Below, piece after piece: positions 1-64,000 of a stretch of DNA of 64,000 bases (position 1 is its first letter; each line of letters starts with the position of its first letter). Origin of the DNA: Halostella salina (GTDB lineage: Archaea > Halobacteriota > Halobacteria > Halobacteriales > Natronoarchaeaceae); contig NZ_RCIH01000003.1 in NCBI RefSeq assembly GCF_003675855.1, forward strand, positions 186,001 to 250,000. The letters run 5' to 3'. The translations under genes and the position numbers were made by a program. Under the pieces are notes generated by a model. That model was not told the DNA's origin, ran no database searches, and was given only the letters and a program-made list of their open reading frames with translations.

Positions 1-1073
1 ACGGCGCGCTCGATGGCCGCGCCGGCCGCGTAGCCGTCGGCGGTCGCGCTGTGGCGGACGACGACGGGGCGGGCCGACAGCACCGCGCGGCGGACCGCTT
101 CGGCGGCGTCGGCTATCGAGTCCTCCACGACGGCTGCGGGGTCGTCCTCGGCCAGCAGGTCGACCGAATCCGGGCGCGCCCGGTCGGTCATCGCGGCGGC
201 GAGGCGGCCCTCCACCGCGGCGGCGTTCTCGCCGTCGAGAACGGCAAGATCCTCGGTCTCGACCTGCAGTTCGTCGTGGCGCAGTTCCACCTCGCCGTCG
301 AGGCGGACGAAGTCGTCGATCGCGACCTCGGGGTACGCGCGGACGCCGGCCTCCACGAACGCGGCGCACTCGACGGTGCCGGTCTCGTCGCGGAGTTCGA
401 AGATCGTCGGGCCGCCGGTCTGCCGGACGCCCGTCACCTCGCCCTCGATCCGCACGTCGTCGCCCACGCGGTCCGAGAGCGACTCGATCGGGACGCGCTC
501 GGGGTCGGGCTCCTCGGTCGGCTCCGCGGCGGTCTCGTCCGCCGATGCGACGTCGGTCTCGGTCGCTGGTTCCGTCTCCGACTCGGCCTCCGTCTCCTCC
601 TCGACGGCGTCGGTCGTCGTCACGGTACTGGCGCTCGCTGCGGCCGCGCCGCCCCCCGCGGGCTCCGCGGCCGCGTCTTCATTTCCCGACGCGCTCGCCT
701 CCGGGGCGTCCGCGTTCGGGTCGTCGACGAGGGAACCGCGGAACTCGGCCTCGTCCTGCCGGATCGACCAGCCCAGGTCGACGTTGCCGTTGTCGCGCAC
801 GTCCGTCACCTGCACGTAGACGGTGTCGCCGGAGTCCCAGTCGAGCGTGTCGAGTCGCTGGTCGAGTTCGCTCTTGTGGAGCAGGCCGGTGACGCTGTCG
901 CCGATGTCGACGAACACGCCGAACTCGGCGAAGCCGTCGACGGTCCCGCGGTAGTAGCGGCCGGGGGTGAGCTGGTTCGGGTGGTCGCCTCTGAACTCGA
1001 AAACTACGTCTTCCTCGTGGCTGCTGCAGATCCGCCCGTCAGCGGGCGTACCGCAGATGATACAGGTAGCCAT
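1..1073 (-). CDS. RecJ-like DHH-family protein with zinc finger, S1 and OB-fold domains (3' end outside window)
   Basis: Partial gene running off the left edge; 357 codons are visible from the ATG at 1073. The N-terminus has a compact zinc-binding pattern (C4, C7, C16, H19). An S1-type RNA-binding domain follows at about residues 33-105. After an acidic, Ala-rich linker comes an OB-fold of the tRNA-anticodon/RecJ type at about 195-265. The last visible residues (RHSATADGYAAG) match the first motif of DHH phosphoesterases. Haloarchaea carry several such RecJ-like proteins (COG1107 type), thought to be single-strand nucleases or DNA/RNA repair factors. A TTTTAGG element lies about 27 bp before the ATG, so the mRNA is probably leaderless. 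The catalytic Asp and His residues lie outside the window. Confidence 0.8.
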   Translation of the reverse strand, partial: MATCIICGTPADGRICSSHEEDVVFEFRGDHPNQLTPGRYYRGTVDGFAEFGVFVDIGDSVTGLLHKSELDQRLDTLDWDSGDTVYVQVTDVRDNGNVDLGWSIRQDEAEFRGSLVDDPNADAPEASASGNEDAAAEPAGGGAAAASASTVTTTDAVEEETEAESETEPATETDVASADETAAEPTEEPDPERVPIESLSDRVGDDVRIEGEVTGVRQTGGPTIFELRDETGTVECAAFVEAGVRAYPEVAIDDFVRLDGEVELRHDELQVETEDLAVLDGENAAAVEGRLAAAMTDRARPDSVDLLAEDDPAAVVEDSIADAAEAVRRAVLSARPVVVRHSATADGYAAGAAIERA

Positions 1074-1195
1074 TTGCTGGTGATAAATATCCCCGGCCTA
1101 AAACGGTTGTCGAATCGTCCCCGCCGGAACGGCCGTTCGTCGGCCCGAGCCGTGTGGTCACGGAACATACCCGAAGCGGCGACGCGGCCGCGCCG

Positions 1196-1459
1196 TCACT
1201 CGAACACGGGGCTGTCGTCCTCCAGCGCCGCAACGTCGTCGACGAGCGCGCGTACGTCCTCGGGGAACAGGGCGACCTGCACCTCGTTGCCCTCGTCGTC
1301 CTCGAAGACGAGTTTCACGCGCTTGTCACCGAACTCGCGGGCCTCGGCGCGCTCGACGTCGAACAGCTTCGCCTCGGCGGACTTGTTCGACGGCCCGACG
1401 TTTTTCACCGCGCCGTCTTTCAGTTCGACCATGAAGTCATCGATCTGCAGGGTGAGCAC
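1196..1459 (-). CDS. Conserved haloarchaeal hypothetical protein
   Basis: Acidic 87-aa protein of unknown function. The sequence looks like a single small beta-rich domain (IDDFMVELKDG, then KRVKLVFEDDEGNEVQVALF), so a small beta-barrel is possible. The frame is open further upstream to a TTG at 1486. A GTG at 1459 with a TTTTG element about 27 bp upstream fits a leaderless start better; an ATG at 1432 is a third choice. It is divergent from the metallo-hydrolase gene with 84 bp between starts. No catalytic motif is visible. Composition and a clean stop support a real gene. Confidence 0.6.
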   Translation of the reverse strand: MLTLQIDDFMVELKDGAVKNVGPSNKSAEAKLFDVERAEAREFGDKRVKLVFEDDEGNEVQVALFPEDVRALVDDVAALEDDSPVFE

Positions 1460-1543
1460 GGACGGCGGTTCGGCCGGCAGCGGCAAAACGGTACGGCCGT
1501 CGTGCGCCTTTAAGTGTCAGTCGCGCGTACTTCCGCCCGAACC

Positions 1544-2278
1544 ATGGAGCTTACCTGGCACGGTCACTCGACCTGGCGCGTGGAAGTGGGCGACACGACA
1601 CTGCTGATCGACCCCTTCTTCGACAACCCGCACACTGACCTCGACCCGAGCGACGTCGAGACACCGGACTACGTCCTGTTGACGCACGGCCACGCCGACC
1701 ACGTCGGCCACGCCGGCGAGTTCTCGGACGCGACGCTCGTCGCGGTGCCCGAACTCGTCTCCTTCGCCGAGGACGAGTTCGGCTTCGAGGACGCCGTCGG
1801 CGGGATGGGGATGAACCTCGGCGGCACCGTCGAGTGCGGCGACGCCTACGTGACGATGCACCGCGCGGACCACACCAACGGCATCAACACCGGCTACGAG
1901 TACTCCGCCGGGCCGCCGGCCGGGTTCGTCGTTTCGGACACGAAGCCGACGCAGGTGTCCGACGAGGAGAGCGAGACGTTCTACCACGCCGGCGACACGG
2001 GGCTGATGACGGAGATGCGTGACGTGATCGGTCCACATCTCGAACCCGACGCCGCCGCCGTGCCGGCCGGCGACCACTTCACGATGGGCCCGATGCAGGC
2101 CGCCATCGCGGTCGACTGGCTCGACGTCGACCACGCGTTCCCGATGCACTACGACACGTTCCCGCCGATCGAGATCGACACGGACGACTTCGTCAATGAG
2201 GTCAGGGGGACCGGGAGCGACGCCGAGGTCCACGTGCTCGACGGCGACGAGACGTTCGACCTGACCGAAGGCTACTGA
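1544..2278 (+). CDS. Metal-dependent hydrolase, metallo-beta-lactamase superfamily (UPF0173-like)
   Basis: A 244-aa metallo-beta-lactamase-fold hydrolase. The metal ligand signature [11 protein letters not shown] (HxHxDH) is intact near residues 50-60. Further ligands are visible at MHRADHTNG, at [10 protein letters not shown] (the Asp of strand 9) and at [11 protein letters not shown]. This arrangement is typical of the UPF0173/YtkL group of predicted metal-dependent hydrolases, whose physiological substrate is not established. The ATG at 1544 is preferred over the upstream GTG at 1514, because a TTTAAG element at about 1509-1514 lies at TATA distance and homologues begin with a strand such as MELTWHGHS. 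The protein should be cytoplasmic, since there is no signal peptide. Confidence 0.85.
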
Positions 2279-2404
2279 CGGCACCGCGTCCGACCCACGA
2301 GACCGGGACCGTCCCCTCGAACTACTCGTTTTTCGCCCGCGACCGTGGCCGAACGTTCCGGAGCAACAACGCTTACGCCGCCGGCCGTCGATACACCGGA
2401 CGCA

Positions 2405-2788
2405 ATGGCAAAGGAAGTCCACAGCGTCTCCGAGGAGGGGTTCAGCACGACGAGCCAGATCCGCGAGTTCGAGACCACGATCGACGCCGAGGGCGAGGAA
2501 GCGCCCGACACGCTCGAAGCGCTGCTCGCCGCGTACGCCGCCTGTTACGTGCCCGCGCTCCGCGTCGGCGCACAGCAGCGCGACGCCGGCGACCTCGGCC
2601 GGATCGAGATCGACGCGACCGGCGAACTGAACGACGACGACAAACTGGAGTCGGTCAGCTTCGCCGTCTCGACGGACGCCGACCTGGACGACGACACGGG
2701 CGCGGCCGTCGCCGAGCGCGCGCACGAACTCTGCAAGGTCGGCGACGCCGTCAAGGAGAGCCTCGTCGCCGACGTGACGTTCGAGTAA
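2405..2788 (+). CDS. OsmC family peroxiredoxin-like protein
   Basis: A 127-aa OsmC/Ohr-type protein. These proteins reduce organic hydroperoxides with two conserved cysteines, here C47 (AAYAACYVPAL) and C110 (AHELCKVGDAV), in the expected contexts. It is shorter than E. coli OsmC but of normal length for the archaeal group. The start at 2405 is the ATG of MAKEVHS; the open frame extends upstream without start-like composition. It stands alone between the metallo-hydrolase and a Gly-rich protein. Thiol-dependent peroxidase activity is inferred from family membership. Confidence 0.85.
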   Translation: MAKEVHSVSEEGFSTTSQIREFETTIDAEGEEAPDTLEALLAAYAACYVPALRVGAQQRDAGDLGRIEIDATGELNDDDKLESVSFAVSTDADLDDDTGAAVAERAHELCKVGDAVKESLVADVTFE

Positions 2789-2858
2789 CGGACGCGTCGG
2801 CCGACCCGAACGTTCGGCGAGGGGAAACCATTTGTCCGTTCTCCCCTAACCGGGGGGT

Positions 2859-3320
2859 ATGACCGACAGCGAGTGGACCGACCGCATCGTGGGGGACCGC
2901 ATGACGGTCGACCAGGAGTTCTCGACGCAGGTGCGGAACTCGCAGTTCTCGAACCAGGAGTGGGGGATGATCATGACCGCCGTCGAACTTGAGATCGAGG
3001 ACGCCGACGACCCCGACGCCGCTCGCATCGTCGCGGACACGAGCAAGATCGACCAGGTGCTCCCCGCCATCGACGAGTCCCGGTCGCAGATGAACCAGAT
3101 GGGTGGGGCCGGCGGCGGTGGCTCCGGGTCGTCCGGCGGCGGGATCGTCGACGGGATCAAGGACGCGCTCGGTCTCGGTGGCGGCGGTGGCGGTGACGAT
3201 GGCGACGACGGCCGGGAACGGGCGGCGGCGTCGCTCGCGCAGGCGTACGCCGAGGAGCTACAGTCCCACCTCGAACAGAAGGGCAAGTGGGAACAGATCC
3301 GGACGGTCGCCCAGGGCTAG
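2859..3320 (+). CDS. Conserved haloarchaeal protein with Gly-rich linker (DUF5799-like)
   Basis: A 153-aa protein of unknown function. An N-terminal conserved part (residues 1-85, beginning MTDSEWTDRIVGDRM) is joined to a C-terminal helix (about 120-153) by a linker made almost entirely of Gly, Ser and Asp. Such linkers are common in halophile proteins with two independent modules. I recall a haloarchaeal domain of unknown function (DUF5799) with this N-terminus but cannot confirm the assignment here. There are no transmembrane segments and no catalytic motif. The ATG follows a promoter-like intergenic stretch. Confidence 0.7.
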   Translation: MTDSEWTDRIVGDRMTVDQEFSTQVRNSQFSNQEWGMIMTAVELEIEDADDPDAARIVADTSKIDQVLPAIDESRSQMNQMGGAGGGGSGSSGGGIVDGIKDALGLGGGGGGDDGDDGRERAAASLAQAYAEELQSHLEQKGKWEQIRTVAQG

Positions 3321-3349
3321 CCCGGCTGCCGGAGCCGGGCGGGAACCGG

Positions 3350-3496
3350 TCACCCGTCGCCGGAGTGGAACAGCGTCAGCTCCTCGGCCTGATAGATGTT
3401 GATGAGTTCGTTGACAAGTTCGTCGTACGACTCGTCGTCGATGCGGAGGCTGTCGAGGCGCTCGATCGTCTCTTCGTCCAGTTGAACCTGCGGCAT
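3350..3496 (-). CDS. Small conserved haloarchaeal protein, 48 aa
   Basis: A short acidic protein starting MPQVQLDEETIERLDSLR. The pattern (a strand, then a helix rich in Glu and Leu, then DESYDELVNELINIY) resembles the ribbon-helix-helix or antitoxin-like small proteins common in haloarchaea, where near-identical sequences recur. The start ATG at 3496 and the TGA at 3350 give exactly 49 codons. It sits between the Gly-rich protein gene and tatA, on the same strand as tatA. DNA binding would be inference only. Confidence 0.65.
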   Translation of the reverse strand: MPQVQLDEETIERLDSLRIDDESYDELVNELINIYQAEELTLFHSGDG

Positions 3497-3568
3497 ACGT
3501 GAGCCATGACCGCCGACGGGCTTAAACCTGAGCCGTCGCGGCCACGGTCTCTGGTGGTCACCCCGCGC

Positions 3569-3766
3569 TCACTCCTCGTCGCGAAGCTCTTCGAGTTCCT
3601 GCCGGGTCTTCTCGCGCCCCTTCCGGAACTCGCCGATCGCCTCGCCCGAGGACCGGGCGAGCTTCGGGATCTTCTGTGCGCCGAACAGGAGGCCGACGAG
3701 CAACAGGATCGCCACGAGTTCGACGCCGCCGGGCGCGGCAAACAGCGGTGTCGCAACTCCTGACAT
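3569..3766 (-). CDS. tatA: Sec-independent (twin-arginine) translocase subunit TatA/E
   Basis: A 65-aa TatA-type protein. It has a single transmembrane helix at about residues 15-31 (VELVAILLLVGLLFGAQKIP). The signature FG-x-x-K-(I/L)-P hinge follows, then an amphipathic helix (LARSSGEAIGEFRKGREK) and a charged tail. TatA oligomers form the membrane passage for folded proteins with RR signal peptides. Haloarchaea export most secreted proteins by this route. The ATG at 3766 is chosen; a GTG at 3778 is in frame. An A-rich TATA-like element lies near 3800-3806. TatA and TatE cannot be told apart from sequence alone. Confidence 0.9.
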   Translation of the reverse strand: MSGVATPLFAAPGGVELVAILLLVGLLFGAQKIPKLARSSGEAIGEFRKGREKTRQELEELRDEE

Positions 3767-3853
3767 AGTTGCACCCACACGGCAGTACGGCGCGTCGGAA
3801 GTTGTATTTTCCGCCTGACGGGGCGGTGGTGTCGGCCCGATTCGCGGGCGGCC

Positions 3854-4834
3854 TTACAGCGCGTCGACGACCGCCTCGGTGACGTCCTCCGTCGTCGCGT
3901 CGCCGCCCAGGTCGGGCGTCCGGGGGCCTGCGTCGAGCACGTCCTCGACGGCAGCGCGAACGCGCGCAGCTTCGTCGCTGTGGCCGAGGTGGTCGAGCAG
4001 CATCGCGGCCGAGAGGATCATCGCGGTCGGGTTGGCGACCCCCTCGCCGGCGATGTCCGGCGCGGAGCCGTGGACCGGCTCGAACAGCGCGTTCTCCCGG
4101 CCGACGTTGGCCGAGGGGAGCAGGCCGAGCCCGCCGACGAGCCCCGCAGCGAGGTCCGACAGCATGTCGCCCGCGAGGTTCGGGCAGATGACGACGCCGT
4201 ACTCCTCGGGCCGCATCACGAGATGCATCGCCAGCGCGTCCATCAGCGCGGTGTCGTAGTCGGCGTCGCGGGCGTCGCCGACCGCCTCAGCCGCCGCCAG
4301 GAACTCGCCGTCCGTCGTCCGCATCACGTTGGCCTTGTGGGCGATCGTCACGTCGTCGTAGCCGTTCTCGGCGGCGTAGTCGAAGCCGAACTCGGCGATG
4401 TCCCGGGAGGCGTCCTCGGTGATCACGCGGGTGAGCGTCGTCACGCCGTCGGTTATCTCGGACTCGATGCCCGAGTAGACGCCCTCGGTGTTCTCCCGGA
4501 TGAACACGAGGTCGGTGTCGGGCTGGACCGCGTCGAGGCCGGGGTAGGACCGCGCCGGGCGGACGTTGGCGAACGAGCCGACGACCTCCCGGAGGGGGAG
4601 GATCACGTCGGCGGCCGTCTCGCCGGCCGCGCCGAACAGCGTCGCGTCGGCGTCGGCCGCGAGGTCGCGCGTCGCCTGGGGCAGCGCCTCGCCGGTTTCC
4701 GCCTTCACTGCGTCGCCCGCCTCGCCCTCGACGAACTCGAAGTCGGGGTCCAGCGCCGCCAGCACGTCGACTGCTGCGGGCGTCACTTCCTGTCCGATGC
4801 CGTCGCCGGGGATGACGGCGATCTGGTGGGTCAT
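3854..4834 (-). CDS. leuB: 3-isopropylmalate dehydrogenase
   Basis: A 326-aa isopropylmalate/isocitrate dehydrogenase family protein ([15 protein letters not shown] at the N-terminus; [42 protein letters not shown]). In leucine synthesis it oxidatively decarboxylates 3-isopropylmalate to 2-ketoisocaproate using NAD. The short length and operon position favour LeuB over isocitrate dehydrogenase. It is the last gene of the ilv-leu run on the minus strand, 127 bp after leuD. That gap contains an insertion-element-like hairpin, so leuB may be transcribed less tightly with the rest. Confidence 0.92.
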
Positions 4835-4885
4835 TGCTCTCCCTGACGCGTCGGTGGTTGGAAAGGGATTCGGTTACGGAAAATC

Positions 4886-4925
4886 AAGGAGAAAGCCCCG
4901 CGCTTCAGGGCGGGGAGGATGTCAA
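4886..4925 (+). mobile_element. Orphan IS200/IS605 (IS1341-type) right-end hairpin, omega-RNA-like remnant
   Basis: The stem CCCCGC / GCGGGG with an 8-nt loop is followed by GGAGGATGTCAA. In haloarchaea this arrangement is familiar as the 3' end of tnpB-carrying IS1341-type elements, where it forms the scaffold end of the omega RNA. No tnpB or tnpA is present nearby, so this is a scar or a minimal remnant. It lies in the leuD-leuB gap on the strand opposite to the operon. The assignment rests on recalled motif similarity rather than an alignment. Confidence 0.5.
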
Positions 4926-4961
4926 GGCAGGTGTCTCGAAGGACGGTTCGGCGAACGCGTG

Positions 4962-5588
4962 TCAGACCCGCTTGCCGTCCTCGACGTACGGGAGGCTCTC
5001 GGCCGTCTCGCGGATCGCCGCCTCGTTCGACTTCATCAGCGCGGTGGTGTCCCAGACGCCGTCGACCAGGGCCTTTCGCTGGGCGTCGTCGACGGTGACG
5101 TCGACGGTCTGACCGCCGTACGTGACCGTCTCGGCCTCCACGTCGAGGTCGATGTCGCCGTCGGGGTTCGCGTCGACCCAGTCCTGTAGCGTTTCGATCG
5201 TTTCGCTGTCGGCCGTGACCGTGGGGATGCCGAGCGCGAGACAGTTGCCCGCGAAGATCTCCGCGAACGACTCGCCGATGATTGCGTCGATGCCCCAGCG
5301 CATCAGCGCCTGCGGGGCGTGCTCGCGCGAGGAGCCACAGCCGAAGTTCGCGTTGACGACCATCACCGAGGAGTCTTTGAACCGGTTCTCGTTGAACGGG
5401 TGGTCCTTCGGATTGTCGTCGTCGTCGAAGCGCAGGTCGAAGAAGGAGAACTGGCCCAGTCCGTCGAACGTGACGACCTTCATGAACCGCGCCGGGATGA
5501 TCTGGTCGGTGTCGATGTCGTTGCCGCGGATCGGCACGCCGGAGCCGGAGACGTGGGTCACCTCGGGGATCTCGACCTCGTCGGTCAT
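4962..5588 (-). CDS. leuD: 3-isopropylmalate dehydratase small subunit
   Basis: A 208-aa swivelling-domain subunit. It contains [15 protein letters not shown] and the substrate-loop motif [16 protein letters not shown]. Paired with LeuC it isomerises 2-isopropylmalate to 3-isopropylmalate in leucine synthesis. The start codon overlaps the leuC stop (ATGA, 5585-5588), which suggests translational coupling that would keep the two subunits at equal levels. Its length is normal for the family. Confidence 0.93.
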
Positions 5589-7003
5589 GCGGAAGTCACC
5601 TCCTTCAGTTCGCGCACGTCAGTGACCTCGCCGTTGACCGCCGCCGCGACGACCATCCGGGGGTTCATCAGGACGGTGCGGCCGTCCTTGCTCCCCTGAC
5701 GGCCGACGAAGTTGCGGTTCGACGACGAGGCACAGGCCTCGTCGCCCTCCAGCTGGTCCTCGTTCATCCCGAGGCACATCGAACAGCCGGCGTTGCGCCA
5801 CTCGAAACCGGCGGCTTCGAAGATGTCCTTGAGTCCTTCCTCCTCGGCGGCTTTCTGCACGCGCTGGCTGCCGGGGACGACCATCGCGCGGACGTCGTCG
5901 TGGACCTCGCGGCCCTCGACGATGCGCGCTGCGCGGCGCAGGTCGGGCAGACGGGCGTTCGTACATGAGCCGAGGAAGGCCACGTCGATGTCGTACCCTT
6001 CCATCGTGTCGCCCGGTTCGACGCGCATGTGCTCCTGCGCGCGTCGGGCGGTGTCCTGCTTCTCCTCGGGGAGCGCCTCGGGTTCGGGGATGGGTTCGGT
6101 CACGCCGACGCCCTGGCCGGGGGTCGTGCCCCACGTGACGACCGGTTCGAGCTCCGACCCGTCGATGGTGACCACGTCGTCGTACTCGGCGTCCTCGTCC
6201 GATCTGATGGACTCCCAGTACTCCTTTCGCTCCTCGAACGCCTCGCCCTCTGGGATCTCGTCGCGGCCTTCGAGCCACTCGTACGTGGTTTCGTCGGGGT
6301 TGACGTAGCCCGCGCGAGCGCCGCCCTCGATGGACATGTTGCAGATCGACATCCGCCCCTCCATGTCGAGGTTCTCGATGGCCTCGCCGGCGTACTCGTA
6401 CACGTAGCCGACGCCGCCCTCGGTGCCGAGGCGGCGGATGATCTCCAGAATGATGTCCTTCGCTTCGACGCCGGCCGGCAGTTCGCCGGTGACCTCGATC
6501 TTCCGGACCTTCTGTTTCTCCATCGCGACCGTGCCGGTCGCGAGCACGTCCCGGATCTGCGACGTGCCGATCCCGAACGCGAGCGCGCCGAACGCGCCGT
6601 GGGTCGAGGTGTGGCTGTCACCACAGACGATGGTCGTCCCGGGCTGGGTGAGCCCCTGCTCCGGGCCGATGACGTGGACGATGCCCTGGTCGCCCGTCGT
6701 CGGGTCCGAGAACTCGATGCCGGCCTCGCGGACGTTCTCCTCCAGTTCGGCCATCATCTCCTCGGCGGAGTCGTCGCCGTACGGCCGGGACTGGTCGGCC
6801 GTCGGGACGATGTGGTCGACCGTCGCGTGGGTCAGGTCCGGGTACGCGACCTCCAGGTCGCGCTCGCGGAGCATCCCGAACGCCTGCGGGCTGGTCACCT
6901 CGTGGATGAGGTGGAGACCGACGAACAGCTGGTCCTGTCCAGTCGGTAGCTCCGTCACCTTGTGCTCGTCCCAGACCTTGTCGTACAGCGTGCCCTGGCT
7001 CAT
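5585..7003 (-). CDS. leuC: 3-isopropylmalate dehydratase large subunit
   Basis: A 472-aa aconitase-family catalytic subunit. The 4Fe-4S ligands are visible: Cys in [11 protein letters not shown] and the pair in [34 protein letters not shown] is also present. With LeuD it forms the isopropylmalate isomerase. The ATG at 7003 overlaps the stop of the upstream 82-aa gene (ATGA), and its own stop overlaps leuD. The bacterial-type two-subunit form and length agree with LeuC rather than aconitase. Confidence 0.94.
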
Positions 7004-7248
7004 CTGTCGGCTACGTCCTCCGACTCCGCGTCGTCGTGTTCGCCGCCGCGCTCGAAGACGCGGTTCGCCCCGTCGCCCTCGGGGGCGTCGTGGCTCACCT
7101 CGCGCATCTCGGCGGTCGGTTCCTCGTCGGACTCCGAAGCGTCATGCTCCCCGCCGTCGGCGACGACGGTTGGACCGCGCTGGAAGATCCGCCCTGTGCT
7201 ACGGTCGTCGTGTGGATGCGTGTGGTCGATCTCTTTCATTTCAGTCAT
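7000..7248 (-). CDS. Unknown 82-aa operon protein with an internal duplication
   Basis: Small, very acidic and His-rich protein between ilvC and leuC, overlapping both (ATGACTGA at ilvC, ATGA at leuC). Two similar halves are visible. [13 protein letters not shown] with GRIFQRG and [13 protein letters not shown] is followed by [13 protein letters not shown] with NRVFERG and [11 protein letters not shown]. No known domain was recognised. The tight coupling on both sides argues that it is translated and connected with branched-chain amino-acid synthesis, for example as an accessory or metal-binding factor, but this is inference. MKEIDHTHP (7239) is an alternative start. Confidence 0.65.
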
Positions 7249-8296
7249 CGGCAGTCACCTGTTCTTTGTCGTTCTCGTTCCCCTGTTCCTCCGCCCACGC
7301 GAACAGGTCGCGCAGGCGCTCGCCCACGTCCTCGATCTCGTGGTTCTTCTCGGCCTCCCGGAGCTGGGTGTAGCTCGGGCGGCCGGCCTGGTTCTCCGCG
7401 ATCCACTCCCGGGCGAACTCGCCGTTCTGGACCTGCTCCAGCGTCTCCTCCATGTTCTCCCGGACGCTCTCGTCGACGATCTCGTCGCCCTTGACTAGCC
7501 CGCCGTACTCGGCGGTGTCGGAGACCGAATCCCACATCTCGCCGAGCCCGCCCTCGTACATCAGGTCGACGATGAGTTTCAGCTCGTTCAGGCACTCGAA
7601 GTACGCCGCCTCCGGGCTGTAGCCGTTGTCGACGAGCGTCTCGTAGCCGTGCTTGACCAGCGAGGTGACGCCGCCACAGAGGACGGCCTGCTCGCCGAAC
7701 AGGTCGGACTCGACCTCCTCCTGGAACGTCGTTTCGAGGACGCCCGCCCGGGCACAGCCGATCCCCTGCGCGTAGGCCAGCGCTTCGTCGGTCGCCTCGC
7801 CGGTCGCGTCCTGGTACACCGCCAGCAGCGCCGGGGTGCCCTCGTCCTTCTCGTAGTTGCGGCGGACGAGGTGGCCCGGGCTCTTGGGCGCGACCATCGT
7901 CACGTCCACGTCCTCGGGCGGCTGGATCTGGTTGTAGTGGATGTTGAACCCGTGCGCGAACTGGAGCGTGTCGCCGGGGTCGAGGTTGGGCGCGACCGCG
8001 TTCTCGTACACGTCGGGCTGGACCGTGTCGGGCACCAGCACCGAGACGACGTCGGCCGCCGCGGCGGCCTCGGACGGCGTCGCCACCGTCAGGCCCTCCT
8101 CCTCGGCGGCGGCCCGGGAGGCCGACCCCTCGCGGAGGCCGACGACCACGTCGACCCCGCTCTCGTGGAGGTTGAGCGAGTGGGCGTGGCCCTGGCTGCC
8201 GTAACCCAGGACCGCGACCGTCTTGTCCTCGATGTGCGCGCTGTTCGCGTCGTCCTCGTAATGTACCGTCGTGGTGAACTCGTGTTCGTCTGTCAT
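7241..8296 (-). CDS. ilvC: Ketol-acid reductoisomerase
   Basis: A 351-aa class I ketol-acid reductoisomerase. It converts acetolactate or acetohydroxybutyrate to the dihydroxy acids of valine and isoleucine synthesis. The Rossmann loop [15 protein letters not shown] is near residue 30, and [20 protein letters not shown] carries the family motif. Metal ligand motifs follow: [13 protein letters not shown], then [19 protein letters not shown] with the conserved Glu residues. The basic residue in the beta2-alphaB loop (GLREGSAS) suggests an NADPH preference. The start codon overlaps the stop of a 22-codon mini-ORF. Confidence 0.95.
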
Positions 8297-8361
8297 CGTG
8301 TCTCCGTTGTCGCGTTCGTCTCGGTCGCGTCGCCGTCGGGCGTCGCGCCGCGTCGGTTCAT
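8293..8361 (-). CDS. 22-codon mini-ORF bridging ilvN and ilvC
   Basis: The 62-bp gap between ilvN and ilvC is filled exactly by an ORF that starts on the ilvN stop (CGATGAAC) and stops on the ilvC start (CGATGACA). Both overlaps are of the ATGA type. The encoded peptide is Thr- and Asp-rich (ends ATTETR). It may act as a translational bridge rather than a functional peptide. Coding status is uncertain because of its size. Confidence 0.35.
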
Positions 8362-8948
8362 CGCGTCTCCTCCGCGCCGCGCTCCAGCGCGGCGGTGCCG
8401 GTGCGGACGACCTCCCGGATGTCGAACCGCCGGAAGGTGTCGACCGCGGCGTTTATCTTCTGTCTGCTGCCCGTGATCTCGACGGTGACCGTCTCCTGGC
8501 TGGCGTCGACGGCCTCGCCGCCGTACATCTCCGCGACGGACTGGACCTGGTCGGGGGCGTCGCCGTCGACCTTGATCAGGGCCAGTTCGCGCTGGGACGC
8601 GGACGGGTCCAGCTCCGTCACCGAGATGACCGGGATGAGCTTTTCGAGCTGTTTCTTGGCCTGTTCGACGCCCGGGTCCGGCTCCTCGATGACGAGGGTG
8701 ATCCGGGCGCGGTTCTCGTCCTCCGTCGGCCCGACGGTGAGGCTCTCGATGTTGAACTGCCGCCGGGAGAACAGCCCCGAGACGGCCGCCAGCACGCCGG
8801 GCTCGTGTTTGACCGTCGCCGACAGCACCGCGCGCCGCGGCTCCGGCTCCGCCTCGACTTCGGGGTCGATGCGGACGCCCTGCGAGTTGCGCCGTCCGTC
8901 GGGGTGTGGTCGCTCGTCCGGTGCCGCGCCGGGAAGTCCTCCTGTCAT
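8358..8948 (-). CDS. ilvN: Acetolactate synthase small (regulatory) subunit
   Basis: A 196-aa regulatory subunit. It has an N-terminal ACT domain at about residues 40-110 ([34 protein letters not shown]) and the second IlvN domain to about residue 190 ([26 protein letters not shown]). It binds the IlvB catalytic subunit and confers valine feedback inhibition in characterised homologues. An extended, Pro- and Arg-rich N-terminus precedes the ACT domain. A GGAGG lies about 8 nt before the ATG, one of the few clear Shine-Dalgarno sites here. The gene is 13 bp after ilvB. Confidence 0.94.
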
Positions 8949-8961
8949 GCTTTGTCCTCCA

Positions 8962-10758
8962 TTAGAGCTGGTCCAGATGGTCGGCTTGCAGTGCGAACTT
9001 CCCGTTTTTCCCGCCGCTGGGGACCATCGGGAAGACGTTCTCCTCGGGGTCGATGTGGAAGTCGATGACGCTCGGCCCGTCGTACTCGACGGCCGCCTCG
9101 ACGGCGTCCTCGACGCCGTCGTAGTCCGCGACGGTATGGCCCTGTGCGCCGAAGGCCTCGGCGAGCTTGGCGAAGTCGGGACACCACGAGTACTCCGAGG
9201 CCATCCGGCGGCCCTCGAAGAAGCCGTCCTGCCACTGCCGGACCATGCCGACGTACTCGTTGTTCAGGACGGCGACGGTGATGTCCAGGTTCTCGCGAAC
9301 CGCGACGGAAAGCTCCTGGATCGTCATCAGGAAGGAGCCGTCGCCCTCGAAGCAGACGACCGACTGGTCGTCGTCCGCGGCCAGTTTCGCGCCGATTGCG
9401 GCCGGCAGGCCGTACCCCATCGTCCCCAGCCCGTGGGAGGAGACCCACGTCCGCGGCTCGGTGTAGTTCCAGAACTGGAACGCCCACATCTGGTGCTGGC
9501 CGACGCCGGTGGTGACGACGGTGTCGTCGTCGGTCGCCTCGTCCAGCACCTCGACGACGAACTGCGGCTTCAGCGGCTCGTCGTCGGGCGTGGCGTAGTC
9601 CATCGGGTACTCCGTCTTCCAGGCCTGGACCTGCTCGCGCCACTCGGCGTAGCGGTCCGAGGGGTCCGGACGGCGGTCCAGTTCGTCGTCCAGCTGGTCG
9701 ATGACGCGACCGGCGTCGCCGATCAGCGGGTAGTCGGCGTGGACGTTCTTGCTGATCTCCGCCGGATCGATATCGACGTGCACCACGTCGGCCTCCGGCG
9801 CGAACGAGTCGACACCGCCGGTGAGGCGGTCGTCGAAGCGCGTGCCGACCCCGACCAGCACGTCGCAGTGGGTGATTGCCATGTTCGCGTAGCCCGTGCC
9901 GTGCATCCCGGCGACTTCCAGCGAGAGATCGTCGTCCTCGGGGTACGCGCCGATGCCGGGCATCGTCGTGATGACCGGGATCTCGTACTCGCGGGCGAAC
10001 GCGCGAAGTTCGTCCGTCGCCTCGCCCTTGATCACGCCGCCGCCGGCCAGGATGACCGGCTTCTCGGCGGCCGCGATGGTGTCAGCGGCGGCCTCGACGG
10101 CGTCGTCGTCGGCCTCCTCGGGCGGGTTGTACGTGTCCGGGGTCTGGGCTTCACCCGGTTCGACGTCAGTCTCGGCCTGGGTCACGTCCTTCGGCAGGTC
10201 GACCAGCGTCGGGCCCTGTCGGCCCTCGCTCGCGACGGCGAACGCCTCGCCGACCACGTCGCCGACGGTGTCCTCGTCGCCCGCGAAGTAGTTCGTCTTC
10301 GTGATGGGGTCGGTGACGCCGGTGGTGTCGGTCTCCTGGAACGCGTCGTTGCCGACGAAGTCCGTCGGCACCTGTCCCGTCAGCGCGATCATCGGGTCCG
10401 AGTCCATCGACGCGTCGGCGATGCCGGTGACGAGGTTCGTCGCGCCCGGGCCGGACGTGGCCAGGCAGACGCCGGGGTCGCCCGAGACGATGCCGAAGGC
10501 GTCGGCCGCGTGGGCCGCGCCCTGTTCGTGGGCCATCGTCACGTGGTTCAGGTCGGAGTGGAACAGCGCGTCGTAGACGGGCATGATCGCCCCGCCCTGG
10601 ACGCCGAACAGGTACTCCGCGCCGGTGTTTTCGAGCGCGCGGACGACCGACGACGCGCCGGTCGTGACGCCCTTGGGCGCGTCCTCGGCACCTTCGTCGG
10701 TGTCGGCGGCGGCCGCTTCGGCCTCGGTCTGTGTAGTCGGGGGCACCTGTTCGCTCAT
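8962..10758 (-). CDS. ilvB: Acetolactate synthase large (catalytic) subunit
   Basis: A 598-aa ThDP-dependent enzyme that condenses two pyruvates, or pyruvate with 2-oxobutyrate, in the first common step of valine, leucine and isoleucine synthesis. The catalytic Glu motif MAHEQGAAHAADAFG is near residue 80. SGPGATNLVTGIADA lies in the PYR domain. The ThDP motif EGDGSFLMTIQEL-x-NNEY is in the C-terminal third. Residues 1-33 form an acidic Ala- and Thr-rich extension absent from bacterial IlvB. The ATG overlaps the stop of a 42-codon ORF, and the gene is preceded by an unusual 0.6-kb spacer after leuA. Confidence 0.95.
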   Translation of the reverse strand: MSEQVPPTTQTEAEAAAADTDEGAEDAPKGVTTGASSVVRALENTGAEYLFGVQGGAIMPVYDALFHSDLNHVTMAHEQGAAHAADAFGIVSGDPGVCLATSGPGATNLVTGIADASMDSDPMIALTGQVPTDFVGNDAFQETDTTGVTDPITKTNYFAGDEDTVGDVVGEAFAVASEGRQGPTLVDLPKDVTQAETDVEPGEAQTPDTYNPPEEADDDAVEAAADTIAAAEKPVILAGGGVIKGEATDELRAFAREYEIPVITTMPGIGAYPEDDDLSLEVAGMHGTGYANMAITHCDVLVGVGTRFDDRLTGGVDSFAPEADVVHVDIDPAEISKNVHADYPLIGDAGRVIDQLDDELDRRPDPSDRYAEWREQVQAWKTEYPMDYATPDDEPLKPQFVVEVLDEATDDDTVVTTGVGQHQMWAFQFWNYTEPRTWVSSHGLGTMGYGLPAAIGAKLAADDDQSVVCFEGDGSFLMTIQELSVAVRENLDITVAVLNNEYVGMVRQWQDGFFEGRRMASEYSWCPDFAKLAEAFGAQGHTVADYDGVEDAVEAAVEYDGPSVIDFHIDPEENVFPMVPSGGKNGKFALQADHLDQL

Positions 10759-10883
10759 CGGTACCCTCCAGCGTTGCGCGGCTGTCTCTCTGTCGGACGA
10801 TGCTGTCGCGGACGCCCTGCTGCGGTCGGTGTGGCGGCGGGCGTCGGTGTCGGTTCGGTCGACGGTGTGCGTTCGGTGTTCAT
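10755..10883 (-). CDS. 42-codon ORF ending on the ilvB start codon
   Basis: Thr- and Pro-rich ORF whose TGA overlaps the ilvB ATG (ATGA). Its own ATG overlaps the TGA of a longer, doubtful ORF (10880-11383), which in turn begins on the leuA stop. The Arg/Thr/Pro bias is unlike the acidic proteins around it and like translated non-coding GC-rich DNA, so it may be chance or a leader peptide. It is recorded because the same bridging arrangement occurs at ilvN-ilvC. Confidence 0.25.
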   Translation of the reverse strand: MNTERTPSTEPTPTPAATPTAAGRPRQHRPTERQPRNAGGYR

Positions 10884-10923
10884 GGTCGGCGTGGTCGTGG
10901 TGGCCGGGTGATCCCGGTCGTCG

Positions 10924-11007
10924 GCGTCGGTGCGATTGTGGCGGTTGTCAGCGTCGGTGCAGTCGTGCCGGCCGTCAGCGTCGGTTCGGTTGTGGCGGTC
11001 GTCGTCA
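10924..11007. repeat. Three imperfect tandem repeats, 27, 27 and 30 bp
   Basis: The copies lie at 10924-10950, 10951-10977 and 10978-11007, each beginning GCGTCGGT and ending GTCA. They lie in the ilvB leader region. On the minus strand they read as Thr- and Pro-rich codons, on the plus strand as Val-rich codons. Function unknown. Confidence 0.7.
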
Positions 11008-11082
11008 GCGTGGTCGGCACGACGGACCGGATCGCGCGTCGCTGAATGGCGGTCGAGTCGGAGTACGGTCGTGGATGTAGTG

Positions 11083-11108
11083 TTGCAGGGGCTAGCGAGC
11101 CCCTACAA
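11083..11108. promoter_or_regulatory. Strong hairpin in the ilvB leader
   Basis: AGGGGCT - AGCG - AGCCCCT forms a perfect 7-bp stem with a 4-nt loop. It is extended by TTG/CAA after one mismatch. In a minus-strand ilvB leader transcript it would fold as a stable stem-loop. It could be a pause, an RNA-protein site or a transcript 3' end; no T-run follows it on either strand. Confidence 0.5.
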
Positions 11109-11382
11109 TGATGCCGAGAAGAGCGGGCAGGACGGCCGGACCGCTCGCGGACCGCGCGCGACCGGTGGTGGGTGGCCGTCTCATCGGTATCGGAACGTTG
11201 GGTGCCCGGAACATAACTCTTGTGCGCGGTGCAACGATTGCGGCCGGACGCGTTCCGGTCGGCACCGCACTCGTCGTCCTCGGCATCGGCCTTGGCCGTT
11301 CGGCCCGGTTCGCGTGGCCGCCGCTCTGCGGTGTGGCGGTCCACCCGTGGCTGCCGGGGGGAAGCGAACCGGGCGGACGGCA

Positions 11383-12622
11383 TCAGGCGCGGACCTCCTC
11401 CTGCTCGCGCTCGACGCCCTCCTCCTTGGCGAACTCCTTCAGGTCCGTCATCGTGACGCGCTGTTTCTCCGCGCCGTAGTCCTTGACGCGGCGCGTCACG
11501 GCGCGTACCTGGTCCTCGGTCGGGTCGAAGCCCGCGTCCTGCAGGCGCTCCCGTACCGAGTGGTTACCCGTGTGCTTGCCCAGTACCAGCTCGCGCTGTG
11601 CGCCGACCATCTCCGGGGTCATGACCCCCGGCTCGAACGTGTCGGAGTTCTCGATGACGCCGGCGGCGTGGATGCCGCTCTCGTGGGCGAAGGCGTTGTC
11701 GCCGACGACGGGCTTGTTGCCCGGCACGTCGACGCCCGACTTCTCCTCGACCAGCCGCGACAGCGCCGTGATGCCGGTCGTGTCGATGCCGGTGTCGACC
11801 TGGTAGACGCTCTCGATGGCCATCACGAACTCCTCGTAGGCGGCGTTGCCGGCGCGCTCGCCGATGGAGTTGACGCTGACCTGCGCCTGGTCGGCCCCGG
11901 CCTCGATGCCGGAGACGGCGTTTGCCGTCGCCATCCCGAAGTCGTCGTGCGTGTGGACGTCGACGCGGGCGGTCGTGTGCTCACAGACCATTTCGATCAG
12001 GTCGTGGAACCGCCGCGGCGTCGCCACGCCGCAGGTGTCCGGGATGTTTATCCAGTCGGTGCCGGCCTCGGTGACGGCCTCGATGACCTCGACCAGGAAC
12101 GACTCGCTCGTCCGGGTCGCGTCCATCGGGGAGAACATCACCTCGACGCCGGCGTCCTGCAGGCGGGAGACGGCGTCGACGGACCGCTCCACCACCTGCT
12201 CGCGGGTCGCGTGCATCGAGTCCTCGATCTGGACGTCGCTGGTGGACGCGAACACGTGCACCATCTCGACGCCAGCGTCGAGGGCTGCCTCGATGTCCTT
12301 GTCGACGACGCGGGCCAGCCCGCACACCGTCGTGTCTGTGCTGTTAGCGATGTCGCGCACGGCCTCGAACTCGGCGTCGGAGTTGACGGGGAACCCTGCC
12401 TCGATGACGTGGGTTCCCATCCGGTCGAGCGCCGCGGCTATCTCGCGTTTGTCCTCGTAGGAGAACGACGTGCGCGGCGACTGCTCCCCGTCGCGGAGCG
12501 TCGTGTCGAAAACTCGTGCGCCGTCTATCTCGCTAGTGGAATCTAACGTGCCCTGGAAGAACTCGATCCCCCCGGCTTGTACCGGAGGACGAACCCATGG
12601 ACTGCGTGTTGCGCTCAGGCAT
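11383..12622 (-). CDS. leuA: 2-isopropylmalate synthase (apparent frameshift near the start)
   Basis: LeuA-type enzyme of the DRE-TIM family that condenses acetyl-CoA with 2-oxoisovalerate. Visible motifs are RVFDTTLRDGEQSPRTSF, HVIEAGFPVNSDAEFEAV, DVHTHDDFGMATANAVSG, SVNSIGERAGNAAYEE and NAFAHESGIHAAGV. The C-terminal LeuA dimer regulatory domain is missing, so a citramalate or methylthioalkylmalate synthase-like role is an alternative; the operon favours LeuA. The long frame reaches back only to a codon upstream of the TATA box. The plausible start ATG at 12622 is in another frame. Removing one base from the G6 run at 12568-12573 joins them into a normal 412-aa protein. It is either a sequence error or a real lesion. 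Confidence 0.8.
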
Positions 12623-12648
12623 GGTAACTGGACTGGGGGTCTCTCCGG

Positions 12649-12657
12649 TATATAAAA
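12649..12657 (-). promoter_or_regulatory. leuA TATA box
   Basis: TTTTATATA on the minus strand lies about 27 bp before the ATG at 12622, which predicts a leaderless or nearly leaderless leuA mRNA. It lies inside the longest open leuA frame, showing that the far-upstream start (12675) cannot be used from this promoter. Confidence 0.7.
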
Positions 12658-12699
12658 CTGTCCCTGTGACAGCATCTATTGAATTTCCTATATTTGGAG

Positions 12700-12720
12700 T
12701 CCGCCGGACGCTTCGGCGGA
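12700..12720. promoter_or_regulatory. Inverted repeat upstream of the leuA promoter
   Basis: TCCGCCG - 7 nt - CGGCGGA is a perfect 7-bp inverted repeat about 45 bp upstream of the leuA TATA box. It could be an operator. The rest of the leuA-MFS intergenic region (to 12996) is comparatively AT-rich and shows no gene. Confidence 0.4.
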
Positions 12721-12996
12721 ATCGCAAGACGTAGTCGGCCTTACTGTGTTCATATGTCCTATTACACTACGCCATGATAGTGTTTCAGCGACAGCAATAG
12801 TCGACCGTGATACTGAATATTCCCCCGTTATCGGCGGAAAATAATCCGTTCGTTGACTCGCACGCGCTCCGGCGGCATCGGAGTGATCAGTCGCGGAGTT
12901 GAGTCGGTTCCCCGGACCGACCGGGTCGTACGTCGCGACGAACGTCGTCGGTTCGAGACCGCAACGGTTTTTCTCGGTCTCCCGAGAGTAACCCGG

Positions 12997-14241
12997 GTGA
13001 CCACGGCAAAGCGACAGTTCTACGCGCTCTACCTCGCCCGCTTTGCCAGCGGGTTCGGGCTGGCGACCCTGTTGACACTGCTACCGGACTACATCGACCT
13101 GTTCGACCCTTCGGGGTTCGTGATCGGCCTGTACACGACCGGGCTGACGCTCGCACAGGCGGTCGCGGTCGTCCCCTTCGCGTGGGCGGGTGACCGACAC
13201 GACAAGCGGCTCGTGTTGCTCGTGAGTCTGGGACTCAGTGCGGCCACGTACGCCGCCTTCGCGTTTGTGGGATCCAGCGCCGGGTTCGTCGCGACCCGGG
13301 GTCTACAGGGCATCGCCGTCACCGGCGCGGGGCTGATGAGCCTCGCGCTGGTGGGCCAGCTCGCCCCGGCCGACCAGCGGGCGAACTACATCGGGACCGC
13401 GAACGCCGCACGCTTTGCCGCTGCCATCGCCGGGACGCTCTCGGCCGGCCTGCTCTACGAGGCGTACGGTTTCGACGCCGTGTTCTCGGTACTCGTCTCG
13501 CTCGTGACCGCCGCGTTTCTCGGGGTGCTTCTCTTCATCGACCCCGACGAGACGACCGTCGGAGGGTTCCCCTTCACCGACCTCGCCCTGAACCGCCGCA
13601 TCCTGACGATCACGAGCTTCCGCGCGCAGTATGCCCTCTCCGTGACGCTCATCCGGACCTGGGTCCCCATCTACGCGGGCGTATCCGCGGCCCGGGGCGG
13701 TCTGGCCTACAGCGCCGTCGCCGTCAGCGTCGTGATCACCGCCGAGAAGTTCACCAACATGGTCTGCCAGCCGTTCACCGGTCGGCTCTCGGACCGGATC
13801 GGGCGGGCGTGGTTCGTGTTCGTCGGCGGCGGCCTGTACGGTCTCGTCGCGCTCGCAGTGCCGTTCTCCCCCGCACTGGGTGCGGCGCTGCCGGTTCCGG
13901 CGTCGCTCCCGCTGCTCGGCGCGCTCGGGCCGGCGTTTCTCCCGCTGGTTGCACTCAACGGCTTGCTCGGCGTCGCCGACAGCCTGCGCGAACCCGCGAG
14001 CATGGCGCTCTTTGCCGACGAGGGCAGCGACAACGGCGGCATCGCAAGCAGCTTCGGGATCCGTGAACTCGTCTGGCGCCCGGGAAGCGTCCTCGCGCCG
14101 ATGGGCGGGGGCCTCCTGATGGGCGGCGTTGGCATGCAGTGGGTGTTCTACGTCGGTGCGGCGTCGGCGTTTACAGGGATCGCGGCGTTCGCCGGGATCC
14201 TCGTGTACGACCACGGCCGCGGGGCGTTCGCCGAGTGGTGA
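12997..14241 (+). CDS. Major facilitator superfamily transporter
   Basis: A 414-aa membrane protein with about 12 predicted helices. The MFS loop 2-3 motif is visible as WAGDRHDKRLVLL, with a symmetric copy GRLSDRIGRAWFVFVG in the second half. A multidrug or solute exporter is likely, but the substrate cannot be read from sequence. The frame is open back to 12853. The GTG at 12997 is chosen because membrane homology begins just after it (KRQFYALYLARFASGFG) and a T-rich element lies about 28 bp upstream; the extension is Arg-rich and looks non-coding. It is divergent from leuA. Confidence 0.85.
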   Translation: MTTAKRQFYALYLARFASGFGLATLLTLLPDYIDLFDPSGFVIGLYTTGLTLAQAVAVVPFAWAGDRHDKRLVLLVSLGLSAATYAAFAFVGSSAGFVATRGLQGIAVTGAGLMSLALVGQLAPADQRANYIGTANAARFAAAIAGTLSAGLLYEAYGFDAVFSVLVSLVTAAFLGVLLFIDPDETTVGGFPFTDLALNRRILTITSFRAQYALSVTLIRTWVPIYAGVSAARGGLAYSAVAVSVVITAEKFTNMVCQPFTGRLSDRIGRAWFVFVGGGLYGLVALAVPFSPALGAALPVPASLPLLGALGPAFLPLVALNGLLGVADSLREPASMALFADEGSDNGGIASSFGIRELVWRPGSVLAPMGGGLLMGGVGMQWVFYVGAASAFTGIAAFAGILVYDHGRGAFAEW

Positions 14242-14360
14242 CCGAGTGGTGACGCGCCGAGTGGTGCTGGAATGGTGACGGGGTGTCGAGCGCGTCGTCG
14301 CTTCCCACGGTCCCCGTTCGGGCGGGAGCATAAGCCGCTGGCCGTCCAACGCTAGCGCGT

Positions 14361-14816
14361 ATGACCAACGAAGAGGTAACGGACCTGCTGAAGAAGGCGT
14401 ACGGCGACGAGATAGAGACCGTCATGAACTACCTGACCAACTCCATCGTACTGGACGGCGTCAGCGCCGAGGAGGTCAAAGGGAGCCTGGAAACGGACAT
14501 TCAGGAGGAACTCGACCACGCCCGGATGCTCGGCGAACGGCTGAAGCAACTCGACGAGCGGCCGCCGGCCTCGATGGAGTTCACGGCCAGACAGGAGAGC
14601 CTCCAGCCGCCGGAGGATTCGACGAACGTCCTCTCCGTGATCGAGGGCGTACTGGAGGCCGAGGAGGACGCGATCGAGACGTACCGCTCGCTCATCCACG
14701 CCGCCGAGGAAGCCGACGACCCCGTGACGGAGGACTACGCGGTGACGATCCTCGCCGACGAGGAGGCTCATCGCACCGAGTTCCGCGGGTTCCGCAAGGA
14801 ATACCGGGACGACTGA
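14361..14816 (+). CDS. Ferritin-like diiron-domain protein
   Basis: A 151-aa four-helix-bundle protein of the ferritin/rubrerythrin superfamily. Predicted metal ligands are E17 (GDEIET), E50 and H53 (EELDHARML), then E-x-x-E in EAEEDAIETY and the DEEAH motif near residue 137. This pattern fits a diiron carboxylate centre, with a possible role in iron storage, peroxide detoxification or oxidase chemistry. There is no rubredoxin domain and no signal peptide. A CATAAGC element about 27 bp before the ATG supports a leaderless mRNA. Confidence 0.8.
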   Translation: MTNEEVTDLLKKAYGDEIETVMNYLTNSIVLDGVSAEEVKGSLETDIQEELDHARMLGERLKQLDERPPASMEFTARQESLQPPEDSTNVLSVIEGVLEAEEDAIETYRSLIHAAEEADDPVTEDYAVTILADEEAHRTEFRGFRKEYRDD

Positions 14817-15003
14817 CTGCGACGGGGCGACTGACCGACGGCGAACGGCTCCGCATGTACGCGAGACGGTTCCGCACGCACGTCGAACGGCTTCACATTC
14901 GACCGGCGGGGGAGACCCGGGGGGGTGACTGGGTACTATCGGGAACCGCGTGGAGACCGTCGAGAGGCGAGGATTTTTCTCGGCTGAGGTTTACCGGGGG
15001 TGT

Positions 15004-15303
15004 ATGGGCGACTTCAGCCTCGACCTCAGGGCGGTCGAGGACCACATCGAGGAGGAAGAGGACGGGGAGGGCTCCTCCCGGGTCGAACTCGGCAGGCTCG
15101 ACGGCACGACGCCGGACGAGGAGTGGATCGAGACGGTCGAGTCGGGTGCCGTGCTCGTGCTGAACGTCGAGGGCGACGTGAACGAACTCGCCGCCGGTTT
15201 CGCGCGGGACGTGAAAGACGCCGGCGGCGAACTGGTCCATTTCCGGGGGTTCCTGCTTGTGGCACCTTCCGGCGTCCGGATCGACACGGACCGGCTGGGT
15301 TGA
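15004..15303 (+). CDS. Conserved haloarchaeal protein (DUF5779-like)
   Basis: Acidic 99-aa protein of unknown function starting MGDFSLDLRAVEDHI. A conserved block in the second half (VLVLNVEGDVNELAAGF, then HFRGFLLVAPSGV) looks like an alternating alpha/beta fold. I recall a haloarchaeal family of this form (DUF5779) but cannot verify it. The frame is open upstream to 14950; the ATG at 15004 fits the conserved start. It is the last gene before the origin region. Confidence 0.65.
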   Translation: MGDFSLDLRAVEDHIEEEEDGEGSSRVELGRLDGTTPDEEWIETVESGAVLVLNVEGDVNELAAGFARDVKDAGGELVHFRGFLLVAPSGVRIDTDRLG

Positions 15304-15338
15304 GTCGCTCGTCGATTTGGTTCGGACAGTAGTTCCCC

Positions 15339-15360
15339 ACATCCTCCCCGCAGCGTGAAT
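15339..15360 (-). mobile_element. Half-remnant of an IS1341-type right end
   Basis: The minus strand reads GCGGGGAGGATGT preceded by TTCACGCT, sharing a 13-mer with the complete hairpin at 4886-4925. The 5' arm of the stem is missing, so this is at most the right half of an element end. It borders the origin region. The short length makes chance similarity possible. Confidence 0.3.
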
Positions 15361-15412
15361 ACTGGCTCAACGAGATACTGAGCTGATCTGATTTCGCGGT
15401 GGGAGTGGAGAC

Positions 15413-15440
15413 ACACACCCCGGGTTTCCAATGCTATCGG
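15413..15440 (-). repeat. ORB1 (inverted)
   Basis: On the minus strand the core is GATAGCATTGGAAACCCGGG, then GTGTGTG. It matches the GGAAAC-n-GGGGT ORB pattern and faces the opposite way to the other four copies. It marks the left side of the AT-rich segment. Confidence 0.8.
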
Positions 15441-15510
15441 TGGGAAGGAGAGATGCCTGTGAGGGGTCAGGCGCATCGGTTGTCGTCGGTCGCGGCTGTT
15501 TCCCGTGCTC

Positions 15511-15660
15511 ATTTGAGTAATCTGCATATTATTCAGAAAAGTTTTTACACAGGTTGCTACAAACTGTCCACTAGCCTAGTCGTCTAGTTAAGTATGAATA
15601 AGGTAACAGATCCTGTGGGTAACTGATCTAGTTTCGACTTCAAGTTTCGACTTCATTTTG
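15511..15660. other. AT-rich candidate DNA unwinding element
   Basis: Markedly AT-rich compared with the rest of the window (for example TCTGCATATTATTCAGAAAA and GTTTTTACAC). It contains an exact 13-bp tandem duplication (AGTTTCGACTTCA at 15630-15642 and 15643-15655) and an 11-bp near repeat (GGTAACAGATC / GGTAACTGATC at 15602 and 15618). Its position between opposed ORBs fits the unwinding site. Confidence 0.65.
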
Positions 15661-15749
15661 ACCGATCGTCTTGACCGGTCGAGTCCTGAGGGATCCCCTC
15701 CCACATTGCCTGGCCTCGCTGCAACACTGCCCCGACGGTTCTCCACCCG

Positions 15750-15778
15750 GAAAGCATCGGAAACGTGGGGTGGGTGCA
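15750..15778 (+). repeat. ORB2
   Basis: Contains GCATCGGAAACGTGGGGTGG and is identical over 29 bp to ORB3, 78 bp downstream. Presumed Orc1/Cdc6 binding site with the G-rich element at its 3' side. Confidence 0.85.
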
Positions 15779-15827
15779 CCGGTGTCCCACACGGATCCGA
15801 CCGCTACGGAGCAGTATGGAGGCTCCT

Positions 15828-15856
15828 GAAAGCATCGGAAACGTGGGGTGGGTGCA
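15828..15856 (+). repeat. ORB3
   Basis: Exact 29-bp copy of ORB2 in the same orientation (core TCGGAAACGTGGGGTGG). Confidence 0.85.
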
Positions 15857-15887
15857 AACCGTTGCCGCACGCTCCGGAAACGAACGC

Positions 15888-15914
15888 CGATAGCATTGGA
15901 AGCCCGGGGTGAGT
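15888..15914 (+). repeat. ORB4 (diverged)
   Basis: Core GCATTGGAAGCCCGGGGTGA. It matches ORB1 better than ORB2/3 (shared GATAGCATTGGAA) but has GAAGC in place of GAAAC, so binding may be weaker. Confidence 0.7.
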
Positions 15915-16019
15915 GATAGGCAAACACGGTCCATCAGTTCGACTCGCGAATCACGGCGCTCGTCGATCACAGTCCGAGCGATTCACTCACACTTCCCAGC
16001 AGCGCCGGGATAGCCGGAC

Positions 16020-16045
16020 GAAGCATCGGAAACGCGGGGTGGACG
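16020..16045 (+). repeat. ORB5, next to the orc1/cdc6 promoter
   Basis: Core GCATCGGAAACGCGGGGTGG. It ends about 8 bp before the ACTTATG TATA-like element of orc1/cdc6 (about 16055-16061), so initiator binding here could repress its own gene. Confidence 0.8.
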
Positions 16046-16087
16046 AAACCACGGCACTTATGCCCGACCCCTCGAACGACCGTTACG

Positions 16088-17326
16088 ATGGGAAGTCGAG
16101 AGTCGGCAGACATCGCGAAGGAGGTGTTCGAGCAGGAGGACCAGATATTCGCCAACAAGCAGCTCCTCAGCATCGGACACGTCCCCGAACCCGACCGGAT
16201 CGTCGGTCGGGACGACGAGATCCGCGACCTCGCCGAGCAGCTTCGCGGCGCTATCGAGGGGTACTCGCCCGACAACGTCATCGTCTACGGCAAGACCGGG
16301 ACCGGGAAATCGCTCGTCTCGAAGTACGTGATGGGCCGCGCGCGGGACCTCGCGGAGGACGACGTGGCCGTCGGTACGGCCTACCTCGACTGCTCCGAGG
16401 ACAACACCGAGACGCAGGCCGTCTCGTCGCTGGCGAAGACGCTGAACGACGAGGGGGCGACGGACATCGCCGTCCCGCAGACCGGCCTCAGCACGTCGAA
16501 GTACTACAAGCGGCTCTGGGACATCCTCGACCGGCGCTACGACGTGATGATGGTCATCCTGGACGAGGTCGACCTGATGGCCGACGACGACCTGCTGATG
16601 AAGCTCTCCCGCGCGGAGGAGGCGAACAAGGTCGACTGCCACATCGGCGTCATCGCCATCTCGAACAAGATCCAGTACGCCGAGAACCTGAACGAGCGCG
16701 TCAAGTCCAGCCTCCAGCACAAGGAACTGTTCTTCCAGCCCTACGACGCGACCCAGCTCCGCGAGATCATGCGCAACCGGGCCGACGCGTTCCAGGAGGA
16801 CGTGCTCACCGACGACGTGATCCCGCTCTGTGCCGCCTTCGCCGCACAGGAACACGGCGACGCACGCAAGGCGATCGACATCCTCCGGCACGCCGGCAAG
16901 ATCGCGTACAAGAACGGCTCGGACACCGTCACGGAGGCGCACGTCCGCGACGCCCAGCAGCTCGCCGAGAAGGACCGCTTCCGCGAACTCATCGACGGCG
17001 CACCGACGCAGGCCAAGACCGCCCTGCTCGCCCTGGCCGAACTCTCCCTGAACAACGACACTGAGGCGTTCCCCACCCGGGAAGTGTTCAAGCAGTACCG
17101 CGTCATCTGCGACGCGATCGACATGGACACGCTCTCGGAGCGCCGTTTCCGGGACATCCTCAAGGAGCAGGCGTTCCTCGGCATCGTCGACGTGGAGAAA
17201 CTCAACCAGGGCCTCGCCGGCGGGGTCACGCTCAAGAACCGCCTCATCGAGGACCCCGACATCGTCCGCGAGATCCTGCTGGAAGACGGCCGGATGTCCG
17301 AGTGGACTGACGAACCGGACCGGTAG
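16088..17326 (+). CDS. orc1: Orc1/Cdc6 family replication initiator
   Basis: A 412-aa AAA+ initiator that binds ORBs and loads the MCM helicase. Walker A is GKTGTGKS at residues 68-75 and Walker B is VMMVILDEVD near 150-160. Sensor-1 is AISNKIQYAENL, and sensor-2 is in GDARKAIDILRHAG. A C-terminal winged helix (about 310-400; FKQYRVICDAIDM, LSERRFRDILKE) completes the architecture. The length is typical. The ATG lies about 27 bp after a TATA-like ACTTATG, and ORB5 overlaps the promoter region. Its position beside the repeats makes it the probable cognate initiator of this origin. The specific paralogue number cannot be assigned. Confidence 0.95.
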   Translation: MGSRESADIAKEVFEQEDQIFANKQLLSIGHVPEPDRIVGRDDEIRDLAEQLRGAIEGYSPDNVIVYGKTGTGKSLVSKYVMGRARDLAEDDVAVGTAYLDCSEDNTETQAVSSLAKTLNDEGATDIAVPQTGLSTSKYYKRLWDILDRRYDVMMVILDEVDLMADDDLLMKLSRAEEANKVDCHIGVIAISNKIQYAENLNERVKSSLQHKELFFQPYDATQLREIMRNRADAFQEDVLTDDVIPLCAAFAAQEHGDARKAIDILRHAGKIAYKNGSDTVTEAHVRDAQQLAEKDRFRELIDGAPTQAKTALLALAELSLNNDTEAFPTREVFKQYRVICDAIDMDTLSERRFRDILKEQAFLGIVDVEKLNQGLAGGVTLKNRLIEDPDIVREILLEDGRMSEWTDEPDR

Positions 17327-17329
17327 CCG

Positions 17330-17419
17330 GACCGCCGCTCCTACCGATTCGCCCCGACTGACCGCCGCTCCTGCCGACTCGCCCCGACTGACCGCCGCTC
17401 TTGCCGACAGGCCTCAACT
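17330..17419. repeat. Three tandem 30-bp repeats at a convergent gene end
   Basis: The copies are 17330-17359, 17360-17389 and 17390-17419 (unit begins GACCGCCGCTC). The first two differ at two positions; the third is diverged and runs into the last codons of the downstream minus-strand gene. They lie just after the orc1/cdc6 stop. Confidence 0.8.
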
Positions 17420-18094
17420 GAACGTCAGGTGGTGGCCGTCGGGGTCGGTGATCCGAACGTCGTCGTCGATCATCGTCACCTTCGACGCGCGGTCGAGCAC
17501 CGCGTCGACGGCCACGCCCGGACTCCCGTCCGTCGCGAACCCGAGGTCGACGTGAACGCCGCCACGGCCGTCGGCGATCCCCAGCTGGGGCTCCCACAGC
17601 TCCAGGTCGACGGGACCGCCGAGCCGAACGCGGCGACGATCCTCCCCGCGATCGGTGACCTCGAACCCCAGCGACGTGTAGAACGTCGTGGCGCGCTCCA
17701 GGTCGGACACCTCCAGCACGACCTCGAAGATCCCGCCGATCCCCTTCCCCGAAACGTCCCGCTGGCCGAGTTCGACGCAGTTCCCGTCAGGGTCGTAAAG
17801 GTAAAGCGACTTCGCGGTCCCGAACTCCCGCTCGACGAGGTCGTAGCTCCGCGAGAGTCGGTCGTACCACTGGTCGTACTCCTCGTGGGGGATCGCGAAG
17901 GCGAAATGCGTGTGGAGCCCGCCCCGTGGTATCGCCTGGGGCCGTCGGAGGATCAGGCTGGCGTCGCCCGTACCGAGCGCGACCTCGCGGTCGTCCGACC
18001 GGCGGACCGGCAGGTCCAGCGTCCCGGCGTAGAACCCGCGGGTCCGGTCGAGGGACTTGACTTCGAGTGCGAGCCACCGGAGGGCGTCGAGCAT
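17414..18094 (-). CDS. VOC (glyoxalase/bleomycin-resistance) family protein, two domains
   Basis: A 226-aa protein with two consecutive vicinal-oxygen-chelate modules, about residues 3-115 (WLALEVKSLDRTRGFYAGTLDLPV, then LYDPDGNCVELGQRD) and 120-226 (FEVVLEVSDLERATTFYTSLGFEV, then ITDPDGHHLTF). The repeated layout resembles extradiol dioxygenase-like and glyoxalase-like proteins with a metal site in one or both domains. H62/H64 (GLHTHFAFAI) and E108 (NCVEL) are possible ligands. The substrate is unknown. It converges with orc1/cdc6 and starts 185 bp from a divergent gene. Confidence 0.8.
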   Translation of the reverse strand: MLDALRWLALEVKSLDRTRGFYAGTLDLPVRRSDDREVALGTGDASLILRRPQAIPRGGLHTHFAFAIPHEEYDQWYDRLSRSYDLVEREFGTAKSLYLYDPDGNCVELGQRDVSGKGIGGIFEVVLEVSDLERATTFYTSLGFEVTDRGEDRRRVRLGGPVDLELWEPQLGIADGRGGVHVDLGFATDGSPGVAVDAVLDRASKVTMIDDDVRITDPDGHHLTFS

Positions 18095-18279
18095 ACTGCA
18101 TTATTGTTCGGGAGGAACTTAGTAACGTACGCTAGACCGGATGGCCGAACCGCAACCCCGCCGACACGCTGGTCCCCCGGCGACCGGCGGCCGGGCCGCC
18201 GACCCGCCGGTCAGCGTCGGCCTTCGAACCCGGTTCCGCGGGACGACCGCTTATGTCCGTCCGGGCCTTGCTCGTAGAT

Positions 18280-18963
18280 ATGCCGATGAAGGCAGACGGT
18301 CGCCCGACGGAGCCGCGTGAGATCGATAGCTGGGACGGCGGCCTGGGGTGGATCGCCTCCCCCGACGAGACGATGCAGCGCGCGAGCCACGCGCTGGCGA
18401 CCGACGAAGGAGTGTGGCTCGTCGACCCGGTCGACTGCGAGGGGCTGGACGACATCGTCGCCCCGCTCGGGGAGGTCGCCGGCACGGTCGTCCTGCTCGA
18501 CCGGCACAAGCGCGACGCGGCGGCGATCGCCCGCCGTCACGACGTGTCGGTCGCGCTCCCGCGGGAGCTTCGCGACGTGGCGTCCGACCTCGACGCGCCC
18601 ACGACCACGTTCGGCGACGAACTCGGTGCAACGGGCTACCGGACGATCCCCGTCGTCGACAACCCGATCTGGACGGAGGTGGCGCTGTTCGACGCGGATT
18701 CGGGCACGCTCGTCGTTCCGGAAGCGGTCGGCACGGTCGACTACTTCCTCGCGGACGGCGAGCGCCTCGGGGTTCACCCGATGCTCCGGGCGTTCCCCCC
18801 GCGGCAGGCGCTCGGGCGGTTGTCCGTCGACCGCGTCCTCGTCGGCCACGGCGAGGGCATCACGACCGACGCGCGGGCGGCCCTCGACGACGCACTCCGG
18901 AACTCCCGGCGGAACGCGCCCGGTCTCTACCTGGGGACGGTTCGGGATCTGCTCCCGGTATAG
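18280..18963 (+). CDS. Conserved haloarchaeal protein, degenerate metallo-beta-lactamase-like
   Basis: A 227-aa protein of unknown function. Its order of motifs recalls a metallo-beta-lactamase fold: an early WLVDPVD strand, then VVLLDRHKRDAAAIARRH where the HxHxDH ligand motif would sit, and VLVGHGEGITTDA near the C-terminus. Most metal ligands are replaced (only the His of DRHKRDA and the GHG remain), so hydrolase activity is doubtful. MPMKADG at 18280 is chosen because a CTTATG element lies about 27 bp upstream; the frame is open to 18253. Confidence 0.7.
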   Translation: MPMKADGRPTEPREIDSWDGGLGWIASPDETMQRASHALATDEGVWLVDPVDCEGLDDIVAPLGEVAGTVVLLDRHKRDAAAIARRHDVSVALPRELRDVASDLDAPTTTFGDELGATGYRTIPVVDNPIWTEVALFDADSGTLVVPEAVGTVDYFLADGERLGVHPMLRAFPPRQALGRLSVDRVLVGHGEGITTDARAALDDALRNSRRNAPGLYLGTVRDLLPV

Positions 18964-19006
18964 GCGTCGCGGCGGCCCTGCATTCGATGTGACCGTCGCC
19001 GGGTGA

Positions 19007-19498
19007 CTACTCGCCGCCCGACGCGTCCCGGTTCTCCGTTCGCTCAGGGGAAGCGTCCTCGGCTTCGCCCACCTCGTCGTCCGGGTCCCGCGCCGCCTGC
19101 GTCGCCGGTGGCTCCGGCGGAGCGAGCGCCGCCCCCACGCGCTGGAGGAGCGACGACCGTTCGACTACCCGTTCTACCGCGTCGACAGTCCGGACGACGA
19201 ACCGCCAGGTGAGGGAGTTCCGGACGACCGAAGCGATCGGCGGGACGATGCGGTCCAGAAGCCGAACGAACGGGCCGACCGTGTACGTTTCGCGGAGGTC
19301 GATGACGATCACCTCCGGGTCCGGTTCGGCGGTCAGCCACCGGTAGAGCCACGACCCGCGGACCCAGCGACCGGCCGTCCGGGCGACGCTCCGTGCCCGA
19401 CGAGCCACTCCGGCTGCCGCCGCCCGGACTGCGGACCCGTCGTACCCCGCCGCCAGGCGGTCGAGCAGTCCGCGGGAATCGGTTTCGCCCGGCATCAC
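19007..19498 (-). CDS. Hypothetical protein coupled to the DUF4330-like gene
   Basis: A 163-aa protein not recognised. The central part (EPDPEVIVIDLRETYTVGPF, then LLDRIVPPIASVVRNSL) is conserved-looking, with amphipathic helices. The N-terminus is Ala- and Arg-rich and the C-terminus a charged, disordered tail. No clear transmembrane helix is seen, but the central helices could associate with the membrane. Its start overlaps the stop of the upstream DUF4330-like gene (ATGA at 19495-19498), so the two products probably act together. Confidence 0.65.
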   Translation of the reverse strand: MMPGETDSRGLLDRLAAGYDGSAVRAAAAGVARRARSVARTAGRWVRGSWLYRWLTAEPDPEVIVIDLRETYTVGPFVRLLDRIVPPIASVVRNSLTWRFVVRTVDAVERVVERSSLLQRVGAALAPPEPPATQAARDPDDEVGEAEDASPERTENRDASGGE

Positions 19499-20754
19499 GA
19501 ACCACCGGCATCGTCCGTCCAGCGAGTTCTCGACTCCGAACGCCCCGTCTCGTCGGTCGCCGTCGAGTCCACGAACTCGGTCACCGTTCCCTCGACGCGG
19601 ACGCGGTCGAAGTCGAGCGTCACGCCGCTCCCCGTCCGTAGCTCCGAGCCGTGGAAGTACGCCTCGCCGTTCGCTGTCCGTGTCTCCAGCTCTACGGTGA
19701 GGGACACGTCCCTGTTCTCGGGATGGTCGCGCCGGTGGATCTCGCCGTCGTCGCTCGTGAGGACGACCGTCGCCGGCTCGACGCGCCTGTCGACGATCCG
19801 GGCGCGCGGTCCGTCCCCACCGGACTCGGTCATCCCGACGGCCGTCGCTTCCGCCACCGCGGGCGAGACGTTCCGCTGTTCCACGACGACCGTCGTCGTT
19901 CCGCGCTCGCCGGGCATCGTCGTCGCGCCGCGGTGGACCACGGTCCCGGAGAGGGTGTAGGCGTCGAGGCCGAGGGAGACGCTCCGACCGATCGTCAGCG
20001 GCGCGCCGCCGAAGGTCGTTCGCTCGCCCTCCGTCCGCGTCGCCAGCGACGCGCCGACCCGGACGCGCCGCGTGGCGTCGTCCCCGGTCGGGAACGTGGT
20101 CACCGACTGCACGGTGCCGACGGTCCGGCCGGCCACGCGGTATTCCTCGCCTGCACGGATCGCGTCGAGCGCTTCAACCGGAACCGTGGCGTCGAGGACG
20201 ATGTCGGTCTCGCCGGCGTCGACCGACTCGCCGTCGGCGACGAGCGCCGACACCGTCCCGTTGACCCGGTACTCCGGCGTCTGCAGGCGCAGTCCGTCGC
20301 CGACGGTGAGGTTGCCGCTCCCGTATCGGAACGCGGTGCGGTTCCCGTCCGCGATCGCCCGGCCGTCGAGTCGCATGCGGAGCGTCGTGGCTGCGCCGCC
20401 GTCGACGGGCGAGACGTGCACGTCGGTCACCGTCGCGTTCGCGCCGCCGACCGCGACCTCGTCGCCGGCGTGGATGCGCTCGGCGAGGCGCTCGGGCTGT
20501 GTGCCGAGCTCCACCGTCGCGTACCGGACGGCGCGCTCGCCGGGCGGCTCCCCGTCGGCCGCGCTCCCGTTCGTCGTTTCGTTGGCGGGCGCATCAGCTG
20601 ACCCACCGCCCCCCATGACCAGCGCCGCGCCCGCGGCGACGACGGCGACCACCAGCAGGACGACCAGCGCGTCGACGACGTTCACCCGGCCGAACAGGTT
20701 CCCGTCATCGTCGATAAGCGGCATTTGCGTGGGTTTCTCCCCGGGGTCACTCAA
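19495..20754 (-). CDS. DUF4330-like membrane-anchored protein
   Basis: A 419-aa protein. The N-terminal stretch DGNLFGRVNVVDALVVLLVVAV places the conserved L(F)GR-x-N-x-x-D motif just before a single transmembrane helix at about residues 27-48. This matches DUF4330 proteins. The rest is a long, Thr- and Gly-rich beta-type extracellular region with several N-x-T/S sequons (NETTNGS, GSGNLTVG), so it may be glycosylated by AglB. Repeated segments (AGDEVAVGGANATVTDV, AGEEYRVAGRTVGTV) suggest internal duplication of a beta domain. It is the first gene of a two-gene overlap with the 163-aa protein and lies 45 bp after the STT3-like gene. Function unknown. Confidence 0.7.
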   Translation of the reverse strand: MSDPGEKPTQMPLIDDDGNLFGRVNVVDALVVLLVVAVVAAGAALVMGGGGSADAPANETTNGSAADGEPPGERAVRYATVELGTQPERLAERIHAGDEVAVGGANATVTDVHVSPVDGGAATTLRMRLDGRAIADGNRTAFRYGSGNLTVGDGLRLQTPEYRVNGTVSALVADGESVDAGETDIVLDATVPVEALDAIRAGEEYRVAGRTVGTVQSVTTFPTGDDATRRVRVGASLATRTEGERTTFGGAPLTIGRSVSLGLDAYTLSGTVVHRGATTMPGERGTTTVVVEQRNVSPAVAEATAVGMTESGGDGPRARIVDRRVEPATVVLTSDDGEIHRRDHPENRDVSLTVELETRTANGEAYFHGSELRTGSGVTLDFDRVRVEGTVTEFVDSTATDETGRSESRTRWTDDAGGS

Positions 20755-20799
20755 AACCTATCGTTGCGGCTCGAAAGCGGCCACTCGGAACCCGCGGGC

Positions 20800-23214
20800 T
20801 CACACAGCTACCGTCCCGTTCACCGCGACGGCAGTGCCGTTCGCCACGGCCCGCTCCGGCACCGTCACAGTCCGGTTGCCGACCGCGTACTCGCCGGGGT
20901 GTGCGACGGTGACGGCGAACGTGCCGTTCTCGACCGCCGCCGTCCGCTGATACGTAAACGCCGTCCCGCCGAGGTCGACCTCGCGGGACAGCGTCACGGT
21001 CCCGTTCGAAGACGCCACACCCCTCACAGTCGCGCCCGGCACCGGGCGGAACACCTTCCGCTCGCCACCGTCGGTCGCGTACACGGCGCGGTAGTGGGCG
21101 GTTCCGTTCCCGTAGCGCTCGTGTAACGTGGCGTACAGCGTTTCGTCGTCGAACTCGTCCCCCGACTCGATGTCCTCCGTGACGACGTACGCCGCCCGCC
21201 CGTCGAGTCGCTCGTACCACGTCGATGCGTTCGTACTGACGAGGAAGCCGTCGTAGTTCGCTCGGGCGTAGCCGTAGGACTCCGACTGCCCGCTGGCGAA
21301 GGCGTTGTACAGTCGGTTGCGGTCCCAGCGGCTGAACACGTAGCGGTCGTCCGTCGCCAGCCCGCGCTCGTCGGCGTCGTCGCCGATCCAGGTCGCGGCC
21401 CGATAGGACTCCTCGCTGTGTGTGAGGTCGGCGGTGAGCGCCGGCGTCAGCCCCGCGCCGAGGCCGGCGACGAGGATGACGAGGGCGGCCAGCAGCCCGG
21501 CGGTTCGCCCGTCGATACCTCCGAGGTCGAACGCTCGTCCCGCGCCGTCCCCACGGAGCGTCCCGGTGTCGGTCACGGACTGCGCGCCGCGACGTTCCCT
21601 CCTGCCGCCGAATACGGCTGGTCTGCGTGCGAGGTCGACGACGCTGGCGAGGTGGACAAGGCCGAGGCCGCCGAGGACGGCGACCGGCACCGCAAGCGCC
21701 CCGGCGAAGCGGACCTGCAGGACGCCCAGCACCAGCAGGAACGCGGTGTACGTCGCGACCACGAGCCACTCCGCCCGGTCCCGCGAGACGGCCATCCAGC
21801 CGCCCCACGCCGCGTACGGGAGCGCCAGGAACAGCACCAGCCCGAAGTAGAAAACCGGCGCGACTGGACCGCCGAGGTCCGACTGAAACAGCGACTGGAA
21901 CTCGACGATGTCGCCCTGCTCCGGCGTCAGCACGAGCTTTTCGACCTCCTGACGGAACTCCGTCCGGAACACCGGGAACCCCTGCCACGCGCCGGCGAAC
22001 ACGGCCCCCACGGCTGCGACGAGTCCGCCACCCGTCACGCGCCACGACAGCCCGGCCTGCCGGCCCGCCTCGGCGACGAGAACGACCGCGAGGCTCCCGG
22101 CAAGCAGGAACGCAGGGGTGTACGCCACGTAATCGGCGTGCCAGCCACCCGTCTCGTGTGCCACCAACACCGCGACCGTCGCGAGCGCGACCCCCGCGAG
22201 TTCCGGACCCAGCGTCCGGAGCGGCGACCGTCCCGCACGGAGGTCGACCGCGGCACGGGTGAGGACGTACAGGCCGACCGGGAGCACCAGCAGCGGCCCG
22301 GCGTTCCAGGCGAGTACCTGCGTTGCAGTGCCCGCGGCGAACAGAACCGTCCATGGCGCGGCGGCCGCGACGAGTTCTCGAAGCGACTGATCCCTGTCGA
22401 CCGCCGCAAGCGCGACGAGCGCGTACAGCGTCACCGCGACGATCATGTAGTCGAACGCGTGGTGGTCCCCGAAGCCGACCGCCGAGCGGTAGGCGTGGAC
22501 CGGCGTCGTGGCGAGCAGCCCGACGGCGGCGACGCCGACGCGGGCGTCGCCAGTCAGCCGCCGCGCCGCCCCGTACACGGCCAGTCCGGTCACCAGCGCG
22601 GCGACGACGGGGTACCACGCCAGCGTGAGGTCGACGGCGCGAGCGTCGCCGCCGACCGCCCTCGCGACCGTCCACAGGGCCGCGGTCAGGAGCGGCTCCT
22701 CCTCGATCAGGTGTTCCGGGACGGCGAACGCCCCGGCGTCGCTCGCGGACAGCTGGAGCAGCCAGTGGCGGTAGAAGTACGGGTCGTTCGCGAGCAGGAC
22801 GATGTCGCCGTTGCGGAACACGCTCGGGTAGGCGAACAGCCGGAACAGGGCGACCAGCGCGAGCGCCGCGGCCAGCCCGGCGGCGGCGTCGCGGCGGACG
22901 GTCGGCAGTCGGGTCCGGACGGCGTCGAGGTCGAGCGCCGTTCCCGCGCCCGTTCCACTGGCGTCGTCGGTCGTCTGCTCCTCGCCGTCAAGGACGGCCG
23001 CGACGGCGTCGCGGTCCGCGAGCCGGTACTCGTCGCCGGCGCTCTCGACGATGCCGCGCGAAACGAGTTCGCCGAACGCCCCCGAGTCGACGGGCACGTC
23101 GTCGAACGTCCACGTATCCTCGCCCCCGTCGACTTCGTGGATCGCCCGGAGAGCGGGTTCGAGTTCGGGGCGGTCCGCGAGGAGGGCGGCGGCCTCCTCA
23201 CGAGCGTCGGTCAT
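20800..23214 (-). CDS. STT3/AglB-like membrane protein with N-terminal winged-helix-like region
   Basis: An 804-aa polytopic protein, about 12 transmembrane helices between residues 110 and 600, then a soluble C-terminal part. ANDPYFYRHW and AVGFGDHHAFDY correspond to the first acidic motif and the DHH motif of oligosaccharyltransferases. The WWDYG sequon-binding motif of AglB is replaced by a divergent FSRWDRNRLYN. Residues 1-85 resemble a winged helix (ELVSRGIVESAGDEYRLADRDAV), an unusual N-terminal addition. A canonical AglB is encoded elsewhere in the window (48468-51428), so this paralogue probably transfers a different glycan or acts on another acceptor. It is inference that it is a glycosyltransferase at all. 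Confidence 0.8.
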   Translation of the reverse strand: MTDAREEAAALLADRPELEPALRAIHEVDGGEDTWTFDDVPVDSGAFGELVSRGIVESAGDEYRLADRDAVAAVLDGEEQTTDDASGTGAGTALDLDAVRTRLPTVRRDAAAGLAAALALVALFRLFAYPSVFRNGDIVLLANDPYFYRHWLLQLSASDAGAFAVPEHLIEEEPLLTAALWTVARAVGGDARAVDLTLAWYPVVAALVTGLAVYGAARRLTGDARVGVAAVGLLATTPVHAYRSAVGFGDHHAFDYMIVAVTLYALVALAAVDRDQSLRELVAAAAPWTVLFAAGTATQVLAWNAGPLLVLPVGLYVLTRAAVDLRAGRSPLRTLGPELAGVALATVAVLVAHETGGWHADYVAYTPAFLLAGSLAVVLVAEAGRQAGLSWRVTGGGLVAAVGAVFAGAWQGFPVFRTEFRQEVEKLVLTPEQGDIVEFQSLFQSDLGGPVAPVFYFGLVLFLALPYAAWGGWMAVSRDRAEWLVVATYTAFLLVLGVLQVRFAGALAVPVAVLGGLGLVHLASVVDLARRPAVFGGRRERRGAQSVTDTGTLRGDGAGRAFDLGGIDGRTAGLLAALVILVAGLGAGLTPALTADLTHSEESYRAATWIGDDADERGLATDDRYVFSRWDRNRLYNAFASGQSESYGYARANYDGFLVSTNASTWYERLDGRAAYVVTEDIESGDEFDDETLYATLHERYGNGTAHYRAVYATDGGERKVFRPVPGATVRGVASSNGTVTLSREVDLGGTAFTYQRTAAVENGTFAVTVAHPGEYAVGNRTVTVPERAVANGTAVAVNGTVAV

Positions 23215-23249
23215 GTTCCCGGCGAGAGTTCACATCAGCATAAAACCAA

Positions 23250-23768
23250 CTACTCGCCGGTTCGCCCGCCCGGCGGTCGGTCGGCCGACTCGCCGACGCG
23301 CCGGTCCGCGACCGCGACCCCCCCGGCGACGAGCGCCGCCGCGGCCAGCACCGCGGGGTCGGACGACACGTACAGGCTCGGCGTCGGCGGTCGCCAGGGG
23401 ATCGGGTAGAGCCAGAAGCTCGCCCGTCCGTCCGCGTACGCCCGGAGACCGTCGAAGACGAGCGACGCCCCGCCGCCGGCGACCAGCGCGGCGTACGCCG
23501 GCCGCCACCGCCGGCCGAACGCGAGCGCGATGACGCCGGCGACGAGCAGGACGCCGCCGAGCGTGCCGATGGCTTCTACGTCGAACGGGACGCCGATCGC
23601 ACGGCTCACGACCGCCGAGTCGACCAGCAGCTCGGCCTTGATCAGGTCCGGGATCGCCGCCCCCGCGACGCCGACCGCGATCCACTCGTCCGTGAGCCGG
23701 TTAAGCCGCCAGCTCGCGACGGTGAGAACCGCGTAAGCCAGCAGGACGTGCGAGAGCAGGTCAGGCAT
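23250..23768 (-). CDS. Small polytopic membrane protein (DUF457/YdjM-like)
   Basis: A 172-aa protein with four or five predicted helices, starting MPDLLSHVLLAYAVLTVASW. The early His in LLSHVLL and the IPDLIKAELL segment recall the membrane-bound metal-dependent hydrolase group (YdjM/DUF457), which shares DLLSH- and PD-containing motifs. No enzymatic activity can be asserted. The ATG at 23768 overlaps the end of the upstream gene by 8 bp. Confidence 0.65.
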   Translation of the reverse strand: MPDLLSHVLLAYAVLTVASWRLNRLTDEWIAVGVAGAAIPDLIKAELLVDSAVVSRAIGVPFDVEAIGTLGGVLLVAGVIALAFGRRWRPAYAALVAGGGASLVFDGLRAYADGRASFWLYPIPWRPPTPSLYVSSDPAVLAAAALVAGGVAVADRRVGESADRPPGGRTGE

Positions 23769-24294
23769 CGTCGGCACCCCCCGCTTCGTCGGCGGTCGGT
23801 CCGGACGTCACGGTCTCACCCTCGCGCGGCACGAACGACAGCGTCGCCACGTCTACCCGCCAGCGCCGGAAGAACAGCGCGAGGATCCCGACCGCGCCGA
23901 CGAGGGAGACGGCGTACTTGTACAGCGCCGCCCCGCCGTCGCGTTCGACGACGACCGTCTCGGAGACGGTCATGGTCCGCCCCGGGCCAAGCCGTCCGTA
24001 CGCCTGCACGAGGCCCCCGGGTGCTACGTCGGCCCGGACCGACCGGAGGCGTATCGTGAACTCCCCGCCGTCGTGTTCGACGCGGACCGTCGCGGTGCCG
24101 GCGTCGCGGTCGATACGCTCGACGGTGCCGAACAGGAGCGCCCGTTCGCCGACGTGCGCGTCGTAGTCCGCCGCGAGTTCGTCCTCCGTCGGGGAGTCCC
24201 AGCGCCGCTCCTCGGTCGCGTCGAAGTGGACGCAGAGTCCAAGCACTGCGGCGAGCAGGACGACTCCGACGGCCGCGCGACGCCACGGCAACAT
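23761..24294 (-). CDS. Membrane-anchored protein with OB-like extracellular domain
   Basis: A 177-aa protein. One helix is at the N-terminus (about 7-22) and a second at about 130-147. Between them is a beta-rich domain (HVGERALLFGTVERIDRDAG, FTIRLRSVRADVAPGGLVQA) reminiscent of OB-fold or CcmE/NfeD-like modules. The tail is acidic. Function unknown. It overlaps the DUF457-like gene and sits between an STT3-like and a UppP gene, suggesting an envelope role. Confidence 0.6.
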   Translation of the reverse strand: MLPWRRAAVGVVLLAAVLGLCVHFDATEERRWDSPTEDELAADYDAHVGERALLFGTVERIDRDAGTATVRVEHDGGEFTIRLRSVRADVAPGGLVQAYGRLGPGRTMTVSETVVVERDGGAALYKYAVSLVGAVGILALFFRRWRVDVATLSFVPREGETVTSGPTADEAGGADDA

Positions 24295-24360
24295 ACCGTC
24301 GACTGCCGACGCGCTGCGAATGAACGCTTCGGTTCGATAGTCCGATGGGTCGCGTTCGCC

Positions 24361-25179
24361 TCAGATCCACAGCGCGACGCCGCCGAGCATCGCCAGGCCG
24401 CCGAGGCCGACACAGACCGCCCAGAAGTCGATGCGCTCGACGACGCGCATCAGCGCGTCGATGGTGAGATAGCCGACGATGGCGGCGGCGACCACCGCGA
24501 TCAGCGCGGGGCCGGGAGCGACGCTCGGGATGCCCCCCTCGTCAAGCACCGTCAGCGCGCCCGCGCCGAACGCGGCCGGGACGGACAGCAGAAAGGAGAG
24601 GCGGAACGACGCCGGGCCGTCGTGGCCCCGCAGGAGCAACGCGCCGGCGGTCGTCCCCGAGCGCGAGACGCCCGGCAACACGGCGATCCCCTGAAGCGTC
24701 CCCACGAGGACGGCGTCGACGAGGTCCGGGAGGTCACGCGCGCCGAGCGCCCGCTCGCCGGCGAAGCGCTGGAACGCGCCGGTCGCGACCAGCAGGAGTC
24801 CGACGACGACGATGAACGCGCCGCCGGTGAGTTCGCCGACCAGACCGTCGAGCGCGAGGTAGGCGACGAGTCCGGAGCCGACCGAGGCCAGCGTCGCGAC
24901 GACGACGAAGGACAGATCGGCCGTCTCGTCGCCGAAGGCAGTCGCCGGTCGCCACTCCGGCGCGACGGCGAGCGCGTCGCGGAACTCGTCGCGGTAGTAG
25001 ACCGTCGCAGACAGCGCCGTCCCGACGTGGAGGAACAGGGAGAACTGGACGGCGGCGTCCGGCGACGAGCCGACCGCGGTGAGGAAGACGGCGACGTTGC
25101 CCTCGCTGGAGATCGGCAGCCACTCGAAGATACCCTGCAGGATCCCCGCGATGAGCGCGACGAGCGTGGCGCTATCCAT
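24361..25179 (-). CDS. uppP: Undecaprenyl-diphosphatase family protein (UppP/BacA)
   Basis: A 272-aa integral membrane phosphatase. The two family signatures are present: GILQGIFEWLPISSEGN near residues 12-28 and LPGVSRSGTTAGALLL near 160-175. In bacteria the enzyme dephosphorylates undecaprenyl diphosphate. In haloarchaea the likely substrate is dolichyl diphosphate left after glycan transfer, linking it to the AglB and STT3-like genes. The ATG at 25179 is preferred to the TTG at 25185. About eight helices are predicted. Confidence 0.9.
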   Translation of the reverse strand: MDSATLVALIAGILQGIFEWLPISSEGNVAVFLTAVGSSPDAAVQFSLFLHVGTALSATVYYRDEFRDALAVAPEWRPATAFGDETADLSFVVVATLASVGSGLVAYLALDGLVGELTGGAFIVVVGLLLVATGAFQRFAGERALGARDLPDLVDAVLVGTLQGIAVLPGVSRSGTTAGALLLRGHDGPASFRLSFLLSVPAAFGAGALTVLDEGGIPSVAPGPALIAVVAAAIVGYLTIDALMRVVERIDFWAVCVGLGGLAMLGGVALWI

Positions 25180-25270
25180 GCGCAACTCCCGTCACGCGCC
25201 GGACAAAACGCCTTCGGATCCGCCGTTCTCCTCCGGCCGTCGAAACGAGCCTCCTCGCTCCGGCGGGCGA

Positions 25271-25378
25271 TCAGGTCCCACGTCCGGCGGCCTCGCGCTT
25301 CCCGGCGGCGTAGACGAGCGCCCAGAGCACCCCCAGCGCGAACAGCCAGGCGAAGGCGACGGCGAGCACGACCAGCAC
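25271..25378 (-). CDS. 35-aa single-pass membrane mini-protein
   Basis: A GTG-started ORF with one long hydrophobic helix (VLVVLAVAFAWLFALGVLWA) followed by a positively charged tail (AAGKREAAGRG), a topology typical of genuine small membrane proteins. A GTATAAC element lies about 30 bp before the GTG. It precedes uppP by 91 bp on the same strand. No homology was recognised. Confidence 0.45.
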   Translation of the reverse strand: MLVVLAVAFAWLFALGVLWALVYAAGKREAAGRGT

Positions 25379-25522
25379 GCCCCGTCAGTCGGCCCGCCCG
25401 GACCTTGTTATACGCTAGCAAACTACGGTAGAGGTCGACTGTCCGCCGGGTAAGCGGCCGTTTCCGCCGAATACGACCGGCCCCGGCGATGCACATTTCA
25501 CCACGGGGGCCGTACGGGAGCC

Positions 25523-25936
25523 GTGGTCTACGTCACGCGCGGCCTCGTCGAGGTTCTGCTCGAACTCGCCCGGGACGCTGAGCCGGGCGAGGTCACGGCG
25601 AACCTCGCTGTCACGCCGGCGGGGGAGCTCAGCGGCGCGGAGCGCCTGCCGGCCGACGCGCCCGTGTTCACGGACTTCTACCTCCCCGACAGCGGCGGGG
25701 CGGTCGACGCCGTGTTCGGGGTCGACCTCTCGACGCCCTCGCGGCAGACGCAGGGGCGGTTCGTCTCGCACCCGCAGGGGGATCTCGCGGTCTCCCGGAC
25801 GGACGACCTCCACGAGGCGGTGTTCGTCGCGGTCCCGCCGTGGGAGGAGGCGAACCTCGCGGCGTTCGACCGGCGGGGTCGCAGCCGCGACCTCACCGTC
25901 GTCGACGCCGAGCCCCCCCACGAGTCGCTCCCGTAG
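25523..25936 (+). CDS. Degenerate JAMM/MPN-domain protein
   Basis: A 137-aa protein with the layout of a JAMM metalloprotease/isopeptidase domain. E23 is in ELARDAEPGEV, followed at the usual distance by V81-S82-H83-x7-S91-x2-D94 (FVSHPQGDLAVSRTDDLHEA). The canonical motif is H-S-H-x7-S-x2-D, so the first His is Val while H83, S91 and D94 are kept. Zinc binding is therefore probably lost or altered. In haloarchaea JAMM enzymes remove SAMP (ubiquitin-like) modifiers, so a non-catalytic SAMP-related role is one possibility. The start is a GTG. Confidence 0.65.
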   Translation: MVYVTRGLVEVLLELARDAEPGEVTANLAVTPAGELSGAERLPADAPVFTDFYLPDSGGAVDAVFGVDLSTPSRQTQGRFVSHPQGDLAVSRTDDLHEAVFVAVPPWEEANLAAFDRRGRSRDLTVVDAEPPHESLP

Positions 25937-25951
25937 CGCTCGGCTTCCGCG

Positions 25952-26161
25952 CTACTCCAGATAGCCGAGGTCGCGCAGCTGTGACGTTATTTCGTCGAAC
26001 TCGGCCTCGGTCAGCTCGCCCTGCTGCTGGTGCTGGATGACGATGCTCCGGAGGAGAAACCGGACGAGGTCGCTCGTGCTCTGGAAGCTGGTCCCCTCGA
26101 TCGTCTCGTCGACCCGCTCGGCCAGGTCCTTCGGGATGGAGACGGTCGTGTACTCGGTCAT
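25952..26161 (-). CDS. Ribbon-helix-helix (CopG-like) regulator
   Basis: A 69-aa protein. The N-terminal strand TEYTTVSIPKDLAERVDETI is followed by helices (SFQSTSDLVRFLLRSIVIQ), the classic RHH fold that inserts a beta ribbon into the DNA major groove as a dimer. The C-terminal helix ends QLRDLGYLE. The ATG at 26161 is the conserved start; the longer frame to 26263 is Pro- and Arg-rich and rejected. Target genes are unknown. Confidence 0.85.
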   Translation of the reverse strand: MTEYTTVSIPKDLAERVDETIEGTSFQSTSDLVRFLLRSIVIQHQQQGELTEAEFDEITSQLRDLGYLE

Positions 26162-26280
26162 ACCCGAAGTGGGGCCGGTCGACCGAAAGGCTTTGCGACC
26201 ACGCCGCCGGCCGGGACTGCCTCGGCACGCCGGAGCCGGTCCGCCGGGGTTTTTTGCTCCCACAATCGGATCCGACCGAT

Positions 26281-26601
26281 ATGGGAGTACGGCCGCCAGC
26301 GAACGACAGCGACGAACCGGACGCCATCGAGTTCGGGATCGCCGCCGTCGACGCCCGACTCGACGCGGCTGACGTGACGTTCCCGGCGACGAGGACGGAC
26401 CTCGTCGACGCGTTGGACGACGAGGTGCCGTACGACGCCCAGGGGCGGACCGTCGCGCTCGCCGAGGCCATCGACGAGACTGACCGCCACGAGTTCGACT
26501 CGGAGCAGGACCTGTTAAACGAGTTGCATCCGGTGTTCGAGAACCGGCGATCGTCGCCCATGAGCCTGCTCGACCGACTGCGGGCGATGGTTCCCTTCTA
26601 G
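26281..26601 (+). CDS. Conserved haloarchaeal protein (DUF5789/DUF2795-like)
   Basis: Acidic 106-aa protein. A core (DVTFPATRTDLVDALDDEVPYD, then EQDLLNELHPVFE) matches the YPATKxDL-type helical module of DUF2795 and related haloarchaeal DUF5789 proteins as I remember them. Function unknown. It is divergent from the RHH gene with 119 bp between starts, and its stop shares a CTAG with that of aglJ in tail-to-tail arrangement. Confidence 0.7.
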   Translation: MGVRPPANDSDEPDAIEFGIAAVDARLDAADVTFPATRTDLVDALDDEVPYDAQGRTVALAEAIDETDRHEFDSEQDLLNELHPVFENRRSSPMSLLDRLRAMVPF

Positions 26602-27674
26602 CGGTCCGGCGGTCCGGCCTCGTGTTCGGCCGTCGACTGGTCCGGTCGCGTCGCTTCAGACCCGGCGTCCGTTACCCCCTCCGAGTCGACGCCGTGTTCC
26701 GCGCCGCCCTGCCCAGTCCCGCGCTCGGCGGCCGAGGTCTCACCGCGCCCCACGCCCCGCCCGGTTTCGATCCGCTGTAGGCGGTGCATCTGGTCGCGGT
26801 GGAGCGTCACGATCATGTCCGAGAGGACGCCGAAGATGAGCAACTGGACGCCAAACAGGAGGAAAAACGCCGCGACGATCGCGAGGACCTCGTGGCTTAT
26901 CCCGCGCGTGAACCACTCGACGCCGACGTACGCCGCGATCACGCCGCCAATAGCCACGCCTGTCGCGCCGACGCTTCCGAAGTAGAACAGCGGGTTGTTC
27001 GTCTTCGCCAGCCGGTACAGCGTCAGGATGATGGTCCCGCCGTCCCAGACCGGGTGCAGGTTCGTCTCGGAGTCCTCCGGGCGCGCGAGGTAGGTGATCG
27101 GCACCTCCGCCATCTCGACGCCGTGTTTCACGCATTCGACGGCCAGTTCCGTTTCGATGCCGAAGCCCTCCGAGTTCAGCCTGAACCGCTCGACCGACTC
27201 GCGGGTGAACGCCCGGTAGCCGCTGAGGATGTCGTAGTTCTCCTGGCCGTGGATGAAGTGGAACGCGCGGTCGATGATCCCGTTGCCGAACTGGTTGAGC
27301 CGGGTCATCGCGCCGGCCTCCATGTCGGCGAACCGGTCGCCGATGACGTGCTCGGCCTCGCCGGCGAGCAGCGGTTCGAGCATCGCGGGGGCGTCCTCCG
27401 GGCGGTAGGTGCCGTCGCCGTCCAGCATCAGGACGTACTCGTTCTCGACGAGTTCGATCCCCTCCTGTACGGCCTGTCCCTTCCCGGTTCCCGACTGGAC
27501 GACGACGCGAGCGCCGCGCTCGGCAGCGATGTCACGGGTGCCGTCCGACGAGTCGCCGTCGACGACGAGGACGTTCTCCAGCCCCTGCTCGCGGAACCCG
27601 TCGATCACCTCGCCGATGGTCGCGGCCTCGTTCAGCGTCGGGATCAGGACGCAGACGTCCCCGTAGTCCGCCAT
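26598..27674 (-). CDS. aglJ: Dolichyl-phosphate glycosyltransferase AglJ-type (GT2)
   Basis: A 358-aa family 2 glycosyltransferase. The N-terminal GT-A domain has CVLIPTLNEAATIGEVI and the metal-binding DxD in YVLMLDGDGTYRPEDAP, with NYDILSGYRAFTRE and EVPITYLARPEDSETNL downstream. Two transmembrane helices at about 230-255 and 265-295 anchor it, then a polar tail. In H. volcanii AglJ adds the first hexose to dolichyl phosphate in N-glycan assembly; this close-looking homologue should do the same. MADYGDV at 27674 is the start. Confidence 0.88.
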   Translation of the reverse strand: MADYGDVCVLIPTLNEAATIGEVIDGFREQGLENVLVVDGDSSDGTRDIAAERGARVVVQSGTGKGQAVQEGIELVENEYVLMLDGDGTYRPEDAPAMLEPLLAGEAEHVIGDRFADMEAGAMTRLNQFGNGIIDRAFHFIHGQENYDILSGYRAFTRESVERFRLNSEGFGIETELAVECVKHGVEMAEVPITYLARPEDSETNLHPVWDGGTIILTLYRLAKTNNPLFYFGSVGATGVAIGGVIAAYVGVEWFTRGISHEVLAIVAAFFLLFGVQLLIFGVLSDMIVTLHRDQMHRLQRIETGRGVGRGETSAAERGTGQGGAEHGVDSEGVTDAGSEATRPDQSTAEHEAGPPDR

Positions 27675-27762
27675 TGACAGGGACTCCACGAGGGAGGCGC
27701 AAAAGGTTTGCTTTCGGCCGGGGCCGAGCGTTGCCGGCGTCGGGTCGTGCGGGACGCCGTGG

Positions 27763-27897
27763 TCAGTCGCCGGCGGCCTCGCGGCGCTCGCTCAGGTGCT
27801 CCCAGATCTCGGTGCAGCCACAGCCGTCGTTGACGCCGTCCAGGTGGTCGTCGACGCCACACGCCTCGCCCTCGTCCTCGGTTGTCCCGTCGACCAT
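27763..27897 (-). CDS. 44-aa Cys-containing conserved mini-protein
   Basis: Starts MVDGTTEDEGEACG. It has three cysteines, one at residue 13 and a CGC cluster at 26-28, then CTEIWEHLSERREA. It looks like the small putative zinc-binding proteins widespread in haloarchaea. The ATG is immediately preceded by a perfect 21-bp palindrome (27899-27919) that recurs before the sugar operon at 28982. A TATA-like GCTTATGG lies upstream. Function unknown; its regulation ties it to the nucleotide-sugar operon. Confidence 0.6.
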   Translation of the reverse strand: MVDGTTEDEGEACGVDDHLDGVNDGCGCTEIWEHLSERREAAGD

Positions 27898-27898
27898 A

Positions 27899-27919
27899 GT
27901 TACTCAGTTCGTGAGTAAC
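27899..27919 (-). promoter_or_regulatory. Palindromic operator 1 (likely for the TrmB-like regulator)
   Basis: GTTACTCA-n5-TGAGTAAC, a perfect 8-bp inverted repeat whose end is one base from the ATG of the 44-aa gene. On the minus strand it reads into CTATGG, the same context as operator 2 (28959-28981). A repressor bound here would cover the transcription start. Confidence 0.75.
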
Positions 27920-28011
27920 CGATTGACGGCGGCCGCCATAAGCTTTTGGGAGCCGCGCCGTCGACTCGCGCAACACCCCATTTACGTGCTTCGGGGCGCA
28001 ACGGGCCGGTA

Positions 28012-28860
28012 ATGGCCACGCGCGAACCGGCGGACCTCCTCGAACGGCTCGACCTGAAGGAGTACGAGGCGACGGCGCTGTCGCATCTGCTCACGGCCGG
28101 TCGGACGACCGCGCCCGACATCGCCGAGGCGACCGGTATCCCGAAGGCGCGGGTGTACGGCGTGCTGGACTCGCTCGCCGACCTGGGCTACATCAAGGTG
28201 TTCCCGGGCCGGCCGAAGGAGTACCAGCCGAAGTCGCCCGCGGAGATACTCGAACGGGTCAAGGAGAACCGCCGACAGGAGTACGAGCGCCGGTGTCGTG
28301 AGGTGGAGGACCTGCGCGAGGAGTTCCTCGCGGAGTTCCGCCCGCGCTACGAGCAGGCCGACGAGGACACGTCGCCCACGGCGGAGCTGTTCTACGTGGT
28401 CGACGTCGGCGAGCCAAGCGAGTCCGAGACCCGGACCCTCTACGCCGACGCCGAGGAGCGAGTCAACGTCATCACGAACAGCTTCGCCTACTTCGACGCC
28501 GTCGAGCCGGCGTTCGCGGACGCGGCCGACCGCGTCGACGTGGACGTGCTCTTTCTCCACCCGACACACCTGCCCGAGGCGAAGCGCGAGACGCAGGCCG
28601 ACATCGTCGACCGCATCGCCGCGGAGTACCCGGAAGTCGGCATTCGCTTCTCCGAGGAACGGCTCCCCTGGCGCGGGACCTTCGCGGACCCGAGCGCGTC
28701 GTACGACTCCGGGAAGGCCATCTTCCTCGTCGAGGAGCGGGACGTGCCGAACCACAAGCGCCAGGCCGCGATCACCGAGAACGGGTCGTTCGTCGCGGGG
28801 ATGCAGCGGTACTTCGACCTCGTGTGGGACCACGAGAGCCTCGCCGAGTATCCGGGCTGA
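28012..28860 (+). CDS. TrmB-family transcriptional regulator
   Basis: A 282-aa regulator. The N-terminal winged helix (about 10-75; LDLKEYEATALSHLL, TAPDIAEATGIPKARVYGVLDSLADLGYI) is that of TrmB sugar-responsive regulators. A coiled-coil-like linker (about 78-110) and a C-terminal effector domain follow. TrmB proteins bind sugars or sugar phosphates and repress or activate sugar genes. Flanking palindromes at 27899 and 28959 are the obvious targets. The ATG at 28012 is leaderless relative to an ATTTACG element about 27 bp upstream. The longer frame to 27946 is rejected. Confidence 0.88.
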   Translation: MATREPADLLERLDLKEYEATALSHLLTAGRTTAPDIAEATGIPKARVYGVLDSLADLGYIKVFPGRPKEYQPKSPAEILERVKENRRQEYERRCREVEDLREEFLAEFRPRYEQADEDTSPTAELFYVVDVGEPSESETRTLYADAEERVNVITNSFAYFDAVEPAFADAADRVDVDVLFLHPTHLPEAKRETQADIVDRIAAEYPEVGIRFSEERLPWRGTFADPSASYDSGKAIFLVEERDVPNHKRQAAITENGSFVAGMQRYFDLVWDHESLAEYPG

Positions 28861-28943
28861 ACGGGCTGTTTCCGGCTTTTTCGTGGCTCCGTCCGGGCGG
28901 TAGCCGCGGCGCTCCCGCTGCCGACCCCTCCCGATCCGAACAA

Positions 28944-28953
28944 AAGGCTTATG
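28944..28953 (+). promoter_or_regulatory. TATA-like element of the nucleotide-sugar operon
   Basis: AAAAGGCTTATG (28942-28953) lies about 30 bp before the ATG at 28982. The other operator-bearing promoter has a matching AAAAGCTTATG, so the two promoters share both core element and operator. Confidence 0.6.
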
Positions 28954-28958
28954 CCATC

Positions 28959-28981
28959 AGTTACTCACATTCTGAGTAACT
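28959..28981 (+). promoter_or_regulatory. Palindromic operator 2 (likely for the TrmB-like regulator)
   Basis: AGTTACTCA-n5-TGAGTAACT, a perfect 9-bp inverted repeat ending directly before the ATG of the SQD1-like gene. It differs from operator 1 only in the central bases. Confidence 0.78.
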
Positions 28982-30121
28982 ATGACGGTTCTCGTCACCG
29001 GTGCCGACGGCTACGTCGGCTGGCCGACAGCGCTTCGACTGGCACGACGACTCGACGAGCGGGTCGTCGGCGTGGACAACCTCGCGCGACGCGACTGGGT
29101 GGAGGACGTCGGCAGCGTCTCCGCCGTCCCGGTCGACGACCCCGAGACGCGGTACGCGGCGGAGCCGAACCTGAGCTTCGTGTACGCGGATCTGGCGGAC
29201 CGCGACGAAGTGCAGCAGTTGCTCGACGTGCACGAGCCCCACACCGTCGTCCACGCGGCGGCCCAGCCCAGCGCGCCGTACTCCCAGATCAACGGCGAGC
29301 GCGCGCTGTACACGCAGCGCAACAACCTCTCGATGAACGTCAACCTGCTCCACGGGCTGAAGGACGCGGGGCTTGACGACACTCACTTCATCGAGACGAC
29401 GACGACCGGCGTCTACGGCGCGCCCGAGTTCCCGATCCCCGAGGGCGGCGCGACGATGGAGAACCAGGGCGAGCGCGACGACGTGCCGTTCCCGGCGATG
29501 GGCGGCTCATGGTACCACGTCACCAAGTCGTTCGACAACGCGAACGCCCGGCTGGCGAACACGCAGTGGGACCAGCCGGTCAGCGACCTCCGGACCGCCA
29601 TCGTCTACGGCACCGAGACCGACGAGACCGAGGAACTGGGCCTCCCGACGCGCTTCGACTTCGACTACTACTTCGGCACGGTCGTCAACCGCTTCTGCGC
29701 GCAGGCGGTCGCGGGCTACCCGCTCACCGTTTACGGCAAGGGCGAGCAGCGCAAGCCGATGGTCGGCCTGCGCGACACCGTCGAGAGCATCGCCACGCTG
29801 GTCGAGGACGGCCACGACGGCGAGGGCGTCGACGTGTACAACCAGGTGACCCGGCCGGTCGCCATCGTCGAACTCGCCGAGACGATCCAGGAAGTCGGCG
29901 AGGAGTTCGACCTCGACGTGGAGATCACCCACGTCGAGAACCCCCGCGAGGAGGACGAGGAGCACCAGATGGAGATGGAGAACGAGCGCTTCGAGGAACT
30001 CGTTGGCGAACCGCAGTCCCTCGAAGCGGGCGTCCGCGACGTGCTGACGACGCTGACGCGCCACCGCGACCGCATCACCGCCCGCGAGGACCGGTTCCTG
30101 CCGGAGGTGTTGCTCGATTAA
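28982..30121 (+). CDS. SQD1-like NAD-dependent enzyme (UDP-sulfoquinovose synthase family)
   Basis: A 379-aa extended SDR. The NAD site is VTGADGYVGWPTALRLARR. Several blocks match plant/bacterial SQD1 and archaeal Agl3 rather than ordinary epimerases: VVHAAAQPSAPYSQI, RFDFDYYFGTVVNRFCAQA and GYPLTVYGKGEQRKPMVGLR. Catalytic TTTTGVYG and YHVTK (Y-x-x-x-K) are intact. SQD1 adds sulfite to UDP-glucose to give UDP-sulfoquinovose; Agl3 does this for the Sulfolobus N-glycan. It heads a six-gene operon behind a palindromic operator. The substrate and the sulfite step are inferred from family resemblance. Confidence 0.75.
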   Translation: MTVLVTGADGYVGWPTALRLARRLDERVVGVDNLARRDWVEDVGSVSAVPVDDPETRYAAEPNLSFVYADLADRDEVQQLLDVHEPHTVVHAAAQPSAPYSQINGERALYTQRNNLSMNVNLLHGLKDAGLDDTHFIETTTTGVYGAPEFPIPEGGATMENQGERDDVPFPAMGGSWYHVTKSFDNANARLANTQWDQPVSDLRTAIVYGTETDETEELGLPTRFDFDYYFGTVVNRFCAQAVAGYPLTVYGKGEQRKPMVGLRDTVESIATLVEDGHDGEGVDVYNQVTRPVAIVELAETIQEVGEEFDLDVEITHVENPREEDEEHQMEMENERFEELVGEPQSLEAGVRDVLTTLTRHRDRITAREDRFLPEVLLD

Positions 30122-31043
30122 CGTCCTCGTCACCGGGGGCGCGGGGTACGTCGGCAGCGCCCTCCTGCCGGTGCTCGCCGACGCGGGCCACGAGGTGCGG
30201 GTGCTCGACGACTTCTCGCTGTCGTCGCCCCGGAACCTCGTCGACGCCCCGCCCGTCGACTTCGTCCGCGGCGACGTGCGCGACGAGGGGACCGTCCACG
30301 AGGCGATGGCGGACGTCGACGCCGTGATCCACCTCGCGGCGATCACCGGCGCGGCCAAGACCCACGACATCCCCGAGAAGACGTTCGACGTGAACCTCGG
30401 CGGCACGGAGACGGCGCTGTCGGCCGCCGAGGACGCGGGCGTCGACCGGGTCGTGCTCGCTAGCTCCTGCAACGTGTACGGCGAGACCTACGAGACGGAC
30501 CTGCACGAGGACTCGCCGACGGACCCCGGTAACCCCTACGCCGAGTCGAAGCTCGCGGCCGAGGAGGCCTGTTTCGACGCCGACGTGGAGACGGTCGCGC
30601 TCCGCCTGGCGACGAACTACGGCTGGAGTCCCGGCGTCCGGTTCAATCTCGTCGTCAACAGCTTCGCCTTCCGCGCGGTGATGGACGAGCCGCTGACCGT
30701 CTACGGGGACGGCCGGAACTGGCGGCCGTTCCTCCACGTGCAGGACACGGCCCGCGCGTTCGCCGCGGCGCTCGACTGGCCCGAGGGCCGGTACAACGTC
30801 GGCGAGGACAACTACCGGATCGAGGAGATCGCAAGCACCGTCGCGGAGGTCGTCGGCAAGCCGGTCGAGACGGACTATCTGGAGGAGAAAGACCCCGGCC
30901 CCTCCTACAGCGTCACGTTCGACCGGATGGCCGAACGGGACTTCGTCCCCGAGTTCTCGCTCCGGAAGGGGGTCCGGGACCTGACCGAGCGGTTCGCCAA
31001 CACCGAACGACTATCAGACTTCACGATGAGAGAGCATACATGA
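30117..31043 (+). CDS. NAD-dependent sugar epimerase/dehydratase (possible ATT start)
   Basis: A 308-aa extended SDR of the UDP-glucose epimerase type. The NAD loop VLVTGGAGYVGSALL needs codons upstream of the first GTG (30171). In that frame the only plausible initiator is ATT at 30117, overlapping the upstream stop as ATTAA; no ATG, GTG or TTG is available. Catalytic SSCNVYG and YAESK are intact, as is RPFLHVQDTARAFAAAL. It is the second gene of the operon; its end overlaps the next gene (ATGA). The product is probably a sugar nucleotide for the N-glycan. Confidence 0.8.
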   Translation: MNVLVTGGAGYVGSALLPVLADAGHEVRVLDDFSLSSPRNLVDAPPVDFVRGDVRDEGTVHEAMADVDAVIHLAAITGAAKTHDIPEKTFDVNLGGTETALSAAEDAGVDRVVLASSCNVYGETYETDLHEDSPTDPGNPYAESKLAAEEACFDADVETVALRLATNYGWSPGVRFNLVVNSFAFRAVMDEPLTVYGDGRNWRPFLHVQDTARAFAAALDWPEGRYNVGEDNYRIEEIASTVAEVVGKPVETDYLEEKDPGPSYSVTFDRMAERDFVPEFSLRKGVRDLTERFANTERLSDFTMREHT

Positions 31044-31996
31044 CAGCGGACACGACGGAAACCCACACGGTCGGCGTGACCGGAGCAGCGGGCTACATCG
31101 GCTCCCGCGTCACGAAGGTCCTCCTTGACGAGGGCCACGACGTGGTGCCGGTCGACGACTTCTCGGTCGGCGACGTACAGTCGATAGACGGCCGACGGGT
31201 CGAGGAACTCGACGTGCGCGACCGCGGCGCGCTCCGCGAGGCGTTCGACGGCGTCGACGCCGTGATGCACCTCGGCGCGGTGAGCGGCGTCCCGGACTGT
31301 CAGGAGGACCCGGAGTACGCCTTCGACGTGAACGTCGGCGGCACCGAGAACGTCGCCTGGCTCTGCCGCGAGTGGGGGACGCCCATGGTGTTCCCCTGCA
31401 GCATGGCGATCATCGGCGACCCCGTCGAGTTCCCCATCTCCGCGGACCACCCGCGGAACCCACTGAACTTCTACGGCCGGAGCAAGGCGCTGTCCGAGAA
31501 CGACGTCCACCAGCTCGCGGACGGCGAGTTCCCGGCCCACGTGTACGTGAAGTCGAACCTGTACGGCCATCACGAACTGAACGGCCGGGAGATCGGGAAG
31601 AACACCGTGATCAACATCTTCGTCGACAAGGCGCTGAACGAGGAGCCGCTGACCGTTCACGAACCCGGCACCCAGGCGCGGGACTTCATCCACGTGAAGG
31701 ACGTGGCCCGCGCCTACGCGCTCTCGCTCGACGAACTCGTCGGGAGCGACCCGGGCGCGACGACGTTCACGCTCGCAAGTGGCGACGACCGGAGCATCCT
31801 CGACATCGCCGAGGCCGTCCAGTCGATCGTCGCCGAGGAACGCGGCTACGAGGTGCCGATCGAGATGGTCGAGAACCCCCGCGAGAGCGAGACGGAGGTC
31901 GGCGACTTCACCGTCGACACCTCGGAAGCCGCCGACGAGATCGGCTTCGAGGCGGAGTACGATGTCGACCGCGCGGTCCGGGAGATGGTACGATGA
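31040..31996 (+). CDS. NAD-dependent sugar epimerase/dehydratase
   Basis: A 318-aa extended SDR. The NAD site is GVTGAAGYIGSRVTKVL, with MHLGAVSGVPDC and the catalytic YGRSK. The serine region is FPCSMAIIGDP, so the usual SSxxVYG is modified. RDFIHVKDVARAYALSL follows the family. It overlaps its neighbours on both sides by ATGA, third in the six-gene run. It probably works in sequence with the two preceding SDRs to build one unusual sugar; the reaction is not assignable from sequence. Confidence 0.82.
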   Translation: MTADTTETHTVGVTGAAGYIGSRVTKVLLDEGHDVVPVDDFSVGDVQSIDGRRVEELDVRDRGALREAFDGVDAVMHLGAVSGVPDCQEDPEYAFDVNVGGTENVAWLCREWGTPMVFPCSMAIIGDPVEFPISADHPRNPLNFYGRSKALSENDVHQLADGEFPAHVYVKSNLYGHHELNGREIGKNTVINIFVDKALNEEPLTVHEPGTQARDFIHVKDVARAYALSLDELVGSDPGATTFTLASGDDRSILDIAEAVQSIVAEERGYEVPIEMVENPRESETEVGDFTVDTSEAADEIGFEAEYDVDRAVREMVR

Positions 31997-33213
31997 AGGC
32001 GGTCGTCGTCGCCGCCGGCGAGGGGACGCGGATGCGCCCGCTGACCGCGAACCGGCCGAAGCCGATGCTCCCCGTCGCCGGGAAGCCGATGCTGGAGCAC
32101 GTGATGGACGCCTGCGCGGACGCCGTCGACGGCTACGTGGTCGTCGTCGGGTACCACGCGGAGGCGATCCGCGACCACGTCGGACGGGAGTTCCGCGGCC
32201 TGCCGGTCGACTACGTCGAGCAGGACGAGCAGCTGGGCACCGCCCACGCGATCGGGCAGGCCGAACCGCACGTCGACGAGCGCTTCCTCGCGCTGAACGG
32301 CGACGTGGTGTTCGACCCCGAACTGGTCGACCGGCTCGCCGACACCGGCACCACGACGATAGCGACGATGCGCGTCGACGACCCCACGTCGTACGGCGTC
32401 GTCGGGCTGGACGGGAGTCGGGACGACGGCACGCGCCGCGCGACCAGCATCGTCGAGAAGCCGTCGGACCCGCCGTCGAACCTCGCGAACCTCGGGCTGT
32501 ACGCCTTCGACCCGGCGATCTTCGAGTACATTGACCGCACGACGCTCAGCCAGCGCGGCGAGTACGAGATCACCGAGTCGCTCGGCATGCTGCTGGACGA
32601 CGGTCACGAGGTCGCCGTCGTGGAGCACGACGGCCGGTGGCTCGACGTGGGGCGGCCGTGGGAACTGCTCGACGCGACCGAGGCGGCGCTCGCGGACCTC
32701 GACGGCCGGATCGACGGCGAGGTCGAGGAGCGCGCGACCCTGCAGGGGCCGGTCGTGGTCGAAGATGGCGCTCGCGTCCGGAACGGCGCGTACGTCGAGG
32801 GGCCGGCGATAATCCAGTCCGGCGCGGACGTGGGACCGAACGCCTACGTCCGCGGTGCGTCGGTGATCGGCCCGGACGTCCGCGTCGGCAACGCCGTCGA
32901 GGTGAAGAACTCGATCCTGATGGCCGGCGCGTCAGCCGGCCACCTGTCGTACGTCGGCGACTCCGTGGTCGGCCGCGACGCTAACCTCGGCGCTGGGACG
33001 ACCGTCGCCAACCTCCGGCACGACGACGCGAACGTGAAGATGACCGTGAAGGGCGAACGCGTCGACACCGGCCGGCGGAAGCTCGGCGTCGTCCTCGGGG
33101 ACGAGGCCAAGACGGGGATCAACACCAGCCTCAACGCCGGAACGAAGCTCGGTGCGGGGGCGATGACCCGCCCCGGCGAGGCGGTGATGGAGGACAGAGG
33201 GGATTCGATATGA
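31993..33213 (+). CDS. glmU: Bifunctional sugar-1-phosphate nucleotidylyltransferase/acetyltransferase (GlmU-like)
   Basis: A 406-aa two-domain protein. The N-terminal nucleotidyltransferase (1-230) has VVVAAGEGTRMRPLTANRPKPM and ALNGDVVF. The C-terminal left-handed beta helix (about 240-390) has hexapeptide repeats and a KNSILMAGASAGHLSYVGDS-type acetyltransferase region. It is likely to make UDP-GlcNAc (or another UDP-N-acetyl sugar) from GlcN-1-P. The presence of glmS two genes downstream supports this. The frame is open far upstream, but MKAVVVAAGEG at 31993, on an ATGA overlap, is the clear start. Confidence 0.85.
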   Translation: MKAVVVAAGEGTRMRPLTANRPKPMLPVAGKPMLEHVMDACADAVDGYVVVVGYHAEAIRDHVGREFRGLPVDYVEQDEQLGTAHAIGQAEPHVDERFLALNGDVVFDPELVDRLADTGTTTIATMRVDDPTSYGVVGLDGSRDDGTRRATSIVEKPSDPPSNLANLGLYAFDPAIFEYIDRTTLSQRGEYEITESLGMLLDDGHEVAVVEHDGRWLDVGRPWELLDATEAALADLDGRIDGEVEERATLQGPVVVEDGARVRNGAYVEGPAIIQSGADVGPNAYVRGASVIGPDVRVGNAVEVKNSILMAGASAGHLSYVGDSVVGRDANLGAGTTVANLRHDDANVKMTVKGERVDTGRRKLGVVLGDEAKTGINTSLNAGTKLGAGAMTRPGEAVMEDRGDSI

Positions 33214-34376
33214 AAGCAGTCATTTTGGCGGCCGGCGAGGGACAGCGGCTCGAACCGCTGACGAACCGCCGGCCCAAGCCGATGGTACCGATCGCGAACC
33301 AGCCGCTGCTCGAGTACGTCGTCGAGGCGGTGTCGGACGCCGGCATCGACGAGGTCGTCCTCGTCGTCGGCTACAAGCGCGAGCGCATCCAGACGTACTT
33401 CGGCGACGGCCACCGCTGGGGCGTCGACATCGAGTACGCCGTCCAGGAGAAACAGCTCGGCACCGGCCACGCCGTCCTGCAGGCGAAGGAGCGCATCGAC
33501 GACGAGTTCCTCGTGTTGAACGGCGACCGGATCATCACCGCGGACCTGGTCGAGCAACTCGTCGAGGCCCGCGCGGACACCGGCGACACGGTGCTGGGGC
33601 TGACGCGGGCCGACGAGCCGAGCGAGTACGGCGTCGTCACGCTCGACGGCGACCGCGTCGTCGGGATCACCGAAAAGCCCCGCGCCGCGGCAGCGCCCTC
33701 GGACATCGTCAACGCCGGCGTGTACGCGTTCGACGGCTCGGTGTTCGACGCGATCCGTGCGATAGACGTCGGCCCGACCGGCGAACTCGCGCTCACGTCC
33801 GCGATCGAGGAACTCGTCGACCGCGGGACCGTCCGCGGCCTCCGTTACCGGGGGCTCTGGGTCGACGTGTCGTACCTGTGGGACGTGACCGAGGTGACTG
33901 CCCGGGTACTCGACGAGACGGCGGACGCGACACAGCACGGATCGGTCGAGCCGGGGGCACACGTCGCCGACGACGTGCGGATCGGGTCGAACACCCGCAT
34001 CGGTGCCAACGCGACGGTCCGCCACGGCACCGCGCTGGGCGACAACGTCTCGGTCGGGGCCAACGCCGTCCTCTCGAACGTCGTCGCCTTCGACGACGCG
34101 ACGATCGGCGACGGCGCGGTGCTCCGGGACTGCGTCGTCGCCGAGAACGCCACGGTCGGACCGAACGCGACGGTGCCGGGCGGCCCGGCCGACGTGATCG
34201 TCGACGGGACGGTGTACGAGGACGTGGATCTCGGCGCGGTCGTCGGCGACAACGCCAGCGCCGGTGCCGGCGTTGTCTTCGACGAGGGGACCGTGGTCGG
34301 CGACGGCGCTCGCGTCGGCGACGGCGTCACCGTCTCCGGGCGCGTGCCGCCGAACGCGGAGGTGCGGAGGGGGTAA
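33210..34376 (+). CDS. Sugar-1-phosphate nucleotidylyltransferase with C-terminal beta-helix
   Basis: A 388-aa paralogue of the preceding gene. N-terminal VILAAGEGQRLEPLTNRRPKPM and LNGDRIITADLVE define the nucleotidyltransferase. Residues about 235-385 are imperfect hexapeptide repeats (RIGSNTRIGANATVRHG, NVSVGANAVLSNV), ending without a clear acetyltransferase signature. It probably activates a hexose-1-phosphate as the UDP or dTDP sugar. It starts on an ATGA overlap and is followed one base later by glmS. Confidence 0.83.
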   Translation: MKAVILAAGEGQRLEPLTNRRPKPMVPIANQPLLEYVVEAVSDAGIDEVVLVVGYKRERIQTYFGDGHRWGVDIEYAVQEKQLGTGHAVLQAKERIDDEFLVLNGDRIITADLVEQLVEARADTGDTVLGLTRADEPSEYGVVTLDGDRVVGITEKPRAAAAPSDIVNAGVYAFDGSVFDAIRAIDVGPTGELALTSAIEELVDRGTVRGLRYRGLWVDVSYLWDVTEVTARVLDETADATQHGSVEPGAHVADDVRIGSNTRIGANATVRHGTALGDNVSVGANAVLSNVVAFDDATIGDGAVLRDCVVAENATVGPNATVPGGPADVIVDGTVYEDVDLGAVVGDNASAGAGVVFDEGTVVGDGARVGDGVTVSGRVPPNAEVRRG

Positions 34377-34377
34377 C

Positions 34378-36174
34378 ATGTGTGGGATCGTCGGCTACGT
34401 CGGCCCGCAGTCCCCCCTCTCCGTCGTCGCGACCGGCCTGAAGAACCTGGAGTACCGCGGCTACGACTCCGCGGGCGTCGCGCTCAACGACGGAAGCATC
34501 GAGGTGTACAAGCAGGAGGGCGAGATCGACGACCTCGAACTCCCGGCGTCCACGGACGCCCGGGTCGGCGTCGGCCACACGCGCTGGTCGACCCACGGCG
34601 AACCGACCGACGCGAACGCGCATCCCCACACCGACTGCGACGGTCGGATCGCGGTCGTCCACAACGGGATCATCGAGAACTACGACGCCCTGAAGGGCGA
34701 ACTGGACGGTCACCGGTTCACCAGCGAGACGGACACCGAGGTCATCCCGCACCTGATCGAGGAGGTGTACGACGGGTCGGACCTCGTCGGCGCGGTCCAG
34801 GCCGTCCTCGGCCGACTCGAGGGGAGTTACGCCTTTGCGGTCACCGCGGTCGGGTACGACGGGATGGTCGCCGCACGGATGGACAGCCCGCTCGTCGTCG
34901 GGCACGGCGAGGACGGCAACTTCCTCGCCAGCGACGTGACCGCGTTCCTCGAACACACGCGCGACGTGTCCTACATCGAGGACGGCGACGTGGTCGCGGT
35001 CGACGCCGACGGCGTGACGGTGTACGCCGACGGCGCGGTCGTCGAGCGCCCGGTCAACACTGTCGACTGGGAGGCCGAGGCCGCCGAGAAGGGCGGCTAC
35101 GACCACTACATGTTGAAGGAGATCCACGAGCAACCCCGGTCGCTCCGGCAGACGCTGTCCGGCCGGGTCGACGCGGTCAACGGCGACGTGGACCTGGACG
35201 TCGACCTGCCCGAGCAGTACCTCCAGTCCGTCGAGGAGATACAGATCGTCGCCTGCGGCACCTCCTACCACGCCGGGCTGTACGCACAGCAACTGATCGA
35301 GTCGCTGGCGGACGTGCGCGTCACGGTCCACGTCGCCAGCGAGTACGACTTCACCGGCGGCCGGGATCCGTGGCGCACGCTCGTCCTCGCGGTCACCCAG
35401 AGCGGCGAGACGGCGGACACGCTGTCGGCAATGCGCGAGGCGGCCCGCGCCGGCGCGCGGACGCTGGCGGTGACCAACACCGTCGGCAGCACCGCCGCCC
35501 GCGAGGCCGACGACGCGCTGTACATCCGCGCCGGCCCGGAGATCGGCGTCGCCGCGACCAAGACGTTCGCCGCGCAGGTGACGACGCTCACCCTGCTGTC
35601 GGCCTACCTCGGCCGCGAGCGCGGCTCCCTCTCGGCCAGCGACGCGGGGGACCTGCTGGAGAACGCCCGCGGGCTACCCGGGGCGATCCAGCAGATCCTC
35701 GACGTTGAGGACGCCATTCGCGAGGTCGCCGAGGAGTACGTCGACGGCGACGGCTTCTTCTTCGTCGGCCGGAAGCTCGGCTGCCCGGTGGCGCTGGAGG
35801 GGGCGCTGAAGCTGAAGGAGATATCCTACGCCCACGCCGAGGGGTTCGCCGCCGGCGAGCTGAAACACGGCACGCTCGCGCTGGTGACGCCCGAGACGCC
35901 GGTGCTGGCGGTCCTCACCGAGGGGGCGAACCCGGGCGCGACCCTGAACAACGTCAAGGAGGTCGAGTCCCGCGGCGCGCCGGTGATCGGCGTCACCTCG
36001 CACGACGACGCCGAGAAGTTCCTCGACGCCTCCTTTGCGGTGCCCGACCTCGGCCGGCTGGAGCCGCTGCTGGCGAACGTCTACCTCCAGCTGTTCGCCT
36101 ACCACGTGGCGAAGATCAAGGGGCGGTCCATCGACAAGCCGCGGAACCTGGCCAAGAGCGTCACGGTGGAGTAG
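34378..36174 (+). CDS. glmS: Glutamine-fructose-6-phosphate aminotransferase
   Basis: A 598-aa enzyme. MCGIVGYVG exposes the catalytic N-terminal Cys of the class II glutaminase domain (1-220; THGEPTDANAHPH, HNGIIENY). Two SIS domains follow (about 280-430 and 450-590; CGTSYHAG, VTQSGETADTLSAMR) with a C-terminal KSVTVE. It supplies GlcN-6-P for UDP-GlcNAc. It is the last gene of the operon that begins with the SQD1-like gene, and converges with aglM. Confidence 0.95.
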   Translation: MCGIVGYVGPQSPLSVVATGLKNLEYRGYDSAGVALNDGSIEVYKQEGEIDDLELPASTDARVGVGHTRWSTHGEPTDANAHPHTDCDGRIAVVHNGIIENYDALKGELDGHRFTSETDTEVIPHLIEEVYDGSDLVGAVQAVLGRLEGSYAFAVTAVGYDGMVAARMDSPLVVGHGEDGNFLASDVTAFLEHTRDVSYIEDGDVVAVDADGVTVYADGAVVERPVNTVDWEAEAAEKGGYDHYMLKEIHEQPRSLRQTLSGRVDAVNGDVDLDVDLPEQYLQSVEEIQIVACGTSYHAGLYAQQLIESLADVRVTVHVASEYDFTGGRDPWRTLVLAVTQSGETADTLSAMREAARAGARTLAVTNTVGSTAAREADDALYIRAGPEIGVAATKTFAAQVTTLTLLSAYLGRERGSLSASDAGDLLENARGLPGAIQQILDVEDAIREVAEEYVDGDGFFFVGRKLGCPVALEGALKLKEISYAHAEGFAAGELKHGTLALVTPETPVLAVLTEGANPGATLNNVKEVESRGAPVIGVTSHDDAEKFLDASFAVPDLGRLEPLLANVYLQLFAYHVAKIKGRSIDKPRNLAKSVTVE

Positions 36175-36192
36175 CCCGGGCCGGCGCTCCGC

Positions 36193-37473
36193 CTACCAGG
36201 TCAGCCCCTCGTACACGTCGAGTTCGTCCTTGTCGACGTCGATCCGCCGGCCGTCGACCACGACCTTTCGTGTCATCCCGGAGTAATCCAGATCGTCGAA
36301 CTCCGGCCAGTCGGTCGCGACCATTGCGGCGTCGGCGTCCGCCAGCGCGTCGGCGGCCGAGTCGGCGTAGGTCACGTCCGGGTACGTTTCGCGGGCGTTG
36401 TCCATCGCCACGGGGTCGTACGCGACCACGTCCGCGCCGCGGTCCCGGAGGTGCCCGACGAGATCCATCGCACGGGAGCCACGCACGTCGTCGGTGCCGG
36501 GCTTGAACGCGACGCCCAGCACCGCGACGCGAGCGCCGTCGGGGTCGACGTGGTCCGCGAGGAGGTCGACCATCCGGCGCGGCTGCAGGTCGTTGACGGC
36601 GACGACGGCGTTCAGGAGTTCCGGCTCGTACCCCTGTTCGCGGGCGACCGCCCTGACTGCGTCCACGTCCTTCGGGAAGCAGGAGCCGCCCCAGCCGAGG
36701 CCGGACCGGAGGAACTGCGCGGAGATGCGGTCGTCCATGCCGACGGCGTCGAACACGTCGTAGGCGTCGACCCCCAGCTCCTTGCAGACGTTGCCCAGTT
36801 CGTTCACCAGCGACACCTTCGACGCCAGCATCGCGTTGTTGGCGTACTTGATCATCTCGGCCTCGCGGAGCCCGGTGTTGACGACCGGCGCGTCGACGAC
36901 CGGCTCGTACAGTTCGTCGAGCAGGTCGCGAACCCACGCCTGTTCCGTTCCGAACACGATCTTGTCCGGGTTCAGGAAGTCCGACACGGCCGTGCTCATC
37001 CGCAGGAACTCGGGGTTCATCCCGAGCCCCAGGTCCTCGCCGACGGTCTTGCCGGACGACGCGGCGACTGTGGGTCCGATCGTCCCGTCGGTCGTTCCCG
37101 GGACGACCGTGCTCTTGGTGACGACGGCGTGGCGGCCGTCCTTCGCGGCCAGTGCCTCGCCGAGCGCCTCCGCGCCGGCCTCCATGACCGAGAGGTCGAT
37201 GCTACCGTCGTCGCGCGACGGCGTCGGGAGACAGAGCAGCGTGAGGTCGGTCTCGACGACCGCGTCGTAGTCGGTCGTCGCGCGCAGGCCGTCGCCCGCG
37301 GTCCGCTCGATGCGTTCCCCCAGTCCGTCCTCGTGGATCGGCGCGTCGCCTGCGTTGATCGTCTCGACGACCGACTCGTCGATGTCGATGTTCACTACCT
37401 CGTGCCCAGCGTCCGCGAGGCAGGCGGCGACGGTAGTGCCGACGTAGCCGCTGCCGACGATGGAGACGTTCAC
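36193..37473 (-). CDS. aglM: UDP-glucose 6-dehydrogenase AglM-type
   Basis: A 426-aa enzyme that oxidises UDP-glucose twice to UDP-glucuronic acid. The NAD site is VSIVGSGYVGTTVAACLADAG. The catalytic Cys lies in GLGWGGSCFPKDVDAV, with TKSTVVPGTT and NPEFLR also seen. Hexuronic acids are typical of the H. volcanii N-glycan. The GTG at 37473 is the start, on a GTGA overlap with the upstream epimerase; the frame continues upstream only as shadow. Confidence 0.9.
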   Translation of the reverse strand: MNVSIVGSGYVGTTVAACLADAGHEVVNIDIDESVVETINAGDAPIHEDGLGERIERTAGDGLRATTDYDAVVETDLTLLCLPTPSRDDGSIDLSVMEAGAEALGEALAAKDGRHAVVTKSTVVPGTTDGTIGPTVAASSGKTVGEDLGLGMNPEFLRMSTAVSDFLNPDKIVFGTEQAWVRDLLDELYEPVVDAPVVNTGLREAEMIKYANNAMLASKVSLVNELGNVCKELGVDAYDVFDAVGMDDRISAQFLRSGLGWGGSCFPKDVDAVRAVAREQGYEPELLNAVVAVNDLQPRRMVDLLADHVDPDGARVAVLGVAFKPGTDDVRGSRAMDLVGHLRDRGADVVAYDPVAMDNARETYPDVTYADSAADALADADAAMVATDWPEFDDLDYSGMTRKVVVDGRRIDVDKDELDVYEGLTW

Positions 37474-38453
37474 GAGTTCATCACCAAGGGTTCGTACCAC
37501 TCGCGGTTTGCACGGTACCACTCGACGAACCGGGCGACGCCGTCGCGGATGCTCACGCTCGGCTCGTAGTCGAGCAGTTCGCGGGCCTTGGAGACGTCGG
37601 CGTGGGTGTGGCGGGCGTCGGCCTCGTTGGCGTCGGTGTACTCGATGTCCACGTCGGCCCCGGTTTCGGCGACGATGTGGTCGGCCAGTTCCTGGATGGT
37701 GATGTTGCCGCCGGAGCCGACGTTTACCGCCTCGCCGTCGGCCGCGTCGGTCTCCAGCAGCGCGAGGTTCGCGTCGACGATGTCCGAGATGTACGTGAAG
37801 TCGCGGGTCTGCTGGCCGTCGCCGTAGATGACGGGCGGCTCGCCGTTGAGACAGCGCGACGTGAAGTTGGTGATCGCCATGTTGGGTCGCATCCGCGGGC
37901 CGTACACGGTGAAGTGGCGCAAGCTGACTGTCGCCACGTCGTGGAGATCGTTCCACACCCGGCAGTGGTGCTCGGCGCTGAGGTTGGTGACCGCGTACGG
38001 GCTCTGGGGGTAGTTGGGATGCTCTTCGTCGTAGGGGAGGTAGTCGACCTCCCCGTACACCGACGAGGAGGAGGCGTTGACGACGCGTTCGACGCCGTGG
38101 TCCTCGGCGGCCTCCAGGACGGTCAACAGCCCGCCGACGTTGTTCTCGGTGTACGCCTTCGGGTTCTCGACGCTCGTGCGGACGCCGGCCTTCGCCGCCT
38201 CGTGGTACACGAATTCGATGTCGTCGCCCGCGACCACGTTCCGGACGAGGTCTTCGTTAGTGATCGAGCCTTCCACGAACCGGAAGCGGTCACCGCCGGC
38301 ATCGCGACACCGGTCCAGATTGTGCTCCTTGATCCCGAGGTCGTAGTACGGGTCCATTTTGTCGAGTACCGTCACCCGGTGCCCGTCGGATAGCAGTCGC
38401 TCGGCGACGTGGGAGCCAATAAAGCCCGCGCCACCCGTCACGAGGACGTTCAT
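37470..38453 (-). CDS. NAD-dependent epimerase (UDP-glucuronate/glucose 4-epimerase-like), catalytic Lys replaced
   Basis: A 327-aa extended SDR. NVLVTGGAGFIGSHVAERLL is a perfect NAD loop, and SSSSVYGEVDYLPY gives the catalytic Ser/Thr. The active-site Tyr motif reads SPYAVTNLSAEHH, so the usual Y-x-x-x-K Lys is Asn. RHFTVYGPRMRPNMAI and RDFTYISDIVDANLAL are typical of uronate epimerases. It is followed by aglM in an overlap, which supports a role with UDP-glucuronate. Activity with the Asn is uncertain. Confidence 0.82.
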   Translation of the reverse strand: MNVLVTGGAGFIGSHVAERLLSDGHRVTVLDKMDPYYDLGIKEHNLDRCRDAGGDRFRFVEGSITNEDLVRNVVAGDDIEFVYHEAAKAGVRTSVENPKAYTENNVGGLLTVLEAAEDHGVERVVNASSSSVYGEVDYLPYDEEHPNYPQSPYAVTNLSAEHHCRVWNDLHDVATVSLRHFTVYGPRMRPNMAITNFTSRCLNGEPPVIYGDGQQTRDFTYISDIVDANLALLETDAADGEAVNVGSGGNITIQELADHIVAETGADVDIEYTDANEADARHTHADVSKARELLDYEPSVSIRDGVARFVEWYRANREWYEPLVMNS

Positions 38454-38503
38454 ACACCACCTGTCGGCGAGGACGGGTTTGTTGTTTCCGGTATTTTCGG
38501 GGG

Positions 38504-39256
38504 TCAGCTCTCGCCTGTCTCGGTTGTCGCGGCCTCCGCTCCTCCGTCCTCGGACAGGCGCTCCTCGACCCGGTCGCGGTCCTCGGGATAGCCCACGTCG
38601 ACCCGCCAGCCGTCCATCCGGATCGCGTCGATGGTACGCCCGGACTGGATGAGCAGGTCGACGGCGTCGGGCAGTTCGTACTCGCCGCGGTCGCTCGGCT
38701 GGACGAGGTGGCAGGCGTGGAAGATGGCCGGAGTGAAGGCGTAGAAGCCGGTCATCACGAGGTTCGACGGCGGATCGTCGGGTTTCTCGACCAGTTCGAC
38801 GATCTCGCCGTAGCCGTTCGTGTCGCAGACGCCGTACCGCGACGCCTCCTCGATCGGTACCTCCTCGACGAGGAACGCGGCGTCGGCGCGGTCCTCCTGC
38901 ATGCGGTTGACCACGTCGCCGAGGTTCGCGCGGAACACGTTGTCGCCGAGCATCAGCACGAACTCCTCGTCGACGTGCGGCTCGGCCTGGAGGAGCGCGT
39001 GTGCGAGGCCCAGCTGCTCGCGCTGGTGGGCGTAGGTGATCGGGACGCCGCGGTACTCGTCGTCGTACCGCTCCATGATCTTCTGTTTCTTGTAGCCGAC
39101 GACGACGACGAACTCGTCGACGCCGACCTCGATGAGGTTGTCGAACACGTCCTCGATGAGCGGCTTCCCGTCGACTTCCACCATCACTTTCGGCTTGTCG
39201 TCCGTGAGCGGGCGGAGGCGGGTGCCCTTGCCCGCGGCGAGGATGACGGCCTGCAT
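38504..39256 (-). CDS. aglF: UTP-glucose-1-phosphate uridylyltransferase AglF-type
   Basis: A 250-aa nucleotidyltransferase. VILAAGKGTRLRPLTDDKPKVM is the nucleotide-binding signature, with LMLGDNVFRANLGDV the metal-binding GD. VELVEKPDDPPSNLVMTGFY and a GWRVDVGYPEDRD end follow. AglF makes UDP-glucose, the precursor of AglM's UDP-glucuronate, which fits its place next to the epimerase and aglM (50-bp gap). The tail is acidic and Thr-rich. Confidence 0.88.
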   Translation of the reverse strand: MQAVILAAGKGTRLRPLTDDKPKVMVEVDGKPLIEDVFDNLIEVGVDEFVVVVGYKKQKIMERYDDEYRGVPITYAHQREQLGLAHALLQAEPHVDEEFVLMLGDNVFRANLGDVVNRMQEDRADAAFLVEEVPIEEASRYGVCDTNGYGEIVELVEKPDDPPSNLVMTGFYAFTPAIFHACHLVQPSDRGEYELPDAVDLLIQSGRTIDAIRMDGWRVDVGYPEDRDRVEERLSEDGGAEAATTETGES

Positions 39257-39352
39257 GTTCGGAAACGCGACCCGGAGCGGTAATAAACGTGTCCTCTGTG
39301 TCCGGTGAGTGCGGAGAGGCCGGGGGTTTCACGGGTCGAGTGTCGGAGTCCC

Positions 39353-40804
39353 CTACACGTATCCCAGGTCTTCGAGACGTTGGCGGGTCGCGTCGCTCGC
39401 CCCCTCGATCCCCTTGCCTTTGGCCCGGACGCCGGCGTCGCTCACGTCGGCAAACGCCTCCTCGACCCGGGAGCGGACGGCGTCGGGATCCGCGTCCACG
39501 GCGTAACTCGTTTGCGCGTCCCGGACCACGACCCGCCGGGCGCGGTCGCGCCAGGTCACGTCCTTCACCACCGTGCCGTCCTCCACGGTCAGGACGGCGC
39601 GGGCCGTGGCGGTGTACGGTCGGAGGTCGTCGATGTACTGCCCTGCCCGGTCCAGGAGTGCGTCGTTGAGGCCGACCGCCGAGACCAGGACCGGCCCCTC
39701 GGGCACGAAGCTCTCCGGACCGGCAGTCCCCTCCCGCGACTCGGCCACGACGTCCGGGAACCGGGTCAGCGTCGCCGGCTCGGTAACCGTTGCCCCCTCG
39801 GTCTGGCCCGGGTACTTCACGAGCAGGGGCACGTGGGTGACGCCCTCGTGGATTGCGACGCCGTGTTCGGCGACACGGACGTCGCGGATCTCGCTGCGCT
39901 CGCCGAACCCTTCGCCGTGGTCGCTCGTGACGACAACGAGCGTCTCGTCCAGCGATCCGCGCTCAGCCAGCGTCTCGACGATCCGGCGCAACTGCGCGTC
40001 CATCTGGGCGATCGCCCCGTCGTAGAGTCCCTCCAGGGCGCGCCGCTTCCACCAGGGCTCCTGTCCGCCGAGGAACACCCACTTTAGATCCTCGAGGTCG
40101 TCCTGTATCTCCCTGGCGTCCGGCCCGCCCCAGTGATCGAACTCGGGGTCCGGCTCGTACGGGATGTGGGCGTCCATGAAGTTGATACAGGCTGCCCACG
40201 GGCCGTCCTGCTCGCGCTCCCAGTCCAGAAACAGGTCCGCGTACACGTCTGCCGGCGTGCTGGTTCGCAGCGATTCGGGAAGCAGCCAGGGGAAGTCCCA
40301 GGTGAGCTTCGTGACCAGACCGTTGGTGAGCGACCGCACGGGCTGGTCGCCGCCGAGGCTCGCCTTCAGATACTCGCGGTACTGTCCCTGACCCTCCTCG
40401 GCGACGAACGATTTCGGGTCGACGGCGTCCGGGAACGGAACGTTGCGCGGCCCCTCGACGGTGTCGAACCCGTCCTTGAGGCCGACCTCTACGTCGGTTA
40501 CCCATGTGTTCTCGGAGAAGACACCGGTCGCGTAACCGTCGTCGCGGAGTCGCTCGAAGACGGAGTAGCCGCCAGCGAGACTATCGCCCGCCGAGGTAAT
40601 GTTGTGCTGCTCGACGTGAAGCCCGGTGAAGATGCTCATGTGGCTCGTGAGGCTCTTCGCGCCCGGCGACCGCGCCTGGGTGTAGGTGGTCGCCCGGTCG
40701 GCGAACGTCTCACAGAACGGCGTCGTCCCGTTCCCTGCGCCGCCGAGCGAACAGTTCCTGGCCCGCACACTGTCCAAGATAACGAGAAGAACGTTCGCCG
40801 CCAT
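39353..40804 (-). CDS. Sulfatase/alkaline-phosphatase-superfamily protein 1
   Basis: A 483-aa enzyme. The N-terminal metal site is ANVLLVILDSVRARN. The nucleophile region is GAKSLTSHMSIFTGLHVEQHN, where Ser or Thr replaces the Cys of formylglycine sulfatases. TSDHGEGFGE carries the second metal ligands. It ends RQRLEDLGYV. There is no signal peptide, so it is presumably cytoplasmic and acts on sulfated or phosphorylated precursors. A CATATAATC TATA box about 26 bp before the ATG gives a leaderless mRNA. The frame extension to 41287 is shadow. Phosphoglycerol- or phosphoethanolamine-transfer activity is an alternative. Confidence 0.82.
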   Translation of the reverse strand: MAANVLLVILDSVRARNCSLGGAGNGTTPFCETFADRATTYTQARSPGAKSLTSHMSIFTGLHVEQHNITSAGDSLAGGYSVFERLRDDGYATGVFSENTWVTDVEVGLKDGFDTVEGPRNVPFPDAVDPKSFVAEEGQGQYREYLKASLGGDQPVRSLTNGLVTKLTWDFPWLLPESLRTSTPADVYADLFLDWEREQDGPWAACINFMDAHIPYEPDPEFDHWGGPDAREIQDDLEDLKWVFLGGQEPWWKRRALEGLYDGAIAQMDAQLRRIVETLAERGSLDETLVVVTSDHGEGFGERSEIRDVRVAEHGVAIHEGVTHVPLLVKYPGQTEGATVTEPATLTRFPDVVAESREGTAGPESFVPEGPVLVSAVGLNDALLDRAGQYIDDLRPYTATARAVLTVEDGTVVKDVTWRDRARRVVVRDAQTSYAVDADPDAVRSRVEEAFADVSDAGVRAKGKGIEGASDATRQRLEDLGYV

Positions 40805-40854
40805 AGTCGGGGTCCGAAGGAGACGATTATATGTGTGTCGATATCTGCGACCGG

Positions 40855-41823
40855 CTACATGTACCCGAGGTCCTGAAGCTGCTGCTCCACCTCGCTCCCT
40901 CCGTCGAGGCTTCCCCGTTCGTAGTCGTCGAGGTGGTCGTGACGGGACAGTTCGGCCTCGATAGCGCCGCGAACGTCGAGGACACTGTCGATCGTCGACA
41001 CCATCTCCGGCGACGTTCCGGCGACCATCGCCACGTCGGTGTGGACGCCGTTCTGGAGGCCGTGGTCGCTCACCAGCAGCAGTTCGTCCTCGGGTCCGAG
41101 GTCGCTCCGGAGTTCTCCGACGAACTCGTTGAGTTCGTCGTACGCCGCTTTCCGGAGGTCGGGCAGGTCGTACGTCACATGGCCGATCAGATCGAGCCCG
41201 CTCGTGTACCCGAAGACGAGTTCGTGTCGGCCACCGCGCAGGCCACGCCGTACTCGGGCAATGCGTACCATTGCCATCTCCATGCACTGTTCGTAGAACT
41301 CGTAGGGGTCGGCCGACGTGTGTCCGCCTGTCGCCGTCGAGTCACGCTCGAAGAGATCCCCGAGGTTTCGTCGGAGGTTGTGCTCCCGGTCCTCGGTGTC
41401 GGGGTCGACGACGTAGTTCGGGATCCCGATCGCGGTCGCCTCGCGGTCGTCGAAGACGGTCGCGATGTTGTTGTCGGCGTAGTAGGTCGCCGGCGTTCGG
41501 AAGGCGTCCGCGGAGGTGTTGGTCAGTAGCCAGGCGCCCAGCCGTGTCTGGATCGCCTCCGGGAGGACGACGTCCGCTACGGTGCTCCCGAGCTCCAGCA
41601 GCGGATTCCCCCAGGCGACACCGTCGTCGGCGAGCGTCAGTTCGTGGTCTGTCGGCCGTAGCCCGGTGATGATCGTCGGCCATAGTTCGTGTGTGCTCGG
41701 CTCCCCCGTGTCGCTGACTATCGTCTCGATCGGGTCGTACCTGTCGAGGGTCAGATGAGGGTGTTCGGTGGGGGTGACCAACTCGGGATCGAGCGCGTCG
41801 ATCCCGAGTACGACGACTGTCAT
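40855..41823 (-). CDS. Alkaline-phosphatase-superfamily protein (phosphodiesterase/pyrophosphatase-like)
   Basis: A 322-aa enzyme beginning TVVVLGIDALDPELVTP, the first metal site. The nucleophile Thr is in HELWPTIITGLRP. GYTSGLDLIGHVTYD and LLVSDHGLQNGVH give the remaining metal ligands, as in type I phosphodiesterase/nucleotide pyrophosphatases. It ends QQLQDLGYM, like its sulfatase-like neighbours. It lies 50 bp upstream of the sulfatase-like gene on the same strand. The substrate is unknown; nucleotide-sugar or glycan-linked phosphate esters are plausible. Confidence 0.75.
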   Translation of the reverse strand: MTVVVLGIDALDPELVTPTEHPHLTLDRYDPIETIVSDTGEPSTHELWPTIITGLRPTDHELTLADDGVAWGNPLLELGSTVADVVLPEAIQTRLGAWLLTNTSADAFRTPATYYADNNIATVFDDREATAIGIPNYVVDPDTEDREHNLRRNLGDLFERDSTATGGHTSADPYEFYEQCMEMAMVRIARVRRGLRGGRHELVFGYTSGLDLIGHVTYDLPDLRKAAYDELNEFVGELRSDLGPEDELLLVSDHGLQNGVHTDVAMVAGTSPEMVSTIDSVLDVRGAIEAELSRHDHLDDYERGSLDGGSEVEQQLQDLGYM

Positions 41824-41921
41824 GGTCTCGTGGGGACAGCGGTCAGTCAAATATCTTTGTCTTTCGGTCGGAGGCTCCGGAGGGAAAGATGGAAATGACT
41901 GTTCGTCGCAGTAGATGTCAT

Positions 41922-43313
41922 ATGACCTCTCGCCCTAACGTTCTCTGGATCACCCTCGACAGCGTCCGGGCGGACCACACCTCGATGGACGGCTACTCCC
42001 GTGACACGACGCCACGGATGCAGGCGGTCGCGAACCTCGCGGACGGGCGGTCCTTCTCGAACTGTTTTGCCACCGGGAACTCGACCCCCAAGTCTACCGG
42101 ATCGATGCTCACCGGGACGTACCCGACTCGACACGGCCTCGGCATCTCGAACGAGTACCTCCCCGAGAACATTGACACCGTCCCGGAACTGTTCCGCCGG
42201 GTCGGATACGCGACCGCGGGACTGACGCGCAACTCCTACGTCAGTTCCGGGACGGGACTCGACAGGGGTTTCGACAGGTTCGAGTGGGTCGCTGCCTCGA
42301 CGATGCTCGACGCCGTCGACTTCAGAACCATCGCGAAGTACCTCTTCAACATCCGAAAACACTCCGCCGGACTGTCGCTGGATACGGCGAAACACGCCAC
42401 CCCGTACCTGTTGAACGAGATGGCGAAGCAGTGGCTCGCCGACCTGGCCCGTGACGAACCGTTCTTCATGTATCTCCACTACAACGAGCCCCACCGTCCG
42501 TACTTCCCGCCGCTCCCCTATCTGGACCGATACACCGACCACCTCGACATCTCGGCGTCCGAAGCGGCGGAGATCTCCATGCGGGTCCACTACGAACTCG
42601 AGGACATCGTGGCCGACGGCTGCGACCTTACCGAGACCGAACTGGCGGCTGTTGAAGCCATGTACGATGCCGAGATCGCCTATACCGACGAACAGGTCGG
42701 GAACCTGCTCGACTATCTGCGCTCGCTCGACCTCTCGGACACGGTGGTCGTGATCACCGGGGACCACGGCGAACTGTTCGGCGAACGCGGCCTGCTCGCA
42801 CACGACTTCGCCGTGAACGACGCAGTCACCAGGGTCCCGCTCGTGATATCCGGGCTCGACGATGTCGAGTACCCGACGGACGAGCTGATTCAGCACATCG
42901 ACGTCCTGCAGACGATCCTTTCCCGTGCGGGCGGCGAGACCGACCAGTTCCAGGGGATCGACCTCCGAACCGGGACGCGGGACCACGTGCTCTCGCAGCG
43001 TGGCCCCGCAAACTTCGAGCCGTACCTGAACTGTAACCCGGACTTCGACACGTCCCGGTATCACGAGGGGACCCTCACCGGTCTTCGCACTCACCAGTAC
43101 AGACTGAAAAAGAGCGAGAACCGGGTAGATCTCCACGCGCTCCCGGACGAGACGACGGACGTAGCCGACGCGCACCCCAAGATCGCCGCGGAACTCAACG
43201 ACGAGCTCTCCGAGTGGCTCGCCACTGAGGGACAGCCGATAGCGACCGGCGAGGACTCGGAGCTCTCCGAAGCGATGCAGAAACAGCTCCGGGACCTCGG
43301 GTACATGGAATAA
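41922..43313 (+). CDS. Sulfatase/alkaline-phosphatase-superfamily protein 2
   Basis: A 463-aa enzyme. RPNVLWITLDSVRADHTSM is the metal site. The nucleophile segment GNSTPKSTGSMLTGTYPTRH follows the C/S-x-P-x-[RK] layout with Ser in place of Cys. TGDHGELFGERGLLAHD provides the second half-site. It ends KQLRDLGYME. The ATG at 41922 is chosen over 41889 because homologues begin just before RPNVLW. Its TAA overlaps the flippase start (TAATG), so the two are coupled. Confidence 0.82.
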   Translation: MTSRPNVLWITLDSVRADHTSMDGYSRDTTPRMQAVANLADGRSFSNCFATGNSTPKSTGSMLTGTYPTRHGLGISNEYLPENIDTVPELFRRVGYATAGLTRNSYVSSGTGLDRGFDRFEWVAASTMLDAVDFRTIAKYLFNIRKHSAGLSLDTAKHATPYLLNEMAKQWLADLARDEPFFMYLHYNEPHRPYFPPLPYLDRYTDHLDISASEAAEISMRVHYELEDIVADGCDLTETELAAVEAMYDAEIAYTDEQVGNLLDYLRSLDLSDTVVVITGDHGELFGERGLLAHDFAVNDAVTRVPLVISGLDDVEYPTDELIQHIDVLQTILSRAGGETDQFQGIDLRTGTRDHVLSQRGPANFEPYLNCNPDFDTSRYHEGTLTGLRTHQYRLKKSENRVDLHALPDETTDVADAHPKIAAELNDELSEWLATEGQPIATGEDSELSEAMQKQLRDLGYME

Positions 43314-44728
43314 TGCGGCTGGGCAGAACCGCGACGGTCCACTTCGTCGGGCAGGTCGTCGTTTCCGTCGCCGGGTTCGTCGCCACGTTCCTGATCGCCC
43401 GGCTTCTCGGAGCCGGACCGCTGGGGGAGTACGCCATCGCGGTCGGCTTGCTGTTCTGGTTCAGTATCCCGCTGAACGGGATCGGCGGCGCGATCACGAA
43501 ACGGGTGAGCGAGGGAACGAACACGGGATCGCGGTTCACCGCGGGTTTCCTGTCGAATGTGGGCATCGCCGCCGGGATCGCGGCTGTCGTGGTCCTGTTC
43601 CGGGACGAACTGAACGCCTACATCGGGGCACCAGTGGGGAGTCTCGTCGGCCTCCTCGTCGTTGCGAACGCGCTGTTCATCAGCGTTCGGTGTGGCCTCG
43701 AAGGAGAACAGCGCGTCGCCGAGGCGGGGCTGTTCAAAGCTGCCGAGCGCGTCTTCCGGACCGGAGGGCAGGTCGTGTTTATCGTGCTGGGCTGGCACGT
43801 CGCTGGCCTCGTCATCGGCCACGTTCTGTCGCTGCTGATCGTCGTCGTGGCGGGACTGGCCGTCTCGAACCTGTCGGTCCGGCTCCCGACTCGGAAGGAC
43901 TTCCACGACCTGTACACGTACGGTCGGTACTCGTGGATGGGGACACTCGAATCGCGGGTGTTTGGCTGGATGGACACGCTGGTTCTGGCACTGTTCGTCA
44001 GCTCGACGTTCATCGGCATCTACGAGGTCGCCTGGACGCTGTCGTCGTTTCTGGGCATCGCCAGCGCGTCCATCCGGACGACGCTCTTCCCGAAACTAAG
44101 CGAACTGAGCACGGAGGACCGCGAGGACCGCGTCCTCCACTTTCTGGAGGAGGGGCTCGCGTTCACCGGCGTGCTCACGATCCCGGGGCTCTTCGGCGTG
44201 GCCGTCATCGGTCCGCGCGTTCTCGGGGTCTACGGGACGGAGTTTACACAGGGTGGCCGCATACTCCTGCTTCTCATCGTGGCACAGATATTCAACGTGT
44301 ACAAGTCGCCGTTGACGTCCGTCATCAACGCGATCGACCGCCCCGACGTGACCTTCCGGATCAACGTTCAGTTCATCGTCACGAACGTCACCCTGAACGT
44401 GGTGCTTATCTGGCAGTACGGGTGGTACGGTGCCGCCGCCGCGACCGTGCTCTCGTCCGGGCTGGCTCTCTTCCTCGGGTACAGGGCGGTCTACAGCCTG
44501 CTCGACAGGCCTCCGTTCCCCGTGTCCGAGATCGGGATCCAGACGCTCGCCGCGGCGGCGATGGCCGTCCTCCTCGTCGTCGTGGACGAATACGCGCCGA
44601 GTAACGCCGTCGGGACGGTGTCCCTGGTCCTCTTCGGGGCGGCAGTGTACGGGACCCTGCTGTGGACGTTCTCCGGGCGCTTCCGGGAAAAAGTGGGGCT
44701 GGTGCTCCCGGATACGGCGCTGCCCTGA
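43313..44728 (+). CDS. Wzx/AglR-like polysaccharide flippase (MOP superfamily)
   Basis: A 471-aa membrane protein with 12-14 predicted helices. The N-terminal segment HFVGQVVVSVAGFVATFLIARLLGAGPLGEYAIA is typical of oligosaccharide flippases (RfbX/MATE-like), as is VLGVYGTEFTQGGRILLLLI in the second half. It probably moves dolichol-linked glycan across the membrane before AglB acts. AglR of H. volcanii has a comparable role. It is coupled to the upstream sulfatase-like gene by a TAATG overlap. Confidence 0.85.
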   Translation: MRLGRTATVHFVGQVVVSVAGFVATFLIARLLGAGPLGEYAIAVGLLFWFSIPLNGIGGAITKRVSEGTNTGSRFTAGFLSNVGIAAGIAAVVVLFRDELNAYIGAPVGSLVGLLVVANALFISVRCGLEGEQRVAEAGLFKAAERVFRTGGQVVFIVLGWHVAGLVIGHVLSLLIVVVAGLAVSNLSVRLPTRKDFHDLYTYGRYSWMGTLESRVFGWMDTLVLALFVSSTFIGIYEVAWTLSSFLGIASASIRTTLFPKLSELSTEDREDRVLHFLEEGLAFTGVLTIPGLFGVAVIGPRVLGVYGTEFTQGGRILLLLIVAQIFNVYKSPLTSVINAIDRPDVTFRINVQFIVTNVTLNVVLIWQYGWYGAAAATVLSSGLALFLGYRAVYSLLDRPPFPVSEIGIQTLAAAAMAVLLVVVDEYAPSNAVGTVSLVLFGAAVYGTLLWTFSGRFREKVGLVLPDTALP

Positions 44729-44826
44729 TGGGTCCGAATCGCGTCGTTCGGCGCGTTCGTCTCCCGTTCCCGCCGGGTGGGTCGAGACAACAGGGTTAAG
44801 CCGCGACTCCGTTTACGTCACCGCAA

Positions 44827-46176
44827 ATGGAAAACGTCCTCCTGATAACCGTCGATTCGCTCCGCCCGGACCACATGGGGTGTTACGGCTACGACCGGGA
44901 CACCACGCCCCGGATCGACGAGTACGCCGACCGCGGGAGCAAGTTCACGAACGCCTTCGCGCACGTCGGCGGCACGCAGCCGTCGTTTCCCGGCATCCTC
45001 TCGTCCGTCCACACGCTCATGTACGGCGGTCCGCAGCGCATCTCGGACGAACAGACGCTCGTCTCCGAGGCGTTTTCCGAGGCGGGCTACCAGACGGGCG
45101 GATTCCACTCCAACCTGTGGCTGAGCGGCGAGTACGGCTACGAACGCGGGTTCGACGAGTTCTTCGATTCGAAACCCGACCCGTCCGTCACCACGCGTGC
45201 CCGGCGCTACGCGAAGAAGAACCTCCAGGGAACGTTCCTCCTCGACCTCCTGAAGCGCGCCTACGACTCGGTTGAGTCGTCGAGCGGTATCAACGTGGGC
45301 TCGTATCACGTCCCCGCGGACGAGATGACCGACATGGCCGTCGACTACATCGAGGGCGCCGACCCGGACCGCCCGACGTTCCTGTGGGTCCACTACATGG
45401 ACGTCCACCACCCGTTTCTCCCGCCCGAGGAGTACCAGCTGCTGTTTCGGGACTCCGTCGTCGACGACCGGGAGGCGATCAAACTCCGGCGGAAGGCGAT
45501 CGAGGACCCCGACGAGGTCACCGACGCCGAACTCGACGACATGCTGGACCTCTACGACGCGGAGATCCGCTTCACGGACGACGAGGTGGCCCGACTCGTC
45601 GACGCCGCGGAAGCCGCCTGGGACGACCTGACGGTCGCGATCACCGCCGACCACGGTGAGCACTTCGTCCGGCGGGGGAGCCTCAGCGGCCACCGGCCGT
45701 ACGACGAGAAGCTACACGTGCCGCTCATCGTCGACGGCTGGGGCGACGACGGGACGTACGACGACCTCGTGGGCCTGAACGACCTCTCCCCGACGCTCGT
45801 CGACCAGGCCGGCCTCGACAGCCCGGACACATGGTGCGGGCGGAGCCTTCGGAACCTCGTGTTCGACGGCGACTGGGACCGGGACGCCGTCCTCGGCGGC
45901 TACGGCGACGCCGACGAACGGGTGTACATGTACCGTGATGAGGAGTGGAAGTACATCCAGCGTCAGGGCGAAGGCCGAGAGGAGCTGTATCACCTGCCTG
46001 CGGACCCGAAGGAGACCGACAACGTCGCCGATCGCAACCCGGCGGTCGTCGAACGGTGCAGGGAACGGATCGAGGAGTACGCGGAAACGCTCGCTCATAC
46101 GTCAGACGATGCCGTGGGTGTCGAAATGGACGCCGAAGTCGAGGAGCGTCTCGAGCGGCTCGGGTACAAGCCCTGA
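44827..46176 (+). CDS. Sulfatase/alkaline-phosphatase-superfamily protein 3
   Basis: A 449-aa enzyme. ENVLLITVDSLRPDHMGCYG is the first metal site. The nucleophile region HVGGTQPSFPGILSSVH has Thr at the Cys position. AITADHGEHFVRRGSLSGH holds the second metal ligands. It ends EERLERLGYKP, a variant of the DLGY end. A GGGTTAAGC element about 27 bp upstream suggests leaderless transcription. No signal peptide. It stands alone between the flippase and the convergent GT4 gene. Confidence 0.82.
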   Translation: MENVLLITVDSLRPDHMGCYGYDRDTTPRIDEYADRGSKFTNAFAHVGGTQPSFPGILSSVHTLMYGGPQRISDEQTLVSEAFSEAGYQTGGFHSNLWLSGEYGYERGFDEFFDSKPDPSVTTRARRYAKKNLQGTFLLDLLKRAYDSVESSSGINVGSYHVPADEMTDMAVDYIEGADPDRPTFLWVHYMDVHHPFLPPEEYQLLFRDSVVDDREAIKLRRKAIEDPDEVTDAELDDMLDLYDAEIRFTDDEVARLVDAAEAAWDDLTVAITADHGEHFVRRGSLSGHRPYDEKLHVPLIVDGWGDDGTYDDLVGLNDLSPTLVDQAGLDSPDTWCGRSLRNLVFDGDWDRDAVLGGYGDADERVYMYRDEEWKYIQRQGEGREELYHLPADPKETDNVADRNPAVVERCRERIEEYAETLAHTSDDAVGVEMDAEVEERLERLGYKP

Positions 46177-46254
46177 TACGGAATGCCGTGACCGTTTCCC
46201 GGTATAACCGCGGGATCCCTCTCCCCCGCCCCGGCACCCCGACAAACGGCGCGA

Positions 46255-47424
46255 TCACCGGCCGAGCGAACGGAGGATGTCGTCGTATCGCCGGACGGCC
46301 GCGTCGAACGAGTACTCGGATTCGACCAGTTCGCGCGCCCGTCGGCTCGTCGCCGCGGCGTCGTCGTCGAGGATCTGGGTGATCCTGTTCGCGATCGCCG
46401 CGGGCGTCTCCTCGGTCATGCGGTACCCTGTCTCGCCGTCCCGGACCACGTCCGGCACGCCCGACACTGGCGTTGCGTAGGCCGGCGTCCCGCAGGCCAT
46501 CGCCTCCAGGATCGTGGTCGGCAGTCCCTCCGTCGGCTGCGACGGCATCACGAGCAGTCGGAGGTCGTTCAGCTCCGCGGGCACGTCGTCGTGGTCCACC
46601 CATCCGGCGAGTTCGACGGAGCCGTCGGCGACCTCCGCTTCCAGCTCCCGCGCCAGCCAGTCCGCGCGGTCGCCGTCACCGATGAACCGGAACGTTACGT
46701 CCTCCGGGAGTCGCTTCGCTACGGCGGCCAGCTTCTCGACGCCCTTCTCCTCGTCGATGCGGCCGAGGAAGCCGACCGTCCGGTTGCGCTCGTCGTACGG
46801 TACCGTAACGTCGAACTCGTCGGTGTCGACGTACCGCGCGCCGTTCGAGTAGAGCTTGTCGCCGTAGCGGTCGAGGTCCAGTTCCGACGCCATCCCGGGG
46901 GTGTAGGTGACGATTCCGTCCGCCAGTCGGTAGTTGATCCGTTCCAGCGTCCACACCGCGCCGGCGAGGAGTCGAGCAACCGGCGACGGGATCCGTTCCT
47001 CCCAGTTCAGGCGGAGGGTCAGCGGCACGTCGCCGCGCGGTTCGAGGACGACGGTCCTACCGAGGAGGGTGGCGGCAACGACCGGTAGCAGGTACGAGGT
47101 CGCGCCGAAGAAGAGGACCACCTCATCGTCGCGGTCGGCGATGGCCTTGCACATCCGGAACTGGTTCAGGAGGAACCGGACCGCCGCGAGGGCGATGTTG
47201 GAGCCAGCGCCCTTCGTCGTGATCTCGACGAGTTCGTGGCGGTCCCGGATCTCGGAGTCGTCGGGCAGGTCGGCGGTGATCAGGGAGACGGCGGTAACCG
47301 TGGACAGTATCTCCAGCAGGGTCCGCGTCGCGTTCTCGCCGGCCGCGGAGAGCGGGTGGGTGACGACGCAGACGTTCGGGCGGCCGTCGGTCGTGCCGTC
47401 CGCGTCGGAAATGTCGCTCACCAT
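46255..47424 (-). CDS. Glycosyltransferase family 4
   Basis: A 389-aa GT-B enzyme. The C-terminal nucleotide-binding domain has TVGFLGRIDEEKGVEKLAAVA, VTFRFIGDGDRADWLAREL and the E-x7-E motif PSQPTEGLPTTILEAMACG. The N-terminus is VCVVTHPLSAAGENATRTLLE. A hydrophobic patch near 110-130 may bind the membrane. It probably adds a sugar to the dolichol-linked glycan in the cytoplasm. Its ATG overlaps the stop of the upstream GT2 gene. Confidence 0.88.
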   Translation of the reverse strand: MVSDISDADGTTDGRPNVCVVTHPLSAAGENATRTLLEILSTVTAVSLITADLPDDSEIRDRHELVEITTKGAGSNIALAAVRFLLNQFRMCKAIADRDDEVVLFFGATSYLLPVVAATLLGRTVVLEPRGDVPLTLRLNWEERIPSPVARLLAGAVWTLERINYRLADGIVTYTPGMASELDLDRYGDKLYSNGARYVDTDEFDVTVPYDERNRTVGFLGRIDEEKGVEKLAAVAKRLPEDVTFRFIGDGDRADWLARELEAEVADGSVELAGWVDHDDVPAELNDLRLLVMPSQPTEGLPTTILEAMACGTPAYATPVSGVPDVVRDGETGYRMTEETPAAIANRITQILDDDAAATSRRARELVESEYSFDAAVRRYDDILRSLGR

Positions 47425-48335
47425 TTCCACGCTCCGTACACGTACCCCAGTCCGACCGCCGCCGTAAACACCAGCAGCGCGACCGCCTGCAGCGCCTGCG
47501 TCGCCGACGGTCCGGTCACCGCACGTCGCACGCGGTCCGGGAGGAACCGGAACAGCAGTTTCCCGAGGAACTCGCTCTCCTCGTCACCGGAGTCGGGCAC
47601 GAGCGTCTCCATCGCCCGCTTCGAGTACCCCTGCCAGAACGCTCGGTCCAGCAGCCACATCGGGTCGGTGCGGTAGTCGAACACCTTGTGAGCCACCTCG
47701 GCGTCGGGGACGTAGTAGACGCCCTCGCCGTACTCGCGGGCGAGGCGGGCGCACAGTTCGGTCTCGCCGCCCTGCAGGTTCCTGTCGCCCTTCCGGCCGC
47801 CGATCTCCGGGTCGAAGCCGTCGAGTTCGAGGAAGGCGTCCCGCCGAAACGAGATGTTCGACCCGAACGTGTTGCGGACCTCGCCCGGACCGTCCGCGAA
47901 CCCGCGATGCGTGACGCCGACGAGCCAGTAGAACTCGCTGGGCAGGAAGACGGGCTTGCCTGCGACCCAGGCGGGAGTCATCTTCCCGCCGACGGCGACC
48001 GCGTCCCGCTCTTCGTAGGCGTCGACGAGGCGGGCGGCCCACTCCCTGTCCGCTATCGCGTCGTCGTCGATAAAGGCGACGGCGTCGCCGGACGCGATCT
48101 CCGCGCCGCGGTTACGGCTCCGCAACAGGCCGACGTTCTCGTCGTTGCAGTGGAGGACGACGCCGTCGCGGTCGCCGTACTCCTCGCGGACGCGCTCGTA
48201 CACCGCCTCGGTGCCGTCGACGACCACGACGAGTTCCACGTCGTCGTACGCCTGGGCGAGGACGCTGTCGGCCGCCTCCCGGAAGTCGTCGTAGGCGTCC
48301 ATCGCGTACGTGCACAGCACGACCGAGAGCTTCAT
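47418..48335 (-). CDS. aglG: Glycosyltransferase family 2, AglG-like
   Basis: A 305-aa enzyme. The GT-A start is LSVVLCTYAMDAYDDFREAA, the DxD is AVAFIDDDAIADREWA, and the acceptor region includes RNTFGSNISFRRDAFLELDG and QGGETELCARLA. A C-terminal helix (about 278-298) gives a membrane anchor. The layout matches AglG of H. volcanii, which adds the second residue (a hexuronic acid) to dolichyl-P-hexose. It is divergent from aglB. The exact sugar cannot be read from sequence. Confidence 0.78.
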   Translation of the reverse strand: MKLSVVLCTYAMDAYDDFREAADSVLAQAYDDVELVVVVDGTEAVYERVREEYGDRDGVVLHCNDENVGLLRSRNRGAEIASGDAVAFIDDDAIADREWAARLVDAYEERDAVAVGGKMTPAWVAGKPVFLPSEFYWLVGVTHRGFADGPGEVRNTFGSNISFRRDAFLELDGFDPEIGGRKGDRNLQGGETELCARLAREYGEGVYYVPDAEVAHKVFDYRTDPMWLLDRAFWQGYSKRAMETLVPDSGDEESEFLGKLLFRFLPDRVRRAVTGPSATQALQAVALLVFTAAVGLGYVYGAWKW

Positions 48336-48467
48336 TATCGACCCGTTCGATCCCCCGACAGTAGTCGTTTTTCATCCCCGGCCGGTCGCTGTCCCGTCGC
48401 GGTCCTGCGGTCCCTGCGTCGCTCCGTATCACAAGGCCTATAGGCGTTTTCGGAGTTACATCATCCA

Positions 48468-51428
48468 ATGAGTAGCGAGACCGAAACCGTCGAGGAGGAG
48501 ACCGTAAGCGACCGGTCCCCGCTCGACATCTGGGAGGACTGGTACCACGTACCGGTGCTCTCGGTGCTGGTCGCGTTCATGTTCTGGGTTCGCATCCAGG
48601 CGCGCGACCGGTTCCTCCGTGGCGACGGGATCCTGTACAGAGGTAACGACGCGTTCTACCACTACCGCGAGGTCCAGTACGCCGTCGAGAACTGGCCGTT
48701 TACGATGGCGTTCGATCCGTGGACCCGGTTCCCGTTCGGCAACGCCTCAGGCGGCCAGTTCGGGTCGCTGTTCGACCAGATCGTCGCGACGGCCGCGCTG
48801 ATCGTCGGTCTCGGTGACCCCTCCAACGAGACGGTCCGCACCGTCCTGCTGTACGCCCCCGCTGTCTTTGGGACGCTGACGGCCATCCCCGTCTACTACC
48901 TCGGGAAACACTACGCCGGCCGCCTCTCGGGCGTGTTCGCCGTGTTCGTCTTCGCCCTCGTCCCCGGGACGATACTCACGCGTGCGACGGTCGGCTTCGC
49001 CGACCACCACATCGCCGAGGCCTTCTTCCTCTCCATCGCCCTGCTGATGGTCGCCCGCGCCCTCCGGGTCGCCCAGCGCGAGAAGCCGGTGTACGAACTC
49101 GTCGCCGACCGCGACTGGGAGACGCTCCGGAGCCCGGCGGTCGCCAGCGTTCTCGCCGGCGTCGCCATCGCCCTGTACATGTGGACCTGGCCGCCGGGCA
49201 TCGTGTTCGTCGGCATCCTCGGCGTCTTCTTCACAATCTCGCTGTCGCTTGACTACGTCCGCGGCCGGAGTCCGGACCACTCCGCGTTCGTCGGCGTCGT
49301 CGCGCTTTCCACCACGCTCGTGATGCTGATCCCGAAGACCGGTTCGCTCAGTTTCACAACGACGACCATCTCGCTCACGCAGTACTTCCTCGTGTTCGCC
49401 GTCGCAGTCGGCTGTGCGTTCATGGCGTGGCTCGCCCGCGAGTGGGACGACCGGGAACTGTCGACGGCTGGCTACCCGGCCGCCATCGCCGGCGCCATCG
49501 TCGTCAGTCTCGTCCTGTTCGCCGTGGTCCTCCCGGAGGGGTTCGACCTGATCGTCGGCAACGTTGAGCGCGTGCTGGCACTCGGCTCGAGCGACACCGG
49601 ACGGACCGTCGGCGAGGTTCAGGCCGTCCCGCTGGGCAGCGTCGGCAGCTTCATGACCGGACAGTTCGGGCTGACCTACCTCACCGCGGTGTTTGGCCTC
49701 TTCTGGCTCACGTCGCATCTCGTCTTCGCGGGCGACGCCTACCGGTCCGACGAGCTGTTGCTGGTCGTCCTGACCGTGTTCTTCACGCTGATGGCGCTGA
49801 CCCAGCGTCGCTTCTTCTACTACCTCGCGATCCCCGTGTTCGTGCTGAACGCGTGGATGTTCGGGCAGGTGATCAAGCTGCTTGACGTGCCGACGACCGT
49901 CGAGCGCCTGGGCGACATCGAGGGGTATCAGGTGCTCACGCTGGTCGCCGTCCTCCTGCTCGTAACCGTGCCGCTCGTCGGCCCGCTGGCACCGACGACC
50001 GCCGCAAGCGCCGCAAACCAGACGGGGCCGGGCGAGTCGGTCTACTGGGCCCAGAGCAGCGACTGGATGCAGGAGAACACGCCCGCACCGGGGACCTACG
50101 CGAACCCCGACGGTGAAGCGATGGAGTACTACGGGACGTACGAGCGGACCGAGGACTTCGACTACCCCGAGGGGGCCTACGGCGTGATGTCGTGGTGGGA
50201 CTACGGCCACTGGATCACAGTCGAGGGCGAGCGCATCCCGAACGCCAACCCGTTCCAGCAGGGGCCACGTCCCGCCTCGGCGTTCCTCCAGACGACCAAC
50301 GAGACACGCGCCGAACTGATCCTGGAGGCGCTCCCGTCGCTCGACGAGCGCGACGAGCACATCAGTAACCTCTCGAACGCCCAGCTCCGCGAGATAGTCG
50401 CCCAGCAGACCGAGCAGGAGGCCGGCGAGGACACCCGCTACGTGATGATCGACGACCAGATGGCGAGCAACAAGTTCTCGCCGATCACGCGGTGGGCCGG
50501 TGCGGACTACGCCGACTACATCGGCGTCCAGGAGTACCGCCTCGGTGGGAATCGGACCGCCAACCTGCAGGGGATGAACGAGCGCTTCGAGAACACGATG
50601 CTGTCCCGGATGTACTACCACGACGCGCAGGGGCTGTCCCACTACCGGCTGGTCCACGAGACGCAGTCGGACACGACGATCCTCTCGGTCGCACAGCAGA
50701 CCGAGGGCGGGATCCAGGCCACGAACTTCATCAACCGACGGCTGACGCCGCAGGTGCTCAGTAGCATCCGGGACCCGACCTCAGGGCTGGTGCCGTACGA
50801 CGTCCGTCAGGAGTCGACCGTGAAGACGTACGAGCGCGTCGAGGGCGCGACCCTCGAGGGGAGCGTCAACACCTCGAACGCCACTTCCGTGACGGCCTAC
50901 GTCACCCTCAACGGGACGGCAGACCAGCGGCAGTTCAGCTACTACCAGACCGTCGAGACCGACGCGGACGGGAACTTCGAGATGACCGTCCCCTACCCGA
51001 CCGAGGAGACGCTCGGCCCCGAGGACGGCTACACCAACTCCAGCGTCCGTGCGGTCACCAACTACACCGTGTTCACCGGCAGTCTGGCGGACCAGGACCT
51101 CTCCAGAGTGAACCGTCTCGTGATGCTCCAGAACATGGAGCAGCCACAGCAGATCGGCCAGGCGGACGTGCCCGAACCGGCGATCCACGAGGGCGACAGC
51201 ATCACCGTCGAGATGGAGTCGCTGAGCGAGGCGATGAACGGGAACGAGACGACCGACAACTCGACCGACGGGAACGCGACTGACGGTAACACAACCGACG
51301 GCAACGCCACGGACGGCAACACGACCGACGGGAACACCACCAACGGCACCAGCGGTGCCGGCGACGGTTCGAACACCACCACGACCGCGGCAATCGACGC
51401 CCGCTCGATGACGGCCGTGGCACCCTGA
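48468..51428 (+). CDS. aglB: Oligosaccharyltransferase AglB
   Basis: A 986-aa STT3-family enzyme that moves the dolichol-linked glycan to Asn in N-x-S/T sequons. RGNDAFYHYREV carries the first catalytic acidic motif and VGFADHHIAEAFFL the DHH-x-x-E motif. About 13 helices precede GVMSWWDYGHWITVEG, the intact WWDYG sequon-binding motif. The C-terminal domain ends in a low-complexity tail (about residues 925-972) with some nine sequons. A GGCCTATAGGC element about 28 bp before the ATG gives a short or absent leader. DUF368 follows 6 bp later, so the two are co-transcribed. Confidence 0.96.
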   Translation: MSSETETVEEETVSDRSPLDIWEDWYHVPVLSVLVAFMFWVRIQARDRFLRGDGILYRGNDAFYHYREVQYAVENWPFTMAFDPWTRFPFGNASGGQFGSLFDQIVATAALIVGLGDPSNETVRTVLLYAPAVFGTLTAIPVYYLGKHYAGRLSGVFAVFVFALVPGTILTRATVGFADHHIAEAFFLSIALLMVARALRVAQREKPVYELVADRDWETLRSPAVASVLAGVAIALYMWTWPPGIVFVGILGVFFTISLSLDYVRGRSPDHSAFVGVVALSTTLVMLIPKTGSLSFTTTTISLTQYFLVFAVAVGCAFMAWLAREWDDRELSTAGYPAAIAGAIVVSLVLFAVVLPEGFDLIVGNVERVLALGSSDTGRTVGEVQAVPLGSVGSFMTGQFGLTYLTAVFGLFWLTSHLVFAGDAYRSDELLLVVLTVFFTLMALTQRRFFYYLAIPVFVLNAWMFGQVIKLLDVPTTVERLGDIEGYQVLTLVAVLLLVTVPLVGPLAPTTAASAANQTGPGESVYWAQSSDWMQENTPAPGTYANPDGEAMEYYGTYERTEDFDYPEGAYGVMSWWDYGHWITVEGERIPNANPFQQGPRPASAFLQTTNETRAELILEALPSLDERDEHISNLSNAQLREIVAQQTEQEAGEDTRYVMIDDQMASNKFSPITRWAGADYADYIGVQEYRLGGNRTANLQGMNERFENTMLSRMYYHDAQGLSHYRLVHETQSDTTILSVAQQTEGGIQATNFINRRLTPQVLSSIRDPTSGLVPYDVRQESTVKTYERVEGATLEGSVNTSNATSVTAYVTLNGTADQRQFSYYQTVETDADGNFEMTVPYPTEETLGPEDGYTNSSVRAVTNYTVFTGSLADQDLSRVNRLVMLQNMEQPQQIGQADVPEPAIHEGDSITVEMESLSEAMNGNETTDNSTDGNATDGNTTDGNATDGNTTDGNTTNGTSGAGDGSNTTTTAAIDARSMTAVAP

Positions 51429-51434
51429 CACACG

Positions 51435-52376
51435 ATGGTGCTCGGTTCCGTCGGATCCGTTCGGGAGCTGCTGTCGGTGTACCTGAAGGGGTTTTTCATG
51501 GGCAGTGCCGACACCATCCCCGGCGTCTCCGGCGGGACCATCGCCCTGATCACCGGGATTTACGAGCGGCTCATCGCGGCGCTGACGGCGGTCGACCCGG
51601 CGACGCTCCGTGATCTTGCCCGTCCCCACGACCCCGACGCCCGGCGTGCGGTGTGGGACCAGCTCGTCCGGATGGACCTCCCCTTCCTGCTCACGCTCGG
51701 GACCGGGATGCTGACGGCGATCGTCACGCTCGCCCACGCGCTCGAAACTGCCGTCCAGCAGTACCCCGGCCCGGCCTACGCGTTCTTCTTCGGGCTTATC
51801 GGCGCGTCGGCGGTCGTGCTGTACGACCAGGTCGACGTGACGACCCCTCGCCGATTCGGCGTCGCCGTCGTCGGCGTCGTCCTCGCGGCGGCGGTGACGG
51901 GCGAGGCCAGCGCCGGTGTCTCCCACGCCCTCCCCGTGCTCCTCGCCGCTGGCGCGATCGCTGTCTGTGCGATGATCCTGCCGGGGGTCTCCGGCTCCTT
52001 CCTGCTCATTCTGCTCGGGCAGTACGAGTACATGCTCGGCGCGCTGAACAACTTCACGGGCGCGCTGGCGGCGCTCGTCGGGGATGGGTCGCTCGGGGCT
52101 GTCGTCGACGCCACGCCGCCGGTGTTCGTGTTCGTCGCGGGCGCGCTGGTCGGCGTGCTCACGCTGGCGCGTGTCATCGACTGGGCGCTCAGCAACTACC
52201 GCGCGGCGACGCTCACCTTCCTCGTGAGCCTCATGGTCGGCGGGCTTCGCCTGCCGGTGGAGCGGGTACTGGCGGCCGTGAGTGCCGACGCCGTGACGAT
52301 CGTCGTCGCCGCCGTCGCCGGCGGGGCGTTAGTTTTCGCCGTGGACTCGCTCACGGACGACCTGGACTACGCCTGA
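51435..52376 (+). CDS. DUF368 protein, polyprenyl-phosphate translocase (PopT-like)
   Basis: A 313-aa polytopic protein. The family signature KGFFMGSADTIPGVSGGTIA is near residues 18-37, and its symmetric second copy is AMILPGVSGSFLLILLGQYEY. Bacterial DUF368 proteins (PopT) return undecaprenyl phosphate to the cytoplasmic face. In archaea the substrate should be dolichyl phosphate. Its location 6 bp downstream of aglB supports lipid-carrier recycling after glycan transfer. This role is inferred from bacterial work. Confidence 0.85.
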   Translation: MVLGSVGSVRELLSVYLKGFFMGSADTIPGVSGGTIALITGIYERLIAALTAVDPATLRDLARPHDPDARRAVWDQLVRMDLPFLLTLGTGMLTAIVTLAHALETAVQQYPGPAYAFFFGLIGASAVVLYDQVDVTTPRRFGVAVVGVVLAAAVTGEASAGVSHALPVLLAAGAIAVCAMILPGVSGSFLLILLGQYEYMLGALNNFTGALAALVGDGSLGAVVDATPPVFVFVAGALVGVLTLARVIDWALSNYRAATLTFLVSLMVGGLRLPVERVLAAVSADAVTIVVAAVAGGALVFAVDSLTDDLDYA

Positions 52377-52409
52377 CGGGCGGTCTCCTGTGGGGTCGAA
52401 CGGTCCCTG

Positions 52410-53561
52410 CTACGCCTGTCCCGCGTAGAGGCGCTCGAACACCAGCGTCGGGAACCGCGGCTCGACTCGGCTCGGGCGGCGGCCGGTTCCCTCTGCGTCC
52501 GTCGCGGCGACGCGTTCGAGGACCCCGCTCTCGGCGAGTTCGTACAGGAACCGCTTCACCGTGCTTGCCGTGAGGTCCGAACGCTCGCCGATCCGCGTGG
52601 CCGCCTCGCTGACCGTCGCCGGTTCGTCGAGGTCGAGCAGCGCCGCGAGCACGCGCTGGCGGTTCTCCGGCAGCGCGAGCACCCGGCCGACGTGGACGCA
52701 GCCGTCGGGGACGGCGTCCATTCCGGCGTCGACGTCGCTGGCCCGGATGCGGTCCGCGCCGGCCCGGTCCGCGGCGTCGGCCGCGCCGAACGTCGCGGCG
52801 AGCGCGTCGTGGGCGTCGCCGCCGGCCCATTCGGCGATCCGGCGGGCCTGCCCGTGGCGGAGGACGCCGCTCTCCAGGGCCTTCGAGGCGCGGGCGGTGA
52901 GCACGTCGACCAGCGCGTGCTGGCGGTAGGCCGGGACGTGGATGGTCTCGCCCGTCCACGACGGCGGGACCGTCCGACTGACGAGGAGGAGCGAGACGGA
53001 GTCCTCGACGGGGGCCAGCCACGACCGCACGTCCTCGACGGTGACCTCCTCGGCGCCCCCGACGTGGTCGACGGCGACGACGGCCTGGCGGTTCGGCGTG
53101 TCGAACTGCTCGCGGAGGCGGTCGCGGAGCGTCTCCGTGCCGACCCCGCGTTCCGGGACCGGGTCGTCCGCGACGGCGTTGAGCAGCGTGTGATAGAAGC
53201 GGAACTCGCTGGTGGCGCGGTAGGCGTCGACGCGGACGAAGCCGACGCTGGCCTCGGCGCTGCCGGCGCGTGTGGTGGTTCCGATCGGCTGCCGGCTGCG
53301 GCCGATCTGGTCGCTCAGCGCCGCCAGCAGCGCGCTGACGACGGCGGACTTCCCGGTGCCTTTGGTCCCGTAGACGGCAACGTCGTCGGGTAGTCGGTCG
53401 CGGAACACGGGATCTAGCGCGTCCAGTAGCCGTTCGAGCACCGGGCCCCGACCGACCGGTTCGGTCAGGTGGACGGCCGGGTTCAGCGGTCCGCGGTCGA
53501 GAATGAGGCCGCCCTCCCGCGTCCGGGTCTGTCGCCGTGCGATGCGGTCGCTGATGTCCAT
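52410..53561 (-). CDS. Cdc6/Orc1-like AAA ATPase, degenerate
   Basis: A 383-aa protein. Walker A is YGTKGTGKSAVVSALLA (near 65-80). The Walker B position reads AVVAVDHVGGAEEV, so the catalytic Glu of DE is His. A C-terminal winged helix (about 300-380; TVSEAATRIGERSDLTASTVKRFL, YELAESGVLERV) is present. The start MDISDRIARRQ is typical of haloarchaeal Orc-like proteins. Without the Walker B Glu it may bind but not hydrolyse ATP. No ORB-like repeats were found beside it. A regulator of the adjacent glp genes is an alternative. Confidence 0.78.
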   Translation of the reverse strand: MDISDRIARRQTRTREGGLILDRGPLNPAVHLTEPVGRGPVLERLLDALDPVFRDRLPDDVAVYGTKGTGKSAVVSALLAALSDQIGRSRQPIGTTTRAGSAEASVGFVRVDAYRATSEFRFYHTLLNAVADDPVPERGVGTETLRDRLREQFDTPNRQAVVAVDHVGGAEEVTVEDVRSWLAPVEDSVSLLLVSRTVPPSWTGETIHVPAYRQHALVDVLTARASKALESGVLRHGQARRIAEWAGGDAHDALAATFGAADAADRAGADRIRASDVDAGMDAVPDGCVHVGRVLALPENRQRVLAALLDLDEPATVSEAATRIGERSDLTASTVKRFLYELAESGVLERVAATDAEGTGRRPSRVEPRFPTLVFERLYAGQA

Positions 53562-53567
53562 GCCTCG

Positions 53568-54854
53568 CTACGCCTCGACGAGTGCGGTCTCCAGCAGTTC
53601 CAGCGGGTGCTTGATCTCGTAGCCGGTGCCGTGCTCCATCTGCATCGCGCAGGTCGGACACTCGGTCATCCCGGTGTCGGCGTCCGCGGCTTCCATGTGC
53701 TCGAACATCTCCTCCCCGATCTTCATAGACGTGTCGTAGTTCTCCTCCTTCCAGCCGTACGTGCCGCTGATGCCGGAACAGGAGTCGCCGACGTCGTGCG
53801 CGTCGACGCCGTCGATGGATTCGGTCACCTCGACGGCCTGCCCGGCGAGCCCCTGGTTGCGGGCGTGACACGGCGCGTGGTAGGCCACGTCGGGGAAGTC
53901 GACTTCGGTGTCTTCGAGTTCGCCCTCCAGGTCCTCGTGGATCCGGAGGTACTCGACGGACTCGTAGGTGTTCGCCGCCAGGTCGTCGATCCCGTGGAGG
54001 TCGAACAGCTCGGGGTACTCCTGCCGGAGCGACATCGAGCAGGAGGTACAGGAGGCGATCACGTCCGCGCCTTCGCCGATCGCGGCGACGAACTCCTCGA
54101 CGTTGGTCTCGGCGGCGCGGCGCGCGTCGTCCAGCATCCCGTTTGCGAACATCGGCGTCCCCGAGCAACGCTGGGGCGGGACCATCACCTCGTAGCCGAA
54201 CTCCTCGAACACGCGGACCATCGCCTTGCCGACCTCCGGCGTGTTGTAGTTGGAGTAACAGCCGTGGAAGTAGGCGACGCGCTTGTCGGGGTTCTCGACC
54301 TGCGCGCCGCCGCGTTCGTCCCACCACTCGCGGAACGTCTGCGTGGCGAACTCCGGCATGTCGCGCTCGCTGGAGATGCCCATCACCTTCTCCCCCAGCC
54401 ACGAGGACACGCCGAGTCCGAGCACGAAGTTGGTGAGGCGGGGGACCTTGCTCCCGAGGTTCGCGAAGAAGCGGTAGTTCGAGAGCATCCGGTTGCGGAG
54501 ATACTCGACCGACAGTTTGTCCATCTGCTCGTCGACGTACTCCCCGCGGGCCGTGTTGTGCATCTGGCTCAGCGGGACGTTCGACGGGCAGGCGTCGTCG
54601 CAGCGCATGCAGTTGGAACACTTCATCACGGAGTCGTCGATGTCGTGGTCCTCCTTGCGCTTCAGCCGCCACTGCTCCGGGCCCTGGAACTTCGGGCCGG
54701 GGAACTCGTCGTCGACCTCCGCCACCGGGCAGTTCGTGTCGCAGGTCGAGCACTTGTAACAGTCGTCCGACCCCGGGCGGAGGTCCATGTCGGTCTCGTC
54801 GCCGAACACCTGTACCGGTTCGAAGTCGTCGTCAGGGGATTCTGCGTCGCTCAT
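53568..54854 (-). CDS. glpC: Anaerobic-type glycerol-3-phosphate dehydrogenase subunit C
   Basis: A 428-aa iron-sulfur subunit. Two 4Fe-4S clusters are predicted from CYKCSTCDTNCPVAE and CSNCMRCDDACPSNVP in the first 100 residues. Two CCG domains follow (YFHGCYSNYN, SCTSCSMSLRQEYPE; APCHARNQG, CSGISGTYGW). It passes electrons from GlpA to the quinone pool and helps anchor the complex. Its start overlaps the glpB stop (ATGA). Haloarchaea use GlpABC for aerobic glycerol catabolism despite the name. Confidence 0.93.
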   Translation of the reverse strand: MSDAESPDDDFEPVQVFGDETDMDLRPGSDDCYKCSTCDTNCPVAEVDDEFPGPKFQGPEQWRLKRKEDHDIDDSVMKCSNCMRCDDACPSNVPLSQMHNTARGEYVDEQMDKLSVEYLRNRMLSNYRFFANLGSKVPRLTNFVLGLGVSSWLGEKVMGISSERDMPEFATQTFREWWDERGGAQVENPDKRVAYFHGCYSNYNTPEVGKAMVRVFEEFGYEVMVPPQRCSGTPMFANGMLDDARRAAETNVEEFVAAIGEGADVIASCTSCSMSLRQEYPELFDLHGIDDLAANTYESVEYLRIHEDLEGELEDTEVDFPDVAYHAPCHARNQGLAGQAVEVTESIDGVDAHDVGDSCSGISGTYGWKEENYDTSMKIGEEMFEHMEAADADTGMTECPTCAMQMEHGTGYEIKHPLELLETALVEA

Positions 54855-56191
54855 TGGGTATCACCGTGGATCGTCGCGCCGTCCGTCCCGCCAGCCGCCG
54901 GGTCGCTCGTCGCGCCGCTCGCCGCCGCCCTGCCAGCCGCGTCGCCGGCAGCGTACCCCGTCGCGAGGGAGACGCCGCTGCCGGACTTCTCGGCCGCGAA
55001 GTCGTAGCCGCCCAGCACGCTCCCGGCGGCTCGCAGGTTCTCGTACTCGATGCTCCCGTCGGCCGCCAGCGGCCGGAGGTCGCGGTCGACGTCCACGCCG
55101 AAGCGGGCGAAGGGGTGGTCGCCGAACGCGTCGCCCTCGAACCAGTCGTAGCGGTCCTCGGGGTGGGGGACGTGACAGTCGAAGACGGGCTCGCGGACCG
55201 ACTCGCGGTCGGAGTCGATGCCCTTGCCGACGAGGCCGCCGGTCGCCAGCACGACCTGGTCGGCGTGGTACGGGACGGGCTGGCCGGTTCGATTGACCAC
55301 GACCGCCCGGATCCGGTCGTCGACTGTCTCCACGTCGACCGCGGGGTTCCCCGTCGTCACGCGGACGCCGGCCTCGTCGAGCGCGTCGTAGAGGCGGTCC
55401 TCCAGTCGGAGTCCGGGGAGGCTGGGCGGCCCCATCGGCACCTCAAAGACGTCCGCGCCGAGGGTATCGGCGAGCGACGCCCGGACGCCGGCCGGGTCGT
55501 CGTCGCCGAGGACGGCGGGGAAGCCGACGCGCGCCTCGCCGTCGAGATGCGGCTCGACGGCCTCGGCGAGCGCCGTCCGGGCGGGTGTTCCGTTCAGGCT
55601 CTCGTTGCGGTCCAGCGCGTGGGCGTACCGCGTCACCTTCGCGTCGTCCCGGAAGTCGCCTGGGAACGGTATCGTGACGCCCCGTGTCTCGAAGGGCACG
55701 CCCGCCGCCGCGAGGTGGTCCGCCGCGAGCGGCGCGTCGAAGTCCGTCAGCGAGGCGAAGCCGACCAGCAGGGCGTCGCGCCCGTCGCTGGCGAGGCCCG
55801 CTGCGGCGGATTTCGGGTAGCGCGCCGTCGGCTTCACCGTACCGCCGTGGGTCGGGACGAGCGCGTTCCGGTCCGTGTGGCCGCCGCGGTACGCGTCGCC
55901 GACGGCGTCGTCGAACAGCGCCAGCCCCTCGCGGACGGCCTCGCTCCCGACGCGCTCGTAGGGGTGGCCGTCCGGGACGTCGCCGAACGCGTCGAACGGG
56001 TCGACGATCGGTTCCGCCTCGTCCCCGGCGTCAGGCGGGTAGCCGAGCACGTCGATCAGCCCGCTCGCGTTCCGGAGCGTGCTCTGCTTGTGGGAGAGCA
56101 GGCGCACGTCGGCGTGGTCGCTGGCGGCGAGCGCGGCGGCGATACCCGCCAGCCCGCCGCCGACCACGAGCACGTCGTCCCTAATCGCCAT
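54851..56191 (-). CDS. glpB: Glycerol-3-phosphate dehydrogenase subunit B
   Basis: A 446-aa flavoprotein subunit. [19 protein letters not shown] is the N-terminal FAD loop; [16 protein letters not shown] and [19 protein letters not shown] match GlpB. It forms the GlpABC complex with its neighbours. The ATG at 56191 lies 10 bp inside the end of glpA, so the genes overlap. The Ala- and Ser-rich C-terminal tail is not conserved in bacteria. Confidence 0.9.
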
Positions 56192-57911
56192 GGTCGCCCC
56201 CGTCGGTGGCCACGCCGCGACCGCCACCTGCGGCGTCGGGCGCGTCAGCGCCGTCGTCGAAGGCGGCGTAGTCGACGCCGCCGGTCTTCGCGGGGTCGCG
56301 GTCGCGGTTCATCGTCGTCGCGTGCAGCGCGTAGTTGAGCGCAGCCTGCGAGAGCTGTTCGCCCCAGAGCGCGTGCACTTCGCCCTTCCAGCGCTCCTGG
56401 AACAGTTCGTCCAGCGCCTCGCGGGCGGTCGGCTCGTCGTATTCGGGATACAACTCGGCGGCCATCCGGTGACAGCAGAAGCCGCCCTGGCAGTTCCCCA
56501 TCGACGCGCGGGTGCGGATGCGGACGGCGTTGAGGTCGGTGCCGGCTCCCTCGATGGCGTCCTGCACCTCGGCGCGGGTGACGCCCTCGCAGTCACAGAG
56601 CACCGGGTTCGGGTCGGCCTTCGCGAGCACCTCCTCGGTGCGGGAGCCGAGCCGCTGGGTGCTCCGGCGGGCGACCGGCGAGCGCAGGCCGAAGCGGTCC
56701 ATCGCGGCGTCGAGGTTTCCGGGGTTCTCGCTGCCGGGCAGCGGCTCGTCGGCGGTCCGGCACTCCCCCCGGACGCCCAGCTGCTCGCAGACGTGGTCGC
56801 TTATCTCCTCGGCCATCATCCGGTAGGTGGTGAACTTCCCGCCGACGATGGAGGTGAGTCCGCGCAGGTCGTCGCGCTCCTCGTGGTCGAGCAGGAAGTA
56901 GTCCCGCGTGATGTCGGTCGGGTCCTCGCTGCCGACGTCCGGCGGCTCGTACAGCGGGCGGACGCCCCAGAACGACCGCACGGTCCGGGCGTCCTCCAGG
57001 ATGGGGACCAGCTCGGAGAGCGTGTCGATCATCATGTCGACCTCCCACCCCTCCTCGGGGTAGTCCTCGGGGTCCTCGACCTCCTCGTCGGTCGTGCCGA
57101 GGATGGCAGTCGTCTCGTGGGGGACGACGATGTCGGCGTCGCCCTTCGGCCGGCAGCGGTTGACGACGGTGTCGACCTGCCGGCAGTTCATCACGACCAT
57201 CACGCCCTTCGACGGGCGCACCTCCACGTCGACGCCCGCCATGTCGCCGATCTGGCCGGCCCACGCGCCGGTCGCGTTGACGACGTACTCCGCGTGGATC
57301 TCCTCGGTCGTGCCAGGGGTGGCGTGCTCGCGCTTGCCGGGGCCGCTCTCGTGGCGGACTTTCACCCCGGTCACGTCGTCCTCGTCGCCGAGCAGGTCGA
57401 TCACTTCGGCGTGGGTCTCGATGCGCGCGCCGTGGTTCTCGGCGCTGACGGCGTTTGCCACGCAGAGCCGGAACGGGTCGATCGCGCCGTCCGGCACCTC
57501 GATGGCTCGTTTGATGTCCTCGTCGAGATACGGTTCGACCTCGCGGGCCTCCTCGGCCGTGAGCTCCTCGGCAGGGATGCCACACTCCCGACACCCTTCC
57601 AGCTTCTCGCGGAAGTACTCGTCCGAGTCCTCCGGTCGCTGGACGAACAGGCCGCCGGTCTCCTCGACGCAGTGGCTCGCGATCTCCCGGAGGACGCGGT
57701 TCTCCTCGATACACTCCGTCGCACTGGCCTGGTCCGACACCGCGTAGCGCCCGCCGCTGTGGAGCAGGCCGTGCATCCGCCCGGTCGTGCCGTGTGTGAG
57801 GTTGCCCTTCTCGACGAGGGTCACGTCGACCCCGCGCATCGCGAGGTCGCGGGCGATCCCCGTCCCCGTCGACCCCCCGCCGATGACCAGTGCCTCGGTT
57901 GTGTGTGTCAT
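56181..57911 (-). CDS. glpA: Glycerol-3-phosphate dehydrogenase subunit A
   Basis: A 576-aa catalytic FAD subunit oxidising glycerol-3-phosphate to dihydroxyacetone phosphate. [20 protein letters not shown] is the FAD loop, with [17 protein letters not shown] and [17 protein letters not shown] typical of the family. The C-terminal BFD-like [2Fe-2S] domain has [13 protein letters not shown] and [21 protein letters not shown] at 57911 is the start. It is the first gene of glpABC, divergent from glpK. Confidence 0.93.
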
Positions 57912-58157
57912 CCGTTTTCTGGGATGTGGTGTCGCTCCCACTTTACTTTACCGCCAAACGCAAGTAGCCAGTAAACTGACGCGATCTACTGCGCCGAACA
58001 TCCAAGCTGATCGGATAGAACCCGCTCTATCGGGCGTGTCAGGGAAAGTTTTATAATGAAAGTGCTTACTGTTTACTGGTAGAGCGGCACCATCGATAAA
58101 GACATCAGGGTGCCGTCAGTCCGGCGGAAGCCGGCGCTAACCACTGGTGATTCCAGA
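57912..58157. promoter_or_regulatory. Divergent glpA-glpK promoter region
   Basis: A 246-bp region with two facing half-sites: CCAGTAAAC at 57968-57976 and GTTTACTGG at 58071-58079 (about 100 bp apart, near-perfect inverted copies over 11 bp). TTTATAAT at 58049-58056 is the probable glpK TATA box, which puts the second half-site on the transcription start. A further TTTACTTTACC lies at 57940-57950 on the glpA side. A glycerol- or catabolite-responsive repressor is the likely reader. Confidence 0.6.
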
Positions 58158-59699
58158 ATGACAAACGATACATACGTCGGTGCGGTCGACCAGGGAACGA
58201 CCGGCACGCGATTCATGGTGTTCGACCACAGCGGTCAGGTCGTCGCCAACGCGTACGAGAAACACGAACAGATCTACCCGGAACCCGGCTGGGTTGAGCA
58301 CAACCCGATGGAGATCTGGGAGAACACGAAGACGGTCGTAAACCGTGCGCTCGACGACGCTGGCGTCGACGCCGAGCAGCTGGAGGCGCTCGGCATCACG
58401 AACCAGCGCGAGACGACGCTGCTGTGGGACGCCGAGTCCGGCAAGCCGGTCCACAACGCGCTCGTCTGGCAGGACCGTCGGACGACCGACCGGGTCGAGG
58501 AGCTGCAGGAGCAGGGGCAGGTCGAGGAGATCCGCGAGAAGACCGGGCTGGAGGCCGACGCCTACTTCTCGGCGACGAAGGCCGAGTGGCTGCTGGAGAA
58601 CGCCGACCCGCTGAAGCTCGAGTCCGCGCAGGTACAGGACGTCCGTGACCGTGCCGAGGCGGGCGAGGTGCTGATGGGCACCATCGACACCTGGCTCATC
58701 TGGAACCTCACCGGCAACCACATCACGGACGTGACGAACGCGTCCCGGACGATGCTGTACGACATCGAGGCGATGGAGTGGGACGACGACCTGCTGGACG
58801 AGTTCGGCGTCCCACGGGAGATGCTGCCGGAAGTCCGGCCGTCCTCCGACGAGGACACGTACGGCACGACCGACCCGGACGGGTTCCTCGGCGCCGAGGT
58901 GCCGGTCGCCGGCGCGCTCGGCGACCAGCAGGCCGCGCTGTTCGGCCAGACCTGCTTCGACGAGGGCGACGCGAAGAACACCTACGGTACCGGGTCGTTC
59001 TTCCTGATGAACACCGGCAACGAGGCCGTCGGGAGCGACCACGGGCTGCTGACAACGATCGGCTTCCAGCGGTCCGGCGAGGACGTGCAGTACGCGCTGG
59101 AAGGGTCGATCTTCATCACCGGCGCGGCGATCGAGTGGCTCGAAGACGTCGACCTCATCGATTCGGCGGCACAGACCGCCGAACTCGCCCGCTCGGTCGA
59201 CTCGACCGACGGCGTCTACATGGTCCCGGCGTTCACGGGGCTGGGTGCCCCTCACTGGGACGGCCGTGCCCGGGGGACCATCGTCGGCATGACCCGGGGC
59301 ACCGAGAAGGCCCACATCGTGCGGGCGGCACTGGAGTCGATCGCCTACCAGACCCGCGACGTAGCCGAGGCGATGGAGGCCGACTCCGGCATCGACATGC
59401 AGAGCCTCAAGGTCGACGGCGGAGCCGTCAAGAACAACTTCCTCTGTCAGCTGCAGTCCGACATCATCCAGACCGACATCGCCCGGCCGCAGGTCGACGA
59501 GACCACCGCGCTCGGCTCGGCGTACGCCGCCGGGCTGGCCGTCGGCTACTGGGACACGCTCGACGAGTTGCGCGAGAACTGGCAGGTCGACCGGACGTTC
59601 GAACCCGAAAAGGGTCAGGACGAGGTTGACGAACTCTACAGCCGCTGGGACGACGCGATAGAGCGGTCGAAGGGCTGGGCGCAGGACGGTGGTGAGTGA
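58158..59699 (+). CDS. glpK: Glycerol kinase
   Basis: A 513-aa FGGY-family kinase that phosphorylates glycerol with ATP. VGAVDQGTTGTRFMVFD is the phosphate-1 loop. TNQRETTLLWD and LGDQQAALFGQTC follow the family. The C-terminal signature GGAVKNNFLCQLQSDIIQ with VDETTALGSAYAAGLAVG is present. The start at 58158 is the ATG of MTNDTYVGAVDQG; the extension to 58110 is leader. It is 2 bp before the membrane protein gene, so they form an operon. Confidence 0.95.
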   Translation: MTNDTYVGAVDQGTTGTRFMVFDHSGQVVANAYEKHEQIYPEPGWVEHNPMEIWENTKTVVNRALDDAGVDAEQLEALGITNQRETTLLWDAESGKPVHNALVWQDRRTTDRVEELQEQGQVEEIREKTGLEADAYFSATKAEWLLENADPLKLESAQVQDVRDRAEAGEVLMGTIDTWLIWNLTGNHITDVTNASRTMLYDIEAMEWDDDLLDEFGVPREMLPEVRPSSDEDTYGTTDPDGFLGAEVPVAGALGDQQAALFGQTCFDEGDAKNTYGTGSFFLMNTGNEAVGSDHGLLTTIGFQRSGEDVQYALEGSIFITGAAIEWLEDVDLIDSAAQTAELARSVDSTDGVYMVPAFTGLGAPHWDGRARGTIVGMTRGTEKAHIVRAALESIAYQTRDVAEAMEADSGIDMQSLKVDGGAVKNNFLCQLQSDIIQTDIARPQVDETTALGSAYAAGLAVGYWDTLDELRENWQVDRTFEPEKGQDEVDELYSRWDDAIERSKGWAQDGGE

Positions 59700-59701
59700 G
59701 G

Positions 59702-60772
59702 ATGGCACTCGAACTACTCGACGCCGTGATGCAGGTGCCGGTCATCGGCCTCGAAACCGAGCATTTCATCGTGCTCGTCCTCGCTGCGGCGGCCGGCGGC
59801 GCGTTCGGTGCCGCAGTCGGCGCGCTGCCGTCGTTCGTGTTCACCGGCTTCGTCGTCCTGCTCGGCGAGGGCCTCGTGGCGCTGGCCGGCGAGGGAACCG
59901 AGTTCACCGAACTCGGCGGAGCCGACCTGGCGTCCGGCGTCACCGGCACGATCGGCTTCGGGCCCGTCACGGGCCCCCACGTCGCGTTCGCGGGCGGCGT
60001 CGCGGCCACGGCCTACGCCGGCCGACGATACGGCGAGATGGAACCGCCGGACTGGGACTACCACTTCGGGAAGAACATCCTCTACGCGTTCGGCACGAAG
60101 CCGGACATCCTCGCCGTCGGCGCGGTGTTCGGCGTCCTCGGCATGTTGCTGGTGCGGATCGGGAACGGGCTGGCGATGCCGTTCGACACCATCGCCTTCA
60201 CGGTGTTTTTCACCGCGTTCCTCGCACGGCCGGCGTTCGGCTATCCGATCGTCGGTAGCGCGGGCGGGAGCGGCTACTTCGACATGACGCCGTTCGAACG
60301 GGAGGAGGAGCGCGGCGACGGCAGCGGCCGACTCGCCGTCGAACCGTGGCTCCCCCAGCAGTACAAGTGGTCCGGCGTCACGGCGATCGGTCTCGTCGGC
60401 GGCGCGCTCGGCGGCTGGACATGGATCATGACCGGCAGCATCTTCATGGCGTACGGCATCTCCGCCGCGAGCCTGCTGTTCCTCAACCTCGGGGTCGAGA
60501 AGTTCCCGGTCACCCACCACATCACCCTCGGCGGTTCGACGTTCGCCGTCGTCGCCGCGGGCGCGACCGGTAGCGAACTGGTCGTGATGCTGGCCGCTAT
60601 CGCCGGCGGTGTCGTCGGGGCGCTGCTGGGCGAGATCACCCAGCGGCTGTTCTACGCCCACTCCGGGACCCACGTCGACCCGCCCGCGATGTCTATCTTC
60701 ATCTACACGCTGGCGATCGGCGTCCTCTATCTGGCCGGTCTGTTGCCGAACTCGGGCTACCTCGGCCTGTAG
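59702..60772 (+). CDS. Polytopic membrane protein co-transcribed with glpK (possible glycerol transporter)
   Basis: A 356-aa protein with 8-10 predicted helices, no recognised family signature (not an aquaporin: no NPA motifs). Conserved-looking segments are GTIGFGPVTGPHVAFAGG, PPDWDYHFGKNILYAFG and KFPVTHHITLGGSTFAVV. A similar gene follows glpK in other haloarchaea and has been proposed, as I recall, to help glycerol uptake. The 2-bp spacing from glpK supports coupling. Transport is inference. Confidence 0.7.
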   Translation: MALELLDAVMQVPVIGLETEHFIVLVLAAAAGGAFGAAVGALPSFVFTGFVVLLGEGLVALAGEGTEFTELGGADLASGVTGTIGFGPVTGPHVAFAGGVAATAYAGRRYGEMEPPDWDYHFGKNILYAFGTKPDILAVGAVFGVLGMLLVRIGNGLAMPFDTIAFTVFFTAFLARPAFGYPIVGSAGGSGYFDMTPFEREEERGDGSGRLAVEPWLPQQYKWSGVTAIGLVGGALGGWTWIMTGSIFMAYGISAASLLFLNLGVEKFPVTHHITLGGSTFAVVAAGATGSELVVMLAAIAGGVVGALLGEITQRLFYAHSGTHVDPPAMSIFIYTLAIGVLYLAGLLPNSGYLGL

Positions 60773-60862
60773 CGCGGTCCACTTTCTTCCTCTCCGTCGA
60801 CACCGACCCGCCAGCGACGGCGTTTGCGGCCGGTTAAGTGGCTCCCGGCCCGACCCGTCGGT

Positions 60863-61537
60863 ATGGACGCGCCCCCGCTCGCGGTCGACATCGACGGCAC
60901 GCTGACCCGCCCCGAGGGCGGGCTGGACCCCCGGACGTTCGACGCGATCCGAGACTGGCCCGCGGACGTGGTCGTCGCCACCGGGAAGTCGTTCCCCTAC
61001 CCCGTCGCGCTCTGCCAGTTCGTCGGGATCGAGGAGCTGGTGATCGCCGAGAACGGCGGCGTCGTCTGCACCCGCGACGACGTGTCGGTCGTCGGCGAGC
61101 GAGAGGCCGCCCGAACCGTCGCCGAGGAGTTCGCCGCGCTCGGCCACGACTTGGGGTGGGGCGACGCCGACCTGGTCAACCGCTGGCGAGAGACGGAGGT
61201 CGCCGTCCGGCGGAGCGCGCCGCTGGAGCCGCTGGAGGAACTGGCTGCCGACCACGGGCTGACCGTCGTCGACACGGGCTACGCCTACCACGTCAAGTCG
61301 CCGGACGTGAGCAAGGGTGCCGGGCTGGCGGCACTCTGTGATGTCCTGCCCCACGACCCGGCCGACTTCGTCGCGGTCGGCGACAGCGAGAACGACGTGT
61401 CGACGTTCGAGTACGCCGGTCGGAGCTACGCCGTCGCCAACGCCGACGCCGCCGCGACCGCCGCCGCCGACGAAATCACGGAGGGGGCACACGGCGAGGG
61501 GTTCCTCGAAGCGCTCGACGCCGTCGCCGGAGACTGA
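60863..61537 (+). CDS. Phosphoglycolate phosphatase (archaeal HAD type)
   Basis: A 224-aa HAD phosphatase. Motif I is AVDIDGTLTRPEGGL, motif II is VVVATGKSFPYP, the Lys is in KSPDVSKGAGLAAL, and motif III is FVAVGDSENDVSTFEYAG, all intact. The layout matches the archaeal SPP-like phosphoglycolate phosphatases. MDAPPLAVDID at 60863 is the start, with a TTAAGTGG element about 27 bp upstream. It removes phosphate from 2-phosphoglycolate in the proposed pathway. Confidence 0.85.
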   Translation: MDAPPLAVDIDGTLTRPEGGLDPRTFDAIRDWPADVVVATGKSFPYPVALCQFVGIEELVIAENGGVVCTRDDVSVVGEREAARTVAEEFAALGHDLGWGDADLVNRWRETEVAVRRSAPLEPLEELAADHGLTVVDTGYAYHVKSPDVSKGAGLAALCDVLPHDPADFVAVGDSENDVSTFEYAGRSYAVANADAAATAAADEITEGAHGEGFLEALDAVAGD

Positions 61538-61589
61538 CCGTACAGTTAATACAGGAAACACTTTTCCCCGGCCATGACAAGGTAGCATC

Positions 61590-61850
61590 ATGAGTCGGAG
61601 CACGGTTGGATCTCTCGGCTATCTCGTGATCGGGCTTGTGATCGCCGTCATTCCGGTGTTCCTCGTCAGCGGGCCGGAACTGCGCTCGCCGGCGTCGCTC
61701 CTGCAGTACGCGGGTGGGGGGCTGCTTGTGATCCTCGGCCTCGGCACGCTGCTCGGTGTATCGTCGTTCAGCGGCCAGCGGAGCCGCGCCGTCGAAGTGG
61801 TCGGGACGGTCGTGGGTCTCGTGGGGTTGGTCGGGCAGTTCGTCCTCTAA
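61590..61850 (+). CDS. Small membrane protein, 86 aa
   Basis: Three hydrophobic segments at about 8-27, 38-57 and 68-86 and almost no loops. Starts MSRSTVGSLGYLVIG. No family recognised. It lies 52 bp after the phosphatase; an independent promoter with a TTAATACAG-like element near 61546 is possible. Confidence 0.65.
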   Translation: MSRSTVGSLGYLVIGLVIAVIPVFLVSGPELRSPASLLQYAGGGLLVILGLGTLLGVSSFSGQRSRAVEVVGTVVGLVGLVGQFVL

Positions 61851-62786
61851 CTCGACCGGGCCACGACAAACCTCGCTGGTTGCGGTTCCGACCGCACCCC
61901 GGTTCCTCGTACACTCGTCCGAACGATCCGGAAACAGGGGACTCCTGGCTCCATGTACGGGGATGGGTGGATCGATTCCTTGGCCACGTGATTGACTGTT
62001 GATGTGGCGGCCTGCATCAGCGGGGGATCGCCTTGCGGTGTCGAACCAGCACCGTGCGATTCGTCGCTCATCGCTCTCCCGTTCGGCGTGTGGGGATGGG
62101 TGGTGGAGATACGGTCCAATCCCAGCCGCCGACGATTTTTCGCGATTCGGGCGTACAATCAGGTTTAGGACCCGGATATCAGCACTTGATGCATGACTCG
62201 ACCTGCGCCACTCTGCGGACGGCGTATCACCTGTCTGTCCCCCTCTCAGACACTCTCGGCCGACTATCGTCGAATAGAGCTACACGCAATAAGTATCAGA
62301 TACAGCACTCATGGCGGGTATATAGAACCTGTAAAGTCGTACAATCGGGTTCAGTACTGCGATCTTGACTATCTCAATCCAAATATAGAGATACAAGTAT
62401 AACTAATCTTAATCCGGCTGTCAAGCCGTCTCTCCGGGGATGAGCGGGGTCTGTATTGGCCGCCGCCACCATGATTATCGGCAGAGAGGGGTACTGGGGA
62501 TCCCGAAGGGTACACACCACGGTTCACGGACCCTTTGCGGTCTGTAGCGGGAGTGTACGATCCCGGAGCGTCCTCGATAACCGCGATACGGGATCCTCAC
62601 GCTTTCAGAGCCCCGATTACAGGGTGTACTCGGTTGACTCCAGACTACCTCATCTGTCGCGGTAGCTCCTGTAGGTACACTGTACTGAACGGCACAGAAG
62701 TCACGCATGATCTCACTCGAGGCAGAAGATGGTACGCCCGACTACAGGGCAAGGACCCGCCTCCCTACAAACAGGTCGGCCGCCGA
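61851..62786. other. Gene-poor intergenic region (0.94 kb)
   Basis: No supported gene. All short ORFs are low-complexity or Arg/Ser-rich shadows. Base composition drops clearly between about 62200 and 62420. A single ORB-like TCCGGAAACAGGGG at 61928 and two GGGGATGGGTGG copies (about 61959 and 62094) were noted. It could hold an RNA gene or a decayed element; nothing definite is visible. Confidence 0.5.
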
Positions 62787-62996
62787 CTACGGTAGACTGA
62801 TCCCGTGTCGGGAGAGGTACTTGCTCGCCTCCTTGATCTCCACGGGGCTGCCGATGATCCGGTAGTAGCCGTCCTCCTCGTAGATGGTGACGACGAACTC
62901 CTCGCGCAGGCCGTCTTTCAGCCCGCCGGATCCGTCCAGGTCGTCGAAGGGAAGGACGATCTGGGTGCTGTCTCGCAACCTGGACGGATCCGGCAT
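62787..62996 (-). CDS. Small conserved haloarchaeal protein (VNG_1110C-like)
   Basis: A 69-aa acidic protein. The C-terminal half (FVVTIYEEDGYYRIIGSPVE, then ASKYLSRHGISLP) looks like a small alpha/beta module seen in many haloarchaeal genomes, recalled as the VNG_1110C family. Function unknown. It is divergent from the Drg GTPase gene with 105 bp between starts. Confidence 0.65.
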   Translation of the reverse strand: MPDPSRLRDSTQIVLPFDDLDGSGGLKDGLREEFVVTIYEEDGYYRIIGSPVEIKEASKYLSRHGISLP

Positions 62997-63101
62997 TCTC
63001 TATTCGTTGCGAACGGTGGCCGGTGTATTAACGTGTCGAAGTTTCCTCCTCCCCGCCCCGGAAGGAAGGCTTTTTCGGCGTCGGCGGCCGACTGGGGGAC
63101 G

Positions 63102-64000
63102 ATGGGGCTCGAAGAGGAGATCGAGGAACTCGAGGAGGAGATAGCGACCACTCCCTACAACAAGTCCACCGAGGCCCACATCGGTCGCCTGAAGTCCAAG
63201 CTCGCCGAGAAAAAGGAGAAGCTGGAGAACCAGAGCTCCGCCGGCGGCGGCACCGGCTACCACGTCGAGAAACACGGCGACGCGACAGTCGCACTCGTCG
63301 GGTTCCCCAGCGTCGGCAAGTCGACGCTTCTGAACGCCATGACGAACGCCGACAGCGAGGTCGGCTCCTACGAGTTCACGACGCTGGACGTCAACCCCGG
63401 GATGCTCCAGTACAACGGCGCGAACATCCAGATGCTCGACGTGCCCGGGCTGATCGAGGGCGCGGCCAGCGGCCGCGGCGGCGGGCAGGAGGTGCTCTCC
63501 GTCGTCCGCGCCGCGGACCTCGTCGTGTTCGTCCTCTCCGCCTTCGAGATCGACCAGTACGAACGCCTCCGGGAGGAGCTGTACGCGAACAAGATCCGGC
63601 TCGACCAGAAGCCCCCGCGCGTATCGATCACGAAGAAGGGGAAAGGCGGTCTGAAAATAAACGCCAGCGTCGACCTCGATCTCTCCGAGGAGGCGATCAA
63701 GGGCGTCCTCCGCGAGCACGACTACATCAACGCCGACGTGGCGATCGGCGAGAAGCTCGACCTCGACCGGCTCATCGACGGCGTGATGGACAACCGTGAG
63801 TACATTTCCTCCGTCGTCACCGTCAACAAGGCCGACCTCATCGATCCCGACTACCTCGAGACCGTCAACGAGAACCTCCGCGCCCACGACATCGACCCGG
63901 ACGACGCCGTGTTCATCAGCGCCGAGGAGGAGAAGGGGCTGGACGCGCTGGCCGAGCGCATCTGGGACGAACTCGGCCTGATGCGGATCTACATGGACAA
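63102..64000 (+). CDS. Drg/Rbg family GTP-binding protein (partial, 3' end outside window)
   Basis: About 299 codons of an Obg-HflX superfamily GTPase. An N-terminal coiled-coil-like helix (1-45) precedes the G domain: G1 VGFPSVGKSTLLNAM, G3 LDVPGLIEGA, G4 VNKAD and G5-like ISAEEEKGLDAL. The archaeal Drg insertion (KGGLKINASVDLDLSEEAIK) is present; a C-terminal TGS domain would follow outside the window. These GTPases associate with ribosomes and translation. The ATG at 63102 is the start. Confidence 0.93.
   Translation, partial: MGLEEEIEELEEEIATTPYNKSTEAHIGRLKSKLAEKKEKLENQSSAGGGTGYHVEKHGDATVALVGFPSVGKSTLLNAMTNADSEVGSYEFTTLDVNPGMLQYNGANIQMLDVPGLIEGAASGRGGGQEVLSVVRAADLVVFVLSAFEIDQYERLREELYANKIRLDQKPPRVSITKKGKGGLKINASVDLDLSEEAIKGVLREHDYINADVAIGEKLDLDRLIDGVMDNREYISSVVTVNKADLIDPDYLETVNENLRAHDIDPDDAVFISAEEEKGLDALAERIWDELGLMRIYMD

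Follow-up and report, generated by a model that had tools for sequence, protein, structure and literature searches.

Haloarchaeal replication origins of the oriC1 type, such as oriC1 (cdc6A) of Haloarcula hispanica, consist of inverted ORBs with a G-string around an AT-rich core that contains CTAG sites, with G-rich repeats inside the boxes and the initiator gene adjoining (PMC3936714). H. hispanica also has a secondary chromosomal origin, oriC2-cdc6E, where ORBs are in excess on one side; this part, oriC2D, lies downstream of cdc6E, comprises 11 ORBs, is essential, and is thought to titrate the initiator (PMC3936714). Haloarchaeal origins are known to differ in traits such as the asymmetry between left and right boxes, and origins are assigned to the same family when their initiators are at least 80% identical (Wu et al.; PMC3528665).

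The locus discussed here lies in a window of 64,000 nucleotides of Halostella salina (C3:186001-250000 in a genome of 3.74 Mb and 17 contigs). It is probably a secondary chromosomal origin, predicted to depend on Orc1/Cdc6 and specific to Halostella, in which an origin-plus-initiator unit derives from a mainly plasmid-borne family. Two sequence features that Wu et al. 2012 used to recognise origins are present: an intergenic region (784 bp) directly adjoining an orc/cdc6 gene, and at least two G-string ORB repeats inverted about an AT-rich element (Table 1). The original prediction of a probable oriC thus holds as far as a haloarchaeal origin next to orc1/cdc6 is concerned, given the boxes, their conservation in five species, the intact initiator and the AT-rich core; the main oriC1 lies elsewhere, on contig C2.

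Table 1. Features of the predicted origin and its initiator gene (positions in the window).
Feature	Position	Strand	Remarks
Presumed inserted unit, origin and orc	15304-17413		Between DUF5779 and VOC genes
Left ORB, single inverted copy CCGATAGCATTGGAAACCCGGGGTGTGTG	15412-15440	-	37.9 bits, matrix without own genome; counterpart in 5/5 Halostella species
AT-rich segment, presumed DNA unwinding element	15500-15675		58-68% AT per 50 bp
Conserved core ATTATTYAGAAAA of AT-rich segment	15528-15540	+	Present in 5/5 Halostella origins
Four CTAG sites in 61 bp of AT-rich core	15571-15631		Densest cluster in 400 kb
Right ORB R1	15751-15776	+	45.0 bits, matrix without own genome
Right ORB R2	15829-15854	+	45.0 bits, matrix without own genome
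Right ORB R3, degenerate	15890-15915	+	32.9 bits; GGAAGC in place of GGAAAC
Right ORB R4, promoter-proximal	16020-16045	+	37.9 bits; constant distance from orc ATG in five species
Putative archaeal orc promoter, GAAACC (BRE-like) then CTTATG (TATA-like)	16045-16062	+	Conserved, five species
orc1/cdc6 initiator, 412 aa	16088-17326	+	AAA+, Cdc6 lid, C-terminal winged helix

All five boxes, one inverted on the left and four direct on the right, are where they had been predicted, the one at 15890 being imperfect. They are 26-29 bp long (the right-hand ones are 26-mers), and all precede the intact orc1/cdc6 gene. The predicted identity of two right-hand copies over 29 bp is exact (15750-15778 and 15828-15856), and the initiator does begin close behind the last copy, the gap between the end of R4 (~16045) and the ATG (16088) being 42 bp by our count rather than 43. 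This distance is constant in all five Halostella species. With up to three mismatches, the pattern AGCATYGGAARCNNGGGGTG has five matches in the window, all at the origin, against an expectation of 0.11 from shuffled sequence; none of 100 shuffles reached five. A matrix built from 22 boxes of the four other Halostella species, with the own genome excluded, returned exactly these five boxes in C3:1-400000, scoring 32.9-45.0 bits and far above the next match at 6.2. On half of the Halostella pelagica chromosome, the same matrix found only that species' five boxes (1.8026-1.8033 Mb; next best 10.8), which belong to its training set. Six exact copies of the core GGAAACnnGGGGT are present in the whole genome, four at the origin and two at another orc gene on contig C10.

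Five Halostella species share both the locus and the layout, with one inverted left box and 4, 4, 4, 5 and 5 direct right boxes, and a start-to-start spacing of R2 and R3 of 59-61 bp in each. The box half AGCAT[CT]GGAA does not vary among 27 boxes, while the mean column identity of the intergenic alignment is 46%. Since layout, half-sites, AT core and Orc are conserved between species that have diverged to dS 0.30-0.71, selection for function is implied. The 1-versus-4 asymmetry, singled out in the original prediction, is real and, being kept in five species, is an old trait and not an accident of one genome; it is lineage-specific and conserved within Halostella. The extra boxes lie upstream of the gene, between core and gene, whereas those of oriC2D lie downstream of cdc6E.

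The initiator matches the profiles PF22703, PF09079 and PF13401 of Pfam as well as TIGR02928 (435 bits), and the nearest solved chains are 2v1u and 2qby. It is 95% identical to its counterpart in H. pelagica DL-M4 (CP040678.1, complete chromosome of 3,203,198 bp) and 96% identical to that in MAG QS_9_68_17; dN/dS values of 0.014-0.069 among Halostella indicate an intact gene under strong purifying selection. The conserved pair GAAACC-CTTATG is a putative orc promoter; it abuts R4 and is positioned for a leaderless transcript. Scans for bacterial promoters, terminators and Rfam families gave no matches. Between orc and the VOC gene (17326-17413), a short imperfect tandem repeat resembling GACTGACCGCCGCTCCTGCCGACTCGCCCC stands where the four other Halostella species have a metallo-beta-lactamase-fold gene. 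Elsewhere in the window, an open frame of 385 residues (52587-53462, minus strand) matches TIGR02928 (orc1/cdc6) weakly, at 39-42 bits, and is a distant AAA+ relative, and a tRNA-Ala (CGC) gene (59932-60021, minus strand) is the sole tRNA gene found.

The sequence around the AT-rich segment is ~35-45% AT, and the 100 bp with the highest AT content between the genes occupy the corresponding position in all five Halostella species. Apart from the boxes, ATTATTYAGAAAA is the best conserved element in the five-species comparison; a search of the AT-rich cores at the genome's own oriC1, the C10 origin and the Orc4 origin of pHS2 did not find it. The core is further distinguished by its CTAG sites. 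CTAG is depleted about 20-fold relative to expectation from composition (63 observed versus ~1,222 expected in 400 kb); among 7,972 sampled stretches of 306 bp, no other exceeds two sites, and the maximum in AT-rich controls is one. The corresponding origins of the other four Halostella species have 1, 3, 3 and 5. The cluster matches a pattern described by Blow et al., who reported that CTAG sites are clustered upstream of orc1/cdc6 in those haloarchaea that carry an orphan CTAG methyltransferase (PMC4752239); a later study found such clustering at just one Haloferax volcanii origin (PMC5867850). A TSPPY-type (m4C-class) methyltransferase is orthologous in all nine family genomes; its CTAG specificity is putative. 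CCACTAG, considered as a motif common to oriC1 and the Halostella unwinding element, was found in some but not all and is therefore attributed to the clustering of CTAG in general. As for a G-rich inverted-repeat enhancer like that of H. hispanica oriC1, just a weak GAGGGG/CCCCTC pair is present, inside the outer boxes.

The GC-skew analysis covered 400 kb of the own contig and one half of the chromosome of H. pelagica. In H. pelagica, oriC1 (3.151 Mb) and the ortholog of the window origin (1.803 Mb) are 1.35 Mb apart. The skew break is clear at oriC1, where it is the chromosome's strongest (rank 1-2 of 80), and not significant at the orthologous site (rank 11-36 of 80, permutation p 0.18-0.43); on the own contig, the skew at the origin has the right sign but is weak. 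The inflection anticipated in the original prediction is thus a property of oriC1, and none of significance marks the window origin. Together with the degenerate R3 box, this would suit a dormant or vestigial origin whose boxes and initiator remain while initiation normally occurs at oriC1 and elsewhere. There are precedents: oriC4 and oriC5 of H. hispanica have no autonomous replication activity, so that predicted origins are not always active (PMC3528665), and inactive or dormant origins next to orc genes are documented in Haloferax mediterranei (PMC4595724). Dormancy has to be reconciled, however, with the conservation of layout, half-sites, AT core and Orc across five species at the divergence given above, and we regard it as a real but less likely alternative.

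The position of R4 raises a different possibility, namely that the boxes are mainly an operator array through which Orc regulates transcription of its own gene, and not an origin. R4 abuts the putative promoter at a constant distance in five species, the Orc4 relatives (see below) likewise have a promoter-proximal box, and there is an archaeal precedent in Orc1-2, an Orc1 protein that is a transcription regulator and not an initiator (PMC9738581). However, four of the five boxes are ~170-680 bp away from the gene, on its upstream side, and an operator would not need an inverted box on the far side of a conserved AT-rich core; this explanation is improbable. A third oriC1-type ORB (CCAGATGAAACGAAGGGGTG) stands immediately before the initiator start at the genome's own oriC1 as well (L016, ~960-990), which suggests that a promoter-proximal ORB is common to different origin families.

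That the window origin is the chromosome's main oriC1 is effectively ruled out: only the adjacent orc1/cdc6 gene and the ORB-like boxes speak for it, whereas the universal haloarchaeal initiator and its consensus ORBs are on C2 and skew marks oriC1 in H. pelagica. The ortholog of Orc1/Cdc6A is encoded at C2:240533-242053, with adjoining boxes CCAGTTGAAACGAAGGGGTGGGGG, and the window's orc is not orthologous to it; nine family genomes have a single copy of this initiator each, at 84-100% identity (84-95% in the eight others), while nothing close to the window's orc occurs in the two sister genera. The own oriC1 (locus L016) combines GAAACGAAGGGGTGGGGG boxes with an AT-rich core, and G-rich repeats lie inside the boxes, as in H. 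hispanica. Archaeal consensus ORBs (GAAACGAAGGGG, with a long G-string and n3 spacing) are present there and not at the window origin, whose boxes read GGAAAC-n2-GGGGTG; the two initiators are 34% identical. Also on C2, inverted boxes AACAGCGGAAACGACGGGTGGG at 66180 and 67662 (L015) lie up- and downstream of a further orc gene (C2:66447-67568), a possible origin.

The closest relatives of the predicted secondary origin are found on plasmids. Outside the Halostella chromosomal clade, the best initiator matches (~70%) are plasmid Orc4 proteins of Halobacterium salinarum, Natrinema, Halorussus and others, with 70% identity for Orc4 of H. salinarum pHS2; part of the Orc4 clade is on large contigs and possibly chromosomal. 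Identical Orc4 proteins occur in genomes of three families (L027, L035, L036), a sign of recent horizontal spread. The Halostella initiators form one clade (support 99-100/99), which is sister to Orc4 at 98/91 in a 48-row tree and part of a polytomy in a 29-row tree; the latter omits L010, L011 and L018, which have very long branches in the former and are probably in the wrong frame. With ~70% identity, below the 80% rule of Wu et al., the Halostella origin falls into a separate family from Orc4. It is a further case of a known origin type, related to plasmid origins. Both groups have boxes with GGAAAC-n2-GGGGTG, inverted on the left and direct on the right of an AT-rich core, with one near the orc start. 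Orc4 origins mostly have two inverted and two direct boxes and about four more downstream of the gene, whereas Halostella has 1 + 4-5 and none downstream; the Halostella unit occupies one fixed chromosomal site, whereas Orc4 origins belong to H. salinarum pHS2/pNRC200 and relatives in many haloarchaea. At L027, L030, L034, L193 and other Orc4 loci, the orc4 promoter region has TCCACTAGATTTATA right after the promoter-proximal box, which places a CTAG methylation site beside the TATA-like box.

The chromosomal site itself indicates how the unit was acquired. In Halostella the gene order is ilvB-leuA-(MFS)-ferritin-like-DUF5779-[origin-orc]-VOC-hydrolase, with the metallo-beta-lactamase-fold gene behind orc in four of the five species and missing from the window's genome. 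In a sister genus (g3; G007, G008), DUF5779 and VOC are separated by 30-36 bp without orc, and the gap is 10-276 bp in ten further genomes of other families, giving at least 12 intact junctions outside the genus; in another sister genus (g2), VOC is absent from that site. As the junction is intact outside the genus and interrupted in Halostella, the unit was probably acquired in the Halostella stem, and its position points to a single insertion that probably preceded the split of the five sampled species. A plasmid may have been the direct donor. In G005, from a sister genus, DUF5779 and the hydrolase are separated by other genes, one of them a DnaJ-ferredoxin fusion (L074, 5450-8182), and the DUF5779-hydrolase junction may thus be insertion-prone.

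The boxes of the Halostella and Orc4 origins differ in one half. All 27 Halostella boxes contain AGCAT[CT]GG and follow AGCATY-GGAAAC-nn-GGGGTG, whereas 146 Orc4 boxes follow ACGWCG-GAAAC-nn-GGGG; the Orc4-type ORB ACGWCGGAAACnnGGGG is found in none of the 27. The left half is ACGTCG in the plasmid outgroup L194, so AGCATY is probably the derived form in Halostella. In the own genome, the C10 origin (three boxes at the threshold used; initiator 58% identical) has the same right half GGAAACGTGGGGTGGGTG and a left half TACAGC (TACAGC-GGAAAC) in place of AGCATY. Contig C10 carries three different orc genes; one of them (L012, L013), at 769-1878, recurs at 111629-112738 with identical match scores. 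With ends that overlap in this way, the 113-kb contig probably represents a circular plasmid of ~110.9 kb. It is the AAA+ domain that recognises the ORB G-string (PMC3936714), and the winged helix would then read the other half, with E351 and wing positions 374-383 of Orc as candidate specificity residues. Fixed differences between Orc4 and Halostella are not enriched in the winged helix (rate 0.248 versus 0.232 in AAA+). Tentatively, ORBs and initiator might have switched this half together from ACGWCG to AGCATY after capture in the stem, which would make the chromosomal origin insensitive to incoming Orc4 plasmids. Both Halostella-type and Orc4-type systems occur in one Halostella genome (G002).

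By analogy with described origins, the adjacent Orc would bind the five boxes with its winged helix on the AGCATY half and its AAA+ part on the GGGGTG half. The left box and the nearest right box would bracket the AT-rich core, whose melting would allow MCM loading and firing, while the surplus right-hand boxes might stabilise or titrate Orc. Through the box abutting the promoter, Orc might regulate its own gene, and methylation of the CTAG sites in the core may serve as a mark of origins that have just been replicated.

Extra origins on archaeal chromosomes are usually explained by plasmid capture, but clean cases are few. The Halostella case allows comparison of the site when empty, the site as filled throughout the genus, and plasmid relatives that still exist. 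Within one genus, three paralogous systems have the G-string half of the ORB in common and differ in the other, which should make origin specificity mappable, and if the half-site switch is true, G002 would show naturally whether the initiators are orthogonal and the replicons compatible. The clustered CTAG sites in the presumed unwinding element may be a further case for the control of origins that has been proposed as a role of the haloarchaeal CTAG methyltransferase.
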